64,000 nucleotides of DNA from the NCBI RefSeq assembly GCF_014652455.1, contig NZ_BMYV01000001.1:1426001-1490000 (forward strand), in the 5' to 3' direction. Made by a program: the position numbers and the translations under genes. Under the pieces are notes generated by a model, which worked only from the letters and a program-made list of their open reading frames with translations, made no database searches and had not been told where the DNA came from. The stretch is from Litorimonas cladophorae (GTDB lineage: Bacteria; Pseudomonadota; Alphaproteobacteria; Caulobacterales; Maricaulaceae). This document shows positions 1 to 64,000 of this stretch, one piece after another (the first letter of the stretch is position 1; the number at the start of each line of letters is the position of its first letter).

Positions 1-925
1 CTATGGCGTATTCACAGACGTGGTCGCGGCCAAGGCCCATCTCAAAACCATGACGGCCCCTTATGTTCTGAAAGCTGATGGCTTGGCAGCAGGCAAAGGC
101 GTCGTTATTCCCGAAACGCTCCAAGACGCGGAAGCCGAATTAGATGATTTCTTCTCGGGCAAATTCGGCAATGCGTCTGAAACCGTCGTCATTGAAGATT
201 TCATGCGCGGGCAAGAGGCCAGCTTTTTCGCCATTTCCGACGGCAAATCCGCACTGCCTTTAATTGCCGCACAAGACCACAAGCGCGCTTTTGATGGTGA
301 TGAAGGCCCGAATACAGGCGGAATGGGAGCCTATTCGCCCGCTCCCGTTTTTACTGATGACATTCTGAGCACAGTTATGGAGAAGATCATCCAGCCAACT
401 GTCTATGGCATGGCAAAGGACGGTCACCCGTTTAAGGGTGTCTTATTTGCAGGCCTAATGATCACGGAAGACGGCCCAAAACTCATCGAATACAACGCTC
501 GTTTTGGTGACCCCGAATGCCAAGTCATTATGCGCCGGTTGCAATCTGATTTGCTGCCAATCTTACTTGCCGCAGATGCTGGCACGCTGGACACGGTTGA
601 TGCCCCCGCTTGGTTTAACGAGCCTGTGGCGAATGTGGTACTCGCAGCAAAAGGCTATCCGGGCGCCTATAAAAAAGGCACCGTTATTTCTGGCGTTGAG
701 ACAGCGAACGAACGTGACGGTGTTGTAGTTTTCCATGCCGGAACGCGGCGCGGTAAAAACTGTGGTAAACTTAAAGCCAATGGCGGTCGTGTTTTAAATA
801 TCACGGCTTCGGGCTCGACGCTCCGCGAAGCGGTCGATACGGCCTATGCGGCCGTCGATGATATTAAGTGGTCAGCCAAACAATATCGCACCGATATTGC
901 CCATCATGCATTGGCCAAAACGTAA
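1..925 (+). CDS. purD: Phosphoribosylamine-glycine ligase (GARS), 5' end outside window
   Basis: Ligates phosphoribosylamine and glycine with ATP to make glycinamide ribonucleotide, the second step of de novo purine synthesis; cytoplasmic. The reading frame is already open at base 2 (YGVFTD...), so the N-terminal domain and true start lie to the left. Visible are the ATP-grasp core with KADGLAAGKGV, the GGMGAYSP loop, and the NARFGDPECQ metal/nucleotide site, followed by the C-terminal barrel-sandwich region typical of PurD. It ends in TAA, 9 nt before the next gene, so the two may be co-transcribed. The GTG at position 20 is internal and is not a start. Confidence 0.97.
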   Translation, partial: YGVFTDVVAAKAHLKTMTAPYVLKADGLAAGKGVVIPETLQDAEAELDDFFSGKFGNASETVVIEDFMRGQEASFFAISDGKSALPLIAAQDHKRAFDGDEGPNTGGMGAYSPAPVFTDDILSTVMEKIIQPTVYGMAKDGHPFKGVLFAGLMITEDGPKLIEYNARFGDPECQVIMRRLQSDLLPILLAADAGTLDTVDAPAWFNEPVANVVLAAKGYPGAYKKGTVISGVETANERDGVVVFHAGTRRGKNCGKLKANGGRVLNITASGSTLREAVDTAYAAVDDIKWSAKQYRTDIAHHALAKT

Positions 926-934
926 GCGAGCGAC

Positions 935-1450
935 ATGTTTAAAATTTTCGGGAAAAAGAAAAAGGGGAATGATGGGTCATCCACTCATCCGACCGATTTC
1001 GAGGGTCTCGTAGAAAAAGGAACACACCACACGCAGGCCCTACACGCCGCGCATGAAGGGGGTTGGGGGTTTGGCCGTGCAGATCGCTTTGAAGTCGACC
1101 TAGAATCGAACCGCATTCAATTCATCTTCGAAGGCGACAAAATCGCGTCGGCCCCTTTAACACTGATCGGAACCTGGGCGGCTGCGTCTTCCGAGTTCTT
1201 ATGGGGATGGGATCATCCCATGTGCCCTCCAGCCGATAATGCTGCGGCTGTTGCCGTGAAAGCCTATGCCGACGCGCATAATATCGTCCAGTTGCAGCAA
1301 CGCACAGTCTCTTGTGCTGGCGATGACGGATGGCCGCTGGCGGGAATTGCCTGTCTTTTGGGAGACCTCCAAGGCGTCTACCGCACGCCAAACGGCGATA
1401 ACTTAGTCTATTTCGGTTTTGGTAACATCACATTGCGGTCAATCGCCTAA
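935..1450 (+). CDS. DUF6882-like hypothetical protein
   Basis: A 171-residue soluble protein with a lysine-rich N-terminus (KKKKG) and no signal peptide. The middle holds a tryptophan-rich FLWGWDHP-type motif after a beta-rich stretch, and the C-terminal part (GVYRTPNGDNLVYFGF) looks like another small beta motif. This layout resembles the DUF6882 family as I remember it, whose role is unknown; that match needs a profile search. It follows purD by 9 nt and is probably carried on the same transcript. The start ATG at 935 is the first after the purD stop. No catalytic residues can be named. Confidence 0.65.
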   Translation: MFKIFGKKKKGNDGSSTHPTDFEGLVEKGTHHTQALHAAHEGGWGFGRADRFEVDLESNRIQFIFEGDKIASAPLTLIGTWAAASSEFLWGWDHPMCPPADNAAAVAVKAYADAHNIVQLQQRTVSCAGDDGWPLAGIACLLGDLQGVYRTPNGDNLVYFGFGNITLRSIA

Positions 1451-1496
1451 AACGCGAATAGGCTTTCAAGGTCTTAACAATGTGTTAACAGGGCGC

Positions 1497-2825
1497 ATGA
1501 CCTATCGCACCCTTTTATCCTCCGCCCTTTACACATCTCTCGCCATTGGCGCGCTTGGCGTGGCCTTCTCCGCTTTCGCGGATGAAGACACGATGGAAAG
1601 CCACGAAGACTTCACACTCATCCATGCTGGACACGTCATGACGGTGCCGGGCGAACGCGTCCTTTCCGACCACACCATTATTATTCACGACGGCAAAATA
1701 GTCGGTGTTGAGCCAGGCTTTCTCGAAGATGACGACGCCACGATCATCAATGGCGAAGACATGTTTTTCTTACCGGGTTTGATCGATAGCCATGTGCATT
1801 TGCGCGGCGATCGCGACAGCGGAAAACCTGATGATGCGGTCCGTCTCGAATCGGGTGACGTGGCCCTCCAAGCCGCCGCCCATGCGCGAACCACACTGCT
1901 GGCGGGCTTCACCGCAGTTCAGGACGTTGGCGGTCCAAAAGAAATCTTCGCCCTCCGTCGCGCTATTAATAAGGGCCTCGTGCCCGGCCCACATATTCGC
2001 GCGGCAGGCTCATCTATTGCGGCCACAGGCGGACACGGAGACTTTCACGGCTTTAAAGACGACATTCTGAAGATGATGAAGTCCGAAACAGTCTGTGACG
2101 GTGTTGCCGATTGCAGACGCGCGGTCCGTCAGGCCGTGAAAAATGGCGCGGACGTCATTAAAATCACCGCAACAGGCGGCGTTATGTCAGACACCAATGC
2201 GGGCACGGGCCAGCAATTGATGGATGATGAATTAGAAGCCATCGTAGAGGCCGCGGCCTCCATGGGTCGCAAAGTCACCGCGCATGCCCATGACAAGGGC
2301 GGCATAGAGGCGGCTCTGCGCGCGGGTGTCAGCTCCATCGAGCACGGCTCTTTTATGGACGCTGAAACAACGCGTCTGTTTAAGAAATATGACGCCGTAT
2401 TGGTCCCAACCGTTCTGGCGGGAAAAACCGTCGAAGCTTGGGCGGCGGATCCAGAGACAACCTTGTCTGCCAATAGCGTGAAAAAGGCCCGAGACGTGGG
2501 TCCCGCCATGCAGGACATGGCGCGACTGGCGTTTGAAAATGGCGTGACCATTGCCTTTGGAACAGATTCGGGCGTGTCTAAACACGGCCAGAATGCGAAA
2601 GAATTTCAATATATGGTTGCCGCAGGCATGAGCGAAACAGAAGCCATCCGATCCGCAACGGTGGTTGCGTCCAAGCATATCCAATTAGATGATGTCATCG
2701 GGACACTCGAAGCTGGAAAATTTGCAGACCTTATCGGCGTCGACGGCGATCCGCGAAAAGATATCAGCGAACTTATGGATGTTGATTTCGTGATGAAGGG
2801 CGGCGTCGTTTACAAGGGCCAATAG
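1497..2825 (+). CDS. Secreted metal-dependent amidohydrolase (prolidase/imidazolonepropionase-like)
   Basis: A 442-residue amidohydrolase-superfamily enzyme, probably periplasmic, that hydrolyses an amide or dipeptide substrate I cannot specify. The start at 1497 gives a clean signal peptide (MTYRTLLSSALY... to AFADED); an upstream in-frame GTG would place it inside the preceding gene. The metal-site motifs occur in order: HVHLRGD (HxH), VIKITATGG with the bridging lysine, TAHAHDKGG, SIEHGSF and FGTDSG with the catalytic aspartate. The HxH-K-H-H-D order and length match the cd01299-type metal-dependent hydrolases that include Xaa-Pro dipeptidases. It starts 46 nt after the previous gene. Confidence 0.88.
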   Translation: MTYRTLLSSALYTSLAIGALGVAFSAFADEDTMESHEDFTLIHAGHVMTVPGERVLSDHTIIIHDGKIVGVEPGFLEDDDATIINGEDMFFLPGLIDSHVHLRGDRDSGKPDDAVRLESGDVALQAAAHARTTLLAGFTAVQDVGGPKEIFALRRAINKGLVPGPHIRAAGSSIAATGGHGDFHGFKDDILKMMKSETVCDGVADCRRAVRQAVKNGADVIKITATGGVMSDTNAGTGQQLMDDELEAIVEAAASMGRKVTAHAHDKGGIEAALRAGVSSIEHGSFMDAETTRLFKKYDAVLVPTVLAGKTVEAWAADPETTLSANSVKKARDVGPAMQDMARLAFENGVTIAFGTDSGVSKHGQNAKEFQYMVAAGMSETEAIRSATVVASKHIQLDDVIGTLEAGKFADLIGVDGDPRKDISELMDVDFVMKGGVVYKGQ

Positions 2826-2870
2826 CCGAAAATTGACCCGTCGGTATTTAAAGCTGCGAAGCTGTGTTTT

Positions 2871-3290
2871 CTAAGCAAGCTCAGTCTGGTTTTGAAAACC
2901 ACTTCGGACTAAAACACTGAGCGCTCGCTCGCTGACGTGAAATTCTCCGTCCGCGTGCGCAATGCGGTCGAGCATTGTCATAATAAAGTCTTTGTCAGGA
3001 TAGTGGCGAAGCTCTCCGATCACAGACTCAAACCAATGTTTAAATCCAACGGGACCGAGCCGAATTTTATCAGAAAGCCGCTCGCGGTTCATTTCAAACC
3101 ACATTAATAACTTGGCTTCGGTTACAGGCAAATCAGACGCCGCATGGGCCTGAATTTCTTTCGCAGAGTCAACGAAGGTTGAAATTTCGCTAGAAAAAAC
3201 ACGCTTATCCGCAAAGATAGAGAGCGCGATAATCGTCAGCAATGCTTCGACTTGATTAGAAAACACAGACCCATCCCAAAAGCGCCCCAA
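2871..3290 (-). CDS. TerB-like helical protein
   Basis: A small all-helical protein of up to 139 residues. The C-terminal part (DRIAHADGEFHVSE) has the acidic 'ADG...E' turn found in TerB/DjlA-like domains, which bind metal or act as small interaction modules in stress and envelope processes. No membrane segment is seen. The start is uncertain: there is no ATG, and the open frame begins at a TTG at 3290, while a GTG at 3266 has a G-rich stretch just upstream and is an alternative. It lies 55 nt beyond the end of ribF, so it may be the last gene of that transcript. Function not known. Confidence 0.65.
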   Translation of the reverse strand: MGRFWDGSVFSNQVEALLTIIALSIFADKRVFSSEISTFVDSAKEIQAHAASDLPVTEAKLLMWFEMNRERLSDKIRLGPVGFKHWFESVIGELRHYPDKDFIMTMLDRIAHADGEFHVSERALSVLVRSGFQNQTELA

Positions 3291-3345
3291 GCGCTGTCAA
3301 ATGTCTAAGTCATGAAGCTGAAGAAAGCCTAAAAGCCAAGTTGAT

Positions 3346-4284
3346 TTATGCGACCCGTAAAATGGCCCGCGCACCCAATGCATCTTTGGCAATTTGATCT
3401 TTCAACGCCTCAAAACTCTCGAACTTTTTCTCTGCGCGGATGAAACTGCGGAAACGGACATCGATCAGTTGCCCATATAGATCGCGGTCAAAGTCGAGAA
3501 GATGCACCTCCAACCGGGCTTCTTCTCCATTTACCGTTGGGCGACGGCCAGTGTTGGCCACGGCGGGACGCCATTGGGTTTCACCCTCAATGCGAACCTC
3601 AACAACATAGACGCCAAATTTGGGTCGAACGAGGTCACCGAAATCTAAATTTGCGGTTGGAAAATTAATTGTCCGGCCGCGCTGCTGTCCCTTTTGAACA
3701 ACGCCGTCGACCTGCCAGGGACGCGACAGCATATGTTGCGCGTGGAAAACATCACCCGATTGCAGAGCTTTGCGAATTTCGGTCGAGCCGTATTTCCCAT
3801 AAAGGCGGTGTAGCCCCACGGGCGAGACGGCCGTGACACCAATGCCGCGTTCGGCGCAAAGACGTTTTAAGCTCTCGACATTGCCGCAGCGGTTTCTCCC
3901 AAAGCCGTAATCTTCGCCCACAACAACATGGCGTATAGCCAGTCCCTGATGCAGGACAGTTTGGACAAATTGCGTGTCATCCATATCCCGCAACATTTCA
4001 TCAAACGGAATTTCATACAAAAAATCGACGCCCAATTCGGCCATAACCTGCGCGCGGATACGCGGGCTCATCAAACGAAAGGGATCTGCCTTGGGTTTGA
4101 AAAAGCGGTAAGGATGCGGCCGAAACACACCGATACCCAGTGGCGCGCCCAACTCATCTGCGATGGATTGGGCCTGCGTGATAACAGCTTGATGGCCGCG
4201 ATGCAGACCATCAAAATTTCCAAGCGCAATGACAGCGCCTTGGTCGGCGGAGGCCAACCCAGAATAAGTTTGGAGCGTTTTCAC
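3346..4284 (-). CDS. ribF: Bifunctional riboflavin kinase / FAD synthetase
   Basis: Converts riboflavin to FMN and FMN to FAD. Residues 22-31 (GNFDGLHRGH) carry the nucleotidyltransferase HxGH motif of the FAD synthetase half; near residue 200 GRTINFPTANL is the riboflavin kinase signature that binds ATP and magnesium. At 312 residues the length is standard for the two-domain bacterial enzyme. It begins 6 nt after the stop of the MaoC gene, so the two are almost certainly one operon. No FMN riboswitch precedes it. The flavins it makes are used by many enzymes in this window, including the photolyase, Fpr and two oxidoreductases. Confidence 0.97.
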   Translation of the reverse strand: MKTLQTYSGLASADQGAVIALGNFDGLHRGHQAVITQAQSIADELGAPLGIGVFRPHPYRFFKPKADPFRLMSPRIRAQVMAELGVDFLYEIPFDEMLRDMDDTQFVQTVLHQGLAIRHVVVGEDYGFGRNRCGNVESLKRLCAERGIGVTAVSPVGLHRLYGKYGSTEIRKALQSGDVFHAQHMLSRPWQVDGVVQKGQQRGRTINFPTANLDFGDLVRPKFGVYVVEVRIEGETQWRPAVANTGRRPTVNGEEARLEVHLLDFDRDLYGQLIDVRFRSFIRAEKKFESFEALKDQIAKDALGARAILRVA

Positions 4285-4290
4285 GCGCGG

Positions 4291-4734
4291 CTAGGCCTCA
4301 GGGGCGTCTTCGACTGGGCGCTTCTGCACAAAGACACCCGCATCCCCGCGGCAAATTTTGCTGCCTTCGACTTCGCAATGCACCTTCATCTTCACACGAC
4401 CCGTGCGGGCGTTGATTTCCGCAACCTCGGCAACGGCCATGATCTCATCCCCAATGAAGGCTGGCTTTCGGAACCGTAGGTTCAGTTCCACAAAGACAGC
4501 GCCGGGGCCTGGCAAATCATTGCCCAAAATAGCGGAGATAAAACTGGCCGACAGCGCGCCATGGGCGATGCGTTGACCAAAATTCGTTGTGGCCGCAAAT
4601 TCCGCATCCACATGGATAGGATTATGATCACCTGTGATATCGGCAAAGGTATTGATCATCTCCTCGGTGATGGTGGCGTGCGTTTCGGAACGCATGCCGA
4701 CTTCGAGGTCTTCAAGATAGTATTTTACGGTCAT
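4291..4734 (-). CDS. MaoC-family (R)-enoyl-CoA hydratase/dehydratase
   Basis: A 147-residue single hot-dog-fold protein expected to hydrate or dehydrate an enoyl-CoA or hydroxyacyl-CoA. The hydratase-2 motif is present as GDHNPIH at residues 35-41, giving the catalytic Asp36/His41 pair, followed by the helix containing GQRIAHGAL. An ATG ten codons upstream is in frame, but the ATG at 4734 is preceded by a perfect AGGAGG with a 6-nt spacer (4741-4746), so I choose that start. It is followed after 6 nt by ribF. The actual CoA substrate cannot be told from sequence. Confidence 0.9.
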   Translation of the reverse strand: MTVKYYLEDLEVGMRSETHATITEEMINTFADITGDHNPIHVDAEFAATTNFGQRIAHGALSASFISAILGNDLPGPGAVFVELNLRFRKPAFIGDEIMAVAEVAEINARTGRVKMKVHCEVEGSKICRGDAGVFVQKRPVEDAPEA

Positions 4735-4799
4735 GGCGGGCCTCCTAGCAAAGCGCAGCGGCATTGACCACGAAAAATCGTGATCGCGAGAGGGTCAAA

Positions 4800-5636
4800 T
4801 TACCAACTCAATTTCGGCGCAACATAACGGGCGCTAATGCCGTGCTGCGTCAGTAAAGATTTGAACTTGTTCTCCATGTCTCCATGCAAGCCATCCTGAA
4901 TAAACAGACAGTCCATTTTCTGATTTTTCGCACCGATGAGATCCGTGAAGATATTGTCGCCAATGCAGAGAATACGCTCGGGCGGTGGCACGTAACCTGT
5001 GACCTCGTCCAGCCAAGCCCGACACAGGCGATAGATCGGATCATGGGGTTTACCCGCATAAATCACCTCACCGCCCAGATCCTCATAGACTTTACCAAGC
5101 GCCCCGCCGCACCAGATAATGTCGTCACCGACTTTGACTTTGATGTCTGGGTTGGCACAGACCATTGGAATGCCGCGCTCGCGCGCTGCGCCCAGAATTT
5201 CGGTATAATCATCGGGATGTTCGTCATCTTCATACATGCCCGTACAGCTGATGAAGGTCGCGTCCTCAAGGTCGGAGAAATTCATCTCTAACCCTGCGTA
5301 GAGTTTATCGTCACGCTCTGGTCCGATCTTAAAGGCGGGACCGGGTGCGCGCCGTGCGAGGGCGTCAATCGTCGCATCGCCTGCGGTGACAACGGCGTCA
5401 TAAAATTCACCGGGCACGCCAATGTCGCGAAAACTCTCAGGGATGGTGATGCTGGGGTTTGGCGCATTGGTGATGAGGACAACAGGCCCGCGTTCGCGGA
5501 ACCGCTCTAACGCGTCACACGCCTCGTGAAACGGCACCTTGCCATTATGGATCACGCCCCAAATGTCGCAAAACACAGCGTCATAATCATCAGCAACTTG
5601 GCCAAGGCCAGAGAGGGTTTGGAAAGGCGTGCTCAT
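4800..5636 (-). CDS. HAD-superfamily class IIA hydrolase (TIGR01459 type)
   Basis: A 278-residue phosphatase-like protein of the NagD/class IIA HAD group. Motif I reads FCDIWGVIHNG, where the second aspartate of the usual DxDGT is a tryptophan; 'D-x-W-G-V' is characteristic of the TIGR01459 subfamily, so it does not by itself mean inactivity. Motif II is VLITNAP, and the acidic motif IV is seen in ILCIGDNIFTDLIGA near the C-terminus. The large class IIA cap lies between them. No Shine-Dalgarno is obvious before the ATG at 5636. Substrate unknown. It sits 65 nt upstream of the MaoC-ribF pair in the same direction. Confidence 0.88.
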   Translation of the reverse strand: MSTPFQTLSGLGQVADDYDAVFCDIWGVIHNGKVPFHEACDALERFRERGPVVLITNAPNPSITIPESFRDIGVPGEFYDAVVTAGDATIDALARRAPGPAFKIGPERDDKLYAGLEMNFSDLEDATFISCTGMYEDDEHPDDYTEILGAARERGIPMVCANPDIKVKVGDDIIWCGGALGKVYEDLGGEVIYAGKPHDPIYRLCRAWLDEVTGYVPPPERILCIGDNIFTDLIGAKNQKMDCLFIQDGLHGDMENKFKSLLTQHGISARYVAPKLSW

Positions 5637-5724
5637 GCGCGGGGGTTACGGGCTGACGGGGTTTTGGGCAAGTAGGAAAACGTCAAGAGCAGAGCGGCGT
5701 AAACCGCGCAAAACGGGCGAAGGC

Positions 5725-5856
5725 TCAATCCGCTCGTCTTAACCAATATTCGTAAGCGTAGACGTATTTCAAATAGTATGTTTCACCAAAGGTTGGGGTA
5801 TGATAGTATTTAGAAACTTCACGAAGGAAGAGCCAGTCTCTTTCTGAGATTTTCAT
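5725..5856 (-). CDS. Small ORF, 43 aa, tyrosine-rich
   Basis: An open frame from ATG at 5856 to TGA at 5725, starting MKISERDWLFLREVSKYY and ending WLRRAD. Ten or more of the 43 residues are aromatic and the charge pattern suggests amphipathic helices. A GAGG sits about nine bases before the ATG (around 5865), suitable as a ribosome site. It is divergent from the secreted protein gene that begins 15 nt away at 5871, so the two 5' regions are intermingled. It fills what would otherwise be an empty intergenic stretch. I do not recognise it; existence is likely but unproven. Confidence 0.5.
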   Translation of the reverse strand: MKISERDWLFLREVSKYYHTPTFGETYYLKYVYAYEYWLRRAD

Positions 5857-5870
5857 AATGGGGCCTCAAC

Positions 5871-7493
5871 ATGACATTTCAATCTTCGATGCATTTAACT
5901 TTTAAGGCCGCACTAGCGACTTCAGTTGCATTCTTATTTGTCACCGCCTCACCAGCATACGCTGCAGACCCAAACAATCCGGCCCGCATCCCTGATAAAA
6001 TATCGAATTATGAATGTGTAAGTGATGGTTGGAATATCGAAGTCCTGCAATTTCCTACCGGTCAAGATATCGTACGGTTTAAAGGCCAAAATATCATTAC
6101 CGAGACCCTAAGGACACTACCGGACGGGTGGGCGCCCGACCCTTATTTCCCAACCGGATTAGATCAAGCCACCTTTTTTCCGGATATCGTCCAAGATAAT
6201 ACTAAACCGAATAATGGTAGAGTATGCGATACAAGTGATAATAGCATAATCGGCTACGGCCAATCTTACGTAGTTTTAAAACGAAACAATCGAGAAAACT
6301 GGCAAAATACGCAAATTGAATGGGAGGGCGATGCCCACAACCTGATCGGCTTGAGTGCAGGTCAGGTTTTGGGGAAATTTCGTAATTCTTTAGCGCGGCA
6401 ACCTAATGCGGGCCCGCTTCCGCCTTTGGACATGTGCGTGAGCGCCAACCCGATTTGTTTTTCCGCGAGTGCCCCAAGCCTAGATCGTGGACCTGATGCA
6501 TTTGCTATAATGGACATGGAAATGCGGGCAATGGAAGCGGACATCACCAGCCGTTTAGGAAATGATAGCTGGGGAGAGCATATTGAAGATTTGGATGGTC
6601 TATCCGTGTCTTGGGTGAAAGCATTGGAATCATTGGGAATCGTAAATACCCCTGCAATTCGGGACAATATGCGTCCACGCAATGCAGATGGCGGACAATT
6701 TATTTTTAAAAAACTTGTTTCTAATGCGTCCGCTTTAACACTCACTGTCGAGCCGGACGAGGACTTGCCATTGGCGATAAGGAACGAAACCGGAGGCATA
6801 ACATGGGTTTATCCGTCTAAAACCACTAATCCTCCGGGAACCTCCTGGCCGACTTCAAACCATGTAGATCAACTTCAACCAGCGAACTTTGGTATGCCAG
6901 GCGATAATTTTCCAAATCCGGATTATTGCCCTGAAAATGACCCGCGCGTGTCAGCATATATTCCACAATATATATCTGTTTCTGACATCGTCTTGGAACT
7001 GGGTTCAGACATTAAATATCTCACAGACCAACAAATGGAAGTCATCGAGTCTAAGGGATGGAAAATTACGGAAGCCCTGAAGGATTGGGAGGAAGATGAT
7101 TGGCAAAACTCTATTGCAGAAAATCCCAATATGCGTCGTTTGACCTATGATTGTGAAGCACCAAAAATGGAACGTTCTAGTGTAGGGCAAGGACGTTCAG
7201 CTTCTAGAATGATGGATGTGAATGCAAGTCGTGATGGTATTAACTGCAAAGTTAAAGATGTTGCATATTATGACGCTCTTATCGAAAAAATGATTGTTGT
7301 TAATCCAGTTATTGGAAGTCTTGCAAACCACCCATGCAATCAACTCCGAGCCGTTACAGGAAGCATGTCCAACAGCATCTCTTTACCTTCAATAAAAAGC
7401 CCTGCTGTTCGCGCGCCGCTAAAGGTAGTTCCAAAAAAAGCCATCCGATCCCAAAGTCGCGAACCTCTAGCACCTATTGAAAAAGACGAATGA
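5871..7493 (+). CDS. Secreted protein of unknown function, AT-rich gene
   Basis: A 540-residue exported protein. Residues 1-31 form a signal peptide ending ASPAYA-AD; a second ATG at 5889 would also give a signal peptide. The mature part has about a dozen cysteines, mostly spaced singly, so it is probably disulfide-linked outside the cytoplasm. I recognise no domain; it is rich in W, N, P and D, without repeats or a membrane anchor, and finishes in a Lys/Pro-rich tail (KVVPKKAIRSQ). Codon use is clearly more AT-rich than the neighbours (ATA, AAT, TTT common), which suggests acquisition by transfer. It is monocistronic and is followed by about 150 nt with no gene. Confidence 0.85.
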   Translation: MTFQSSMHLTFKAALATSVAFLFVTASPAYAADPNNPARIPDKISNYECVSDGWNIEVLQFPTGQDIVRFKGQNIITETLRTLPDGWAPDPYFPTGLDQATFFPDIVQDNTKPNNGRVCDTSDNSIIGYGQSYVVLKRNNRENWQNTQIEWEGDAHNLIGLSAGQVLGKFRNSLARQPNAGPLPPLDMCVSANPICFSASAPSLDRGPDAFAIMDMEMRAMEADITSRLGNDSWGEHIEDLDGLSVSWVKALESLGIVNTPAIRDNMRPRNADGGQFIFKKLVSNASALTLTVEPDEDLPLAIRNETGGITWVYPSKTTNPPGTSWPTSNHVDQLQPANFGMPGDNFPNPDYCPENDPRVSAYIPQYISVSDIVLELGSDIKYLTDQQMEVIESKGWKITEALKDWEEDDWQNSIAENPNMRRLTYDCEAPKMERSSVGQGRSASRMMDVNASRDGINCKVKDVAYYDALIEKMIVVNPVIGSLANHPCNQLRAVTGSMSNSISLPSIKSPAVRAPLKVVPKKAIRSQSREPLAPIEKDE

Positions 7494-7642
7494 CGCATAT
7501 TTTGGGGTTCGCCAGTTAGATTTTGATAGGCCTTCTTGAAAATTAGTCTAAATTATGAGCCGAATTTCGTGAGCGATTAAGTTAACCAAGGATAGAGCGG
7601 TTTGACACCACAGCTTCACTGTGGACACTCAAGGCTGGCAGG

Positions 7643-7993
7643 TTACGGGCGCACGGCGTCTTCAGCCAATCGATAGCGGTTCTTTTTTCCGGGTTTTGCC
7701 AAGACATCGACGCGAATTATACGACCCACTTCAAATGAATTGACATTTGGCAGAGACATTGTGTCGACCCGACCATCTTCTAGTCTGAATGAGACATAGA
7801 AGTTCAGTCTTCCAGTATTTGACCTGACTGGACGTATGGCGATGATCTCTACATCTTCAGTGAATTCGACTTCGTAACCTTGTTGTGATCCTGAAAGAGA
7901 GAACCAGACGAAAAAAAGACAAACCAGAACGATAACCAACCACCGCATGACAGCCGTATCAAAAAACCATTTAACGCGGTCTTTAGTGGTCAA
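7643..7993 (-). CDS. Small single-pass membrane protein with periplasmic beta domain
   Basis: A 116-residue protein with one hydrophobic segment (WLVIVLVCLFFVWFSL) and a beta-rich tail (VEFTEDVEII...RYRLAEDAVRP) probably outside the membrane. I place the start at the TTG at 7993 because it overlaps the TGA stop of the GFA gene (TTGA) with a GGCGG-like ribosome site before it, so translation is probably coupled; an ATG at 7948 is the alternative and would begin right at the membrane segment. The family is not recognised. It is the third gene of a run of three coupled genes beginning at 10778. Confidence 0.6.
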   Translation of the reverse strand: MTTKDRVKWFFDTAVMRWLVIVLVCLFFVWFSLSGSQQGYEVEFTEDVEIIAIRPVRSNTGRLNFYVSFRLEDGRVDTMSLPNVNSFEVGRIIRVDVLAKPGKKNRYRLAEDAVRP

Positions 7994-8385
7994 GTTGCCG
8001 CCTGCAACGCCGCGATGTTGCCTTCCCAATCGCTGCCATCAAAAGCGATGCGTTTGGCGATGGTGAGGGTTCCTGTTTCGACGCAGCGATAATTCACGCT
8101 CCATTTATCGGGGTGGCTGCGGGGTTGGTAGAGCGGTTTAATCCCACAGGTCGAGCAAAACATATGCACGGCCTGTTTCGTGTTGAACCTGTATTCGGTC
8201 AAATCATCTTCGCCCGCTAAAAACCGCAGATCGGCCTTTGGGATGAAGACATGCACATAGCCCGTCATGTTACACATCGAGCAATTGCAGTCTGTCACAT
8301 CCACCGCGGCAGGTGCGTCAAATTCAAAGCGGACCTCCCCGCAATGGCATCCGCCCTTATGCGTCACAGTGTTTGAATGGGGCAT
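7990..8385 (-). CDS. GFA (CENP-V/GFA) family zinc protein
   Basis: A 131-residue protein of the glutathione-dependent formaldehyde-activating enzyme/CENP-V fold. The zinc-binding cysteines are clear: CHCGEV near residue 13, CNCSMCNMTG near residues 33-42, and CSTCGIKP in the C-terminal half, the classic CxC...CxxC...CxxC spread. Most family members have not been shown to act on formaldehyde, so I do not name a substrate. The ATG overlaps the upstream stop as TAATG, and its own TGA overlaps the next TTG, so it lies inside a translationally coupled trio with the metalloprotease. A second GFA gene is at 29678-30085. Confidence 0.9.
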   Translation of the reverse strand: MPHSNTVTHKGGCHCGEVRFEFDAPAAVDVTDCNCSMCNMTGYVHVFIPKADLRFLAGEDDLTEYRFNTKQAVHMFCSTCGIKPLYQPRSHPDKWSVNYRCVETGTLTIAKRIAFDGSDWEGNIAALQAAT

Positions 8386-10778
8386 TATTCGGACCCAATT
8401 GGGCTACCCGGCGGTAGCGCTTTGGCGGGGGTGACGGGCGATGTTGCCGTCAGCGGACGGTTGCGATAGGCCTTGATCCGCTCCGCAATCCAGACACTGC
8501 GTTTGTCATTGCTGAGGCGCAGACCGGCTTCAAAATCACGCAAAGCCATATCGGTCGAGGCTTTCACTGCGGGCGACGCATCGCTATCGGCCAGCGCCAT
8601 GAGCGCATAGGCATATTGCGCGCGAACGGTGCGTGCGATTTCGCCTGTGCGTCCGCGCGTGGAATAGCCCAAGACGCGGCGGCGTGTGATGCTCATGACG
8701 TCGTCAAGCGAGGGATTAGCCGCATCACGACGATGAAATTCCACCAAACGCGCGGCGCGTTGCGGATGGAACAAGACATCAAAGGTCAGGTCCGCCGCTG
8801 TCTCTGCTGCGCTTAATGTATCAAAGGCAGGATAGGCCGTCTTGCGGAACAGCTCGCGGTCAGAATCGGCGAAGGACCAACTGCCCAAGCGGGGGGTGAG
8901 ATGGGCGAGCACCTCATCAGGAATATCCAACGCGGCGGGATTAATCGTGTCCAAGACGGCTTCTAAGGCGGCGCGTTGTTTCGCGGGGGCGACGATTTCT
9001 GCCGCGCCGCCATCGCCGTAATTAAAGCTCACGCCGCCAATTGTTTTGGCTGCCGCTGCCGTTTGGAAACGGTGATAGAGATAAATCGGCACAATCGCCG
9101 CATTTAAATCAGATTGCGGACGCCCTGCGGGGAGGTTGTCAGGCCCGAATTTCTCTAGGGCAAAGGCCCGCACAGCCATGACCTCCTTCAAGGTTGCGAC
9201 CGCGTCACTGCCATTGTCCCACACGCTGCCATCGGGATGCCCGGAGCCTACGCCGCGTCCATCCATATCGGCGACATAGGACAAGCCTGAGGCAAAGGCC
9301 GCGTCGAGCAGTGCGTCCCGCTCGGCATCCGTATTCTCACCATAGAGCCACGTCGCTGTGACCTTGTCCCAGTCGCCAATCCCGACGCCATAGGCATTGG
9401 ACACATCTAGCGCGGCCCCATTCGGCGTAGAGACCAAGCGCACATCGGGTGCGGGATAATCCATGACGGAGGCTTTATCATCTGAACTCGCCGCGAAATT
9501 ATGGGCAAAGCCAAGGGCATGTCCGATTTCATGCGCAGACAGCTGGCGAATACGCGCCAGCGCGAGTTGCACCGGATCATCGGGATCACCGCTATCGGTC
9601 TTGCCCGCACCGAGCAGACCTTCGAAAATCATGCGGTCCTGACGCACACGCAGTGAACCGAGGTTCACATGGCCTTTGAGCATTTCGCCTGTGCGCGGAT
9701 CGGACACGCCGCCGCCATAAGACCACCCGCGCGTCTGGCGATGCACCCATTGAACCGTGTTATAGCGAATATCGAGCGGATGGGCGTCTTCGGGCAGAAG
9801 CTCGACGCGATACGCGCCCTCCCAACCTGCGGCGGCGAAGGCGTCTTCCCACCATTTCGCACCATCGACCAAAGCCGACCGAATAGGTTCAGGCGCGCCA
9901 CTGTCGATATAAAAGACAATCGGATTTTTCACGCTGCCATCCTCGGCGCGTTCCAAACGGTAACGACGGGCAAAGCGTGTCTCGATCGACGCCGAGAGCG
10001 GCGCGGAATAATCATAGTGAACTTGTTCAATCGCGCCCGAGCGCGGGTCGGAGATCAACGGCTCAAAACCCGCGTCTGGCAAGCGCACAAAGCTGTGATG
10101 TTGGATCAGGGTTGCGTCTTTGCCATTGGCGGCCGTGCTCGCGACTTCTTGGCCGGCGTCGGCGGAACTGAGCGTGAAGAAGACGTCGATTTCAACATTG
10201 TCAGGGAACGCCAGCGCGTTCTTTGTATCCACAAAGGTCCGGTCCTTCGCGATAGAAAAACTGCCCTGATCGGCGTCTTTCAAATATTGGACGAGGTTCA
10301 AATTGTCGGCGGTCAGGAAGTCCGTCATATCGACAAGCACACCTTTGCGTGCGTCCGTGATGATCGGCAGTGAGGCCATAAATGACCGCGCGAAACTTTC
10401 GCGGACAGCGCGCGCTTCAAGCGGGTTATCAGGGGAGGCCCGATAGCGGAGGTTTTCTTCCTCGACGATCATCTTATCGCCCATACGACGCATCGTGATG
10501 ATCCGGCCACCCTCGCCCCATCCACGATCAAGCCCAACAGGGTTAGACCCCAGACCCGCGGTCAAGCGCGCGGAATGGATCATCCGCAGGCTAACACCCG
10601 CTTCATCGGGTTTGGGCAAACGGGCGTAAACTCGGTTGGTCTTGGCATCGACATAAAGGTTAAAGAATCCGGGCCGCTGCTCGAACCCCGCCAAGGGGTT
10701 GGGCTTCACCTCACTATTGGAACGCGGGGCGCAGCTGGCCAGAAGAAGAACAAGGGGGAGAAGGACAATATTTCGCAT
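8385..10778 (-). CDS. Zinc metalloprotease lipoprotein (DUF5117/DUF4953 type)
   Basis: A 797-residue predicted lipoprotein: a hydrophobic leader with lipobox LASC (Cys16), so the protein should be lipid-anchored facing the periplasm or outside. The catalytic motif HEIGHALGFAH lies at residues 416-426, a full metzincin HExxHxxGxxH with all three zinc histidines and the glutamate. The N-terminal beta-rich half corresponds to the region called DUF5117 in such proteins and the region around the zinc site to DUF4953. Substrates of this family are not known. The stop TAA overlaps the ATG of the GFA gene, so the pair is coupled; why a secreted protease is coupled to a cytosolic GFA protein is unclear. 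Confidence 0.9.
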   Translation of the reverse strand: MRNIVLLPLVLLLASCAPRSNSEVKPNPLAGFEQRPGFFNLYVDAKTNRVYARLPKPDEAGVSLRMIHSARLTAGLGSNPVGLDRGWGEGGRIITMRRMGDKMIVEEENLRYRASPDNPLEARAVRESFARSFMASLPIITDARKGVLVDMTDFLTADNLNLVQYLKDADQGSFSIAKDRTFVDTKNALAFPDNVEIDVFFTLSSADAGQEVASTAANGKDATLIQHHSFVRLPDAGFEPLISDPRSGAIEQVHYDYSAPLSASIETRFARRYRLERAEDGSVKNPIVFYIDSGAPEPIRSALVDGAKWWEDAFAAAGWEGAYRVELLPEDAHPLDIRYNTVQWVHRQTRGWSYGGGVSDPRTGEMLKGHVNLGSLRVRQDRMIFEGLLGAGKTDSGDPDDPVQLALARIRQLSAHEIGHALGFAHNFAASSDDKASVMDYPAPDVRLVSTPNGAALDVSNAYGVGIGDWDKVTATWLYGENTDAERDALLDAAFASGLSYVADMDGRGVGSGHPDGSVWDNGSDAVATLKEVMAVRAFALEKFGPDNLPAGRPQSDLNAAIVPIYLYHRFQTAAAAKTIGGVSFNYGDGGAAEIVAPAKQRAALEAVLDTINPAALDIPDEVLAHLTPRLGSWSFADSDRELFRKTAYPAFDTLSAAETAADLTFDVLFHPQRAARLVEFHRRDAANPSLDDVMSITRRRVLGYSTRGRTGEIARTVRAQYAYALMALADSDASPAVKASTDMALRDFEAGLRLSNDKRSVWIAERIKAYRNRPLTATSPVTPAKALPPGSPIGSE

Positions 10779-10951
10779 ATGCCGTTATAAGCAGGGAAGC
10801 CCAGCAGGTGGAAGAGGCATTGGTGATAAAGTTGGATGGAAGGTGCGTTTGGTTTGCTAACTTGTGCGCCGTTTGCGCAATGACTTTGACCCAAATTGGA
10901 TGCCGTCAGCGGACATTCACGCCAGTGTCCCAAAACACCCAAAATAAATCA

Positions 10952-10973
10952 CGAGACACCCTATGAGGTCTCG
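10952..10973 (-). terminator. Short hairpin, possible terminator or attenuator
   Basis: CGAGAC and GTCTCG pair across a 10-nt loop. Read on the minus strand it is followed by a T-rich run (TGATTTATTTT), so it could stop transcripts coming from the VWA gene before the metalloprotease operon. The stem is only six base pairs, so this is weak. Confidence 0.35.
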
Positions 10974-11006
10974 CACGAATGCGGGTATGGAGCAGAGTTA
11001 TTTAAA

Positions 11007-11054
11007 TTGGTCGTCAATCCCGCAAAGCCCTAAGCTTGCCACTTTGACGACCAA
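11007..11054 (-). terminator. Long nested hairpin just past the VWA gene stop
   Basis: TTGGTCGTCAA (11007-11017) and TTGACGACCAA (11044-11054) form an 11-bp perfect stem. Inside the 26-nt loop GCAAAGC and GCTTGC can form a second short stem. It begins 4 nt past the stop codon of the minus-strand VWA gene, and on that strand it is followed by TTTAAATAA, so a transcription terminator is the simplest reading. The large size is unusual for an intrinsic terminator. Confidence 0.55.
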
Positions 11055-11058
11055 AATG

Positions 11059-12420
11059 TTAACGAGACAAACGCGCCGTAAATAGTGAGTTGCCGATTTC
11101 TTCGAAAGCCAATTTTAACTGGGCTTGATTGGAGGCATCAAAAAACTGGCTCGCAGTCGAAGCACAATTTTGTAAAATGGCCTTAGAATTCGCATCATCA
11201 AAATTATAGGCGACGGTCCAAACATCTATGTTCGCGGCCTTAATATTCTGACAAAGCTCGCTCGTCAGATCATTCGCTGCGTCTTCATCTGAATCCTCAT
11301 GCTCTCCATCCTCATAGGGATCTGAGATGGATCGGGTGTTTTTGCCATCTGTCATAAGAACCAAAGCGCGCTTACGTTTCTCTTCCTTATTGGAAAGGGA
11401 TTCGAAGGGCCTATCCGCATCCAGCATTCTCCAGCCATTAATTAAGCCAGCAGGAATATAGGTGTTCCCTCTGGTCGTTAGGCTGTTTATTTTCGCTTTA
11501 ACTGCGGTCATATCGTCTGTCAGCGTTAAAACCTCTTCGCCGCAAGTTTGGTTCATTACACCGGGGATTTGTTTCCCCTTATATGCGGCCGTTTTATTGT
11601 AAAGACCGCTACGTGATCCTATGCATCCGTTCCATTTTATTTCCCGAGTATAGGCTGACGGACAGTGCTCCACTTCGGGTCCATCATCTTCCCACGAAAG
11701 GCAATTCGTCCGCGTTCTCGTGCGTGTCACACCATCCTGAACATAATCCTCGGTTATCGTTTCGGAACTTGTGCACGTTCTGGGTTGGTGCATATAACAG
11801 CTGCCCGCTGGCACATTGATGGTTTCATCTGGGGGCACAGTTATCCAATTTTCGTATCTGCGCGACACGCCAACATTGACGTAATCAGAAAACGGCACCA
11901 CGGCGACACGTGTATCCGCGTCAAATTCTTTGAATATATCAACCAATACGGCTGACGCGGCTTTCAGGCCATCCATGTTGGCACCCGCCATGGAATCCGT
12001 TGTGTCCAATACGAGCGAAATATTAATTGGTATTTCTACAGGAAATTTAGCTTCTGACACAGCGGCTATGGGCATTGTTTTTTTACCCACAAAACCCATT
12101 AATTGAGTATTATAGATCGAACCTAATTCAACAGTCGCCGTTTCGTCCTTAATGGTAAGCTTCCAATCAATGTCCCAATTTCTCTGATTATTAGCAGCTA
12201 AGCTTTGTTCGACAAACGCCTTGACCTTATCATACTTTGTTTCACCAGAGGTCACCGCGGCCAGAACGGCCGCATCGGACAAGCTTTGCATTGTGTTTCT
12301 TTGGCTTAGCGCACTCGACATATCGATCGCAGCTCCGACGCCTATTACGACCGTTCCCGAGATAACCGCGAACATCATCCCGACATTGCCAGCGGTATTA
12401 GACAAATACTTTCTAAACAT
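11059..12420 (-). CDS. TadG-like pilus-assembly/VWA domain protein
   Basis: A 453-residue membrane-anchored protein. The N-terminus (NTAGNVGMMFAVISG...) has the TadE/TadG-type polar stretch followed by one hydrophobic segment, with the rest expected in the periplasm. A von Willebrand factor A domain starts near residue 155: LVLDTTDSMAG is a MIDAS site of form DxTxS rather than DxSxS, and VLMTDGKNT supplies the later aspartate. Between them lies a cysteine-containing insertion. I start at the ATG at 12420, five codons after another in-frame ATG, because the polar/hydrophobic leader begins there. No other tad or flp gene is adjacent, so it is an orphan. Confidence 0.88.
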   Translation of the reverse strand: MFRKYLSNTAGNVGMMFAVISGTVVIGVGAAIDMSSALSQRNTMQSLSDAAVLAAVTSGETKYDKVKAFVEQSLAANNQRNWDIDWKLTIKDETATVELGSIYNTQLMGFVGKKTMPIAAVSEAKFPVEIPINISLVLDTTDSMAGANMDGLKAASAVLVDIFKEFDADTRVAVVPFSDYVNVGVSRRYENWITVPPDETINVPAGSCYMHQPRTCTSSETITEDYVQDGVTRTRTRTNCLSWEDDGPEVEHCPSAYTREIKWNGCIGSRSGLYNKTAAYKGKQIPGVMNQTCGEEVLTLTDDMTAVKAKINSLTTRGNTYIPAGLINGWRMLDADRPFESLSNKEEKRKRALVLMTDGKNTRSISDPYEDGEHEDSDEDAANDLTSELCQNIKAANIDVWTVAYNFDDANSKAILQNCASTASQFFDASNQAQLKLAFEEIGNSLFTARLSR

Positions 12421-12674
12421 TCCAAGACCCCACAAAGTTGACCGTGAACCTCAAAGAATAGGTCCAGCCACGTCATCGGGGGATATAGCTGACTGTAAGT
12501 TTATATCCTCCAACCAAACATGCTTTATTTTATCTTAATCGAGGGACGCCGTAGAGAGTATGGTGAATCAAAGGTTAAAATCGAGCATCAACATCACCCG
12601 ATTTATTGCCTTCGCGAACATGCCCCAATAAAAAGTCTTTCCCTGTTTTTGAGTTAATTAAACCCTGCGATCTT

Positions 12675-12702
12675 AGTCTCTTACATCTAAAAATAAGAGA
12701 CT
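12675..12702. repeat. 9-bp perfect inverted repeat at head of repeat copy A
   Basis: AGTCTCTTA (12675-12683) and TAAGAGACT (12694-12702) are perfectly complementary around a 10-nt AT-rich loop. The right arm is also the first block shared with the second copy of the dispersed repeat. It may be a terminator without a U-run, an operator, or the end of the repeated element. The rest of the stretch 12421-12674 between the VWA gene and this hairpin shows nothing I can name. Confidence 0.5.
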
Positions 12703-13022
12703 GATCCCCGCTTCAAAAACCCATGATAAGTTACAAGGGTTCTTTCGGACACGGGACAGGTGAGACGTCGCTTACTGGTTCGAAAGACGGTGGAGTTGAG
12801 CAGCCTTGTTGTGCAAATCGCATTCGCGAAATGCACTAGACACCGAGGCCTGTGCCGGACTTTTTATAATGAGAGCCGACCAGTGGTTCCAAGTGGGCCA
12901 ACTCTGGGGTTTATGACTGGCCGTTATATCAAAAACCGCTGCCGCAGGGTTTGCACTTGCGTAAAACACATTTCTATCTTCGGTATTCCGTCGCGGGTGC
13001 CGACCCTGCGGGCAGTCCTAAC
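12695..13022 (+). repeat. Dispersed repeat, copy A (about 330 bp)
   Basis: This stretch is clearly similar to the reverse complement of 33318-33645. Shared blocks in order include CTGATCC, GGGTTCTTTCGGACA, GGGACAGG, GAGAGCCGACC, GGTTCCAAGTG, GGTTTATGACTGGCCG, AAAAACCGCTGCCGC, GCGTAAAAC and GGTATTCC. One in-frame segment begins MTGRYIKNRCR and reaches FGIPSR in both copies; the main length difference between copies there is 24 nt, and in the FGIPSR segment all three differences are at third codon positions, which hints at protein coding. No transposase is present. From 13023 to 13134 nothing is recognised apart from a weak hairpin near 13040. Confidence 0.75.
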
Positions 13023-13134
13023 TTCCCGAAGCGTGATATCCAGCAGCTCCCAGATGGGCTGCAACCATATCCCCCTGCCTCCTACATTCTTGCCTCCCCC
13101 ATTATCACCCCACTCTTGTATTGGAGAAAGCCCC

Positions 13135-13584
13135 ATGCCGCGCATCACGCACCGATGTCCAAAACCCGCCAATCTCTCCACATTTCAGGAGTTACGCAAT
13201 CTTCGCCTCGCCGTTCAGGTACGGGCGGAACAGGTGAAGCTCCGCCGTCTTGAATGGGACACGCAGACACTGGCTTTGCCCCATATCACGCCGATGCCCG
13301 GCGATGGTGAATTGCAAATCCGCCAGCCCCTGACCCAAGGCGATCTTCCCGCGCCCCGCCCGCCCGTCGAGCGGCCCGAATTCGAGGCGGGTATGCCCCA
13401 TGATTTTTATCAGGTGATGATGGACCTCTATTTGGATGAGCTCCGTGAAGAACGCGATCGCGATCCTTATAATAAGCTTGCATCAATTTCCGCCCAAACG
13501 ACGAAGATGGTAAAGCAAGACCGTGCGCGAGAGAGACGGGAAAGGGCCAGAGCGCGTGAGCGCGCGCAAAGGTCCAAAGCCTGA
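13135..13584 (+). CDS. Small arginine-rich hypothetical protein
   Basis: A 149-residue protein with a strongly basic C-terminal helix (ARERRERARARERAQR). The start at 13135 has GGAGA eight bases upstream (13122-13126); the same frame stays open much further upstream through the repeat, but that part lacks a start signal and looks unlike protein from this genome. Helical segments near residues 17-45 (FQELRNLRLAVQVRAEQVKL) may form a coiled coil. I do not recognise the family and see no catalytic residues; the basic tail could contact nucleic acid, which is only inference. It ends 92 nt before thiE. Confidence 0.6.
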   Translation: MPRITHRCPKPANLSTFQELRNLRLAVQVRAEQVKLRRLEWDTQTLALPHITPMPGDGELQIRQPLTQGDLPAPRPPVERPEFEAGMPHDFYQVMMDLYLDELREERDRDPYNKLASISAQTTKMVKQDRARERRERARARERAQRSKA

Positions 13585-13676
13585 ACCGCCCAAGCCCGTC
13601 CTGATATATAGTACGGATATGCGGATGCCCCATCAAACCTCTCGCATCCCTGTCCGTTCCTCGCTACGACGCCCCT

Positions 13677-14327
13677 ATGATCGAAACATGCCAAATTTAC
13701 CTGCTCACCCCGCCCGCAATTGAGGACGTTCCCGCCTTTTGCGAAATCCTGAAGACAACCTTGGCGGCCGCGCCTGTCGCCTGTTTGCAAATCCGTCTGA
13801 AAGACATTGAGGATTCAGCGCTGGTTCAGGCTGGAACCGCTATCACTGCGGTGTGCCACGCGGCTGGGGTCGAGGTAATTTTGAATGATCGCCCCGATCT
13901 TGTGGAACAAACCGGCGCCGATGGGGCCCATATCGGACAAGAAGATATGGACTATTATTCATCCCGGGAGGTGTTGGGCGGGGATGCCATTCTTGGCGTG
14001 ACCTGTCATAATTCAAAAGAACTGGCCTTTGCAGCTGCAAAAGCCGGCGCGGATTATGTGGCCTTTGGCGCGTTTTTTGAAACGCCGACCAAGGACCCTA
14101 AAGCCCGCGCGGAATTGGAGATTTTGACATGGTGGCACGAAGCCGTCGAGATACCGAGCGTCGCAATTGGCGGCATCACAGTGGACAATGCGAAGGCCGT
14201 GATTGCGGCGGGCGCGGATTTCATCGCGGTATGTTCGGGCGTTTGGTCCCATCCGGATGGGCCCGCCGCGGCAGTATCACGCTTGTCTGCGCTCTGTTCG
14301 GAACATTCTCCCCAGCCGTTTCTCTGA
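13677..14327 (+). CDS. thiE: Thiamine-phosphate synthase
   Basis: Joins HMP-pyrophosphate and thiazole phosphate to give thiamine phosphate; cytoplasmic TIM barrel. Visible signatures are the first strand QIYLLTPP, LQIRLKD with the conserved arginine and lysine, ILNDRPDL, GAHIGQEDM and the phosphate-binding IGGITVDNA near the C-terminus. The 216-residue length is normal. No TPP riboswitch is present upstream and no other thi gene is adjacent, so it is a lone member of the pathway here. Its 3' end overlaps the next gene by 97 nt in another frame. Confidence 0.93.
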   Translation: MIETCQIYLLTPPAIEDVPAFCEILKTTLAAAPVACLQIRLKDIEDSALVQAGTAITAVCHAAGVEVILNDRPDLVEQTGADGAHIGQEDMDYYSSREVLGGDAILGVTCHNSKELAFAAAKAGADYVAFGAFFETPTKDPKARAELEILTWWHEAVEIPSVAIGGITVDNAKAVIAAGADFIAVCSGVWSHPDGPAAAVSRLSALCSEHSPQPFL

Positions 14328-15292
14328 CCGCATACGCCTCCCCGACGCTGTCCAATCCAGCGGAAATCGAAACAAATTTCGAAGCCGCCCTCTCCGCTTT
14401 CAATAGCGGTCGCTTTACCGAGGCGCTTAGCCTGTCAGAAACAGCTGCAAACTTAGGCAGTTCAGATGCTGCCGTCATGGCGGGATATATCTTGCGCTAT
14501 GGCAAAGCCGGACGGACCGATATGATGGCCGCGCGCAGTTGGTATGAAAAAGCGACCGTCAAAGGCCATCCAGACGCCCTTGTCGCCTTGGGTGAAATGG
14601 GTATTCGCGGACAAGGCGGTCTGACCAAAACTGATGCCGTGTCTTATCTGACGCGGGCCGCAGATGCGGGTCGGACAGACGCTATGCGCGCCCTATCCGA
14701 TCTCTACCGAACAGGCCAAGGCGTCAGTTCAGACGCGGATGAATCGCAGCGATTATTGAAACAAGCCTCACAAAGCTTCGACACAGAAGCGACGAAACGT
14801 TTGGGTGATAGTTTGTTTGAGAGCGATCCAAAGACAGCCCTGAAACATTATGAAGCCGCCGCCAAAGCGGGGAATATCGAAGCCGCGTATATTGCAGGTG
14901 TGATGTATGCCGAAAACTTCGAAATTCGGCCGGATAGTGATCGCTCTGCTGCGCTGCTGCGCCAAGCGGCCCTGGGCGGACATGCGGCGGCAATGGCGGA
15001 TTATGGACTGTTAGTGTATCAAGGCTATGGCGCGGAAAAATCCATTGAAGCCGCCGCCGAATGGTTCCGCAAATCTGCCGAAGGCGGCGATGCCGAGGGG
15101 CAATTCCTCTATGCTTTCACCCTCGCTAAAGGCGAAGGGGTCTCGCAGAATTTGGAAGACGCGTATTATTGGGTCCTGAAATCTGGCGAGAGCGCGGTGG
15201 ATGAATATGATGCCGATAAACGGGCCTTGCGCGAGAGATTAGAAGCCAATGTCGACGGCGCAATCTTGGCGCGCGCACGGGCAAAGCTTTAG
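14231..15292 (+). CDS. Secreted Sel1-repeat (TPR-like) protein
   Basis: A 353-residue exported protein composed of Sel1-like repeats. The N-terminus (GSITLVCALFGTFSPAVSLTAYAS) is a signal peptide, and to keep it the start must be the ATG at 14231 or the TTG at 14243, both inside thiE, so the genes overlap by about 90 nt in different frames. Repeats follow roughly every 36 residues with the A-x-x-x-G-x-A pattern, e.g. AAVMAGYILRYGKAG, AMRALSDLYRTGQGV, AAMADYGLLVYQGYG and AEGQFLYAFTLAKGEGV, then the typical capping 'AYYWVLKS'. Such proteins scaffold protein interactions; the partner is unknown. Confidence 0.85.
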   Translation: MFGRLVPSGWARRGSITLVCALFGTFSPAVSLTAYASPTLSNPAEIETNFEAALSAFNSGRFTEALSLSETAANLGSSDAAVMAGYILRYGKAGRTDMMAARSWYEKATVKGHPDALVALGEMGIRGQGGLTKTDAVSYLTRAADAGRTDAMRALSDLYRTGQGVSSDADESQRLLKQASQSFDTEATKRLGDSLFESDPKTALKHYEAAAKAGNIEAAYIAGVMYAENFEIRPDSDRSAALLRQAALGGHAAAMADYGLLVYQGYGAEKSIEAAAEWFRKSAEGGDAEGQFLYAFTLAKGEGVSQNLEDAYYWVLKSGESAVDEYDADKRALRERLEANVDGAILARARAKL

Positions 15293-15377
15293 CGGGGGCA
15301 GATTTGCTAGAGCACGCAAGAGGTCGAGACTCACAAGCCTTGGGTTTTCGAGGTTTTGATACCTCAACCGCGACAGG

Positions 15378-16763
15378 CTACATGAAACTCTGGAGCTTGG
15401 CCATTGCGGGCATAGCGGCTGCGCGAAGACGTTTAAGAATGTCGACCTTTTCGGTTTCATCCTCGCTTACGCCACTCACGAGTTTGGAAAACCCGTCTAG
15501 TCGCGAGTTGCGCATCCAATTACGCAGGGCTTTGTTCTGCCCCCACAAGGCTTGGTTCATCATATTCGCAGCCGTCATGCGCACAAAAGCGTCCAAATCA
15601 TCCGGCAGCGGGACCACGCCTGTCATCGCATTTTTGCTGGCTTCACCGTCAACATGGGCCTCCACCCAAGCAATCATCGCGCCAGAAAACACAGGCTGAT
15701 AAGACCGTACAGTTTGCGGCGTGATGACATTATCTTGGAACACAGGCTTAATCACATTGTCCTTAATCGCACTGGCCGAACAATCGACAATAACATGCCC
15801 GAGCGTGGGTTCTGTGCGTCCATTCGTAAAAGTGATCGTGTTGGCATCGATTGACGCGACACGCCCCTTGCGCACAACATCTTTAACCGTGCGCAATACA
15901 GCTAATTCGGGTTCGCTGATTGTTGCGCCGTGAAACATGGTCGGGCGAACGGTTGTATCAAGGCGCAGAAAATAGCCGCAGTCTTCAAGCCGATCGAACA
16001 TGTCAGCTTTTGAATTCGCCCCCGCAATGGCTTCGAACATACTGGCTTGATTGCCAATGCTATCTTCGAAAAATTCAGGGAAAGGCTGGGTGTTTTTACG
16101 ATTAATAAGCCATGCATCTCGCGACTTAATCCAGCGAATATTTTTGGCTGGAACCGCATTTTCCAATAACCAAAGAATGGCATCAATCCCCGTCTTCCCG
16201 CCGCCGACCACGGTGAAACCAGATGGCGCGTCTTTAACCAACGGCAGGTTATTCAGGGGCATAAACCTGACGTCATCTGCAACTGTGAAATTCGGCGTAT
16301 GTGTTGACGGAACGGTCGTATCCAGATGCGTGCAGTCGACAATCTTCGCCGCCGCAACGTCAGTTTTCGCTCCCGTAAGGCTATGCTGAAAAACGCCATC
16401 GCCCTGATAATCTGAAAGTGGGAAAAACCGAACGCGTCCCGATGCCAGAAATTTTTGGCGCATTACAGAGTCGAAGTAAGCGAGAATTTCTGCTCCCGTT
16501 GCCAAATCACCTAAGCCTTTGTTCAGGCCTGTCTCATCCGTCAGACCTTGGCTTAATTCCCGTGAGTTAACGCCGTAAAACGCGCTGGGTTGGTGAAGTG
16601 TTACGAAAGGGTAGGCTGAGTTCCAGTGACCGCCAGGCTTGGCGAAACGGTCAACCATAATGATGTCGGCGTCAGGCTTTTCATCCAAAAGCGTATCGAC
16701 AAAGGCCATACCAACGGCACCACTACCAACAACAAGGTAATCTGTTTTGAGTGTATTCGTCAT
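15378..16763 (-). CDS. FAD/NAD(P)-binding oxidoreductase
   Basis: A 461-residue flavoprotein. The N-terminus holds a Rossmann FAD motif, VVGSGAVGMAF, and near residue 200 a second dinucleotide motif, FTVVGGGKTGIDA, so both FAD and NAD(P)H are likely bound, as in flavin monooxygenases and related pyridine-nucleotide oxidoreductases. PGGHWNSAYPFVTLHQPSAFYG after the first domain is the substrate/flavin loop. The substrate is not apparent. It is transcribed alone; 85 nt separate its end from the convergent Sel1 gene and contain only a weak 5-bp hairpin at 15350-15365. Confidence 0.85.
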   Translation of the reverse strand: MTNTLKTDYLVVGSGAVGMAFVDTLLDEKPDADIIMVDRFAKPGGHWNSAYPFVTLHQPSAFYGVNSRELSQGLTDETGLNKGLGDLATGAEILAYFDSVMRQKFLASGRVRFFPLSDYQGDGVFQHSLTGAKTDVAAAKIVDCTHLDTTVPSTHTPNFTVADDVRFMPLNNLPLVKDAPSGFTVVGGGKTGIDAILWLLENAVPAKNIRWIKSRDAWLINRKNTQPFPEFFEDSIGNQASMFEAIAGANSKADMFDRLEDCGYFLRLDTTVRPTMFHGATISEPELAVLRTVKDVVRKGRVASIDANTITFTNGRTEPTLGHVIVDCSASAIKDNVIKPVFQDNVITPQTVRSYQPVFSGAMIAWVEAHVDGEASKNAMTGVVPLPDDLDAFVRMTAANMMNQALWGQNKALRNWMRNSRLDGFSKLVSGVSEDETEKVDILKRLRAAAMPAMAKLQSFM

Positions 16764-16845
16764 GACGCAGCGGATATCACAGCTATCGACACATGTCGCG
16801 CAATGATTTGGCGCCTTAACGCCAAAACGAAGATCTTCAGACTTG

Positions 16846-17793
16846 TTAGTTCAAGGTACGAGCAATGCGGATGCCATAGTCATCATAACGGTAATCGGTC
16901 ACATATCGAACGCGAGCCGCGGCGCGCATTTGGTACCCGTGGGTGACCCATGAGCCGCCTTTCATGACGCGGTATTTACAGTCACCATCTTTGCGGGGTG
17001 ACCCATCGCCAATTGCGCGGCTGTGATCTTTGTTCCAACAGTCTTCCACCCACTCGTAAACATTTCCGTGCATATCGTGAACGCCAAAAGCGTTAGCGGG
17101 ATAACGGCCCACCGGCTGGGTCTTCCTCAAATACGGGCCTGTTTGACTCGTGCCGTAAGGCGCTTTTCCGTCAAAGTTTGCTAGCTTCGCGCTAATTTCA
17201 TAGCCAGTTCCAAATGGAGCATCTGGTTGTCCAGCGCGCGCCACATATTCCCACTCTGCTTCAGAAAGCAGACGGTAAGTATCACCTGTCTTGCCGTTTA
17301 ACCAAGAAAGGAACTTCTGTGCGTCATTGTAGCTTATGTTAATGACAGGGCGCTTACCTTTACCCCAACCCTTATCATCAGGTCTATAACCACCGCAGCC
17401 GCCGTCGCTGACACACTTGGCCCAATCGTCAAATGTAATTTCAAATTTGCTGACTTCGAAGGCGTAATTTATTTGGGTGTCACGCAGGGGGTTTTCAAAA
17501 CGAGCTCGTTTTTTTTCAAAGTTTGGCGAACCCAATTTACCGTAACCTGGATTAATAACGACCATTTCGATGCCCATTGGTGAGCTTCCAGGTGTTATTT
17601 GAACAACTGGTGCAGGGACCGCATTTCGTCGCGCCGCTTCGGCAGCCAGCCGTCTGGCTTCTGCGCGTTCTTTAAGAAGTTGCTTAGGATAGCTATCCAC
17701 AACTTCTGGAGTTGCTTGTGCAAAGGCCGCTTGCGAATAAGTCAAGCCAACGCCTGCAACTCCCAAAACTATAGCCGTATTTAAAATTTTCAT
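16846..17793 (-). CDS. Secreted formylglycine-generating-enzyme (SUMF1) family protein
   Basis: A 315-residue exported protein with a FGE-sulfatase domain. I place the start at 17793, where GGAAGG lies eight bases upstream; another ATG at 17799 is too close to that site. A signal peptide (MKILNTAIVLGVAGVGLTYSQAAFA) is followed by a proline/alanine-rich linker and the FGE fold: FEVSKFEITFDDWAKC, PVINISYNDAQKF, YRLLSEAEWEYVARAG, FGVHDMHGNVYEWVEDCW, GGSWVTHGYQMRAAAR. The catalytic cysteine pair of true FGEs is not obvious, so it is likelier a secreted relative with unknown substrate. No sulfatase gene is in the window. Confidence 0.88.
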   Translation of the reverse strand: MKILNTAIVLGVAGVGLTYSQAAFAQATPEVVDSYPKQLLKERAEARRLAAEAARRNAVPAPVVQITPGSSPMGIEMVVINPGYGKLGSPNFEKKRARFENPLRDTQINYAFEVSKFEITFDDWAKCVSDGGCGGYRPDDKGWGKGKRPVINISYNDAQKFLSWLNGKTGDTYRLLSEAEWEYVARAGQPDAPFGTGYEISAKLANFDGKAPYGTSQTGPYLRKTQPVGRYPANAFGVHDMHGNVYEWVEDCWNKDHSRAIGDGSPRKDGDCKYRVMKGGSWVTHGYQMRAAARVRYVTDYRYDDYGIRIARTLN

Positions 17794-18049
17794 TTTCATA
17801 TCCTTCCCCCTCGCACTCATTGCAGACTGCCATACCGCCAAAGCGTTAAACCTATCTTATGACGTCATCAAACGTGATGGAGTCAACATTAACAGCGCTG
17901 GATGATATTCCAGCAGATAATATCAGGGGAATTACACCCACATAACTGGCGGGTCTATCAGAGTATAATCTTGGAGTGTCAACTCAATGAAACGTCACTT
18001 TAAGAACATTAAATGGTAACCTCAAATCAGCCAATCCAAAGAATCTGTG

Positions 18050-18895
18050 TCAATGTTCATGACCTGGATTATTGCGCGCGAGTTTGCGCATCAAACCAGG
18101 CCAGACCAAATTATCCCCCATGCCGGGAACAAAAGCGGCCGCGCCCTGAGCGTAAACACGATCACCCATTTCTGCGGGTTCCTCAATCAAAGCGTCTTCG
18201 CTTCCCACGCTCTGCGCAAATATCTGCGCTTTGCAAGCATTCTCCAAGAAGTACATACGAAGAAAAGCTGTACCACAACTTGGTCCCAGCGTGAGAGTCC
18301 CGTGATTTCTCAGCATCAACAGGGATTTGCTGCCGAGGTTTGCGACAATCCGATCCCGCTCTTCGAGCTCCAAAGCGATACCTTCGTAATCGTGATACGC
18401 GAGGTCGTTATAAACCTGCATCGACATTTGAGTGTAACGACGCAGGCCTTTTTTCTGCGCGCTGACCGCCATTCCGTAAGGTGTATGGACATGAATAACG
18501 CAGCCGGCATCTGCCCGCGCATTATGAACGGCTGAGTGGATCGTAAAACCTGCGGGATTAATGAAATAGGGAGTCTCTTGGCAGACCTTGCCTTCTCCAT
18601 CGATTTTCACAAGCGCAGAGGCCGTCATCTCATCAAACATGACCCCATAAGGATTGATCAAGAAACGGTGCTGTCCATCTTCATCAGGCAATCTCGCAGA
18701 GATGTGCGTGAAAACAAGGTCTGTCCAGCCGTGCATCGCACACAGACGATATGTTGCCGCCAGATTTTTACGAATTTGCCATTCTGTCGCTGAGACTTTG
18801 CCCTCTAAACGCTCAATTTTCGTGGGGTCTGCAATATCAAAACCAGACATCGCGTCGAGTGCTGAGCTGGGGCTATTATCTGTTTGCGCGTTCAT
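18050..18895 (-). CDS. Class II aldolase/adducin family protein
   Basis: A 281-residue protein of the zinc-dependent class II aldolase fold (L-fuculose-phosphate aldolase/adducin group). It shows the metal histidine motif VIHVHTPYG and the later LMLRNHGTLTLG with a third histidine, plus the N-terminal WTDLVFTHISARLP segment. Length and the absence of a phosphate loop are typical of the uncharacterised adducin-like subset, so the substrate is uncertain. It is divergent from aldose 1-epimerase (63 nt between starts), which suggests shared control of a carbohydrate function, though this is inference. Confidence 0.9.
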   Translation of the reverse strand: MNAQTDNSPSSALDAMSGFDIADPTKIERLEGKVSATEWQIRKNLAATYRLCAMHGWTDLVFTHISARLPDEDGQHRFLINPYGVMFDEMTASALVKIDGEGKVCQETPYFINPAGFTIHSAVHNARADAGCVIHVHTPYGMAVSAQKKGLRRYTQMSMQVYNDLAYHDYEGIALELEERDRIVANLGSKSLLMLRNHGTLTLGPSCGTAFLRMYFLENACKAQIFAQSVGSEDALIEEPAEMGDRVYAQGAAAFVPGMGDNLVWPGLMRKLARNNPGHEH

Positions 18896-18958
18896 TTTGG
18901 TCCTCCATTTTCGCTATTGATAGCTTGCGCATCGCATTTGGCAAGTTATGGCGGGGTG

Positions 18959-19864
18959 ATGATAAATGAACGACACTTTGGAACGACCCAAGATGGGCGG
19001 GAAATAAGCGCCTATGAACTTGGCCTGCCGAACGGAATCACAGCGACAATATTAAATTATGGCGCCACATTGCAGGCTCTCTATTTACCCGATGGGCGCA
19101 ATGTCACGCTTGGTTACGGAACATTGGAACCTTACGTGTCTGGCGTTCATTATTTAGGTGGAATTGTCGGACGGAACGCAAATCGTATAGCCCCCGCAAG
19201 AATGATCATCAACGGAACGAAATTTCAACTTACCGCAACGGATGGCGAAGCAAATTTACACAGTGGACCGATGGGGTTTGAGACACAGATTTGGTCGACG
19301 TCTGTTGAAGATAACGCGTTGGTTCTACACCATATCTCGCCTGATGGAGACGGCGGGTTTCCAGGAGAGCTGGACGTAACTCTCAGAATAATAGTCGGGC
19401 AAATGTCACTTAGATTGGAAATGTTGGCCCGAACCACGAAACCAACCCCCGTAAATATGACATGGCATCCCTATTGGAACCTCCTCGGCAAAGGTCGAAT
19501 TGATGGTCACGTGCTTTCCGCCGAATCGACCGAAATCACAGTCCTCCAAAAGGCACAGCCCATGCCGCTCAATCAGACACGTTTTGACTTTCGACAACCA
19601 TTGGCATTGGGGTCTGTCCAGATCGACGACAATTACGTCAATATTGGAAAAGCCAGCGTCAGCGCGAACGGCACGACGCTCCATGTCTCTAGCTCACTTC
19701 CCGATCTGCAAATTTACACGGGTGATCATTTACCAGTGCCGAGATCAGGCATCGCGCTAGAGCCTCAATATCGACCCAATGACATAAATTTTGCTCAGAA
19801 CTGCCTATTGCAGCCAGAGCAGACCTATAACCATTGGATCGAATACTCCTTCGAAACGACCTAA
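18959..19864 (+). CDS. galM: Aldose 1-epimerase (mutarotase)
   Basis: Interconverts the alpha and beta anomers of aldoses such as galactose or glucose. The 301-residue protein has NRIAPARM, VNMTWHPYWNL with the conserved histidine, and the C-terminal SGIALEPQYRPNDIN containing the catalytic glutamate. An in-frame ATG 25 codons upstream lies over the divergent gene's 5' region; the ATG at 18959 begins at the conserved beta strand and I prefer it. The usual N-terminal histidine region is seen as LGGIVGRNANR. Its TAA overlaps the convergent ald stop by a few bases. Confidence 0.9.
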   Translation: MINERHFGTTQDGREISAYELGLPNGITATILNYGATLQALYLPDGRNVTLGYGTLEPYVSGVHYLGGIVGRNANRIAPARMIINGTKFQLTATDGEANLHSGPMGFETQIWSTSVEDNALVLHHISPDGDGGFPGELDVTLRIIVGQMSLRLEMLARTTKPTPVNMTWHPYWNLLGKGRIDGHVLSAESTEITVLQKAQPMPLNQTRFDFRQPLALGSVQIDDNYVNIGKASVSANGTTLHVSSSLPDLQIYTGDHLPVPRSGIALEPQYRPNDINFAQNCLLQPEQTYNHWIEYSFETT

Positions 19865-20973
19865 AGAACGGACTTGGCGTCGACCCAGTCTAGGCCTTGC
19901 GCTTCCGCGACAGCTTCAATCGTCAACATACCTTCGCAGACGTTCAAACCATTGAGGAGGTGTTTGTCCTCGCGCATTGCGTCTTTCCATCCCATCCGTG
20001 CAATCCGCTTGGCATAGGGCAAAGTTGCACCATTCAAGGCATAAGCTGATGTCCGCGCCACTGCGCCTGGCATATTCGCAACGCAATAATGCACCACACC
20101 GTCAACGATGTAGGTTGGGTCAGCATGTGTTGTGGCCTTCGAAGTTTCGAAACACCCACCTTGATCGATCGCGACATCTACAAGCACCGCTCCCTCTTTC
20201 ATGGTCGAGAGCATATCCCGCGACAAAAGCTTCGGCGCTGCTGCACCTGGAATAAGAACCGCTCCGATGACAAGATCGGCATCCTGAATGATTCTTGCCA
20301 AAGCATCAGGCGTTGAACGGCGGACTTGCGCGCGATTGCCGAATTCGTAGGATAGCTTTTCCATCACTTTGTTAGAGCGCTCCAAAATCGTAACGTCTGC
20401 TTGCATACCGATCGCCATGAGCGCGGCATTATATCCGACGTCACCGCCTCCAATAATCACCACTTTGCCAGAAGCCACACCTGGGACGCCACCGAGAAGC
20501 ACACCGCGGCCACCGCCAAGTTTCTGAAGCGCCGTGGCACCCACTTGCGTTGCCAATCGGCCTGCGACTTGGCTCATTGGCTTCAACAGAGGCAGCTCTC
20601 CGCTTTCATCTGTGACAGTCTCATAGGCGATGCAAATTGCGCCCGATTTGATCAAGGCTTGGGTCTGCTCTGGGTCTGGCGCCAAATGCAAGTAAGTATA
20701 TAGAATTTGACCCGGACGCAGCATGGCGCACTCAACAGGCTGAGGCTCCTTCACTTTAACGATCATGTCACAACCAGCAAAAATTTCTGCCGCAGTAGTC
20801 TTGATGACAGCGCCTGCCGAGACATAGTGCTCATCTAGGCTTCCGATCCCGGCGCCAGCTGATGCTTCAACCCAAATCTCATGACCATCGGCCACTAATT
20901 CGGATACAGATTCGGGCGTAAGGCCCACGCGATATTCTTGCGATTTAATTTCCGTTGGGACACCGATGCGCAT
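19861..20973 (-). CDS. ald: Alanine dehydrogenase
   Basis: NAD-dependent interconversion of L-alanine and pyruvate plus ammonia. Starting at the ATG at 20973, with GGAGAG just upstream, gives 370 residues, the normal length, and the standard N-terminus MRIGVPTEIKSQEYRVGLTP carrying the pyruvate-binding arginine. KVKEPQ holds the catalytic lysine, KVVIIGGGDVGYNAA is the NAD Rossmann loop, and HYCVANMPGAVARTSAYAL is the signature near the C-terminus. It is divergent from an Lrp-family regulator, a familiar arrangement in which that regulator controls ald in response to alanine. Confidence 0.95.
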   Translation of the reverse strand: MRIGVPTEIKSQEYRVGLTPESVSELVADGHEIWVEASAGAGIGSLDEHYVSAGAVIKTTAAEIFAGCDMIVKVKEPQPVECAMLRPGQILYTYLHLAPDPEQTQALIKSGAICIAYETVTDESGELPLLKPMSQVAGRLATQVGATALQKLGGGRGVLLGGVPGVASGKVVIIGGGDVGYNAALMAIGMQADVTILERSNKVMEKLSYEFGNRAQVRRSTPDALARIIQDADLVIGAVLIPGAAAPKLLSRDMLSTMKEGAVLVDVAIDQGGCFETSKATTHADPTYIVDGVVHYCVANMPGAVARTSAYALNGATLPYAKRIARMGWKDAMREDKHLLNGLNVCEGMLTIEAVAEAQGLDWVDAKSVL

Positions 20974-21023
20974 GAGACTCTCCTTAGACCAGCAACAGAA
21001 AGGCAATACGTTATTCTATTTGA

Positions 21024-21062
21024 GAAATTATACGTTTTCGACTTGGTTAAACGATAATTTTC
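21024..21062. promoter_or_regulatory. Imperfect inverted repeat between ald and its regulator, probable Lrp-type operator
   Basis: GAAATTATACGTTT (21024-21037) and AAACGATAATTTTC (21049-21062) are near-complementary arms around an 11-nt spacer in the 130-nt ald/regulator gap. AT-rich dyads of this kind are typical of Lrp/AsnC binding sites. Binding itself is inferred. Confidence 0.5.
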
Positions 21063-21103
21063 AGGATATTATCCGAAAAACTATTCCAGAATTGATAAAA
21101 ATT

Positions 21104-21565
21104 ATGAGTATCTCAGATATTGACCGTAAAATCCTGCATGAGCTTCAAATGAACTGCAGGCAAAGTTCTGCCGTGATTGGAGAGAAAGTGGGTTTGTCGC
21201 CCTCCGCCTGCCATCGGCGAATTGGCCTCCTAGAGGACAAGGGCCTGATTGAAAGATATGCCGCTCGCTTAAATGGTCAGAAACTCGGTTTTGCAATGAC
21301 GTTCTATGTCGAGGTTACATTGGAAGGCCAAAGTGAGGCCATTCTCTCTGCTTTCGAGAAAGCAGCCCTGTCACGCCCCGAAGTTTTAGAATGTCATTTG
21401 ATGACTGGACAGGCAGACTACCTGATAAAGGTCGCAGCCCCGGATACATCAGATTATGAACGCATCTATCGCCGTACCATTGCGGCGTTACCGCATGTCA
21501 GCCGCATTCAATCCAGCCTTGTTATGAAAACCGTCAAACGTTGGGCTGGATATCCCGCGCTTTAG
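21104..21565 (+). CDS. Lrp/AsnC-family transcriptional regulator (probable ald regulator)
   Basis: A 153-residue regulator with an N-terminal winged helix-turn-helix (SISDIDRKILHELQMNCRQS, then VGLSPSACHRRIGLLEDKGLI) and a C-terminal RAM/ligand domain (YVEVTLEGQSE..., CHLMTGQADYLIKVAAPD). I choose the ATG at 21104 because the Lrp fold begins there; the frame is open 46 codons further upstream but that part overlaps the ald 5' region and is not protein-like. Divergence from ald and the dyad between them point to alanine-responsive activation of ald, as shown for homologues such as AldR/BkdR-type regulators in other species. Confidence 0.93.
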   Translation: MSISDIDRKILHELQMNCRQSSAVIGEKVGLSPSACHRRIGLLEDKGLIERYAARLNGQKLGFAMTFYVEVTLEGQSEAILSAFEKAALSRPEVLECHLMTGQADYLIKVAAPDTSDYERIYRRTIAALPHVSRIQSSLVMKTVKRWAGYPAL

Positions 21566-21784
21566 AACTTGCTGATGGCCTCTGTTGAGCGATCAAAGCT
21601 TGGATAAGTCGCGCGTTGACTCTCAGTTACCAGCAGATTTGTAGCTCATAGGCACCCCAGAGAAGTAAATGAGCGATATTTAATCGCCTTAAGGCAAAAA
21701 ATCACGGCAAAGCCAATGGACCGCGTCGCAGTGCTCGGCTAGAGCCGCTAGTGAGTTGAGCGCAGACTGGATGACAGGGATACA

Positions 21785-24181
21785 TTGCCCAAAATTACTT
21801 CGAAAATTCTTTGGTTGAAAACCGCAGCGCCCATGGCCGTTGTGATGGGCCTGGCATGGGTAACGCCAGCTCAGGCACAAATTGGGAATGTGACGCGCGC
21901 GGATGGTGATCTTAAACTCGCTGCAGACAGTCCATTCCGAGATCCAGATATCATCTATTTGGAGGCAGATACGCTTACCAATGATGAAGCCACTCAAATT
22001 CTCACCGCCGAAGGCAGTGTCGAAGGCCGATATCAGGACCGCACATTACGGGCAGATCGCGTTGTGTATAACTTGACTACAGGTCAGGTAATTGCCTCTG
22101 GCAATGTGGTATTGGTCCAGGCTGACGGCAGCTCTCAATATGCGGATAAGCTTGAGCTTTCGAATGAACTTGAAGCGGGTACTGCGACCGATTTTGTTGC
22201 CCGCCTCCCCAGCGGCGCGGTCACAGCGGCTCGTTTTGTGGCACGCGGTAAAAACGGCGAAGTTGAACTTTATAACGCCTATTACACTGCCTGTGAGGTT
22301 TGCGCAGAGAAACCCAACCCCACTTGGCGGATCAAAGCTCGGCGCGTGACCCAAGATGACGAGTCGCGGACCGTCCGATATCGCGATGCAACGTTTGAGT
22401 TGTTTGGCCTCCCCGTATTTTACACGCCATTTTTGGCCCATCCGGATCCTAGTGCAGACCGTGCGAGTGGTATTCTCACACCATTTGCAGGTTATTCTGA
22501 AGCGACCGGTTTTAACGCGCGCGTACCCTATTACTGGGCAATCGACGATTATACGGAAGCGACGATAACGCCACGGGTGTACAGCAAAGTTAATCCCTTG
22601 ATGGAATACCAATTTGCGCGTCAATTTCATACAGGACGGATCGAAATCGACGGCAGCTTCACATATGGGAGCGCCTTCGACCGTAACGGTAATTCATTCG
22701 ATGATGCGTCATTATTTAGAAATCCAGACGGCGCTCCCATTGGTAAACGCTGGCGCAGCCATTTCTTCGCAAAGGGGCTTTTTGCACCATCGGATTTTTG
22801 GACCTACGGTTTCGGACTTCAATTTACGACTGATGACAATTATCTAGCGCGCTATAGTCTTGACGAACAACGTCAAACCCAAGGCCTGTATGAAGGCGAG
22901 TCGCTTCGAAATACGTCGCAAGCCTTCGTAATTGGGCAGAACGACAATACTTCCGTGACCGTTTCGACAGTCGGTTTTCAGGATCTGCGCGATAGGATCA
23001 CTCAGCGGGATGACGGGACTTATTCTGTCTCGACCTCCGACGATGGACGCCTGCCTATCCTTGCGCCGCGTATCGAACTCAAACACTATATAAACGACCC
23101 CATAATTGGCGGCCGCCTCAAAGCCTCCAGCAACGTTACAGTCTTAACACGGGAAACAGGTTCAGATTACACGCGGGCGACAGCTGGGTTAGACTACAGC
23201 AAAACCTGGGTCGCGCCCGGCGGAATTGAAGTCAAACCCTTCGGAAATATCCGCACGGATTACATCGCGATCAGTACGGATTCCGATATCACCCCAGATG
23301 TTGAAGACCCACAATTTTCGCGGGTTTTGGGTCAAGGCGGTGTCGACATCCGATATCCATTCATCAAAATCGGAGACAAGGTCAACTGGACCTTAGAGCC
23401 CCGTATTCAGGTCACCCAAAGCTTTGGCGACCCAAAACTCGATGAATTTGCGGTCGGAGACACGAATAGTTTCGTTTTGTCAGAAGACGCAGGGAACGCG
23501 GATCTCGACGGGGCCCTTTTATGGCAATCGAACAAGTCCTCTGGTTTTGATTTTTGGCAGGAAGGCACCCGCATTGACGTCGGTGGATCCGTCGCTGCAA
23601 GTTGGGGCAAGAGAAGTTCTGCCGAAATTTTCGCGGGGCAGTCTTTCTCTTCAGGTTCGAATGGGACTGCAATTGATGGTCTTTCGAATGAAGACGGAGG
23701 TTTTTTGCTGGGCTCTGGTTTAGAGGGCAAACAGTCTGATATCGTCGGCGAGGCCACCCTTAAGTTGGGTAATTTAATCAAGTCGCAAACACGTCTGCGA
23801 TATAATGAAGACACGAATGACCTGACGCGAATTGACACTCAGCTGAACTTAAGAACCAAATGGGTGAGTGCGGGCGCTCGCTACTTCAAACTAAATGATG
23901 CGTCACGGCAATTAATCGAAACGCCGGGAGCGCCCCCTGAAGAAATTTCCGGGAACATCCGTCTCAGATTTTCGGAAAACTGGAGTACATCGTTCCAAGC
24001 CAACCATGATCTTGATTCAGATAAAACGCGCTCACTAGGCCTAGGTTTGCGTTATGAAGACGACTGTACACTTATCGAGCTGCTCTACACGAGAAATGAC
24101 TTCAGTAATGACGCAGTCCGAAACCAAGGTGGGATCGGAATTCGCGTTTCATTATTGACCTTGGGCGAGTTTGGCGACTAG
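21785..24181 (+). CDS. lptD: LPS-assembly outer-membrane protein LptD
   Basis: Inserts lipopolysaccharide into the outer leaflet of the outer membrane, working with the lipoprotein LptE. The 798-residue protein has a signal peptide (WLKTAAPMAVVMGLAWVTPAQAQ), an N-terminal OstA-like jellyroll (residues about 50-160: DTLTNDEATQILTAEGSVEG, YNLTTGQVIASGNV) and a large beta-barrel starting with the conserved LFGLPVFYTPFLAHPDP and RASGILTP. The C-terminus is a typical barrel strand. The start is the TTG at 21785 with AGGGA upstream; an ATG at 21833 would shorten the signal peptide. No surA or pdxA follows, unlike the usual lptD neighbourhood. Confidence 0.95.
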   Translation: MPKITSKILWLKTAAPMAVVMGLAWVTPAQAQIGNVTRADGDLKLAADSPFRDPDIIYLEADTLTNDEATQILTAEGSVEGRYQDRTLRADRVVYNLTTGQVIASGNVVLVQADGSSQYADKLELSNELEAGTATDFVARLPSGAVTAARFVARGKNGEVELYNAYYTACEVCAEKPNPTWRIKARRVTQDDESRTVRYRDATFELFGLPVFYTPFLAHPDPSADRASGILTPFAGYSEATGFNARVPYYWAIDDYTEATITPRVYSKVNPLMEYQFARQFHTGRIEIDGSFTYGSAFDRNGNSFDDASLFRNPDGAPIGKRWRSHFFAKGLFAPSDFWTYGFGLQFTTDDNYLARYSLDEQRQTQGLYEGESLRNTSQAFVIGQNDNTSVTVSTVGFQDLRDRITQRDDGTYSVSTSDDGRLPILAPRIELKHYINDPIIGGRLKASSNVTVLTRETGSDYTRATAGLDYSKTWVAPGGIEVKPFGNIRTDYIAISTDSDITPDVEDPQFSRVLGQGGVDIRYPFIKIGDKVNWTLEPRIQVTQSFGDPKLDEFAVGDTNSFVLSEDAGNADLDGALLWQSNKSSGFDFWQEGTRIDVGGSVAASWGKRSSAEIFAGQSFSSGSNGTAIDGLSNEDGGFLLGSGLEGKQSDIVGEATLKLGNLIKSQTRLRYNEDTNDLTRIDTQLNLRTKWVSAGARYFKLNDASRQLIETPGAPPEEISGNIRLRFSENWSTSFQANHDLDSDKTRSLGLGLRYEDDCTLIELLYTRNDFSNDAVRNQGGIGIRVSLLTLGEFGD

Positions 24182-24975
24182 CCAACAAAGCTCTTTTCAA
24201 CGACAAACTCGGCAGGTTGAGAATTTGATCCTTCGGTCAGGCCAAAGCCTTCGACAAGCTTCGCTGTATCATCGATCATATCTTTAGAACCGCAAATCAT
24301 TACACGGTCCGTCTCAGGGTTAAGTGGGGCCGTACCCGCCGCATCAAATAATTCGCCTGTTTCAAGTAGCGTCGTAATGCGGCCTTTGATCGGATGATCT
24401 TCGCGCGTCAGTGATGTGATCAGCTTCAAACGCGATGAACCATCCTCACGAACGACCATTTCGCCCACTAATGGATCATTGATCAAATCATTCACAAGTC
24501 GGGTGGAGTATTCCAACTCACCCGCTTCACGGCAGGTATGCGTGACGATGACTTCATCGTAGCGCTCATATGTTTCAGGGTCGCGCACCAGAGACGCGAA
24601 GGGCGCGAAACCTGTTCCGGTGGAAAACATCCACAGACGCTTACCCGGCAATAAGGCGTCTAGCACCAGAGTTCCGACGGGTTTACGGCCTAACAAGACG
24701 GTATCGCCAATCTCAATTTTTTGAAGGCGGGAGGTGAGCGGACCATCCTCAACTTTGATTGAATAAAATTCCAACTTGTCGTCCCAAGCCGGAGACGCGA
24801 TGGAATACGCTCTCATAATGGGGCGCTTTTGGTCTTCTGTCTTTGGTAAACCAATCATAATGAACTCGCCTGTCCGAAAACGGAAAGACGCAGGTCGCGA
24901 GATCGAAAAAGCAAAAAGTCGATCGGTAAAATGCTCGACCGAAAGCACTTTTTCCTCTGTTGGGGCATTAGACAT
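24178..24975 (-). CDS. fpr: Ferredoxin-NADP(+) reductase
   Basis: Transfers electrons between NADPH and ferredoxin or flavodoxin via FAD. From the ATG at 24975 the protein is 265 residues and has the plant-type FNR layout: FAD-binding RPIMRAYSIASPAWDD (RxYS) in the first domain, LWMFSTGTGFAPFASL (GTGxAP) for NADP, VTHTCREAGEL, and VMICGSKDMIDD near the end, closing with the aromatic-free VVEKSFVG tail of the bacterial subclass. The frame continues 22 codons upstream but without homology. It converges with lptD, sharing the CTAG that encodes both stops, and diverges from mutA. In alphaproteobacteria such enzymes support oxidative-stress defence. Confidence 0.92.
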   Translation of the reverse strand: MSNAPTEEKVLSVEHFTDRLFAFSISRPASFRFRTGEFIMIGLPKTEDQKRPIMRAYSIASPAWDDKLEFYSIKVEDGPLTSRLQKIEIGDTVLLGRKPVGTLVLDALLPGKRLWMFSTGTGFAPFASLVRDPETYERYDEVIVTHTCREAGELEYSTRLVNDLINDPLVGEMVVREDGSSRLKLITSLTREDHPIKGRITTLLETGELFDAAGTAPLNPETDRVMICGSKDMIDDTAKLVEGFGLTEGSNSQPAEFVVEKSFVG

Positions 24976-25063
24976 AGTAATAAATTCCGTCTTCAATTTA
25001 CATTCCGCGCGCCACATAGACGGGTGCGCGAGGCGTTTCAATATTCTATATAGTGAACTTATC

Positions 25064-25079
25064 GTTCTTTATAAAGAAC
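25064..25079. promoter_or_regulatory. Perfect 16-bp palindrome between fpr and mutA, candidate operator
   Basis: GTTCTTTATAAAGAAC is a perfect dyad with no spacer in the 182-nt gap between the divergent fpr and methylmalonyl-CoA mutase genes. A half site (GAAC) also occurs nearby at about 25055. Such a site would suit a helix-turn-helix dimer acting on either gene. No regulator gene is adjacent, so the factor is unknown. Confidence 0.5.
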
Positions 25080-25157
25080 ACACATAAAATTGATCTTTTT
25101 TCGGTCCGCTAGATGGAAGATGTTGAACCAGCCAACCTAACGCGTAAACACGTCAGC

Positions 25158-26405
25158 ATGACCGACCTAAAGCTGAAATCTGATTTCGCCACTGCCAAAC
25201 GCACAGAGTGGCAAAAGACTGTGACCTCTGGCTTGAAAACAGGCACCTTTGAGGACCTGATTCACTATTCAGAGGATGGAATTGCGCGCGGACCGCTGAT
25301 GAGTGCAACGGATTTACCGCCCTCCCTTGCGCCATTAGCGAGAACTGCACTGCCGAAACTTGAAGGCCGCAAGTGGCATATCACAGCGCCGGTCAGGGGC
25401 ATCGACCTCAATCATGCCAACACGCAACTTTTGGAAAACCTCAAAGGTGGCGCAAGTGCCATACGGATCGAGAATGGCGACGCGCTCAAAAATAGAAATG
25501 ATCTAAAACGACTGTTGGAGGGTGTTCACCTAGACCTCGTGCCTATTCAGTTTGCGCCCAAATCTGGAAACGCGTCCAGTTTAACCCAAGCTTTGTCCAT
25601 TGCGGCCCTCAAAGAAACATCTGTGTGGGCGGGCTTGGACCCAATTGATGACGAAGCCGCAATCAACGCCACCTTAAGACAAACGCCCGCTGGCTGGAAG
25701 CTAATGACAATTTCCGCTTGTCATATCCACGAGCAAGGCGGCACCGATGTTCAAGAGCTCGCAGGCCTTGCAGCCCATTTGGCAGATGCTATTCGCGTCT
25801 ATGGGACTGACACGGTGTGCAAGCACATGGTAATCGAAATCGCGTCCGATCGAGACTCACACCTCACCATCGCAAAAATAAGAGCTGCGCGCAGACTGAC
25901 AAGGCGGATCACAGAAGCCTTTGATATTGATGGGTCAGCGATACCAATCTGCGCCGTAACCTCATTGCGCATGATGCAAACCCAGGATGCGTGGACCAAC
26001 CTTCTACGCGTCATGAGCGCAGGTTTCGGATCTGTTATCGGGGGGGCTGATATGATTACGACACGGCCCTTCACCGATGGATTGGGAGAGGCCACGCCTT
26101 TCGCGCATCGTATCGCCCGAAACATGCAATTGATGATGATGGAAGAAAGTCACTTGGGCCAAGTCGCCGATGCAGCGCACGGCAGTTATTGGCACGAACA
26201 TATGACGGAAGCCCTCGCTCAATCCGCGTGGCGCGCATTTCAGATGATCGAGCAAAAAGGTGGTATTCGATCTTACATGGACAGCGGAGAATTCGATACC
26301 GCCTTACACGCCTCTCAGGCGGCGCGTGCAGCTCGAAGTGAGCCCCTTCTTGGAATAACTTTGCATCCCGCAAAGAATGTCAAAGATCCGGAGGTTCGCA
26401 CATGA
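25158..26405 (+). CDS. mutA: Methylmalonyl-CoA mutase small (beta) subunit
   Basis: Non-catalytic partner of the B12-dependent mutase that converts (R)-methylmalonyl-CoA to succinyl-CoA at the end of propionate degradation. The 415-residue protein follows the mutase TIM-barrel pattern (TEWQKTV near the start; [56 protein letters not shown] at the C-terminal part) but lacks the cobalamin-binding domain, as expected for the small subunit. The start is not fixed by a ribosome site; I take the ATG at 25158 because the family N-terminus begins there, with an in-frame ATG at 25113 as alternative. Its stop overlaps the mutB start (ATGA). Confidence 0.92.
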
Positions 26406-28540
26406 CCTACCCTGATTTCACAAAACTCGATCTTGGCAGACCGCAAGGGACCTCCCGTGGCGGAGACAGCTGGGAGTCGCCAGAAGGCATTAATATACGT
26501 TCGCATTATAATAAGGACGATATCGACGGCCTTCCATTTTTGGACACCCAGCCGGGTTTTGCCCCCTATCTGCGCGGACCATATCCAACCATGTATGTGC
26601 AGCGCCCCTGGACGGTCAGACAATATGCAGGATTCTCAACCGCCGAAGATTCTAATGCCTTCTACAGACGCAACCTAGCCGCAGGTCAGAAGGGTCTTTC
26701 CGTAGCGTTCGATCTCGCTACCCATCGCGGCTACGATAGCAATCATCCGCGTGTACCGGGTGACGTCGGTATGGCAGGGGTCGCGATCGATAGCATCTAT
26801 GACATGCGCATTTTGTTCGACCAAATTCCGCTCGATAAAATGTCCGTTTCCATGACCATGAATGGTGCCGTTCTACCCGTTCTCGCCCTCTACATCGCAG
26901 CCGCAGAGGAGCAAGGCGTTTCGCAGGAGAAACTCGCAGGAACCATACAGAATGACATTCTCAAGGAATTTATGGTTCGGAACACATATATATATCCACC
27001 CAAGCCAAGTATGCGGATCATCTCCGATATTTTTGCCCATACCAGTCAGCATATGCCGAAGTTCAATTCGATCTCGATCTCTGGCTACCACATGCAAGAA
27101 GCGGGAGCTTCGGCAGATATTGAGCTCGGCTATACGCTCGCTGACGGCCTCGAATATGTCAGAACAGGTATCGCGGCAGGTATGGACATAGACCGTTTCG
27201 CCCCGCGCCTGTCCTTCTTCTGGGCGGTAGGTATGAATTATTTCATGGAAGTCGCAAAACTTCGCGCGGCCCGATTGCTCTGGGCGCAATTGATTGGTGA
27301 ATTTAATCCGACAAATCAAAAATCGAATATGCTAAGGACACACTGTCAAACGTCTGGCTGGTCACTAACCGCACAAGATGTTTTTAACAATGTAGGCCGA
27401 ACCCATATCGAAGCTATGGCCGCGGTTGATGGCGGCACCCAATCTTTGCACACAAACTCATTGGATGAGGCCCTCGCTTTACCGACGGATTTCTCAGCTC
27501 GGATTGCACGAAACACGCAAATTTTCCTACAAACTGAAGGCAAGCACACCGCCCAAATCGACCCATGGGCGGGCAGTTACTACGTCGAGCGCTTAACGCA
27601 TGATTTGGCGGCGCGGGCCCTCTCACGGATACAAGAAGTAGAAGCTTTAGGCGGCATGGCCGCTGCGATTGAAGCCGGCATTCCAAAGCTCCGTATCGAA
27701 GAGTCTGCTGCGCGCATTCAAGCTAGAATCGATAGCGGCGGACAAACAGTTGTGGGCGTGAACAAATATCTCTCCGATGAAAAAGACGACATCCCCATTC
27801 TGAAAGTAGACAACGCGGCTGTGCGGCAGGGCCAAATAGCCCGACTTAAACAGCTCCGCGCTGACCGAGATACGCAAGCTACGATGAAGGCTTTAGATGC
27901 CCTCACGAAATCAGCAGATACGGGAGACGGTAACCTCCTCGCGCTAGCTGTGGATGCGGCGCGCAAGAAGGCCACAGTTGGTGAAATATCTGATGCATTA
28001 GAAAAAGTTTACGGGCGTTTCTCTGCAAAGCCGGCGGGCGTCCGAGGCGTCTATTCAGGCGCGTTTGATGATAAAAACCCAAGTTTTAAAGCCGCTAAAT
28101 CTCGGATTGACGCTTTCACGGAGCTCGAGGGGCGCAAACCTAAAATATTGATCGCAAAAATGGGACAAGACGGTCACGATCGCGGCCAGAAAGTCGTCGC
28201 GACAGCCTTCTCTGACATAGGTTTCGACGTTGTCATCGGCCCTCTATTCCAAACACCTGGAGAGGCGGCGGACCTCGGCATTTCGTCCGATGTCGACATT
28301 ATTGCGGCGAGCTCACTTGCGGCGGGGCATTTGTCTCTTGTCCCCGAATTACGGGACGCACTGAAAGCCAAAGGACGCGACGACATTCTGATAATTGTTG
28401 GTGGCGTCATTCCACCAGAAGATGTTGAAACCTTGAAAAATATGGGCGCCAAGGCCGTCTTCCCACCTGGCACGAATATTCCAGATGCGGTTTTAGAAGT
28501 TTTAGACGTCGTCAATATGCGATTAAGTCAGGGTGCCTGA
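26402..28540 (+). CDS. mutB: Methylmalonyl-CoA mutase large (alpha) subunit, B12-dependent
   Basis: Catalytic subunit that rearranges methylmalonyl-CoA to succinyl-CoA with adenosylcobalamin. At 712 residues it has full length: catalytic barrel with [38 protein letters not shown] and [19 protein letters not shown], then a C-terminal cobalamin domain with [11 protein letters not shown] (DxHxxG, the cobalt-ligating histidine), [11 protein letters not shown] and [15 protein letters not shown]. It overlaps mutA by 4 nt. Together with PccAB at 33.7-38.6 kb it makes the complete propionyl-CoA to succinyl-CoA route, except for methylmalonyl-CoA epimerase, which is not in the window. Confidence 0.97.
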
Positions 28541-28693
28541 TCAACGGAAAGTGCGAATTCCATTTCGGCGTGGATGTTGATCTTCTCACCAAAGTCGGTG
28601 TAACTCACGTCAACATATTCGCGTCTTCGTGAGAAATCACTTAGATTTTTTGAGTACCCAAATTCTTGACTGAGACACGTCGGTAGGTCGCCC

Positions 28694-29677
28694 ATGATTG
28701 GTCGCATTGCAGAATTCGCAGCCGCTTGCGGGCGGGCTCTAAAAGTCCTCCATCCCAAGCGCACTTTCGGCCCAGCGGAAATAGACCCCTATTTCGGATA
28801 TTCGACACCAGACGAGATCGTTGTTCGCGGTCGTGTGCTCAGCCGACGCCCTGATAAAGGGAAAACTCCCGCTAAACTGAGCCCGACGATTTGGACGAAT
28901 TTCAAATCGATGGCGGCGCTTTTCAATACGCGAGAGTTGGAGAATGTCTCCGTTCGATGCGAAGGGCAGGAAACAGTAACAGATGAAGAAGGCTATTTTT
29001 CGCTGAACCTCCCCAAGCCGGACGACGTTTATGGCTGGGTTTCCTTTGACTGCTATTTTAACGGTGGCGATGCACCCGCAGCTTTGACGGCGCTGCTACC
29101 CTCGCCAAACGCGGATTTCGGTATAATTTCGGACATAGATGACACCTTGATCAAAACGGAGACTTGGAGTCTTTTGCGGAATCTTTGGAACTCATTGACA
29201 GGTAGTGCGGAATCTAGGCTCGTTTTTTCTGACGCTGTCGCTCTTGTCGAAATGCTCCACGACGAAGTAAATCCTGTATTCTATGTGAGCTCCTCGCCAT
29301 GGAATTTACATGCTTTCCTCTCTGAAATCTTCGATAGAGCGGGATTGATCCGTGGACCGAAATTTCTACGAGATTTAGGCGTATCCAAACAAAAGCTGGT
29401 CAATGAGAACCACCATAGCCGTAAAACCCGGTCCATCGACACGATCTTAGCGGCCAATCCCTCACTTACATTTATTCTTATCGGCGATACTGGCCAGCAC
29501 GATGCTAGGGTGTATCACGATACTATCAAACGACACCCAAACCGTATCCGTCAAGTTATCTTGCGGGCGCCGCATCGCTCCATTGGGAGGTCTGATCTAC
29601 ATTGGATTGAGAACATCATGGAGACAGGCACGCCAATATTCGTCGGCGAAACCTATGATGCTTTACTCAAATCCTGA
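28694..29677 (+). CDS. App1-family (DUF2183) phosphatase-like protein
   Basis: A 327-residue protein of the APP1/DUF2183 group, whose yeast member is a phosphatidate phosphatase. The central DFGIISDIDDTLIKTETWS contains the DxDxT haloacid-type phosphatase site, FYVSSSPWNLH is the second motif, and LIGDTGQHDARVYHD the third acidic motif. The N-terminal 120 residues form a beta-sandwich-like region. Action on phosphatidic acid is plausible but inferred. It starts on an ATG with AGGTCG upstream, 153 nt after mutB, and its stop abuts that of a convergent GFA gene. Confidence 0.85.
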   Translation: MIGRIAEFAAACGRALKVLHPKRTFGPAEIDPYFGYSTPDEIVVRGRVLSRRPDKGKTPAKLSPTIWTNFKSMAALFNTRELENVSVRCEGQETVTDEEGYFSLNLPKPDDVYGWVSFDCYFNGGDAPAALTALLPSPNADFGIISDIDDTLIKTETWSLLRNLWNSLTGSAESRLVFSDAVALVEMLHDEVNPVFYVSSSPWNLHAFLSEIFDRAGLIRGPKFLRDLGVSKQKLVNENHHSRKTRSIDTILAANPSLTFILIGDTGQHDARVYHDTIKRHPNRIRQVILRAPHRSIGRSDLHWIENIMETGTPIFVGETYDALLKS

Positions 29678-30085
29678 TCAGCCAGGCATGCCGTCAAAGG
29701 CTGGAATATTGGGATCAAGATGGGTGCAATCCATTTTTGACTTGGCATAGACGTTAAACTGCGGCTTCACTTCTTGATGCTCATTCAAAGTACCAGCTCG
29801 AATCCCAATTGATTCAGGTCGGGCTTGATTGGAGGTGAAAAGCTGAGAACCGCATCGGGGACAGAAGGTCTTTGTCAGGGTGCTCCCGCTATCAACAACA
29901 TGATTGAACGTCTTTACTTCACCCGAGATGTCTACATCTGCTACTTTCATAAATACTAATGTCGCAAATGCGCCGCCGCCAGACTGACGGCAATCTGTGC
30001 AATGACAATTTCCCTGCATGGTGATGTCACCATCCGCAACGAATGTCACATCCCCGCAGAGACAGTTTCCAGTCAGTTTCGTCAT
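29678..30085 (-). CDS. GFA (CENP-V/GFA) family zinc protein
   Basis: A 135-residue GFA-fold protein, second in the window. Zinc cysteines are seen in NCLCGDVTFVADG (CxC), GNCHCTDCRQSGG (CxCxxC), and CPRCGSQLFTS (CxxC). The C-terminal DPNIPAFDGMPG is the usual family ending. It is closer to the consensus of the family than the gene at 7990. Its stop codon directly abuts the stop of the convergent DUF2183 gene with no base between, so the transcripts overlap. Physiological substrate unknown. Confidence 0.9.
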   Translation of the reverse strand: MTKLTGNCLCGDVTFVADGDITMQGNCHCTDCRQSGGGAFATLVFMKVADVDISGEVKTFNHVVDSGSTLTKTFCPRCGSQLFTSNQARPESIGIRAGTLNEHQEVKPQFNVYAKSKMDCTHLDPNIPAFDGMPG

Positions 30086-30157
30086 TATCTCGCTCCTAAA
30101 ACCTGCAGGGTATAGATCGATGTGTCTAAGGCAATACTCTACAAAAAAACTGGGCGT

Positions 30158-30736
30158 TTAGCGTTCGCTGGCATTTACAAGGTCAAAGAACTCGGACCGC
30201 GTTTCGGCTTTCAAAAACTGCCCATCGAGTGCCGATGAAATCATACGGTGTGGTGTTTGGATACCACGCATGGTCATACAAAGATGCTCGCCCTTGGCCA
30301 TGACCGCAACGTTTTTGGTTCCCAATATTTCCATCACGTCATCCGCAATGTCAGCGACAAGTTTTTCCTGTAAACTTAAAGCATGCGCATTTTTATGTGC
30401 GATCCGTGCGAATTTCGACAGCCCTAAAACTTTGTCATCGGCAATATATGCGATCGAAACATCGCACCAGAACGGGAGCATGTGATGTTCGCACATCGAC
30501 CAAACGCGCATACCGGTTACGGCCACCATTTGGTTATGCCGAACCGAGGCGAAGGTCGTGTCCAGCTTGCCCGCATCATATTCAATGAAGTCACGCCAGA
30601 AATTCGCAATACGCCGAGGCGTTTCCAATAGACCTTCGCGGTCAGGATCTTCGCCCAGCGCAATCAGCATTTCCCGAACAAGTTCTTTCAATCGGGGGTG
30701 ATCGACTTTCTTAGGCTTGAGGTGCTGATCTGGCAT
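30158..30736 (-). CDS. folE: GTP cyclohydrolase I
   Basis: First step of folate (tetrahydrobiopterin-type pterin) synthesis: GTP to dihydroneopterin triphosphate, by a zinc enzyme of the T-fold. Near residue 80 SMCEHHMLPFW gives the zinc Cys and His, and HLCMTMRGIQTP gives the second zinc cysteine and a substrate-binding region. The length of 192 residues is standard. The start MPDQHLKPKKVDH has no near rival. It sits alone between GFA and DUF1499 genes; no fol gene is adjacent. Confidence 0.96.
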   Translation of the reverse strand: MPDQHLKPKKVDHPRLKELVREMLIALGEDPDREGLLETPRRIANFWRDFIEYDAGKLDTTFASVRHNQMVAVTGMRVWSMCEHHMLPFWCDVSIAYIADDKVLGLSKFARIAHKNAHALSLQEKLVADIADDVMEILGTKNVAVMAKGEHLCMTMRGIQTPHRMISSALDGQFLKAETRSEFFDLVNASER

Positions 30737-30797
30737 GCTTTGTCTTTCTTCGAAATCTACGCCCTAATTGCGAGATGTAATATTTCTACGCGCGGAC

Positions 30798-31220
30798 TTA
30801 GGATGGCGATTGCAAATATGTGCGGATCTTTTCGACACGTTTTCGATTTACGCCATTGTCCGAGTAGCCGACGCGGCTGGCCGAGCGAATGTGACAAATA
30901 TCCCCATCACTGCGCACTTCTACATCATCCACAAATTTAAAAATCCGGCTCATGTAAGTCGCGGAAAGATAACTCTCGGTGCGGGATGTGATTGTTCCAC
31001 CTGTCGCCTCGATGGCATCGGCGACATTTTTGAAACTTGCTTGCAATGGCGCGACCGCTCTTTCGGGCTGCACTCCGGCCTCGGAAGACACGGCATTAGG
31101 CTTACTGCCCAGCTCTTTTAATCGCTTATGTTCCAAACCTGGTGCCTCGCCTTTTTGACTATAAATGCCCAAGCCGACGAATAGAGCAAAAAGTGCCAAA
31201 ATTATATATAAGAATATCAT
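30798..31220 (-). CDS. DUF1499 family membrane-anchored protein
   Basis: A 140-residue protein with one N-terminal transmembrane segment (FLYIILALFALFVGLGIYS) and a DUF1499 domain: KPNAVSSEA is the usual start, then alternating strand-helix segments (LSATYMSRIFKFVDDVEVR) and HIRSASRVGYSDNGVNRKRVEKI. DUF1499 proteins are widespread and of unknown function. The ATG overlaps the stop of the upstream alpha/beta hydrolase gene by 4 nt (ATGA), so the two are coupled. Confidence 0.88.
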   Translation of the reverse strand: MIFLYIILALFALFVGLGIYSQKGEAPGLEHKRLKELGSKPNAVSSEAGVQPERAVAPLQASFKNVADAIEATGGTITSRTESYLSATYMSRIFKFVDDVEVRSDGDICHIRSASRVGYSDNGVNRKRVEKIRTYLQSPS

Positions 31221-32287
31221 AATGCGTTCTGTTTCATGACAAGTTCAATGTAATCATCATACCAAGTCGGGCCCATCAAAGATTGGAAAAATCCATTATG
31301 GCCGCCATGCGCGTGAATTATGCGTCGGGCTTTGTGGTTTAATTTCAAACCCAAAAGATTTTCCACGGGGATCATACCGTCATCCGCCGCTGTGATAAGG
31401 GAAATCGGAACGGGGCAATTTTCCAAATCACGCTTATCCACGCGGTAAGAGTCAAAATAGGACTTCATATCCGGAAACTCAGAATAGGTTGGCAACAGCC
31501 TTTCCGTCATTCCTAGAACCGTCTTTTGCGCCAGGAGGTCTTTAAAATCATAGAGATGCGGATAAAGAGCCTGTTTTTTCCGCAACGATCGCGTCCATTT
31601 CTTCAGAAAATACCGTTGATACATCGGATTCAGATCGACCAATGGCGCGGCGCCCCAAGGGTCGACGACGGGACTGATGGCGAAAATATGCTTGAGGTTA
31701 TGTATCGTCAAATCACGCAGGGAGCGCGCAATCCGCAACGCGAAGTTCCCTCCCAAAGAGAACCCAACGATATAAACAGGCGCGCCTTCTGATAATTTGG
31801 CGGCCTGTTTGACCGCGTCAAAAACTTCGTTGAACAGGGTCGAGTAGAACAAACCTTCGTTCAGATCGTGGCTGTCTCCGTGATCGCGATAATTCAACCG
31901 AAATACGGAGGCTCCACGTTCATAAACCCGACGCCCCGCTGTCACGACATATGTGCTGTCTTGAGACCCTTCCCAACCATGTAAAAGGATCACGAGGGCT
32001 TTATTATCGGGATGGCGCGAGTAATTGCCCTTCAGGCGCACACCATCATCGCAAGTGAGAATCATATCCTCGCCTGCATCGACCATTGGGTTTCGGCCGC
32101 GTTTGCGGAATTTCAAACTGGCCAAGATCGTTTGCACCATATGATGACGCATCAGGAATGGCGGCTTAAAGGGCGCAACGCCCGCAGGTAACGGCGGCAG
32201 CCCTGTTTTGGCGTCTAAGGGAATTGCAGCCGCAGCGTTGATTATTTTCGGATCGGGTTCGCGCATGATTGGACTGATCTGAAACAT
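31217..32287 (-). CDS. YheT-family alpha/beta hydrolase
   Basis: A 356-residue serine hydrolase of the COG0429 (YheT/ABHD1-like) group. Visible are the N-terminal PFLMRHHMVQTILASLKFRKRG, the oxyanion strand LVILLHGWEGSQDSTYV, the nucleophile elbow VGFSLGGNFALR (GFSLGG, Ser), an acid (AADDGMIPVE) and the catalytic histidine in HGGHNGFF. Natural substrate unknown; relatives act as lipases or esterases. An alternative ATG is seven codons in. It is the first gene of a coupled pair with the DUF1499 gene. Confidence 0.9.
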   Translation of the reverse strand: MFQISPIMREPDPKIINAAAAIPLDAKTGLPPLPAGVAPFKPPFLMRHHMVQTILASLKFRKRGRNPMVDAGEDMILTCDDGVRLKGNYSRHPDNKALVILLHGWEGSQDSTYVVTAGRRVYERGASVFRLNYRDHGDSHDLNEGLFYSTLFNEVFDAVKQAAKLSEGAPVYIVGFSLGGNFALRIARSLRDLTIHNLKHIFAISPVVDPWGAAPLVDLNPMYQRYFLKKWTRSLRKKQALYPHLYDFKDLLAQKTVLGMTERLLPTYSEFPDMKSYFDSYRVDKRDLENCPVPISLITAADDGMIPVENLLGLKLNHKARRIIHAHGGHNGFFQSLMGPTWYDDYIELVMKQNAL

Positions 32288-32354
32288 AAGGCGCGGTCGT
32301 GCAAGTCACACGCCGCGCCTGATTTTACTTTTCTGGATTTAGTCGGAGACCCGC

Positions 32355-32978
32355 CTAAAGATCGTTGAGGTAAGCTCCGAAATGCACATTGGGAGTCCCC
32401 TTGAGGCCCAAGGCATCAACTTCGCGCGACAAGGATGTCGCGTCTTCGCTCCGCAGGGCTATAGAGATTTTCTCTTTCCCATTGATCGTAATCGTTTCGA
32501 CCTCGGCAGACACACCATTGCGCTGGAATTTACGACGCTTGAGATTGGCTTCGTAATAACGCGACTTTTTGGACAGGGCGTCCGTCAAGCTGGCCGCATC
32601 CGCGACAGAAGAACAAGAGCCGCGGAATTTCGGCACATATGTCCCGATAATGGAGGCGGTTGTCCGCTTCATGGGGAATGTTGTCTTTACGCTGCGTTCC
32701 CATTGCTCCAGCGGACCTTGGGCTGAAATCATGGTATGAACTTCAAGCGTCTCATTATCGCAGAGTGTCGTGATCGTATTGGAACGCCCAGGCAGAAGGA
32801 AATACCTATCCGTATTATCCGTCTCAGACTCCGCGCTAAATTCCTTTTCGATGATCTGAACGATATCGTCCAAATCCGTATTATCGTCGAAGAAACCTCG
32901 CCATTGATAAAAGCGATCAGGTCCATTGGCAGCATGACGACGGGTCGGGTTTAGCGGGCGATTGTCGAGGTAAAGCAT
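32355..32978 (-). CDS. Hypothetical protein of unknown family
   Basis: A 207-residue cytoplasmic-looking protein, no signal peptide or membrane segment. It alternates charged beta and alpha segments; a lysine/arginine-rich stretch (KKSRYYEANLKRRKFQRNG) precedes a beta strand and EVETITINGKEKISIALRSE. The pattern of acidic and basic residues in a beta-rich fold recalls triphosphate tunnel enzymes, but the ExExK signature is not convincing, so I do not assign it. The ATG at 32978 is clear, but no strong ribosome site. It is monocistronic, with a 734-nt gap containing repeat copy B upstream. Confidence 0.7.
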   Translation of the reverse strand: MLYLDNRPLNPTRRHAANGPDRFYQWRGFFDDNTDLDDIVQIIEKEFSAESETDNTDRYFLLPGRSNTITTLCDNETLEVHTMISAQGPLEQWERSVKTTFPMKRTTASIIGTYVPKFRGSCSSVADAASLTDALSKKSRYYEANLKRRKFQRNGVSAEVETITINGKEKISIALRSEDATSLSREVDALGLKGTPNVHFGAYLNDL

Positions 32979-33173
32979 AATGTCCTTTAAAGGTTTCTAA
33001 TTGAGAGGGATGGAAGACGTAGGACCCAGACTTTAAAATTAAGAATTTAAAACCAAGGGAACGAATATAGTGAAGATTATGACTCTATTCGTATAAACCT
33101 GGGTAAGCTCAGGGATTTTAATGTCTTCCGCATAGAGAACCTTTAGCAAACCTTAACGCCAGAGTCAATATTT

Positions 33174-33220
33174 TGTCACGGTTCCGAAAGAAACCTGACC
33201 TTATCCACTTGTTTTGAGAT
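33174..33220 (-). repeat. Third, truncated copy of the repeat head
   Basis: On the minus strand TCAAAA, GATAAG and GGTTTCTTTCGGA occur in the same order and near the same spacing as at the start of the other two repeat copies (GGGTTCTTTCGGA in both). The similarity ends about ten bases further on. It directly follows copy B in the same orientation, upstream of the gene starting at 32978. In the rest of 32979-33173 nothing is recognised. Confidence 0.45.
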
Positions 33221-33317
33221 TTGGGGGGTCATGCAGGGATAGCAAGGCCAGACATGCGGAAACGCTCGCAGCCGCTCTCCCGTGTCTTGGGGCGTCTGCC
33301 GAAAGGCGATGTCCAGT

Positions 33318-33645
33318 AAGGTGGGACAGTCCGCGTGGTCGATATTCGCGATGGAATACCAAAGTAATAGTTTTGTTTTACGCGAAAATCAGGAGTTGGG
33401 TTGTAATGCCAACTCGCCACGCGGCAGCGGTTTTTGAAGAAGCGGCCAGTCATAAACCCCGCAGTTGGCACACTTGGAACCAGCGGTCGGCTCTCACTCC
33501 TAAAGTCCCGGCACAGTCAAATGTCTCACCATTCAATGCTCAGACCCACCGTCCTCCGAACCGGCAAGCGAGGCCCCGCCTGTCCCATGTCCGAAAGAAC
33601 CCGTGTAAGGTATCACGGGTTTTGAACACGAGGATCAGACTCTTG
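33318..33645 (-). repeat. Dispersed repeat, copy B (about 330 bp)
   Basis: Minus-strand homologue of 12695-13022 (see copy A for shared blocks). On the minus strand an ORF from about 33453 to 33229 begins MTGRFFKNRCR and has FGIPSR further on; it is 24 nt longer than the matching part of copy A. Immediately outside the head of this copy TGATATTT (33644-33651) and AAATATCA (33678-33685) form an 8-bp inverted repeat. The copy lies in the 734-nt gap between the 32355 gene and pccA. Confidence 0.75.
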
Positions 33646-33712
33646 ATATTTTCATAAGCCGCTGAAAATAAACGTATAAATATCAGGTAAAGACGGGAAA
33701 GAGTTCCACCCC

Positions 33713-35761
33713 CTACTCCGGCTTTTCGAATTCCATGATGACGTCGTCCACGGCCAGATTATCGCCGGCGGAGGCGTTCACTTTGGACACGACACAGCGG
33801 CTTTCGGCGCGGAGGGTGTTTTCCATTTTCATGGCTTCGACCACGGCTAACGCCTGTCCGTCTTCGACGGTTTGGCCTTCTTCGACCAAGACGCTGACGA
33901 CAACGCCCGGCATCGGGCAGAGCAGCAGGTTGGACGTATCGGGCGCGAGTTTAATCGGCATCAGCTTGGCGAGTTCCGCCGCGCGTGGATTACGCACCGC
34001 CACATCAAAAATAACGCCGCGATGCCAGACACGATACCCTTCGGGAATCGCGCGCGCCTTGAAGGTGAACGCCCGGCTATCGACAAAGGCACGGACAGTT
34101 TCTTCGCCCGGACGCCAGTTCAATCCGACTTCCAATTCCAAGGCGGCCTTATCACTGTCATCATTCATGACGATGGTGCGGAGGCCAGAATCGCCATTAA
34201 TGTCGGCGGAGTAGGTGCGATCTTCCCCCGTGGGAGATTTCACCGCGACGGCCCATTCGTCGGGAACATGGCGGGCGTGGTTGGGCAAGCTGCCACTGAT
34301 CTGGGCGGCGCGGTGTTCTTTGATGTCATGCATCAGCGCGCAGACGGCCGCAATTTTACGCGTGTGGCCTGCGTTCTCTGGCGCGCCCAAAAATCCGTCA
34401 GGATATTCTTCGGCGATGAAGGCCGTTGTAATATCGCCGCGTGCGAAGCGGTCATGATCGTAAACGGCTTGCAAGAACGGGATGTTATGCCCGATCCCGT
34501 CGAGTTCGAAATTATCCAAAGCGACCTTCATCGCGTCAATCGCGATACCGCGATCATCGCCCCATGTGCAGAGCTTGGCGATCATCGGATCGTAGAACAT
34601 GGAGATTTCGCCGCCTTCAAAGACGCCTGTATCATTGCGCACAATCGCACCGCTCTCGACCTTACCCTCGGCAGGGGGACGGTAGCGCTTTAGGCGTCCG
34701 ATGGAGGGCAAGAAATTGCGATAGGGGTCTTCGGCATAGATGCGGCTTTCGAGCGCCCAGCCCGTGAGGGTCACATCGTCTTGGCTCATGTTGAGCTCCT
34801 CGCCTTGGGCCGAGCGGATCATTTGCTCGACGAGGTCCACGCCCGTGATCAACTCCGTGACGGGATGTTCGACCTGCAAACGTGTGTTCATTTCGAGGAA
34901 GTAGAAATTCTTGTCACCATCGACGATAAACTCAACCGTACCCGCAGAATCGTAATTCACGGCCTTTGCCAGAGCCACAGATTCTGCGCCCATAGCGGCG
35001 CGGGTTTCTTCGTCGAGGAAGGGCGACGGGGCTTCTTCGATGACTTTTTGGTTGCGGCGCTGAATGGAACATTCGCGCTCGCCCAGATAAATACAATTGC
35101 CGTGCTTGTCGCCAAGGACTTGGATTTCGATATGGCGGGGTTGGGTGACGAATTTTTCGATAAAGATACGATCATCGCCAAAGCTGGTCGCGGCTTCGTT
35201 CTTAGAGGATTGGAAGCCTTCACGGGCTTCTTCGTCATTCCACGCGATACGCATACCTTTGCCACCGCCGCCCGCTGACGCTTTAATCATGACGGGATAG
35301 CCGACTTTATTTGCGATTTTGACGGCTTCGTCGGCGTCTTCGATCAAGCCCATGTGACCCGGAACGCAGGACACACCTGCGTCTTGGGCGAGTTTCTTGG
35401 ACGTGATCTTATCGCCCATCGACACAATCGCGTGGGGGTTGGGGCCGATAAAGGCGATCTTTTTCTTGGCCAGAAGTTTCGCAAATTCAGGATTTTCCGA
35501 CAGGAAACCATAGCCGGGATGGACGGCGTCCGCGCCCGTATCCTCGACGGCTTTGATGATTTTCTCCATCACCAAATAGGATTGGTTCACAGCGGGCGGG
35601 CCAATATGAACCGCCTCATCCGCCATCCGCACATGCAGTGCATTTTTATCCGCATCGGAATAAACCGCCACAGTTTTAATGCCCATCTTCCGCGCGGTTT
35701 TGATGACACGGCACGCAATTTCACCACGGTTGGCGATTAGGATTTTTTTGATTTTGGTCAT
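33713..35761 (-). CDS. pccA: Propionyl-CoA carboxylase alpha subunit (biotin carboxylase and biotin carrier)
   Basis: Carboxylates biotin with bicarbonate and ATP, then passes the carboxyl to PccB; together they make methylmalonyl-CoA from propionyl-CoA. 682 residues: biotin carboxylase N-domain ([15 protein letters not shown]), ATP-grasp (SAGGGGKGMRIAW, FLEMNTRLQVEHPVTE), BT linker region, and a C-terminal biotinyl domain with VVEAMKMENTL carrying the biotinylated lysine. This architecture is that of PccA rather than stand-alone AccC. Its start ATG overlaps the stop of the M15-like gene (ATGA). A 94-bp near-copy of its first codons lies upstream at 36411-36504. Confidence 0.95.
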   Translation of the reverse strand: MTKIKKILIANRGEIACRVIKTARKMGIKTVAVYSDADKNALHVRMADEAVHIGPPAVNQSYLVMEKIIKAVEDTGADAVHPGYGFLSENPEFAKLLAKKKIAFIGPNPHAIVSMGDKITSKKLAQDAGVSCVPGHMGLIEDADEAVKIANKVGYPVMIKASAGGGGKGMRIAWNDEEAREGFQSSKNEAATSFGDDRIFIEKFVTQPRHIEIQVLGDKHGNCIYLGERECSIQRRNQKVIEEAPSPFLDEETRAAMGAESVALAKAVNYDSAGTVEFIVDGDKNFYFLEMNTRLQVEHPVTELITGVDLVEQMIRSAQGEELNMSQDDVTLTGWALESRIYAEDPYRNFLPSIGRLKRYRPPAEGKVESGAIVRNDTGVFEGGEISMFYDPMIAKLCTWGDDRGIAIDAMKVALDNFELDGIGHNIPFLQAVYDHDRFARGDITTAFIAEEYPDGFLGAPENAGHTRKIAAVCALMHDIKEHRAAQISGSLPNHARHVPDEWAVAVKSPTGEDRTYSADINGDSGLRTIVMNDDSDKAALELEVGLNWRPGEETVRAFVDSRAFTFKARAIPEGYRVWHRGVIFDVAVRNPRAAELAKLMPIKLAPDTSNLLLCPMPGVVVSVLVEEGQTVEDGQALAVVEAMKMENTLRAESRCVVSKVNASAGDNLAVDDVIMEFEKPE

Positions 35762-36396
35762 TTGAGTTTCTCGTCAATCCAAGAATAATGTTCGGAATGG
35801 TCGCCTGACCAGTTATCTCTATCTTGCCGCGTTAAGATGCCCTTTGGCGCAACGTAACTTTTTATCCAACGCTCTGGGTTCTCGCGCCAACATAAGTTCA
35901 ACGAACCCCAATCGCGAAAATAGAACTGACTGTGATAAGGTAAGTTATCATGAATCCACCATGCCAACGATGTCCAGTCTCGACCTTCGCCGAAATTATC
36001 CATAAACCACGGAATTTGCACCGTCGCGCAAGCGCCCATATTTCCATCCGCGTCCCGCCTATCCCATATGTGATTGGCGGCTGAGGCTTCATTGCTGGAA
36101 CATTGATGCTGGTTATTATTGGCTGCACCCTTGGCGTTGACCGTGGGCGAACGATAAGCTGAACGAATAGAAACGTGGCCGAATTTCTTTTTCAGCGGCT
36201 CAAGTAGGTCTTGGCACAATCGCGTCCCCGCCTCGACAGCAAGCTGCGGGTCTTCGGGATAATTGGGCAGGCCGTACCAATCCCCAATGCTGGAGTAGAG
36301 AAACTCCCGCATGAAAAAATTATCTGACAAACGAACCCGTCCGAGTTTTTCGAGGGCGTTATAGCTACCGATTTCGCGAGGCCCATCTTGGGTCAT
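35758..36396 (-). CDS. Peptidase M15-like protein inserted in the pcc operon
   Basis: A 212-residue soluble protein without a signal peptide. HVSIRSAYRSPTVNAKG resembles the conserved SxYRSPxxN segment of M15-type peptidoglycan or D-Ala-D-Ala peptidases; ANHIWDRRDADGNMGA may hold the metal-binding His and Asp, and LPYHSQFYF another histidine, so a zinc-peptidase or endolysin-like fold is plausible but not certain. Cysteines at three places are unusual. It sits between a truncated pccA duplicate and the true pccA, starting 3 nt after the duplicate's stop and overlapping pccA by 4 nt, which points to insertion by recombination. It has no function in CoA metabolism that I can see. Confidence 0.75.
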   Translation of the reverse strand: MTQDGPREIGSYNALEKLGRVRLSDNFFMREFLYSSIGDWYGLPNYPEDPQLAVEAGTRLCQDLLEPLKKKFGHVSIRSAYRSPTVNAKGAANNNQHQCSSNEASAANHIWDRRDADGNMGACATVQIPWFMDNFGEGRDWTSLAWWIHDNLPYHSQFYFRDWGSLNLCWRENPERWIKSYVAPKGILTRQDRDNWSGDHSEHYSWIDEKLK

Positions 36397-36399
36397 GGA

Positions 36400-36504
36400 T
36401 TAGGCACCAACCACAGTTTTAATGCCCATTTTCCGCGCGGTTTTAATAACGCGGCAGGCAATTTCACCCCGGTTGGCGATTAGGATTTTTGTGATTTTAG
36501 TCAT
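36400..36504 (-). pseudogene. Truncated duplicate of the pccA 5' end (34 codons)
   Basis: From ATG at 36504 to TAA at 36400 it reads [20 protein letters not shown]... and then diverges after residue 31. Bases 36411-36504 match 35668-35761 at 86 of 94 positions; seven of the eight differences are synonymous and one changes Lys5 to Thr. The fragment cannot make a working carboxylase. The synonymous pattern means the two sequences diverged as functional genes before being joined, so this is a recombination scar and not a fresh tandem copy. Confidence 0.85.
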
Positions 36505-36512
36505 AACTTATT

Positions 36513-37073
36513 CTAATTAGTTGCCTGAATTTCGCCCTCGAAGTCCCAATCATTTAGGAAATTAAGAAGTAGCTCCGCGTTTTTTTGATTAAATACAACT
36601 CGCGATGTTGAAGACGTGATAACTAAATAGTGGTCATCTTCAAATCGAGAAAAGGTTCGAAAAGTTTGAAAGTTACCAGCGTATTTAAAACTGGCAATTT
36701 TGTTTCTGGGAAATAACTTTTTTTGGGACGAAGCTTGGTCTGCAAACTCAATATAAGCACGAAGAGCTTTTTTATACTTCTTCTTATATTTCTCTCTCAA
36801 AATCAAAATTTCATCTTTCTCCCAACTCGCCTTTTGGTCTACTGACTTGATTGATAAAATTTTCTCATTCTTCTTAAAACCACTGACCTTGTTCTTCTCA
36901 AGCGTAGTTACAACACGGATGTACGTTGGTAAATCTTCACAGTCTTCACCATCAAAGAAACAGTAAGTGGTTTTAAAGGGAGCAGCTTGATAAATTTCCT
37001 GTTTTGCAGAGGCTGTGCCAAAGAATAACATCGGAAGTACCGCTACCAAAAATGCGAAAAGAAACTGCCTCAC
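36513..37073 (-). CDS. Small exported protein, AT-rich gene within the pcc operon
   Basis: A 186-residue exported protein of unknown family. I begin at the GTG at 37073, whose GTGA overlaps the TGA stop of pccB; this gives a clean signal peptide ([22 protein letters not shown]). An ATG nine codons upstream also exists. The mature part is lysine-rich and mixed alpha/beta, with two cysteines ([13 protein letters not shown]) that may form a disulfide and a highly basic [11 protein letters not shown] helix. Base composition is much more AT-rich than pccB and pccA, so it was probably acquired. It ends 8 nt before the pccA fragment. Confidence 0.75.
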
Positions 37074-38602
37074 AGCGGTAAGTTCCCATGCTTTTTCCAC
37101 GGGTTTTCTAGCTTCTTATCCTTCGCCAGAGCCAGTGCGCGGCAGATGCGTTTTCGGGTCGAGCGGGGTTGGATGACTTCGTCGATATAGCCGCGTTCGG
37201 CGGCGCGGAACGGGCTGAGGAATTTCTCTTCATAATCCGCGACATGTTCCGCCGTTTTCTCGGCATCGTCCAAATCTTTGCGGTGCAGGATTTCCACTGC
37301 GCCCTTTGCGCCCATCACGGCGATTTGCGCGGTCGGCCAAGCATAGTTGATATCATTGCGCAGATGTTTCGGGGACATCACGCAATAGGCGCCGCCATAG
37401 GCTTTGCGCGTGATAACGGTGACTTTCGGAACCGTCGCTTCGCCGTAAGCATAGAGCAATTTCGCGCCATGTTTAATCACGCCGCCATATTCCTGATCCG
37501 TGCCGGGCAGAAATCCGGGCACATCGACAAGGGACAGCACAGGAATTTCGAAACAATCACAAAAGCGGATAAAGCGCGCGGCTTTGCGTGAGGCGTTACT
37601 GTCGAGGCACCCCGCCAGCACCAGCGGTTGGTTGGCCACAACGCCTACGGTTTGGCCTTCCAGACGGATAAAGCCACAGAGGATATTCTTGGCGTAGTCT
37701 TCTTGGATTTCAAAGAAGTCGCCCTCATCCGCCAGCTTCACGACCAGCTCTTTCATATCATAGGGCAGGTTCGGATTATCAGGGACGAGCGTGTCGAGGC
37801 TCTCGTCAATGCGGTCATGCGCGTCATAGAAGGGCCGCACGGGCGAGCCGCTGCGATTGTTCAGCGGTAGGAAGTCAAATAGACGGCGGATTTCGGACAG
37901 CGCTTGCATGTCATTGTCATAAGCGCCGTCAGCGACAGAGGATTTGGACGTATGGGTTTTCGCCCCGCCCAGTTCTTCGGCCGTCACGACTTCATTGGTG
38001 ACTGTTTTCAGAACATCGGGTCCCGTTAGGAACATATAAGAGCTATCGCGGACCATGAAGATGAAATCTGTCAGCGCGGGCGAGTAAACCGCCCCGCCCG
38101 CCGAGGGTCCCATGATGACAGAGATTTGCGGGATGACGCCAGAGGCGAGGATATTGTTCTGGAACACATCGGTATAACCCGCCAGCGCCGCGACGCCTTC
38201 TTGGATACGCGCACCGCCTGAATCTTGCAGGCCGATGATGGGCGCGCCGTGGCGCATGGCCATCTCTTGGACCTTGTTGATTTTCTTGGCGTGGGTTTCA
38301 GAGAGCGAGCCGCCGAAGACCGTGAAGTCTTGGGCAAAGACAAATGTCTTGCGGCCATTGATCGTGCCCCAGCCCGTGACGACGCCATCGCCTGCCATCT
38401 TGGTCTTTTCCATGCCGAAATCGGTGGAGCGGTGCGTGACGAACATGTCGAATTCTTCGAAACTACCGGGGTCGAGGAGCAGTTCGAGACGCTCTCGCGC
38501 CGTCAACTTCCCCTTGGCATGTTGGCCATCAATGCGGCGTTGTCCGCCACCCAATTTGGCCTCGTCACGTCGCGCTTGCAACTGATCTAGAATATCGCTC
38601 AA
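37070..38602 (-). CDS. pccB: Propionyl-CoA carboxylase beta subunit (carboxyltransferase)
   Basis: Transfers the carboxyl group from biotin to propionyl-CoA, making (S)-methylmalonyl-CoA. The 510-residue protein has the two crotonase-like halves of acyl-CoA carboxyltransferases: [32 protein letters not shown] in the first, with the oxyanion GGARIQEG, and [33 protein letters not shown] in the second. The start is a TTG at 38602 with GGGGG upstream at about ten bases. It ends in an overlap with the AT-rich exported gene, so the original operon pccB-pccA has been split. Confidence 0.96.
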
Positions 38603-38855
38603 GGTAAACCCCCATAATTGCTCGATATTAAGAGAGCCACCCTAGTCACGGGACGCGGCAGTGCAAGTCTGAACGACCATAGAGGACTGAATAACGCTCA
38701 CTTTTTGCGCACATACATTCATGACGGGTAGGTTTGCGCCTTTGTCAGTTGCCAAAGCGCTGTGAAAGACGGCATGTGCAAATCTGAAGGGGCGAAATGC
38801 AAGCTGAAAGCTGTTACAGAACAGTCCCTCCGCGCAGGAAAGCCGTAAGAAGACC

Positions 38856-39989
38856 ATGAAGTTCAACACATCTTATATCATCGCGGGTTCGCTATTGCTC
38901 TTGGGCGGCGTTTGGTTCCTCGTCAACAACCTTGGCGAAGAGGCGCCTTTGCCCGTTTCAACCCCCGCAACCGCCCAAGCCGACGCCCAGCGCACCATGC
39001 CCACAGTGCAGGTTCGCAGCGTCCGGGCCTCCGAACATCCCAACGTGTTGGAGCTTTACGGACAAACACAAGCCAATCGCGAAGTCTCCGTCAAAGCCGA
39101 AACGTCAGGCCTCGTCGCGCAAGTTTCTGTGCGCGAGGGTCAACGCGTGAAACGGGGGCAGACGCTCTGCCGTCAAGACCTCAACGCCCGCGCTGCTCAG
39201 GTTGATCAGGCCAAAGCCAATTTGCGCACGATTGAAACGGATTTAAATGCTGCGCGTGTTTTGGCCGAAAAGGGATTTCAATCCAGCTCCCGCGTGACCG
39301 CATTTGAAGCCCAATTGGATGGCGCACGCGCCATGTTGAAACAGGCCGAAATCGAAGCCGACAATATCAATATCCGCGCCCCATTTGACGGAATTTGGGA
39401 GCGACAATCCGCGCAAGTCGGTGACTTTCTTTCTCCTGGCATGTCCTGTGGTCTGTTGGTCGACATGTCGCCGTTAAAGGTGAACGTCCAACTGAACGAA
39501 ACCCAAATCGGTAAAATCGAAATCGGCGACAGCGCGCAGATCGAACTTGCCACTGGGCAAACTGTGACGGGCGAAATTAAGTTTATCGAAGCCAAAGCCG
39601 ATCCTGCAACGCGCACTTTCCGCGTCGAGCTGCATGTTCCAAATTCAGATTATCGTTTGAAAGCGGGCGTGACAGCGACTGTCCGTATTACGTCAGGCCT
39701 GACATCAGCCCAGCAAATCCCAAGCAGTATCCTAACGCTCGCCGATAGTGGCGATGTGGGTGTGCGCTATCTGGATGCGAGCAATATCGTTCGTTTTGCC
39801 TCGGTCAAAACAATTGACGAAACCCCAAATGGGATTTGGGTCACAGGCCTACCCGACGTGACGCGCATTATCGTTGAGGGGCAGGACTTTGTCTCTGTCG
39901 GTATGGAGGTTGACGCCAAGGAAGATTACACGTCTCCAGAAAACCCGACGCCGCGACGCGCCGCCAATACCTCGACTGGCATAGAGTGA
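38856..39989 (+). CDS. RND efflux periplasmic adaptor (membrane fusion protein)
   Basis: Links an inner-membrane RND pump to an outer-membrane channel. 377 residues: one N-terminal membrane segment (YIIAGSLLLLGGVWFLVNNL), then the lipoyl half motif around VKAETSGLVAQVSVREGQRVKRGQTLCRQD, an alpha-helical hairpin (residues about 110-165: NARAAQVDQAKANLRTIETDL), the second lipoyl half (IRAPFDGIWERQSAQVGDFLSPG), and a beta-barrel domain. No lipobox is present, so it is anchored by the N-terminal helix. It is 10 nt before the pump gene, clearly one operon. No TolC-type gene is adjacent. Confidence 0.95.
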   Translation: MKFNTSYIIAGSLLLLGGVWFLVNNLGEEAPLPVSTPATAQADAQRTMPTVQVRSVRASEHPNVLELYGQTQANREVSVKAETSGLVAQVSVREGQRVKRGQTLCRQDLNARAAQVDQAKANLRTIETDLNAARVLAEKGFQSSSRVTAFEAQLDGARAMLKQAEIEADNINIRAPFDGIWERQSAQVGDFLSPGMSCGLLVDMSPLKVNVQLNETQIGKIEIGDSAQIELATGQTVTGEIKFIEAKADPATRTFRVELHVPNSDYRLKAGVTATVRITSGLTSAQQIPSSILTLADSGDVGVRYLDASNIVRFASVKTIDETPNGIWVTGLPDVTRIIVEGQDFVSVGMEVDAKEDYTSPENPTPRRAANTSTGIE

Positions 39990-39999
39990 GCGCCCGAGC

Positions 40000-42900
40000 A
40001 TGAGCACGAAAGACATGTCGCCTTCGGCATCGGGCCTCGCTGGGGTCGTCGGCTTCTCGATCCGCAACTGGCGGACGACGCTGGGGATTATGTTGGTCTG
40101 CGTTATCGGTGGCCTGCTGGCTATGAGCAGTCTGCCCATGGACGCCGAACCAGATGTACCTGTTCCCATTATCAATATTCGCGTTGTGCTGCCCGGTGTT
40201 TCGCCCGAAGACGCTGAACGCCTCTTGGTTCGCCCGCTTGAAACAGAGTTGAAGGCGATTGAGGGATTGAAAGAAATCGACGGCGTCGCCTCAACCAATG
40301 TGGCCTATGTCACGCTCGAATTTGAACTTGGCGTGGATGAAGATGTCGTCATGGCCGATGTTTTGGAAAAAGTTGACCGCGCCCGCGCAGAATTTCCCGC
40401 CGAAGCCCGTCAGCCCATTATCGAAGAGATCAGTTTTTCCGCCCTCCCCATCCTCACCGTCAATTTATGGGGCGATGCTCCAGAGCGCGAACTGCAACGT
40501 CGCGCCAAAATGTTGCAACGGAAAATAGAAGCGATCCCGCTCGTTCTGGAAGCCAAGATTAGTGGCGAACGAACCGAAGTTCTGGAAGCCATTATTGACC
40601 CCGCAAAAACGGAAAGCCTCGGCATCACCTTTGGCGAAATCGCGGGGGCCGTTTCGCAGAATAATGAGCTGGTTCCGGCCGGCGCATTGGAAACGGATAG
40701 CGGTCGTTTCAACATTAAATTACCCGGCCTGATCGAGACGCCCTCTGACATGGGCGACCTCGTCGTGCGGCGCGGCGAAAATGGCGCAATTGTCCGATTG
40801 AGCGATATCGCCGAAGTGCGCCGCGGCTATAAAGACGCCACCACCCTCGCGCGATTTAACGGTCAAACCAGCCTGAGCCTAGAGATCAGCAAACGCCAAG
40901 GCGTCAATATTCTCGAAGCGACAGAACTCGTTCAACAATTGGTCGACATGGAAACCGCCCGTCCCGATTGGCCGCGCACAATTAACGTGACCTACAGCCA
41001 ATCCCGCGCGGTTTATATTCGGGATATGATGTCGGAACTCTCGGCCTCCATTATCAATGCCGTTGTACTCGTCTTTATCGTTTGCATCGCCGCCTTGGGC
41101 TGGCGGTCAGCGATCTTTGTCGGTTGGGCTATTCCGTCGAGTTTCTTGATCGCCTTTTTCGGCTTTTTGATCATGGGCGAAACGATCAATATGATGATCC
41201 TCTTCGGCTTGATCCTATCCGTGGGGGTTCTGGTCGACAGCGCCATTGTCATTGTCGAATTTGCCGACCGGAAAATGGAAGAAGGCATGGACCGCCTTGA
41301 GGCTTTCAAAATGTCGGGCGAGCGTATGTTCTGGCCGATTATGAGTTCAACAGCGACGACGCTTGCCGCCTTCATTCCCTTGCTATTCTGGGAATCCACG
41401 ACTGGGAAATTCATGAGCTATTTCCCCCGCACAATGATTTACGTTCTGTCAGCCTCCACGCTGATGGCGCTAATTTTCTTGCCCACGTTGGGCGCGAAAA
41501 TTGGCTTTCGCCCCAAAAAAACAATCAATGCGAATGTTGTTGCCTTGTCGGGCGCGGAGGGCGATCCGTCAGACACCAAAGGATTTATTGGCCTATATGT
41601 GAAGATGATCCAGAAAATCATCCATTTCCCACTCTTGGTTATGACGGGAATGGTGGTTCTGGCTGTTGCAATCGTCGGTATTTTTAGCGCGAAGATGACT
41701 GGACCACCGCCCAAACCTGTTGAGTTTTTTACGCAATCGCCAAGTGAGCAGCTCTATATTCTCGCGCGGTCTCGCGGGAATACGACACCCGAGCAATATC
41801 TCACCCTCGCGAAAGACATTGAAAACCGCATCCAAAATATTTCTGGCATCGAATCCGTTTACACTGTGACGGGCGCGGGAGCGTCCGGGAGTGGAGGGAT
41901 CAGTGGTCCATCAAATGTCCCGTCTGATACGGTTGTGCGCGTTTACACCGAACTTCTGCCCTTCAATGAACGTCGCGGCACCCAAGCCATCGTCGATGAT
42001 TTGGAAGCTGCAATTGTTGGGATCCCTGGTATTTATACAGAAGTCATAGCCGTGGACCAAGGACCGCCCATCGGGAAAGATATCGGCATCCAGATCAGCA
42101 GTGAAGATCCTGCACAGCTGCGCGCAGCCACCCAAGCGGTGAAAGCCAAACTCGCCTCCATAGAAGGTATTATTGAGATTGAAGACACAACGCCCCTTCC
42201 CGGTGTGGAATGGGAATTTGTGGTGGATCGCGCTGAGGCGGGCCGCTTAGGATTGGATGTGGGCGCGATCGGCGCGGCCTTGTCTTTCGTCACCGACGGC
42301 ACGCTGGTCGGGCGATATCGGCCGCTAGATGCGGATGAAGAAGTCGATATCCGCATTCGCTATCCTGATGAAGCGCGCACGCTCGCAGAATTGGACCGGC
42401 TCCGGATACAAACGCCACAAGGCGCGCTGCCCTTATCAGCCGTCGCCACACGTGTGGCCCGTCCGCAGCAGAGTAAAATCGAACGCAAAGATCTGCTGCC
42501 TTATTATATCGTTCAAGCGAACTCAGCCAAAGACTATGCCACTCAAGTTCAAGTCGCAGAGTTAAGCGAATGGCTGGACAAAGAGGCTGGCTTTTCATCT
42601 GCGGTCCAAACGAAGTTCCTAGGACAACAGGAAGAAAATGACGAAGCCCTTCAGTTCTTTAAAGCCGCAGGGCTCGCAATTTTGTTTATGATGGGCGTCA
42701 TATTATTGCTGCAATTTAACAGCTTCTATCATGTTTTCTTGACCTTATCGGCCGTAATTATGAGCGTCTTCGGCGTGTTATTGGGCTTAGCTTTCTACCC
42801 CTATATATCAATGATCCTCTCTCTCACCGGCGTTATCGCTCTGGCGGGTATTGTTGTGAACAATAATATTGTCTTGATTGATGCCTACCAACGCTTGCGC

Positions 42901-43269
42901 GAACATGGATTTGGCTCTGTCGATGCGGCCGTACGAACAGCCGCACAACGGCTGCGGCCCGTCTTCCTGACGACGCTCACGACGGTGGTTGGCTTGATGC
43001 CACTGATTTTGGGCTGGCAGGCCAATATTTTCACAGGTGAGTTTTCGACCAAAGGCTCGAGTACTTCAGAAATCTGGGCGCCGATTTCCTATGTCGTCGC
43101 CTGTGGCCTTGGATTCGCCACGATCCTCACTCTGATCGTCACCCCTGTCATGCTGGCAATGCCGACTGTGATGATGGGACGGTTCAGACGACTGCGCGCC
43201 AAATTGCGTAAACGATCGAGACCCGTCCCGGCACCAAGCAAAGGCGCTGTCACTCGTCCTGCGGAGTAA
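40000..43269 (+). CDS. RND-family efflux permease (AcrB-like)
   Basis: Proton-driven inner-membrane exporter of the HAE/RND group, 1089 residues, twelve membrane helices in the usual 1+5+1+5 pattern with two large periplasmic loops. The first transmembrane block has FGLILSVGVLVDSAIVIVEFADR, containing the paired aspartate-type proton-relay region, and the last includes GIVVNNNIVLIDAYQRLREHG. The periplasmic porter domains lie at residues about 40-330 and 560-870. Substrate cannot be told from sequence. It follows the adaptor by 10 nt, and the transporter ends 3 nt before a convergent gene. Confidence 0.95.
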   Translation: MSTKDMSPSASGLAGVVGFSIRNWRTTLGIMLVCVIGGLLAMSSLPMDAEPDVPVPIINIRVVLPGVSPEDAERLLVRPLETELKAIEGLKEIDGVASTNVAYVTLEFELGVDEDVVMADVLEKVDRARAEFPAEARQPIIEEISFSALPILTVNLWGDAPERELQRRAKMLQRKIEAIPLVLEAKISGERTEVLEAIIDPAKTESLGITFGEIAGAVSQNNELVPAGALETDSGRFNIKLPGLIETPSDMGDLVVRRGENGAIVRLSDIAEVRRGYKDATTLARFNGQTSLSLEISKRQGVNILEATELVQQLVDMETARPDWPRTINVTYSQSRAVYIRDMMSELSASIINAVVLVFIVCIAALGWRSAIFVGWAIPSSFLIAFFGFLIMGETINMMILFGLILSVGVLVDSAIVIVEFADRKMEEGMDRLEAFKMSGERMFWPIMSSTATTLAAFIPLLFWESTTGKFMSYFPRTMIYVLSASTLMALIFLPTLGAKIGFRPKKTINANVVALSGAEGDPSDTKGFIGLYVKMIQKIIHFPLLVMTGMVVLAVAIVGIFSAKMTGPPPKPVEFFTQSPSEQLYILARSRGNTTPEQYLTLAKDIENRIQNISGIESVYTVTGAGASGSGGISGPSNVPSDTVVRVYTELLPFNERRGTQAIVDDLEAAIVGIPGIYTEVIAVDQGPPIGKDIGIQISSEDPAQLRAATQAVKAKLASIEGIIEIEDTTPLPGVEWEFVVDRAEAGRLGLDVGAIGAALSFVTDGTLVGRYRPLDADEEVDIRIRYPDEARTLAELDRLRIQTPQGALPLSAVATRVARPQQSKIERKDLLPYYIVQANSAKDYATQVQVAELSEWLDKEAGFSSAVQTKFLGQQEENDEALQFFKAAGLAILFMMGVILLLQFNSFYHVFLTLSAVIMSVFGVLLGLAFYPYISMILSLTGVIALAGIVVNNNIVLIDAYQRLREHGFGSVDAAVRTAAQRLRPVFLTTLTTVVGLMPLILGWQANIFTGEFSTKGSSTSEIWAPISYVVACGLGFATILTLIVTPVMLAMPTVMMGRFRRLRAKLRKRSRPVPAPSKGAVTRPAE

Positions 43270-43272
43270 ACC

Positions 43273-44262
43273 CTATTCGGCAGCGTCGGGCGAAAAGATG
43301 ACCGTTGATTGACCACCGCCGCCAATTAACGTGCGACGAACTTGCCATTGAAGCGGTTCGAAATTGACGGAGAGCGCGCCACTTCCGTCGGTTTCGTCTT
43401 CGCTCAAAGGCCGGAGAAAATTGAACGGCACAGAGACAGAGATAGGTTCGGTCGGGGCATTTAAAGCACCTGCGGCTGGGATTAATTCTGCGCGGATTTC
43501 AAGTTGTCCGCGCGGCAATATACGACCCGCAATGTAATTCCAACGTCCGCCAACGCCGATACCCGTTTCACCAATTGCCGCATTTTGAGAATATATCCGC
43601 ACACGCCCTGGAATTGACGACGTACCGGTAATGATGACGCCGCCTCTAAAGTCATAATCGATCACGGATAGGCTTAATGGCCCTGACGTTGGGGCCCCAC
43701 CAAAGGGCGACTGGATCACGCGGGACGGTCCGCCCGGGGCCGTAACCATAATGAGGGCTGGGGTCGTATAATTCGCAGTCGCAATATCGTCACTCTCTGG
43801 AACGGGTAATCTAAACACCGTTTCTTCGGAGCGGACGCTGGGCCGATCTTCGCCACCGTAAAGTTGCGCTTCAAGCACCATCGGACCGTCTTCAATATTT
43901 AAGGTCACGCCCCACTGTCCCAAATCATTGACCCGTGTTTGGCGCAGACGTTCCCCCCGATTGGTCAGGACTATAACAGCGCCCGGTTCGGCTTCACCCG
44001 ATAATCTGAGACGTTGAGATTCACCGTCACGGAACTCGTTAATCTGTAGAAAACTGGCGGGTTTCACACCGATCATTGCCCCTGTCGCAGGTGCTGGATC
44101 AATCATAACCCGTCTGTCCTCATCGTCACCACCCTCAGAGATTTGAATGAAGCCGTAAAGAACAATGGCCAGCACGAGGGCAGCGACCACAATCCAAATA
44201 TACCGGGGCCGCATTTTTTTTGAGACTGATGTTTCTGATGAGGTTCCCAAGACGGATTTCAT
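43273..44262 (-). CDS. Membrane-anchored Ig-like protein with degenerate LysM-like tail
   Basis: A 329-residue protein with one N-terminal membrane helix (YIWIVVAALVLAIVLYGFI) and a mostly periplasmic beta-rich region. Residues about 75-140 and 200-270 (LRLSGEAEPGAVIVLTNRGERL..., GVIITGTSSIPGRVRIYSQNAAIG) look like two bacterial Ig-like (BIG) domains. The C-terminal SVNFEPLQWQVRRTLIGGGGQSTVIF resembles the start of a LysM domain of the kind usual in alphaproteobacterial relatives, which end ...GQIF, but here the protein stops before the domain would be complete. Possibly it binds peptidoglycan; this is inference. Start choice is weak because AGGAG touches the ATG. Confidence 0.8.
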   Translation of the reverse strand: MKSVLGTSSETSVSKKMRPRYIWIVVAALVLAIVLYGFIQISEGGDDEDRRVMIDPAPATGAMIGVKPASFLQINEFRDGESQRLRLSGEAEPGAVIVLTNRGERLRQTRVNDLGQWGVTLNIEDGPMVLEAQLYGGEDRPSVRSEETVFRLPVPESDDIATANYTTPALIMVTAPGGPSRVIQSPFGGAPTSGPLSLSVIDYDFRGGVIITGTSSIPGRVRIYSQNAAIGETGIGVGGRWNYIAGRILPRGQLEIRAELIPAAGALNAPTEPISVSVPFNFLRPLSEDETDGSGALSVNFEPLQWQVRRTLIGGGGQSTVIFSPDAAE

Positions 44263-44309
44263 CTCCTAAAGGCAGTGTTAAATTACAACCTTAACTGAAA
44301 TCGGTAAAA

Positions 44310-44924
44310 ATGACAGACGCCAAATCACTCAATATCTGCGTGTTCTGCGGATCTTCACCTGGCGAAGACCCAGCGCACGTTCTTTTGGCGACCGAATTGG
44401 GCAAAGAGATCGCGGCGCGCGGTCACGGCCTTGTCTATGGCGGCGGCGGATTAGGACTGATGGGCGCAACAGCGCGCGCTGCCCGAGATGGCGACGCCAA
44501 AGTCATCGGGATCATTCCCCATTTTCTCAACGCAATCGAACGCACCATTCCAGGTATTGAACATGAGTTTGTGGACGACATGCATGCGCGTAAAATTCGA
44601 ATGTTTGATCTCGCCGACGCATTTGTTGTCCTTCCCGGTGGAGTGGGCACTTTGGAAGAAGTGATCGAAGTCATGAGCTGGCAGCGCCTGAACCTGCACG
44701 ACAAGCCAATCGTCTTTCTTTCCGACACAGGATTTTGGGACAAACTTGTCGCGGTTTTGGATGATATTATCAAAGCGGGCTTCGCGCCCGAAAGCCTCCA
44801 CGACGATATCGAATCTGATACCACGGTTGAGGCTGTGTTCGAAACCATCGCAAGACGTTTAGAGGAAGACCGTAAAGCTCAACCCCTCGGCGGTAAACTC
44901 GATAAAATTGCGGACCTCGTTTAA
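44310..44924 (+). CDS. LOG-family Rossmann protein (TIGR00730, nucleotide ribohydrolase-like)
   Basis: A 204-residue protein of the LOG family (lonely-guy type), which hydrolyses cytokinin-like or AMP-type riboside monophosphates. The GGGGLGLMG and PGGVGTLEEVIEVMSWQRL motifs are those of active LOG enzymes: the catalytic glutamate in 'PGGxGTxxE' and the arginine nearby. It starts with CVFCGSSPGEDP. Alone, divergent from the Ig-like protein gene (47 nt). Its role in bacteria without plant contact is usually nucleotide salvage; that is not proven here. The TAA shares TTAA with the convergent fRMsr gene. Confidence 0.93.
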   Translation: MTDAKSLNICVFCGSSPGEDPAHVLLATELGKEIAARGHGLVYGGGGLGLMGATARAARDGDAKVIGIIPHFLNAIERTIPGIEHEFVDDMHARKIRMFDLADAFVVLPGGVGTLEEVIEVMSWQRLNLHDKPIVFLSDTGFWDKLVAVLDDIIKAGFAPESLHDDIESDTTVEAVFETIARRLEEDRKAQPLGGKLDKIADLV

Positions 44925-45382
44925 AGGATAATACCCTTCAAAATCGCCTCTAAGCCCTCTTGATCCTCTGCGTCGAAACTGCCCACTTCGGTAGAATCGA
45001 CGTCAAAGACAGCGAAGAGATTCCCGTCTGGACCGTAGACTGGCACGACGATTTCGCTACGACTGCGGACGTCACAAGCGATGTGCCCTGAAAAGGCATG
45101 CACATCTTCGACGATTTGAGTTTGACCTGTCCGCGCGGCAGCCCCGCAGACCCCACGCTCGAACGGAATGCGCAAACATCCCAACGTACCTTGATACGGG
45201 CCAACAACCAATTCTTCGGATTTCAACGGATCGACAACGTAAAACCCTGTCCAAAAATAGGCGTCAAAGGCTTCGGAAAGCAAGCAAGAGACCGTCGCCA
45301 TACGCGCAACATTATTGGTCTCTCCCTCAAGGACGGCCGCAATCTCTTTTGCAGTTTGGGTATAAATTTCAGCTTTGGTCAT
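44921..45382 (-). CDS. msrC: GAF-domain free methionine-(R)-sulfoxide reductase (fRMsr/YebR-like)
   Basis: Reduces free L-methionine-(R)-sulfoxide, part of oxidative-damage repair. 153 residues: a single GAF domain with DAYFWTGFYVVDP, GTLGCLRIPFERGVCGAAARTGQ and HIACDVRSRSEIVVPVY, which bear the three conserved cysteines of fRMsr (two in the LGC..GVC region, one in IACD). Two in-frame ATGs lie 3 and 14 codons upstream; I take 45382, where the conserved helix begins. The name follows the E. coli enzyme. It is separated by 66 nt from the flavoprotein gene upstream, perhaps in the same transcript. Confidence 0.88.
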   Translation of the reverse strand: MTKAEIYTQTAKEIAAVLEGETNNVARMATVSCLLSEAFDAYFWTGFYVVDPLKSEELVVGPYQGTLGCLRIPFERGVCGAAARTGQTQIVEDVHAFSGHIACDVRSRSEIVVPVYGPDGNLFAVFDVDSTEVGSFDAEDQEGLEAILKGIIL

Positions 45383-45448
45383 AGCGGGCATATAGGCAGC
45401 AAGACGCCTATCGTCCACCCTCACGCGCCCTTTAATATACGGCTATTT

Positions 45449-46411
45449 TTAGGCCTTCAGCAGATCTTGCGCCGCGGCCCGACCGGAAAGCCATGCCCCC
45501 TGCACGCGCCCACCCAGACACCAATCGCCAGCGGCCACCAGGGCCTCATCCGAGAGACAGTTCACATCGGGTGAGGCTTTGCTTGATGCATAGAGCCAAC
45601 GGTGAAGCGCGATATGCGGCGCGGTGTCCAGCGCCTGTCCAATCACCGTCGAAGCCGCATCTATCATGGCCTTCTGAACCCAATCGCGATCCGCTTCCGC
45701 ATGATGATCAGACCACTCTGGTGCGGAGTGAACGACAATTGCACCCAAGTTGGCATTCCGTCCCGGCTTGGCATTGTTCATGGCGATCCAGTCAATCGGG
45801 GAATCCTTTACGCGTAACGTGTCCCACCCCACGTCAACGGGCGCAGATAGACCAATCATCAAACAAAAACACACATGCATTTCCGCCGCGACCACAGCTG
45901 GCATCTTCTGAAAATTTTCTGGCAAAACGCGCTGTGCTTGCGCGGGTGGCAAAGTCGAAATCACGGCGTCAAAACCCGCTTGCGCAGACCCGTCTTCAAA
46001 TTCCAATGTCCACGACTGCCCATTGACCACGCGACGGACACGGCGACCCAGTTGAATATCCAAGCCCTGCGCCCAATATTTTGGCAAACTGTTCATGCGG
46101 GGGATTGCCACGAAACGCGCACGGCCCGTATCGACGCTTAACGCGCCAGCTTTCAGATACATTGCGCGTGCAGGCCACGGCGCAACGACGCCTGCCGCGA
46201 TTGCGCGATCGATTTCCGATTTAAAATCTGCGTCTTGTATGGTGAAGAATTGTGCACCGTGATCGAATTCCCAGTCGCCCGCATATCGGGTCGACATCCG
46301 TCCACCCACACCCCGGGACTTGTCGAAAATGGTAACGGTTGCGCCTTCGGCTTTTAATTCGCGCGCCGCAGACAGGCCCGCCACGCCAGCGCCTAAAATA
46401 GCTATATTCAT
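45449..46411 (-). CDS. FAD-dependent amine oxidase-like protein
   Basis: A 320-residue flavoprotein of the COG3380 type. It begins with the FAD Rossmann site NIAILGAGVAGLSAARELKA and the following acidic end of strand two (TIFDKSRGVGGRMSTRY), and has the C-terminal FAD motif WCLGGRVQGAWLSGRAAAQDL. The substrate domain in between is shorter than in monoamine oxidases and resembles renalase-like proteins; activity unknown. It is the last gene of a three-gene run beginning at 47710, with 13 nt between it and the photolyase antenna-domain gene. Association with photolyase is seen in many bacteria, which suggests a shared role in light or flavin damage response. Confidence 0.88.
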   Translation of the reverse strand: MNIAILGAGVAGLSAARELKAEGATVTIFDKSRGVGGRMSTRYAGDWEFDHGAQFFTIQDADFKSEIDRAIAAGVVAPWPARAMYLKAGALSVDTGRARFVAIPRMNSLPKYWAQGLDIQLGRRVRRVVNGQSWTLEFEDGSAQAGFDAVISTLPPAQAQRVLPENFQKMPAVVAAEMHVCFCLMIGLSAPVDVGWDTLRVKDSPIDWIAMNNAKPGRNANLGAIVVHSAPEWSDHHAEADRDWVQKAMIDAASTVIGQALDTAPHIALHRWLYASSKASPDVNCLSDEALVAAGDWCLGGRVQGAWLSGRAAAQDLLKA

Positions 46412-46424
46412 GTTATCCCTGATT

Positions 46425-46889
46425 TTAAGCGTCGTCGCGCGACGTGTTCTGGCTAGCTTCTAACTCTTGCGTCGACAGCATGGCGGTTTTTTTGGCTTGA
46501 TTCCAGAAACGAAAGAACCGCCGCGTATCGACATCAGACGCTATGCGAGCAAATGGCCTCGCGTCGACTGGCACGACCTCATGGTCCTTTTGGAGATCGA
46601 TAAGCACATGCGCAATATAAGGGTCTGGCGAAGGCGCGGCATATATGGCTCGGCCATTTGCCACCTCACGCAAGATCGACTTTGGCGTGCCCGCGTAAAT
46701 TGGAATGTCTAAATCCAGCGCACATTCAAAAATAAACACCCGACGTTTTAGCGAATAGCCCAGAGCGTCATGATTATGGCTGTCCCAGATAAAAATGGGC
46801 TGCGCGCCCGGGCCTGCGGCGGCCACCACGGGGTGATCTAAGCTAATAGCGTCCTCATGAACCCAAATGATGCCGTCATTTACACTCAT
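46425..46889 (-). CDS. Stand-alone photolyase-type alpha/beta (antenna) domain
   Basis: A 154-residue protein that I read as the N-terminal Rossmann-like domain of a photolyase encoded as a separate gene. The first strand IIWVHEDAISLDHPVVAAA parallels the 'VWFRRDLRLxDNPAL' start of photolyases, followed by PIFIWDSHN and a strand-helix-strand part with DLDIPIYAGTPKSILREV and IYAAPSPDP, where photolyases bind an antenna chromophore. No FAD domain is attached; that domain is the gene just upstream, whose stop overlaps this start (ATGA). Complementation of the two halves is inferred. Confidence 0.75.
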   Translation of the reverse strand: MSVNDGIIWVHEDAISLDHPVVAAAGPGAQPIFIWDSHNHDALGYSLKRRVFIFECALDLDIPIYAGTPKSILREVANGRAIYAAPSPDPYIAHVLIDLQKDHEVVPVDARPFARIASDVDTRRFFRFWNQAKKTAMLSTQELEASQNTSRDDA

Positions 46890-47710
46890 GTTTTGGGCTC
46901 CAAATTTGGGAACAGTCGCGCGTAAATATCTTCATAGCTCCCGGCCAGAGTTTTATTGGTTTTAAAACGCGTATCGACAGAGTCCCCGCTAAACTTCTCA
47001 ACATTCTCAAGATTGAAAAAATACGGCTTGTGAGAAAACGTGCTCGCGACCCATTGCCAGGACAGGTTATTTGACGCTGGGTCCCCGTCGAGCAAATGCA
47101 TCAGAAAAAACCGCGCCCCCGCCTGCCATTTCACACGTCGCCAATGGCAGACATAAGCCGCAACATAGAGCCGCGCGTGATTGTGGATATATCCCGTGGT
47201 GAGAAGTTCCGCGATAAATTGATCAATACAAGCCACGCCCGTTTTAGCCTGTGAAATATCTTCTGGGAGGTCATCCGCGTAATGCTCAGCGTCAAAGCCT
47301 GTTTTATACGGTTCAACATCATTCCAAATATAGTTTGGGTTTTCGCGATATAATTTCTGCCAATATTCGCGCCAAGCGAGTTGCTGTATGAATTTTTCCG
47401 CTTCTTTGGGTGTGTTCAGGCCCAGAGCCTGATCGCGAATGTCCGCCGTCGAGATCACTCCGTGTCGAACGAATGGGGACAGACCTGTCACCGCACCGTC
47501 CAAATGGTTTCTCGTTCTCCCATAAGTGGCTGGATTGAGACGCCCCAACTGCTTCAAAGCTTCGGCTTTTGACCCCACAATCGGTGATACTTGGTCGTCA
47601 ACAGAGGCCAAATTGGGTGACAGATCACGCACCTTTGCGATAACGTCAGAGCGGTTGAGCCGGAGTTTTGGATCGAAAATTACGGGACGGATTTGTGAAT
47701 TGTCTGACAT
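46886..47710 (-). CDS. FAD-binding domain of photolyase/cryptochrome family, lacking the antenna domain
   Basis: A 274-residue protein equal to the C-terminal helical half of DNA photolyase. The FAD-binding and catalytic core is complete: GLSPFVRHGVIS at residues 76-87, FIQQLAWREYWQKLY at 107-121 with the electron-relay tryptophan, NHARLYVAAYVCHW at 177-190, LLDGDPASNNLSWQWVAST at 206-224, and the N-x-x-K segment near the end. It should repair UV dimers or sense light. The first 45 residues are not the usual Rossmann domain. Photolyases carry the antenna domain first; here the antenna-type gene follows it. Divergent from gap (212 nt apart). Confidence 0.88.
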   Translation of the reverse strand: MSDNSQIRPVIFDPKLRLNRSDVIAKVRDLSPNLASVDDQVSPIVGSKAEALKQLGRLNPATYGRTRNHLDGAVTGLSPFVRHGVISTADIRDQALGLNTPKEAEKFIQQLAWREYWQKLYRENPNYIWNDVEPYKTGFDAEHYADDLPEDISQAKTGVACIDQFIAELLTTGYIHNHARLYVAAYVCHWRRVKWQAGARFFLMHLLDGDPASNNLSWQWVASTFSHKPYFFNLENVEKFSGDSVDTRFKTNKTLAGSYEDIYARLFPNLEPKT

Positions 47711-47922
47711 GAGGTATCTACGCGTAAGCGCGCATTGAGGAGTGAAATAGAATATTGTTTCGCGCGCAAACTACTTTTTGCAACAATTTTTCGTTTCCAT
47801 AGCTTTTTCAGTGGAAAACTGAATTCCATGTCTCTATGTCGTCTTCAAGGCTGACGAGATGACTTGAATGACAACGCTGTCACGCCCATATTGTTGACAG
47901 ATTGAACATAGGATCGACAGAA

Positions 47923-48933
47923 ATGACTACACGTCTCGCTATCAATGGATTCGGCCGTATTGGTCGTAATGTTTTACGCGCCCTGATCGAGCAAGGTCGT
48001 GAAGACCTTCAAGTGGTTGCAATCAACGATTTGTCGTCAACAGAAAATCTTGCGCACCTACTTAAATATGACTCAGTCCACGGGCGCTTTCCTGGCACGA
48101 TCACCTTTTCTGAAAACAGTTTGAATTTGGGCGGTGAAGACATCCAAGTTACCGCCATACGAAACTTAGAAGACCAAAACTGGGCCGATAATAAAGTCGA
48201 TATCGTTTTGGAATGTACGGGCATTTTCACCGCTCGTGATGCAGCTGCAAAACATATTGCGGCGGGCGCAAAACGCGTTCTCATTTCCGCACCGGGCAAA
48301 GGCGCGGACAAAACCATCGTCTTTGGCGTCAATCACGACACCTTGGGGGCCGATGATATTGTTGTTTCCAACGGCTCATGCACCACCAACGCACTCGCCC
48401 CTGTCGCAAAAGTTCTAAACGATATTGTTGGCATTGAAAAAGGCTTCATGACCACTGTGCATTCTTACACGGGTGACCAGCCGACACTTGATGGCGTTCA
48501 TCGAAAAGATTTCAACCGTGGACGCGCAGCCGCGCTTTCCATGATCCCGACATCTACGGGTGCAGCCGCCGCGATCGGCCTTGTCATGCCAGAATTAGAA
48601 GGCAAATTAGACGGTAAAGCGATCCGCGTACCGACACCTAATGTGTCTGTGGTCGACCTTGTCATAAACTCCAACAAAACCGCTGACGTAGACGCCATTA
48701 ACGCCGCCTTCCGCGCCGCAGCTGAAGGTCCGCTAAAAGGCGTCTTGCAAGTTGTTACGGACAAGACGGTTTCTATTGATTTCAACCATGATCCACATTC
48801 CACCTCTCTTGTTTTGGAAGAAACTGTTGTCATGGGTGAAAATATGGTACGCGTCTTATCTTGGTATGATAATGAATGGGGCTTCTCCAACCGTATGCTA
48901 GATACCGCCGCGGTCATGGCGAAATTCCTTTAA
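47923..48933 (+). CDS. gap: Glyceraldehyde-3-phosphate dehydrogenase
   Basis: Glycolytic/gluconeogenic oxidation of glyceraldehyde 3-phosphate with NAD. 336 residues from the ATG at 47923: RLAINGFGRIGRNVLRAL Rossmann loop, AINDLSS with the acidic residue that favours NAD over NADP, active site SNGSCTTNALAPVAKVL (Cys about 150), and NRGRAAALSMIPTSTGAAAAIG. A TTG seven codons upstream lacks support. AGGA sits about ten bases before the ATG. It is followed by the PEP carboxylase-like gene 36 nt later, so they probably share a transcript, coupling glycolysis to anaplerosis. Confidence 0.97.
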   Translation: MTTRLAINGFGRIGRNVLRALIEQGREDLQVVAINDLSSTENLAHLLKYDSVHGRFPGTITFSENSLNLGGEDIQVTAIRNLEDQNWADNKVDIVLECTGIFTARDAAAKHIAAGAKRVLISAPGKGADKTIVFGVNHDTLGADDIVVSNGSCTTNALAPVAKVLNDIVGIEKGFMTTVHSYTGDQPTLDGVHRKDFNRGRAAALSMIPTSTGAAAAIGLVMPELEGKLDGKAIRVPTPNVSVVDLVINSNKTADVDAINAAFRAAAEGPLKGVLQVVTDKTVSIDFNHDPHSTSLVLEETVVMGENMVRVLSWYDNEWGFSNRMLDTAAVMAKFL

Positions 48934-48969
48934 ACTGTTTCTCAATCGGAGGCCTACCCCATCAAACGG

Positions 48970-51795
48970 ATGACGACCCAAGAGCTGCACGATAAGCTCA
49001 CGACTTTGCTAAATGGCCATAAAAACGCCGTTGTTTCTGACCCGCAAGCGAATCCCGTCAAGTTACTTGCCTATGACATTTCAAAGGCCGTCGAGGATCG
49101 CAGCGTTGCGTTCAAAGACGTGGAGGCCTTGGTCAAAACGCTGTCTGATCACGGCGCAATCGAACGCGCCCAACGCCTTCTCAAACGTGCGGGGGCAGAT
49201 CGGTTCGCCAGTCTCCGAAATCGTATCAAAGCCGTTGCAGAGACCCACGCTGATGCGGGGTTTGACGCGTTCAAGGCTTGGGCAGAGCAGCCTGGGCAAG
49301 GCATTGTCTTAACCGCTCATCCGACATTTTCCCTCTCGCGGGATATTCGCAATACGCTCGGCGGTATTGCCTCGTCCCAAGCTGGCAAAATCGACGGTTT
49401 CGTTGAGACGCTGAAGACGCACCCTTACCTGCCCCAACGTGCACCGACCCTAATTGAGGAGCACGAGGACACCCAAGACACCCTCGCCCGCATTCAAGGC
49501 GCAATGGATAAGTTAAATGCGACCGTCCTCGACGTCGCCGCAAAACACTTTCCCAATCAATGGATGAGCCTGACCCCACATTTGGCCGATGCCTATAGCT
49601 GGGTTGGCTACGATATTGATGGTCGAACAGACATCTCTTGGGGCGATGCCCTACGTCTGCGTCTGTCAGAAAAACGTGACCAGCTAGCGCGATATGCCAA
49701 AGAAGCTGCTCGCATCGCAAGTAAAGGTGGTTTTAAAGCCGCCTCTGAAGACGCCATTGACGCTTTGTCAGACCGCATCCGGGATGGCCTGTCCTCCGCT
49801 GAACGCGATTTAAACCTGTTTGAGACAGATTTGGACAACCCAGAAAATCTGGTAGCGGCCGCAAATAATTTAACGCGTCAATCGCCTCGCCGTTTCACAG
49901 ATCTGGCAGTCTTGGACCCACTACTCGAATCCGCAATTCAGGGCGCGCCCGATGCAAAAACCCAACGGGAATTGGTTTGCCTCCGTGCGAAAATGAAAGC
50001 CTTCGGTCTTGGTACTGCGCGCATCCATTTCCGCTTGAACGCGCGGCACGTTATGTCTGGCGTCAAAGGTATCTTTGGTTTGTCCGAGAATGGTTCGGAC
50101 ACGCGCACGGTCCTAAATCGCGCAACCGAATTGACGAAATCTGTTGACGTTCAACCTGTGAATTTCGCCTCTCTCGCGCTGGAGAAATCGACTGCGCATG
50201 AGAAAATGATCCTGATTGCGCAGATCCAGAAATACATCGATGCCTCAGTTCCGATCCGCTTGTTGATTGCTGAAACCGAAGACGCGCTTGTTCCGCTCTC
50301 GGTTTTGTATTTGGCCCGCCGCTATGGCGTCGCAGACATGTTGGACATTTCGCCGCTCTTTGAAACAGCCGATGCGCTGAATAATGGTGGTCGGATAATC
50401 AGCAAAATGCTCGAAAACCCTGTCTATCGCGAATATATCCAATCGCGCGGTGTCTTTGCCATCCAAACAGGCTTTTCTGACGCGGGTCGGTTTATGGGAC
50501 AAATCCCTGCAACCCTCGCCATTGAACGCCTACAATCTCACTTTGCCCGCGAAATGGAACGCCACAATGTCAGCGGTGTAACAGCGCTGGTGTTCAATAC
50601 GCATGGCGAAGGCCTTGGTCGTGGCGGACACCCCGGCAATATAGCCCAGCGACTTGATTACGCGATGAGCCCGTGGGCGATTTCGCAATTTGAACGTCGC
50701 AATATCCATCTTTGCCACGAGACAAGTTTTCAAGGCGGTGACGGATATCTTTGGTTCCAGACGCCCGAACTCGCAGATGCGACGGTTTTCTCCCTGATTG
50801 GTGGACGACATGCAGATCGCTCAAAAGCGAGTGATGATCCATTCTACACTGAGAAGGATTTCTCTTGGGATGTATATCGCACGATCGGATCTGAACAGGA
50901 TGCGCTATATTCTGATCCGAATTACGTGTCTCTCCTAGGCGGTTTGGGTCAAAACATGCTGATCCCGACGGGCAGCCGCGCGGCCAAACGCGCCAAGCCG
51001 GGTTCAGGTGGTGACATGTTCAACCCCCGTCTTCTCCGCGCAATCCCACATAATGCGATCCTTCAGCAATTTGGCGCGCCCGCCAATATCTTTTACGGTG
51101 TTGGTCGCGCAGCCGGTATTGATCCTGAGAAATTCGAAGCCCTCTATGCCTCCTCGGCGCGAGCAAAATCTATTTTTGACCTCGTGATTACGACAATGGG
51201 CCGAACCAATCTGTCAATCCTCACAGGATATGGTCGTCTCTTTGATCCAGGGTTCTGGATTAGCCGCGCCCTCTCGGGCGCAGAGCCTATGTTGGCCAAT
51301 CGCTCGCTTATCATTGCGGAAACGCTGGAGTCCTCTACGTGGCGTTCGCAGATCATGGATTTGGCTAACCGCTTACGATTAGATCAATATGATAGCCTGC
51401 GGTTCTTGGCACAATGTGATGAGGATGCAGACTTCACGCCTGATGATACATTGATGATCTTGCACGCACTGCGTCTGGCAATGATCATGAAAATGATGAT
51501 CACAATGGCAGAACTCCCCGTAATTTCAGACGAAGCCACATCCCGTCTATCGGCATTACAGCGTATGCAAACTTTCCAGATCAACGACATTTTGGACGAT
51601 TTGAGAGACCGCTATCCCGCCAAAACGGCGCCGATGGAATGGACCAAAGCTTTGTCTGAAAAAACAGACACGCCTGTTACCTCAGGTGGATTTGCCCATA
51701 TCACTGACCACGTTATCAGGCCTCTTGATCGTGCGAAGGATATTGTTCGCCAGATCACCATTGCGGTCACCCATCATTACGATGCCTTTGGCTAA
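48970..51795 (+). CDS. ppc: Divergent phosphoenolpyruvate carboxylase
   Basis: A 941-residue PEP carboxylase relative, expected to make oxaloacetate from PEP and bicarbonate. The catalytic histidine motif VLTAHPTFSL is at residues 113-122 (His117; most enzymes have VLTAHPTE), and other motifs are recognisable but altered: GYDIDGRTD for GGDRDGNP, TGFSDAGRFMGQ for GYSDSxKDxG, VFNTHGEGLGRGG for FHGRGGTIGRGG, and GSRAAKR followed by LRAIPHNAILQQFGAP. The C-terminal tail lacks the usual NTG ending. Start: ATG at 48970, but the ribosome site GGAGG at 48948-48952 fits an AUC at 48961 better; see findings. Confidence 0.85.
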   Translation: MTTQELHDKLTTLLNGHKNAVVSDPQANPVKLLAYDISKAVEDRSVAFKDVEALVKTLSDHGAIERAQRLLKRAGADRFASLRNRIKAVAETHADAGFDAFKAWAEQPGQGIVLTAHPTFSLSRDIRNTLGGIASSQAGKIDGFVETLKTHPYLPQRAPTLIEEHEDTQDTLARIQGAMDKLNATVLDVAAKHFPNQWMSLTPHLADAYSWVGYDIDGRTDISWGDALRLRLSEKRDQLARYAKEAARIASKGGFKAASEDAIDALSDRIRDGLSSAERDLNLFETDLDNPENLVAAANNLTRQSPRRFTDLAVLDPLLESAIQGAPDAKTQRELVCLRAKMKAFGLGTARIHFRLNARHVMSGVKGIFGLSENGSDTRTVLNRATELTKSVDVQPVNFASLALEKSTAHEKMILIAQIQKYIDASVPIRLLIAETEDALVPLSVLYLARRYGVADMLDISPLFETADALNNGGRIISKMLENPVYREYIQSRGVFAIQTGFSDAGRFMGQIPATLAIERLQSHFAREMERHNVSGVTALVFNTHGEGLGRGGHPGNIAQRLDYAMSPWAISQFERRNIHLCHETSFQGGDGYLWFQTPELADATVFSLIGGRHADRSKASDDPFYTEKDFSWDVYRTIGSEQDALYSDPNYVSLLGGLGQNMLIPTGSRAAKRAKPGSGGDMFNPRLLRAIPHNAILQQFGAPANIFYGVGRAAGIDPEKFEALYASSARAKSIFDLVITTMGRTNLSILTGYGRLFDPGFWISRALSGAEPMLANRSLIIAETLESSTWRSQIMDLANRLRLDQYDSLRFLAQCDEDADFTPDDTLMILHALRLAMIMKMMITMAELPVISDEATSRLSALQRMQTFQINDILDDLRDRYPAKTAPMEWTKALSEKTDTPVTSGGFAHITDHVIRPLDRAKDIVRQITIAVTHHYDAFG

Positions 51796-51895
51796 CGCCG
51801 AACTGAGAGCGATTTGGCCCCTGAGGACCTCATGCCAGCGCTCTTGAAATCCTGCGTATCAGACATAGAGTGTTCCCAAAAACTTAGGGGAACAC

Positions 51896-53203
51896 ATGCG
51901 CCGCTCACTGACAATTTTGGCCAGCCTAATCGCGATCGCGCTTAGCAGCTCTGCTTTCGGTCAAACCGCACCTCTTAGCCCTGAAGCCTCCGATCCACTT
52001 GTGATAGGCTGGATGCAAGGTTCACCTGTTCCAGATGATAGAAAAATCGAATTCGCGGATGGCGGGCATTACACATTCCCAAAGACACGCTGGTCTTTTT
52101 CGCACCTGCGTGAATTCGCCCCCACGCGCAATATATGGCGCGGAGCTGATAGACCGACCAAGCTCCGCACACGCCTAGATTCAGATATTGACGACGTCAT
52201 GTTCACACCACTTGGCGGGGGCGACCCGATGAGCTGGGCTGAGTCATTAGCCGTCAATTACACCGACTCTATTTTGGTACTGCACAAGGGCCGAGTTGTT
52301 TATGAGCGATATTTGGGCGTGGCGGCGCCTGAGAAGCCTCACATTTCTTTCTCTGTAACCAAATCCTATTTTGGAACGATGGCGGCCATGCTCGCGCATG
52401 ACGGCAAGTTAGATACGTCAAAAAATATCACGGAGTATTTGCCGGAACTCGCGGGGACTGCCTTTGAAAACGCGACCGTACAGCAAGCGCTCGATATGAC
52501 GACGGGTATCGCATATTCCGAGGATTACACGGATCCCAATGCCGAGGTTTTTAAATTCGCTTATTCTGGTGGGTTTTTGCCGGCCCCGCAGGATTATGAA
52601 GGCCCACAAAGCTACCACGATTTCCTCAAGACTCTAAAACCTGAGGGTCAACACGGCGCCGCCTACTCTTATGAGTCCGTAAACACGGAAGTCATCGGCT
52701 GGATCATCCACCGTATCACAGGCGCCCCGCCAGAACAGATGTTGAGTGAACGCATCTGGCAGAAGATTGGGGCAGAACAAGATGCCTATATTATGGTGGA
52801 TTCCCAAGGCACCGGATTTGCGGCGGGTGGCCTTAACACCACGCTGCGCGATCATGCTCGCTTTGGCGAAATGATGCGACGCGGTGGACGATATAATGGC
52901 CGGCAAATCGTGCCCAAGGCGATCATTGAAGACATCCGCGCGGGTGGCGATAAGGATCTCTTTTCGCAAGCTGGATATAAGACGCTGCCAAATTGGAGTT
53001 ACCGAAATCAATGGTGGGTGTCCCACAATGACCATGGAGCATTTTCCGCCCGCGGCATTCATGGTCAGACGATTTATATCGATCCAAAGGCTGAAATGGT
53101 TATCGTCAGATTTGCATCTCATCCGTTAGCCGGAAATGCAAATTTCGACCCGACCAGCTTACCTGCCTACCGTGCGGTGGCAGAGCATTTGATGGATAAG
53201 TAG
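51896..53203 (+). CDS. Secreted serine hydrolase of the beta-lactamase/class C family
   Basis: A 435-residue exported protein with the penicillin-binding/beta-lactamase fold. The signal peptide (LTILASLIAIALSSSAFG-Q) is followed by the active-site FSVTKSYFG (SxxK), YSYESVNTEVIGW in place of the YxN motif (here Y-E-S), and HGQTIYIDP in place of the KTG triad, as in class C esterase-like relatives. So esterase or peptidase activity is likelier than antibiotic hydrolysis, which is inference. AGGGG precedes the ATG by five bases. It is transcribed alone, 100 nt after ppc. Confidence 0.9.
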   Translation: MRRSLTILASLIAIALSSSAFGQTAPLSPEASDPLVIGWMQGSPVPDDRKIEFADGGHYTFPKTRWSFSHLREFAPTRNIWRGADRPTKLRTRLDSDIDDVMFTPLGGGDPMSWAESLAVNYTDSILVLHKGRVVYERYLGVAAPEKPHISFSVTKSYFGTMAAMLAHDGKLDTSKNITEYLPELAGTAFENATVQQALDMTTGIAYSEDYTDPNAEVFKFAYSGGFLPAPQDYEGPQSYHDFLKTLKPEGQHGAAYSYESVNTEVIGWIIHRITGAPPEQMLSERIWQKIGAEQDAYIMVDSQGTGFAAGGLNTTLRDHARFGEMMRRGGRYNGRQIVPKAIIEDIRAGGDKDLFSQAGYKTLPNWSYRNQWWVSHNDHGAFSARGIHGQTIYIDPKAEMVIVRFASHPLAGNANFDPTSLPAYRAVAEHLMDK

Positions 53204-53465
53204 CGTTAGACCTAACCTCGCCGACAAGAAAGGTGAGCAGGTGTCATCCTCATAGCTCTGTTGAAACCCTGATTTGCGAACGATCCTGTTGATCTTTGCG
53301 CTTGGCACTTCAATTAGGGTCGCAGTTTCACTTAATCGGGTGGCTCTTGCGCCTCACACAAGACCGTGAAGTTATGTTCATTTGAAGCCTGTTTTTCACG
53401 CCCTATTCATTGTGCTTTAACCCAATCAGCCCAGGGCTGGGGAAACACATTGTTCCAGGAATTTT

Positions 53466-54467
53466 ATGCCTTCTACTGCTCGGACTTGGTTCCAACGTCT
53501 CGCCCCATATCGCACGTCTGAAAATGGCCGCGCCGTCTTAGAAATTGCAATTACATTACTCCCCTTTTTGGCCATTTGGGCAGGGATATGGGGGCTTGTG
53601 CAGGCGGGTCAGTATTGGGGCGTGCTAGGCTTCATTCCCGCTGGCGGGCTTCTTGTTCGGCTCTTTATTATCCAGCATGATTGCGGACATCAGTCGATGT
53701 TCAGCCATCGCCGGGTCAATGATTGGGTCGGGCGATGTATCAGCATTTTGACCCTGACACCTTACGACCATTGGAAACGCGGTCATGCGCTCCATCACGC
53801 GGCTTCGGGGAATCTTGATCGACGCGGTGTCGGAGATGATATCGTCACGATGACGGTGGAAGAATATAAAGCAGCCTCCAAATGGGCGCGTCTCAAGTAC
53901 CGGATGTATCGGCACCCTGTCGTGATGTTTGGCGTTGGTCCAGCCTATGTGTTCTTCTTACATAATCGATTGCCGATTGGCGCCATGAAAAACGGCGTGA
54001 AGCCTTGGGCGAGCGCCTTGCTCACCAATGTCGGTATCCTAGCGCTTTATGGCCTAATGATCTGGGCTGTGGGTTGGAAAGTGTTCGTCTTGATTCAAAT
54101 TCCAACCGTCCTTGTCGCGGCCTCTATCGGGGTCTGGATGTTTTACGTGCAGCATCAATTTGACGAAACCCATTGGTCACGCATGGGCGATTGGGATCGT
54201 GAGAGCGCGGCCCTTCAGGGAAGCTCCTATTATGATCTACCAAAATGGTTGATGTGGGTCACGGGCAATATTGGCGTTCACCACGTTCATCATCTTTCAG
54301 CGCGCATCCCTTTCTATCAATTACCGCGAATTTTGAAGGCTCACCCAGAGTTAAAATCAGTAGGACGGCTAACATTTTTAGATAGCCTGAAATGCGTCAA
54401 ACTTGCCCTATGGCATGAGGGCGAGAAACGCATGGTGAGTTTCCGCGCAGTCAAGGCCGCCCTTTAG
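53466..54467 (+). CDS. Membrane fatty-acid desaturase
   Basis: A 333-residue integral membrane di-iron desaturase. The three histidine boxes are clear: QHDCGHQSM (HxxxH), KRGHALHHAA (HxxHH), and VHHVHHLSARIP (HxxHH), between hydrophobic segments such as LLPFLAIWAGIWGLV and AVGWKVFVLIQIPTVLV. It probably introduces a double bond into an acyl chain of membrane lipid. AGGA six bases upstream supports the start at 53466. The gap before it (262 nt) shows no gene. It is followed by a bidirectional terminator and then the convergent chrR-sigma pair. Confidence 0.93.
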   Translation: MPSTARTWFQRLAPYRTSENGRAVLEIAITLLPFLAIWAGIWGLVQAGQYWGVLGFIPAGGLLVRLFIIQHDCGHQSMFSHRRVNDWVGRCISILTLTPYDHWKRGHALHHAASGNLDRRGVGDDIVTMTVEEYKAASKWARLKYRMYRHPVVMFGVGPAYVFFLHNRLPIGAMKNGVKPWASALLTNVGILALYGLMIWAVGWKVFVLIQIPTVLVAASIGVWMFYVQHQFDETHWSRMGDWDRESAALQGSSYYDLPKWLMWVTGNIGVHHVHHLSARIPFYQLPRILKAHPELKSVGRLTFLDSLKCVKLALWHEGEKRMVSFRAVKAAL

Positions 54468-54473
54468 GCGCAT

Positions 54474-54504
54474 AAAAAAACGTCGCCTCTTTAGAGGGGC
54501 GACG
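54474..54504. terminator. Bidirectional intrinsic terminator
   Basis: CGTCGCCTCT (54481-54490) and AGGGGCGACG (54495-54504) form a 10-bp stem with one G-T pair around a TTAG loop. Seven A's precede it at 54474-54480, giving a U-run for the minus strand, so it ends the chrR-sigma transcript strongly; the plus strand has a weaker T-rich stretch and may end the desaturase transcript. Confidence 0.9.
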
Positions 54505-54536
54505 GTTCTTCAATTCAGATTTGAAGGTGTTGGCCC

Positions 54537-55232
54537 TTAGATGCCAACAACCTGCTGCACGATCCGCGGCAGCCAGCTTTTCATTTTCAGTGGCCCTTGC
54601 GTCATCACCAAACAAATACAATCTTCGCCTTCCGAGATTTGGGGGGCATGTTCTGTTGTCTCATCTTCAATATGAAGATCGCCGCGGGAATAGATCCGAC
54701 CATCGGCGAGATAACTGCCCGATAAAATAAGTGTCCATTCTTCGCCATTATGTGAATGAACCGGCATAGAAATACCGCCCTTCGCACGTAGCAAATACAG
54801 GCGGTCTCCATCGCGGGTTCGTCGATTGCCGAGGACATCATGTACAGCGACACCGGGAACGAGCGACTTCCATTCAATATCGCGCAGACCTTGACCGCCC
54901 ATTAGATCGCGCAAAGGTTTTGGCGCACATCGTTCGCGCGGCGTGTCATTTGCAGCTGGCGTATGCGACCCGCGAGCGGGCAATTTGGCCAAAGTTTCGC
55001 CGATAAAAAGTGGCGATAAGGGAACGGGACGAATGTCCGACATCATCGTCGCCGCGACGTCTGTCTCAAACGCCGCTTTCTTCGCAGCCTTTGGATTTAA
55101 TTCGATAACGCAGGACATAACCGCATGTTTCGCTGGCGAGAGGTTCCCCGCTGCAAAATCCGTAATCGCATCATCTCTGCCATTGGAGGTCACAAAGCCG
55201 TCGACTTCCAGAGCGTGAACTTGCCCGCTCAC
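54537..55232 (-). CDS. chrR: ChrR-type cupin anti-sigma factor
   Basis: Binds and holds back its sigma factor until a stress signal, singlet oxygen or other oxidants in studied homologues. 231 residues: N-terminal anti-sigma domain and C-terminal cupin with PVHSHNGEEWTLIL (HxH...E) and HAPQISEGED, the cupin metal site. In classic ChrR the N-terminal domain has His...HxxxCxxC as zinc ligands; here the matching segment after AAGNL is KHAVMSCVIELNPKA, which lacks both cysteines and the histidine at the expected positions. Start ATG at 55232 overlaps the stop of the sigma gene (ATGA). Order sigma then chrR fits the known rpoE-chrR operons. Confidence 0.9.
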   Translation of the reverse strand: MSGQVHALEVDGFVTSNGRDDAITDFAAGNLSPAKHAVMSCVIELNPKAAKKAAFETDVAATMMSDIRPVPLSPLFIGETLAKLPARGSHTPAANDTPRERCAPKPLRDLMGGQGLRDIEWKSLVPGVAVHDVLGNRRTRDGDRLYLLRAKGGISMPVHSHNGEEWTLILSGSYLADGRIYSRGDLHIEDETTEHAPQISEGEDCICLVMTQGPLKMKSWLPRIVQQVVGI

Positions 55233-55852
55233 AGGAGTTTCTCCTGTTGGCGAGCCATACTTGATTTCAACGCGTTGATTGCAGACCGAATGCGCGTCTT
55301 TACGGTGCCCAATGGAAGCCCCGTTTCGGCGCTAATCTCTTTATGTGTTTTAAACTCAATAAACGCCATACGGATCGCCATTTGCTGCGCTTCTGTCAGG
55401 CGGGCGATGTGCTCGCGCAGGATGCCAGAGCTTTCCTGCGTCATGAAGTCTTCCTCGGCGGAAGGGACTTCATCGTCAGCAATAACTTTCATCAGCTCAG
55501 GGTCACGGATGTCCATCCGGCCATGTTTACGCTGATGGTCGATCCACTTGTTCCGGGTCATACGGTAAACCCATGTCGCGAAGCTGGCTTTGGCCGGGTC
55601 GAACATATGGGCGCTGGTCCAAACTTTGATCATGACGTCTTGGACGATATCTTCAGCAGTGCCATTTCCAACACCGCGCGCCATCAACCAGCCTTTGAGT
55701 TTTGGGCCATAGACCTCAAACAGCTCGGATAAAGCGCGGGCATCTTGCTGATTTGCGATTGAGTTGAGCCAGGCCGCATCACGCTTAGCCGCGCTTATCG
55801 ATTTTTTGGACGGGGCGAACCCACCCGTTCTGGATGTCTGTTTACTCGTCAT
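55229..55852 (-). CDS. ECF RNA polymerase sigma factor (RpoE/ChrR partner)
   Basis: A 207-residue extracytoplasmic-function sigma factor. Sigma-2 region: LFEVYGPKLKGWLMARGVG, TAEDIVQDVMIKVW and FATWVYRMTRNKWIDHQRK; sigma-4: HIARLTEAQQMAIRMAF and THKEISAETGLPLGTVKTRIRSAINAL, the helix-turn-helix that reads the -35 element. The ATG at 55852 has GGGAGAGGG about five bases upstream and is preferred over upstream ATGs at 55915 and 55960. Its stop overlaps the chrR start, so sigma and anti-sigma are coupled. I searched its own upstream region for a TGATCC-type promoter and did not find one convincingly. Confidence 0.93.
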   Translation of the reverse strand: MTSKQTSRTGGFAPSKKSISAAKRDAAWLNSIANQQDARALSELFEVYGPKLKGWLMARGVGNGTAEDIVQDVMIKVWTSAHMFDPAKASFATWVYRMTRNKWIDHQRKHGRMDIRDPELMKVIADDEVPSAEEDFMTQESSGILREHIARLTEAQQMAIRMAFIEFKTHKEISAETGLPLGTVKTRIRSAINALKSSMARQQEKLL

Positions 55853-56041
55853 GGCCCTCTCCCTTGTCTGGCGAGGCGTGTAATCCTGCGTAGGGGAGCT
55901 TTGAATTAATGTCATGGTCGAAATCCAGCTAAAGCCAAGATTGCTGATGCAACCTCGCACATTCTTGATTACGGTTATGATGTGAGTTTCGTTTTAGCCC
56001 TGTGCGCCTTTGGCACAGGTTTATGCAGCACGCTGAAACGC

Positions 56042-56905
56042 TTAGGGCGTGTATATCGTGTAAACGACGTCAGCACCAATCGATCCTGTACCCTGCGAGA
56101 AATCGTAATTATTGCCGTTAATGCTAGATCCCCGCAAATTATAGCGGGATTGAAAACCGACAGCATGGTCCATTATTGACCCTGGTAAACGGGCTGTACG
56201 TTGCTCACCTTGAAACACTTTCACTGGCCCCGCTGAAAGTCCGTTGAGCGTGTAGAGGGTCCCATTTGCGCCATAGGTTACACCACTTCCGCTTGGTGCA
56301 GGATCTTGAGCGCTTTGCCCCCACCTATTGGCACCACCGCCACCTGAGACTTGATATCTTAAGCGATAGCGGATGTTACTGTAGTCCATCGAACTGAAAT
56401 CGCCAGTCGCGGTGAGATTTGTCGCCTCGCCAAAAATGTCAAACGGGACATTCGACGCGACGTAAAATCGCGCAGCACGATTACCGCCGCCCAAAAGGTC
56501 GATATCCGTGCCATCATCTAAGCCAAATGCTGTGTAGCTGTCATCTGCATCCAGCGTTTGGTGCGGCGCCGACGATTGAAAGGCCCCGCCAAATGTCGGG
56601 TTGTTAATTTGATATTCCCAGCCAGAGCTTTCGCCACTTTGAATAGGATTGTACCGCCCCGAGTTGAAATTGATGGCTCGACCATCATCGACGATTAAAT
56701 CAGGTGCGGCTTGCCCCGAAGTCGATCCATCCAGCATGTGAAAGTCATAGACCACAGGCGCAACACCGCCATTTTCTTCAAAATCAGAAGCGCCGAAAAC
56801 GATGACAACTGCGCCCGCGCGGAAGAAGGGCCTGTCGACCACCGCCGCCAGAGCCGGAACTGATACACAGCCCGCCAAAAGAAGCCCCCAGGCCCCTTTG
56901 CGCAT
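56042..56905 (-). CDS. Exported beta-rich protein of unknown function
   Basis: A 287-residue secreted protein with signal peptide MRKGAWGLLLAGCVSVPALA-AVVDRP; other in-frame ATGs at 56968 and 57004 would add a second, membrane-like stretch. The mature part is rich in G, S, N, T and D and in short strands (VVIVFGASDFEENGG, GRYNPIQSGESSGW) and has no cysteine pairs in its core. It may be an outer-surface or adhesin-like beta protein, but no family is recognised. The gene is divergent from the GbsR-type regulator that starts at 57061, with about 155 nt between them, so that regulator may control it too. Confidence 0.72.
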   Translation of the reverse strand: MRKGAWGLLLAGCVSVPALAAVVDRPFFRAGAVVIVFGASDFEENGGVAPVVYDFHMLDGSTSGQAAPDLIVDDGRAINFNSGRYNPIQSGESSGWEYQINNPTFGGAFQSSAPHQTLDADDSYTAFGLDDGTDIDLLGGGNRAARFYVASNVPFDIFGEATNLTATGDFSSMDYSNIRYRLRYQVSGGGGANRWGQSAQDPAPSGSGVTYGANGTLYTLNGLSAGPVKVFQGEQRTARLPGSIMDHAVGFQSRYNLRGSSINGNNYDFSQGTGSIGADVVYTIYTP

Positions 56906-57025
56906 TTTTAGTCGCAATCTCACAGCGCCCCAATGCCACAGCCAGATGAAAGGCGAGCTAACCGTCATGTTTAAAGAAGTATTACTTGAAAACCTTTTTT
57001 TCATGCTGGCATTCCGCGTTCTGAC

Positions 57026-57054
57026 TTGACAATCAACCACTCGTTCCTCATATT
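57026..57054 (+). promoter_or_regulatory. Sigma-70-like promoter of a leaderless regulator gene
   Basis: A perfect TTGACA -35 box (57026-57031) and CATATT as -10 (57049-57054) are separated by 17 bases. The predicted start of transcription, about seven bases downstream, falls on the ATG at 57061. No ribosome-binding site precedes that ATG, so the mRNA is probably leaderless, which is common in alphaproteobacteria. Confidence 0.6.
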
Positions 57055-57071
57055 TCTGTTATGACAGAAAT
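57052..57071. promoter_or_regulatory. Operator-like perfect inverted repeat over -10 box and start codon
   Basis: ATTTCTGT (57052-57059) and ACAGAAAT (57064-57071) are perfectly complementary with a 4-base spacer that contains the start codon. It covers the -10 element and start point, so a bound dimer would block transcription. The encoded MarR/GbsR protein is the most likely binder, giving autorepression. Confidence 0.6.
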
Positions 57072-57618
57072 TACTGACAATATTAAATTACCTGAGGCCG
57101 TGGAGCGCTTCGTTCTACATTGGGGCGATCTAGGTGGCACTTGGGGCGTGAACCGTACTGTCGCGCAAATCCATGCGCTCCTCTACATGAGCGAACGCCC
57201 GCTCAACGCCGAAGACATTCAGCAACAATTGGGCGTCGCCCGCAGTAATGTCAGCAATAGTTTAAAAGAGCTATTGGGCTTCAAACTCGTACGACGATAT
57301 CCCATCCCAGGGGACCGCCGTGATCATTTCATTGCGGAAACGGATGTCTGGCAAGTGGCCCGCCATATTGCGGCCGCCCGCAAAGCCCGTGAGATTGACC
57401 CTGCCCTCGCGACTCTCGAAGAGTGCCTTGCGGCGGCAGCAGGTGATGCCAAAGTCAGTGACGAACAGATTAAACGTCTCAGAGAGATGCATGAATTCAC
57501 GGCGACGATGGACCGGTGGTATGATAAAATGTCATCGCTTCCATCCTCAACACTTTCCCGTCTCGTCGCCATGGGCGACGCCGTGGTGAAAGTCCTGAAC
57601 CTTGGCCGCAAAAATTAA
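57061..57618 (+). CDS. GbsR/MarR-type transcriptional regulator
   Basis: A 185-residue winged helix-turn-helix protein. HTH region: TVAQIHALLYMSERPLNAEDIQQQLGVARSNVSNSLKELLGFKLV, wing RRYPIPGDRRDHFIAETD, then a C-terminal helical dimer region. The LYMSERPL and 'SNVSNSLKEL' pattern is that of the GbsR group. The start has no ribosome site, and the promoter suggests a leaderless message. It heads the cluster of four genes to 60719, 42 nt before the next; the operator at its own start suggests it represses itself and probably the cluster, and possibly the divergent secreted protein. Confidence 0.92.
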   Translation: MTEITDNIKLPEAVERFVLHWGDLGGTWGVNRTVAQIHALLYMSERPLNAEDIQQQLGVARSNVSNSLKELLGFKLVRRYPIPGDRRDHFIAETDVWQVARHIAAARKAREIDPALATLEECLAAAAGDAKVSDEQIKRLREMHEFTATMDRWYDKMSSLPSSTLSRLVAMGDAVVKVLNLGRKN

Positions 57619-57660
57619 AGGCCAAACCCGAATAGACGAAAAGACAGTAGGAGCGACACA

Positions 57661-58353
57661 ATGGTCGCCTTCAAATTCGAGAATGAACATTGGGGCCAGC
57701 CCCCGCACCCCGCAAACGCGATTGGCGATCTTCGGTTTCGCCAACTCTTTACCGACGCCGATTGGCGCAAACTGCCAGTTGCTGTGCGCCAGCGCTTTGG
57801 CCGCCGTGTCGCGATTGGCGACGCTTTGATCTATCGCGGACATGTTGAATATAACCGCGTGAACCGATGGGGACACCTTCTCAACAAAGCCCTGAAGATG
57901 GTCGGCGCACCTTTGCCGCTCGACACCCAGAACGCGGGCGCTGCCGCGATTGTAACTGTGACTGAAAGCCCAAGCGGTGGACAGATTTGGATGCGCCAAT
58001 ATGCGCGTCAAGATGATCGCCGCCCCTTCCCGCAAGTTATTCAGAGCGCCAAACAATTCATCGGCGACACGGGGATTGAAGAACATATTGGTCGAGGTAT
58101 CGGGATGAGCCTTGTGCCGCTCGTCGAAGGCGAAGAACTCGTCTTTCGCGCCAAAGATATCTTCTGGGATATTGGCTTGGGACGAAAGCGAAAAATTCGC
58201 CTCACCCTCCCAAAATGGATGGGGCCAAATGTCTTGCGCGCAGGGCACGAGGAACTTGGGAATAACTCCTTCGTCTTCACCTTACGGCTCGAACATAAAT
58301 GGTTCGGGACCTTGCTGGATCAACGCGTGTGGTTTCGGGATGATGTCAGATGA
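57661..58353 (+). CDS. DUF4166 domain protein
   Basis: A 230-residue protein of the DUF4166 family. It begins MVAFKFENEHWGQPPHPANAIGDLRF, with an opening helix (FRQLFTDADWRKLPVAVRQRF), then a beta-rich fold: GGQIWMRQYARQDD, SLVPLVEGEELVF and HKWFGTLLDQRVWF. No motif assigns a reaction. DUF4166 proteins tend to lie near lipid or carbohydrate oxidoreductases; here the neighbours are membrane proteins and a desaturase, which supports a lipid-related role by inference. AGGAG seven bases before the ATG supports this start. Its end overlaps the next gene by 4 nt (ATGA). Confidence 0.85.
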   Translation: MVAFKFENEHWGQPPHPANAIGDLRFRQLFTDADWRKLPVAVRQRFGRRVAIGDALIYRGHVEYNRVNRWGHLLNKALKMVGAPLPLDTQNAGAAAIVTVTESPSGGQIWMRQYARQDDRRPFPQVIQSAKQFIGDTGIEEHIGRGIGMSLVPLVEGEELVFRAKDIFWDIGLGRKRKIRLTLPKWMGPNVLRAGHEELGNNSFVFTLRLEHKWFGTLLDQRVWFRDDVR

Positions 58354-58814
58354 CCGATAAGCAGCAAGACCACCCAAGATTTTTTGATGTATTGTGCGCG
58401 GCCGTATTAACGGTTTGGATCATCGCACTTCTTTGCTTGTGTATCGCATTCGCCTTCGGACGGATCGCTTCATTGGGAGACCTTCTTGTTCTGGGGTTCT
58501 TAACGTTGTTTCTCGGTTGCGGGACGGCTTTCATTTTATGCGCAATCGTGAGTTTACCTTTGTGGTTGATTTGCAAGCATCTGTTCACGTTGAACCAGAA
58601 TATCGGGGCGCTGATAGGCGCTCTAACGGGCCTTATCATCGCTGCTTTTCTGATATTCTGGCTCCCCCAAGATTTTTCAGGCAACACAAAAGGCGCAACG
58701 AGAGACGGCTGGATTATGCTAATGGCGCTAACGGCTCTCGGAATGTTTGCAGGCTGGAATGGCTATCGCGTCGCGTGGAGTGAACCGATAAGGAAATCTG
58801 AGCAAAAAATATGA
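58350..58814 (+). CDS. Small integral membrane protein, unknown
   Basis: A 154-residue protein with four predicted membrane helices (VLCAAVLTVWIIALLCLCIAF, LVLGFLTLFLGCGTAFILCAI, IGALIGALTGLIIAAFLIFW, IMLMALTALGMFAGW). Short charged ends on the cytoplasmic side. No family recognised. The ATG overlaps the DUF4166 stop (ATGA) and its own stop overlaps the next gene in the same way, so it is translated as part of a chain. Perhaps it helps a membrane-bound desaturase assembly; inference only. Confidence 0.7.
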   Translation: MTDKQQDHPRFFDVLCAAVLTVWIIALLCLCIAFAFGRIASLGDLLVLGFLTLFLGCGTAFILCAIVSLPLWLICKHLFTLNQNIGALIGALTGLIIAAFLIFWLPQDFSGNTKGATRDGWIMLMALTALGMFAGWNGYRVAWSEPIRKSEQKI

Positions 58815-59785
58815 CCCTCAAACACCTCCTCACGGGCGGGCCGAAGCCAATTTGGATTCGCTACCTTCTTATTCTGGGCGTGGTCACCTTGATCACGCGT
58901 TTGGTGCTCGACTCGCGCTTTGCCACAACGTCGTTTTTCTATTGCCTCGTGCCTTATGTCATTGGTGTCATCCTTTATCTTTTTGTTCCGCAACCGCAGG
59001 GGTGGACAAAGACGCGACGGATTGGACGGCATTTATTAGCGACAATTATCGTCATGCTCGCCAGTTCAGCACTATTATTTGAAGGCTTTATTTGCGTCAT
59101 TATGGCCGCACCCATTTATATATTTTTTGCGTTGCTCGCGATCCTCTTCATGCCTGACGTCAAAGACCCAGACCGCCTCAAACAAAGCGATGTATTTCGG
59201 GCCAGCTTCGTTCCGCTGATCATAATCGTGCTATCTGTCGAAGGCCTGACAGAGCAAACCAGCTTCCCGCGTGAAGAGTCGATCACACGCACACATGTTC
59301 TCGATCTGACCCCAGAGGAGATTCACGCAAATCTGGCGCAACCCGTGCATTTAGATGCCAAACGAAGCAAGTTTCTCTCGCTCTTCCCGCTGCCTGAGCG
59401 CATTGACGCGCCGAATTTTGCGCAGGGGCAGACGCACAAAGCCTATTTCACCTATCGGCGATGGGGCTTTACCAATGTCCATAGGGGCGAAACCCATCTG
59501 CATATGAAAACGGTTCAGCCGCTGTTGGTCGAAACGGAAGTGACGAAAGATACGAGCTACTTCTCGCATTACCTCACGGTTCACGGGACCAAGATCAAGA
59601 TGACCCCGCTGGCTGATGGGACCACGGAAGTCAGCCTGACCATTCGGTATCGCCGCGAATTAGATCCCGCCTGGTATTTCGGCCCCCTCCAACGCCGCGC
59701 CATTCGCGAAAGTGGAGATTACCTGCTGGAGCACATTATAGGGAAGGTGCCAGAGCCGAATAAGCTTGGCGAAAACGATGCGTGA
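58811..59785 (+). CDS. Membrane protein with C-terminal beta-rich SRPBCC-like domain
   Basis: A 324-residue protein: the N-terminal half holds about four membrane helices (WIRYLLILGVVTLITRLVL, FFYCLVPYVIGVILYLFV, LLATIIVMLASSALLF, CVIMAAPIYIFFALLAILF), and the C-terminal half from residue 165 is a soluble beta-rich domain (KAYFTYRRWGFTNVHRGETHLHMK...EVTKDTSYFSHYLTVHGTKIKMTPL...VSLTIRYRREL) with the strand order of a START/SRPBCC polyketide-cyclase fold, which often binds lipids. No enzymatic residue is certain. It is coupled to both neighbours by overlaps. Confidence 0.72.
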   Translation: MTLKHLLTGGPKPIWIRYLLILGVVTLITRLVLDSRFATTSFFYCLVPYVIGVILYLFVPQPQGWTKTRRIGRHLLATIIVMLASSALLFEGFICVIMAAPIYIFFALLAILFMPDVKDPDRLKQSDVFRASFVPLIIIVLSVEGLTEQTSFPREESITRTHVLDLTPEEIHANLAQPVHLDAKRSKFLSLFPLPERIDAPNFAQGQTHKAYFTYRRWGFTNVHRGETHLHMKTVQPLLVETEVTKDTSYFSHYLTVHGTKIKMTPLADGTTEVSLTIRYRRELDPAWYFGPLQRRAIRESGDYLLEHIIGKVPEPNKLGENDA

Positions 59786-60719
59786 TATTCACGACCGCGT
59801 AATCTCCGCAACGGGTTCGGACCCCGTCTCGGGTCACGTTGTTTGGCACCCTGCTAAATCGCTCTGGTACCTAGCCCATTTATTAATGTGGGTTACGGTC
59901 GGTAGTATTTATTTCAGCTTTGGCGCAGTCCTAGTCTTTATTTTACTTGCGATCCTAACCCTGTGTGGGGGGCATAGCCTTGGCATGCACAGGCAACTCA
60001 TTCACGAGAGTTTCGAGTGCCCTCTGTGGTTAACACGATTGGGTGTATATCTCGGTACATTGGTTGGATTGGGCGGCCCCTTCACCATGATGCGCGCCCA
60101 CGACATGCGGGATTGGGCGCAACGCCAAGATGACTGCCACGCCTTCTTTTCCCAACATAGCACAATGGGGCGAGATTGGCTCTGGCAAATTCACTGCAAG
60201 CTGAATCTCATGGCGGGACCCAGGATGGTTTATCCCAAAAAGTTAACTGAGGACCCGTTCATGATTTGGTTGCAGCGGACCGCATGGCTTCAGCAGATAC
60301 CCCTCGCCATTGTACTGCTCTATTTCGGCGATTGGGGTTGGGTTGCATGGGGCGTGAGCGGCCGCATTATTATCTCCATAACGGGACATTGGCTGATCGG
60401 ATGGTTTGCCCATAATCAAGGTCCGCGCAACTACCATGTCCAAGGACATGGCGTTCAAGGGTTTAATGTCCCTGGACCTATGGCGTTATTTGGCTTCATC
60501 ACATTTGGGGAATGCTGGCATAATAATCACCATGCTTTCCCAGAGAGTGCACGTATCGGTCATAAGGGATTTGAGGTCGATCCAGGCTGGTGGGTGCTCT
60601 GTCTTTTAGAAAAGATCGGTTTTGTAGAAAACCTTGTGACGCCTGACCAAATGCAGCACCAATGTATCGAACCACACCCCCTCTCTCACGCCCCTCTTCC
60701 CAACCCCGAAAAAATATGA
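59778..60719 (+). CDS. Acyl-CoA/acyl-lipid delta-9-type desaturase
   Basis: A 313-residue membrane di-iron desaturase of the stearoyl-CoA desaturase-like class. Histidine boxes: HSLGMHRQLIHES (HxxxxH), HDMRDWAQRQDDCHAFF with HD and H, and ECWHNNHHAFPES (HxxHH), the third being the usual spacing. Four to five hydrophobic segments, e.g. LWYLAHLLMWVTVGSIYF and FGAVLVFILLAILTL. I use the ATG at 59778, which overlaps the previous gene by 8 nt, instead of the TTG at 59766. It closes the GbsR-led lipid cluster and differs clearly from the desaturase at 53466. Confidence 0.9.
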   Translation: MRDIHDRVISATGSDPVSGHVVWHPAKSLWYLAHLLMWVTVGSIYFSFGAVLVFILLAILTLCGGHSLGMHRQLIHESFECPLWLTRLGVYLGTLVGLGGPFTMMRAHDMRDWAQRQDDCHAFFSQHSTMGRDWLWQIHCKLNLMAGPRMVYPKKLTEDPFMIWLQRTAWLQQIPLAIVLLYFGDWGWVAWGVSGRIIISITGHWLIGWFAHNQGPRNYHVQGHGVQGFNVPGPMALFGFITFGECWHNNHHAFPESARIGHKGFEVDPGWWVLCLLEKIGFVENLVTPDQMQHQCIEPHPLSHAPLPNPEKI

Positions 60720-60746
60720 CACAGCTCTCCCCTAGGGAGAACAAAG

Positions 60747-61910
60747 ATGGAACCCATTATTGAATTTTCGGGCGCATCGATCACGCTTACGGAAATCCTA
60801 TTGGCAGCATTATTGGTATTGGTCGCGATTATCATCACGGCCATCATCATGCGGCGTGGGCGCTCTACGGAAGCGCAGGAACTGCGACGGCATCTGGGCG
60901 AAATGCGGGCTGAGCAATCAAACCTGCAAGGCCGCCTCTCGCAGTTTGCCGAAGATAGCGAACGCCGCGATGCTAATTTTGCTGACGTGTTGGACACACG
61001 GCTGGCAGGGGTTTCTGATCGTGTGGGACGGTCGCTTGAGCTGGCGCAAACACGCACGGGTGAGAACCTTTCGAAGCTCAATGAACGTCTTGGCCTCATC
61101 GATCAGGCCCAATCTAACATCAAAGCCTTGGCAGGCGAAGTCTCCAGTCTGCAATCCGTTCTATCAAACAAGCAAGCGCGGGGCGCTTTTGGGGAAAAGC
61201 AGATGCAAGACCTCATCCGTGCCTTTCTCCCAACACGGGCGTTTACCTTTCAACATACGCTGTCGAATGGTACGCGCGTCGATGCGTTAATCCATATGCC
61301 CGAGGGTCATGGCGATGTAGCGGTGGATAGTAAGTTCCCGCTCGAAAGCTGGCGTCGCATGGTTGAAGCCGAAGGCAGCTTTGAAGCTAAGGCAGCCAAG
61401 AGCGATTTTCGGGCCGACGTCCTGCGCCATATCAAAGATATTTCGCGAAAATATTTAATTGAGGGTGAGACCTATGAACTCGCGCTGCTGTTTTTACCGT
61501 CCGATGCCATTTTCTCTGAGGTGCATAGCCATTTTGATGACGTCATTGATAAAGGCTTTTCACAGCGGGTTGTGGTCGTATCGCCGACGACCTTCATGGC
61601 GACACTCCACACGATGCAGGCTGTGATGAATGACGCTGAAATCCAAAAGAACGCGGCCCTTATCAAACGTGAAGTCTCGGTCATGTCTGAAGATGTCGCA
61701 CGCCTTGGGGAACGCGTTGCCCGGTTGCAGAAACATTTTCGCCAAGCCGATCAAGACATCAGTGATATTCAAATCTCGGCGCGTAAGATTACAACGCGCG
61801 CTAAAAAAATCGGAAAAGTCGAGTTTGAAACTGACAGCACGGAAACGGCTACGTCCGACATCGAAAGTGATCTACCCACTTTGAAATTACTCTCAGGCGG
61901 AGAGATCTAA
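60747..61910 (+). CDS. rmuC: DNA recombination protein RmuC
   Basis: Putative nuclease-family protein that limits recombination at inverted repeats. 387 residues: one N-terminal membrane helix (TEILLAALLVLVAIIITAIIM), a long coiled coil (residues 40-140: LRRHLGEMRAEQSNLQGRL, NERLGLIDQAQSNIKALAGEV), then the RmuC core FGEKQMQDLIRAFLP, TRVDALIHMPEGHGDVAVDSKFPL with the DSKFP signature, and LLFLPSDAIFSEVH. Its TAA overlaps the next ATG (TAATG). It sits 27 nt after the desaturase, so it may be transcribed with that cluster, although function differs. Confidence 0.94.
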   Translation: MEPIIEFSGASITLTEILLAALLVLVAIIITAIIMRRGRSTEAQELRRHLGEMRAEQSNLQGRLSQFAEDSERRDANFADVLDTRLAGVSDRVGRSLELAQTRTGENLSKLNERLGLIDQAQSNIKALAGEVSSLQSVLSNKQARGAFGEKQMQDLIRAFLPTRAFTFQHTLSNGTRVDALIHMPEGHGDVAVDSKFPLESWRRMVEAEGSFEAKAAKSDFRADVLRHIKDISRKYLIEGETYELALLFLPSDAIFSEVHSHFDDVIDKGFSQRVVVVSPTTFMATLHTMQAVMNDAEIQKNAALIKREVSVMSEDVARLGERVARLQKHFRQADQDISDIQISARKITTRAKKIGKVEFETDSTETATSDIESDLPTLKLLSGGEI

Positions 61911-62245
61911 TGTATTATGGCGGTCGCTTGTTTCGCGCGGTTGAAACGTCCAGTTCATCACAGACGGGTCGAGATACGATTTTCAAATATGAGCAAATTG
62001 GAGACATGGTCACCGCGACCTATGCCGGCGGCGAGGTCAGATTTGGTCAGATTTTGGGGCGCGTTGATGCCGATGGTATTTTGAATATGCGCTATCAACA
62101 TCTCACGCCAGACGGTGAGTTGATGACAGGGTGGTGCGAGACCACACCTGAAATACTTCCGAACGGGAAAATGCGGTTGCACGAAAAATGGAAATGGACG
62201 TGCGGACATCGCGAACGTGGCCGCAGTATTTTAGACGAAATCTAG
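61910..62245 (+). CDS. Small beta-rich hypothetical protein (N-acetylglutamate synthase-like label)
   Basis: A 111-residue protein in the family often labelled 'N-acetylglutamate synthase', which it is not, since it lacks any acetyltransferase fold. It begins YYGGRLFRAVETSSSS and has a pattern of about eight beta strands (TIFKYEQIGDMVTATYAGGEVRFGQ, LNMRYQHLTPDGELMTGWCE, KMRLHEKWKWTCG), probably a closed barrel. Function unknown. Coupled to rmuC by TAATG. Ends over the stop of the convergent DUF6498 gene through a shared CTAG. Confidence 0.82.
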   Translation: MYYGGRLFRAVETSSSSQTGRDTIFKYEQIGDMVTATYAGGEVRFGQILGRVDADGILNMRYQHLTPDGELMTGWCETTPEILPNGKMRLHEKWKWTCGHRERGRSILDEI

Positions 62246-62946
62246 CCCACTTTTGGCGCTATCCAACTCTCGATCTTTTCATGCTCGACCGTGTGCGCGG
62301 CCAGATCAAATCCGATTTTGAAAAGGACCAACAATAGAATCGTGGCCGTCCCCTGCCCCGCCGCCAGTGCCACAAAGCCGCTGAGGATAATCACCACATG
62401 CAGCAGGATAATCCGCGAATAGGGCATGAACATTTGGGCATTCGGCGAGCGTCCAACATATTCTTTCTTCCCATAAAAATTCACAACCATGGAAATTATG
62501 TGACTGAAAGTTAGGCCCAGCAGAGACCAGAATAATACTGTGCCTGTTAGGGCGCTTAACATCTCGCTAAAGTCAGGCAGCTGCCGATAGGTCGTTTTCA
62601 AAAACATATAATGTCCGAAACAGAACATCCCGTAGTGGAAACTAAAAAACACGCAGAGGAATATCGCCGCACCTATGGGTTGGCGTTTCGATGCGGGCAA
62701 ATCAGGCACAGAAAAGCGGCCCGCAATTGGCGCCGCTGGTGGTGGCGTATCTGGATGCTGGGCGCGGCAAGATAATATCTTTGGGATGTTTAAGAGCCCA
62801 ATCACGACATTCTCTAACCAATAGAGAAAAACAATTGTGCCCGCGTCCCAACCAAAACCAAACACCCCAATTAAAGGCAAGAGGTTCATAGCAATCAGAG
62901 CGATAACGGCGGGCGTCAAGCGGAAACTCTGAAACACGTTTTTCAT
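62242..62946 (-). CDS. DUF6498 integral membrane protein
   Basis: A 234-residue membrane protein with about five helices; the pattern FGFGWDAGTIVFLYWLENVVIGLLNIPKIL, FFSFHYGMFCFGHYMFL, and FWSLLGLTFSHIISMVVNFYGKKEYVG plus VGRSPNAQMFMPYSRIILLHVVIILSGF is that of DUF6498, a family of unknown function. The helix with the conserved WLEN is near residues 42-46. Its ATG is 71 nt from the recR end, and it shares stop-codon bases with the convergent gene. Likely monocistronic or downstream of recR. Confidence 0.85.
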   Translation of the reverse strand: MKNVFQSFRLTPAVIALIAMNLLPLIGVFGFGWDAGTIVFLYWLENVVIGLLNIPKILSCRAQHPDTPPPAAPIAGRFSVPDLPASKRQPIGAAIFLCVFFSFHYGMFCFGHYMFLKTTYRQLPDFSEMLSALTGTVLFWSLLGLTFSHIISMVVNFYGKKEYVGRSPNAQMFMPYSRIILLHVVIILSGFVALAAGQGTATILLLVLFKIGFDLAAHTVEHEKIESWIAPKVG

Positions 62947-63017
62947 GCTCAGACTATTTCAATTTGGCCGTCATCTGTCACGTCAAAATTGATCGAGCGG
63001 TTGCATAGGGTGTCGCC

Positions 63018-63623
63018 CTAAAACGGTCGTCGGCTCTTCATAGCCGCGGTAATGGTTCCATCATCCAGATAGTCCAGTTCTCCGCCAACTGGGACCCCAT
63101 GCGCCAAACGTGATACCTTCACGCCCGTTGTCTCTAGATGATCGGTAATGTAATGTGCCGTTGTCTGCCCATCGACGGTGGCATTCATGGCCAAAATAAC
63201 TTCCGCCACACGACCTTCGCCGGCGCGGCGGATCAGATTTGCGATATTTAAATCCTCAGGCCGGACACCATCCAGCGCAGACAAAGTGCCGCCCAAAACA
63301 TGATATTGCCCGCGAAACGCACCCGCGCGCTCCATCGCCCAAAGATCAGATACATCCTGAACGACACAGATTGTGGTGTTATCCCGCGTTGGTGTTGCAC
63401 AGATATTACACGGGTTGGAGGCGTCGACATTGCCACAAGTCGAACAGGTGGAAATATTTTCTGCGGCGTCGCCCATGGCCAGCGCCAAGGGTTTCATCAA
63501 CGCTTCCGGTTTCTTTAAAAGCGCAAGGGCTGCCCGCCGCGCTGAACGCGGTCCGAGCCCTGGAAGCTTGGCAAGCAAGCTGATGAGGCGGTCAATTTCG
63601 GGGCTGACGGAATGCTTAGACAT
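63018..63623 (-). CDS. recR: Recombination mediator RecR
   Basis: Acts with RecO and RecF to load RecA at single-strand gaps. 201 residues: N-terminal helix-hairpin-helix ([20 protein letters not shown]), a four-cysteine zinc finger ([16 protein letters not shown]), and a Toprim domain ([27 protein letters not shown]..., [18 protein letters not shown]). The length is standard. The usual dnaX-ybaB-recR order is not seen to the right: instead the end of ggt follows, so it stands apart from dnaX here. A start at 63623 is well placed. Confidence 0.96.
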
Positions 63624-63688
63624 GATCTGGATATAAGGCGTTTCGCGACCAAGGCTAGCCTGAGTTGCGGGTCATGCGGCGGTCTGTC

Positions 63689-64000
63689 CTAATCCACACC
63701 GACGGCGGCAGATTTAGGTCCGCGCGGATCGGAGGCGCCCGCGATATACCCATCTTCGACCTGCCCGACAGAATTGACGCGACCCAGAATAACACGCGCA
63801 GTCGACCCATCTGGACCGTTGGCAATGTCATGACCCATTTCACGTAAAATCCGAATGGTGTCCGTATTGATCGTTGGCTCAACCGCCAAACGGTCCGGCA
63901 GCCATTGATGATGAATACGTCCTTGGCTGGTGGCTTCAGCAAGATTCATTTCCCACTCCATCACGTTTAACGCGACTTGCATTACGGCCGTGATAATGGT
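63689..64000 (-). CDS. ggt: Gamma-glutamyltransferase, C-terminal end, cut by window edge
   Basis: Only the last 103 codons are in the window. The reading frame stays open to the edge and continues as TIITAVMQVALNVMEWEMNLAEA, then the C-terminal pattern RIHHQWLPDRLAVEPTINTDTI and the closing GASDPRGPKSAAVGVD, typical of the small subunit of periplasmic gamma-glutamyltransferases, which split glutathione. The catalytic threonine and self-cleavage site would be further to the right, outside. The ATG at 63982 is internal. Confidence 0.92.
   Translation of the reverse strand, partial: TIITAVMQVALNVMEWEMNLAEATSQGRIHHQWLPDRLAVEPTINTDTIRILREMGHDIANGPDGSTARVILGRVNSVGQVEDGYIAGASDPRGPKSAAVGVD

Follow-up and report, generated by a model that had tools for sequence, protein, structure and literature searches.

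Genes 1 and 2 of the Litorimonas cladophorae locus described here probably encode a two-subunit photolyase, with the halves translated together and most likely assembling in trans. The locus lies in a window of 64,000 nucleotides (the whole stretch of DNA that was analyzed) and is a conserved two-gene photolyase of a kind described before, in a variant lineage; the new part is the strict pairing of the two genes across 579 genomes. A preceding sequence-only reading had proposed a photolyase split between two genes in reversed domain order. Its central point, two genes with the catalytic one first and the Rossmann one second, held up, but its "complete" FAD domain and the implied novelty of the arrangement did not.

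Both open reading frames have the positions, strand, and overlap originally assigned to them (Table 1), and the ATGA overlap suggests that genes 1 and 2 are translationally coupled. A GGAG (46898-46901) lies 8 nt upstream of the gene 2 ATG, and gene 3 begins 13 nt past gene 2 with an AGGG 5 nt ahead of its own ATG, so each of these genes could possess its own ribosome-binding site.

Table 1. Features of the split photolyase locus (positions in the window)
Feature	Position	Strand	Length	Basis
Gene 1, catalytic (FAD) subunit, Phr4/SPL type	46886..47710	(-)	274 aa	Pfam FAD_binding_7 match
Gene 2, alpha/beta (antenna-domain type) subunit, Phr5 type	46425..46889	(-)	154 aa	Fold and profile
Gene 3, renalase-like NAD(P)/FAD amine-oxidase-family protein	45449..46411	(-)	320 aa	
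ATGA stop/start overlap of genes 1 and 2	46886..46889	(-)	4 nt	

The gene 1 protein belongs to the photolyase/cryptochrome superfamily by homology to Pfam FAD_binding_7 (E 4.5e-26), and the relatives recovered from the PDB (47 sequences with E <= 0.01, the best being 1tez) are likewise photolyases and cryptochromes. All three motifs previously quoted for the FAD part were found in it. The domain is nevertheless incomplete, because the match covers only profile positions 1-135 of 203, whereas the other photolyase of the genome, a full-length class I-type enzyme on contig 3, spans positions 1-203; past DGDPASNNLSWQW, gene 1 has a shorter, unalignable tail in place of the usual photolyase tail. 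Residues W113, N177, R180, W195, D208, D210, N214, W218, and W220, which we take to be the flavin- and DNA-contact positions of class I enzymes, are kept. The gene 1 profile is nearer to the catalytic domain of NewPHL-like proteins (E 8.7e-42) than to class I (E 9e-23); the NewPHL-like set comprises eight fused proteins (L018-L025, with open frames 406-448 aa long) from bacteria of the same family or order, and is so named for its resemblance to NewPHL. When 106 rows were placed in a tree with a class I outgroup, all short catalytic proteins formed one group with the NewPHL-like clade as its sister, a placement that depends on the chosen outgroup since long branches were flagged on the tree (L159, L160, and the NewPHL-like proteins with class I). 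A search of viral contigs with two peptide patterns gave 39 matches, none of them a relative of gene 1.

Gene 2 has no significant Pfam or NCBIfam family, and phmmer found no significant relative in the PDB. An AlphaFold2 model built from a 65-row alignment (mean pLDDT 92.9, pTM 0.75) has a five-strand alpha/beta fold. When this model was compared with 350,542 PDB chains in Foldseek, photolyases took ranks 1-6 and 36 of the 50 listed places, with one M. mazei enzyme accounting for most of these entries, and none of the 50 listed matches reached E <= 0.001. The first six belong to the class II CPD and the bacterial (6-4) photolyases, with probabilities of 0.99-1.00 and query TM values of 0.43-0.58; the remaining listed matches are phosphopantetheine adenylyltransferase and other Rossmann-type proteins. 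Profile alignment with hhalign against the N-domains of six class I-type photolyases gave a probability of 91% and E 9.5e-7 over 131 collinear columns, and no match was obtained with the catalytic domains used as controls. Weaker signals came from the C-terminal domain of the NewPHL-like proteins (collinear, hhalign E 0.005-0.04) and from the part preceding the FAD domain in five ordinary photolyase-size ORFs (G457, G532, G596, G630, and G632; E 7e-4 to 4e-5). Gene 2 is thus confidently predicted to have a photolyase-type alpha/beta (antenna-domain) fold. The earlier assignment of a photolyase-type Rossmann domain is upheld by the N-domain profile match and the predicted structure; the outcome that would have refuted it, a confident fold of another type, did not arise with AlphaFold2 and Foldseek. 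An unrelated Rossmann protein is ruled out by the modeled fold, the Foldseek ranking, and the N-domain match.

The order of the genes is conserved. A search of 60 genomes gave 16 close relatives, and these loci together with the window, 17 of 17, keep genes 1, 2, and 3 in the same order. Among the best 80 of 285 relatives on GTDB contigs, 76 have gene 2 downstream of gene 1 in the same orientation; at the other four (L060, L081, L104, and L110) the contig ends within 363 nt after gene 1. Chance adjacency of genes 1 and 2 is ruled out by these counts, and the two-gene order that the sequence-only reading proposed to seek in other genomes is present in them. When a script selected the start codons, genes 1 and 2 overlapped at 59 of these 76 loci and were separated by 0-50 nt at 8, by 51-300 nt at 6, and by more at 3. 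The contigs are assigned to Proteobacteria, Cyanobacteria, Chloroflexi, Acidobacteria, Planctomycetes, and a few other groups, although some metagenome assignments are doubtful (e.g., Klebsiella for L093).

Co-occurrence was scored in two draws of genomes. Strong matches to genes 1 and 2 were found together in 45 of 579 genomes and singly in none, counts that cover scored candidates (in some genomes a subset of those from the first look), include two draw centers that are present because they bear the pair (the genome of the window and Microseira), and are inflated by shared ancestry, so that they are not independent trials. Among 194 genomes from the phylum of the Microseira genome, gene 1 occurred in 34 and gene 2 in the same 34, at limits (E < 1e-110 for gene 1 and E < 1e-30 for gene 2) that were set after a clear gap had been seen in the lists. 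The next weaker gene 1 matches in this cyanobacterial draw were a fused protein at 5e-68 and then Phr7-like proteins at 9e-40 and weaker, and the next gene 2 match was at 7e-7; eight further genomes had only such weak gene 2 matches, in frames of 477-584 aa. Among 385 genomes of the window's class, with limits of 1e-60 (gene 1) and 1e-10 (gene 2) fixed beforehand, both genes were found in the same 11. The two proteins also diverge together: their pairwise distances correlate with r 0.75 over 88 pairs, where the highest of 500 shuffles gave 0.07, and for seven unlinked pairs r is 0.97.

These counts bear on the published view of short photolyases (SPLs), under which gene 1 would work alone as an antenna-less enzyme and gene 2 would be a separate protein, perhaps regulatory. 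SPLs are described as CPD repair enzymes without an alpha/beta domain and as the likely ancestor of photolyases (Xu et al. 2021, as presented in the available text of PMC9649867), and gene 1, like that class, is an FAD domain with no alpha/beta domain in the same protein. Yet no genome among the 579 had a strong match to one gene alone, including seven in which the two genes are far apart on one contig, and the gene 2 protein has the very fold that gene 1 is missing; independent action of gene 1 is accordingly unlikely.

Separation of the genes bears equally on whether they yield one polypeptide. Read by eye, 20 of the 34 cyanobacterial pairs lie within about 2 kb, 7 are far apart on one contig, and 7 are on different contigs; in two Chloroflexi loci (L106 and L107) an acyltransferase ORF of over 300 aa (PF01553) stands between genes 1 and 2. 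The wide separation and the intervening ORF therefore point to separate proteins. Programmed frameshifting that joins the two ORFs into a single reversed-order photolyase would fit the constant 7-bp spacing in marine Synechococcus and the existence of a fused gene, phr6, both reported in the available text of PMC9426592. The frame relation, however, varies between loci (gene 2 starts at -1, -4, -8, +3, +12, and other offsets from the end of the gene 1 stop), and together with the separated genes and the acyltransferase ORF this rules out frameshift fusion as the general case and makes it very improbable as an explanation here. Fused forms, which had been suggested as worth seeking, do exist. 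Besides the published phr6, a divergent fusion with the same domain order was found in L159 (G475, minus strand, 1319-2671, a 451-aa ORF), with FAD_binding_7 first and an alpha/beta-like part second; this C-terminal part matches gene 2 weakly (E 3e-4, probability 40%), and the protein forms a long branch beside all split proteins on the tree.

Strict co-occurrence combined with separate coding is best explained by two mutually dependent separate proteins, and assembly in trans is favored because the genes strictly co-occur. In such a two-subunit enzyme, gene 1 would supply the flavin and the lesion site and gene 2 the missing alpha/beta half as a separate protein, so that assembly in trans would rebuild the two-lobed photolyase. 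The alpha/beta subunit would probably cover the open side of the FAD site, a role reportedly played in NewPHL by the C-terminal domain, and could possibly carry an antenna chromophore; reduced FAD would then absorb light and transfer an electron into the UV lesion. A physical complex, closure of the FAD site, and DNA repair by the window copy are all expected on this model. When the L050 pair was read through its stop (424 aa) and modeled as a single chain, both folds were obtained with pLDDT 88.6 and pTM 0.66, a value that two undocked domains could also give, and all 50 listed Foldseek matches of the model were photolyases or cryptochromes.

Reversed two-gene and fused forms were already on record for cyanobacteria (PMC9426592 and PMC3441193, as far as their available text extends), contrary to the novelty implied at the outset. 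A pair of Synechococcus genes that each encode one photolyase domain, and whose products might associate as a heterodimer, had been pointed out by Mella-Flores et al. 2012 (PMC3441193). Haney et al. 2022 (PMC9426592) named the cyanobacterial genes phr4 and phr5, stressed their reversed order, suggested heterodimers or frameshifting, and reported the fused phr6 in two Cyanobium strains and the same gene set in Nostoc punctiforme. From Fe-S cysteines, a (6-4) photolyase was predicted for phr4/phr5 in that work. Insertion into phr4 of Synechococcus RS9916 lowered UV-C survival 20-30 fold and had no effect under UV-B, and the phr4/phr5 region in E. coli gave UV-C protection that was about equal in light and dark (PMC9426592). 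On our analysis, the UV-B result and the light-independent protection would count against the photolyase model, the latter not being photolyase-like. The window shares with Phr4/Phr5 an FAD-domain ORF followed by a separate, adjacent photolyase-domain ORF in reversed order, and two members of the same family (L173 and L174) have the cysteine spacing of RS9916 Phr4 (C254, C257, and C263; PMC9426592). It differs in lacking the C-terminal Fe-S cysteines, in carrying Q110/L181 rather than E/M, in having genes that overlap by 4 nt rather than standing 7 bp apart, and in a third, flavoprotein gene.

Three further groups offer comparisons. Gene 1 resembles the SPL class, where its length and bacterial distribution and the report of an SPL in S. 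elongatus (PMC9178010, available text) would place it; unlike SPLs as reported, it is accompanied by an alpha/beta domain, which each of the 45 genomes with gene 1 encodes in a gene of its own. Among the papers listed in searches of open-licence literature, no statement was seen that an SPL protein and an alpha/beta gene belong together beyond cyanobacteria. NewPHL or Phr7 proteins, reportedly those of Emmerich et al. 2020, have the catalytic domain first and a second domain after it, as in the window pair. They carry the catalytic domain and the Z-domain in one polypeptide, whereas the window has two ORFs, and gene 1 falls outside the NewPHL-like clade, as far as a set named by resemblance represents that group. 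No gene 2 match was found in five genomes with Phr7-like matches (frames of 385-399 aa, of which L160 alone was inspected). NewPHL and SPL are treated as one in the available text of PMC13274461; the 106-row tree with its class I outgroup separates the NewPHL-like from the SPL-type proteins. Class I CPD photolyases have both domains, homologous to genes 1 and 2, but in the opposite order, in one gene, and with a complete FAD domain.

The window copy departs from other members in several features. The C-terminal CxxC...C Fe-S cysteines are absent from window gene 1, and C161, in a column that is all Cys in 61 Fe-S rows, is the only one of the four Fe-S cysteines present; the copy is for this reason filed as a relative or variant and not as an Fe-S Phr4. 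The C-terminal motif occurs in 20 of the 80 contig loci, namely those assigned to Cyanobacteria, Chloroflexi, Acidobacteria, and Planctomycetes, and in 30 of 30 gene 1 loci fetched from the cyanobacterial draw. All 16 rows of the window clade have Q110 (Glu to Gln) and L181 (Met to Leu) at what we assume to be lesion-contacting sites, position 110 presumably corresponding to E274 of E. coli and E283 of A. nidulans and position 181 being Met in class I enzymes. E283 has been named as a catalytic residue (PMC12949001, available text). Across 136 aligned rows (8 NewPHL-like and 6 class I among them, and some representing one gene fetched twice), positions 110 and 181 are E/M in 113, Q/L in 21, and mixed in 2 (L101 with Q and M, and L114 with E and L), which break the pattern; outside the window clade, Q/L recurs in L117 and the L161 and L171 genomes. 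Four changes were placed on the tree at each position, too few for a sign test to reach 0.05, and a joint E-to-Q and M-to-L change, arising in about three lineages, is no more than suggested. In the window family Q110/L181 may signify another lesion or another job. Separately, of 45 members outside the window clade that are without the Fe-S cysteines, 14 have Phe at the W218 position (L057, L064, L065, L067, and others, in one alphaproteobacterial clade); as this position is presumably the Trp of the electron-transfer chain, photoreduction may differ in those members.

Gene 3 is largely particular to the window's family, where it lengthens the operon: it adjoins gene 2 in 15 of 15 loci of L041-L055, in 17 of 17 of L001-L017 (many of them the same loci), and in a few others. 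Its product may serve the photolyase as a redox partner or as a flavin reductase; a literature search for COG3380 beside photolyases had no match. A gene 3 homologue also stands beside the fused NewPHL-like photolyase in L025. Alternatively, the pair of the window family could work with the renalase-like flavoprotein, either as a cryptochrome-like sensor of blue light or redox state or in the repair of a different lesion. This family-specific third gene, the two substitutions in all 16 window-clade rows, the loss of the C-terminal Fe-S cysteines, and the presence of the full-length class I-type enzyme on contig 3 all fit such a role. The flavin and electron-transfer positions of gene 1 are kept, however, and animal (6-4) photolyases, which are repair enzymes, also have the E-to-Q change; we regard a sensor or other-lesion enzyme as improbable, and a two-subunit photolyase is retained as the preferred reading for the window pair.

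Other genes were noted in the surroundings of these loci and in the genome. FO synthase cofH appears to be missing from the genome (best match 19 bits, where the cut-off is 374), which makes synthesis of 8-HDF improbable and 8-HDF an unlikely antenna. A GAF-domain protein (Pfam; 44921-45424, minus strand), which in our view resembles a free methionine-R-sulfoxide reductase, is encoded a short way downstream of the operon in the same orientation. A second photolyase-family ORF (open frames of 507-789 aa) is found near the split pair in L083, L096, L099, L102, L106, and L108-L111; of four checked, L102, L109, and L111 have a PhrB-type DPRP domain and L108 has DNA_photolyase and FAD domains. In L022 and L024, the NewPHL-like gene is followed immediately by a photolyase-like ORF that is cut off by the end of the locus; the two overlap by 4 nt in L024, and the ORF of L022 has a DNA_photolyase domain (Pfam).

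For the SPL class as a whole, the strict pairing suggests that the supposed single-piece ancestor of photolyases is really half of a pair. It is conceivable, at somewhat less than even chances, that the entire class is an obligate two-protein photolyase with an alpha/beta subunit that closes the FAD site in trans, and that the window family is a branch of it without the Fe-S cluster, with a changed lesion pocket and a dedicated flavoprotein partner. If the class is a two-protein enzyme, its "lacking" alpha/beta domain would be an effect of looking at one gene. If SPLs never occur without the alpha/beta partner, the argument that photolyases arose from a single catalytic domain would be deprived of its chief extant example, and it would become possible to test in which order fusion, fission, and permutation took place. 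A split photolyase would also allow work in vitro with or without the antenna or lid half, and the window family offers a version in which two lesion-contact residues are changed together. The part most worth following is the strict pairing across phyla and its bearing on the idea of SPLs as the photolyase ancestor.
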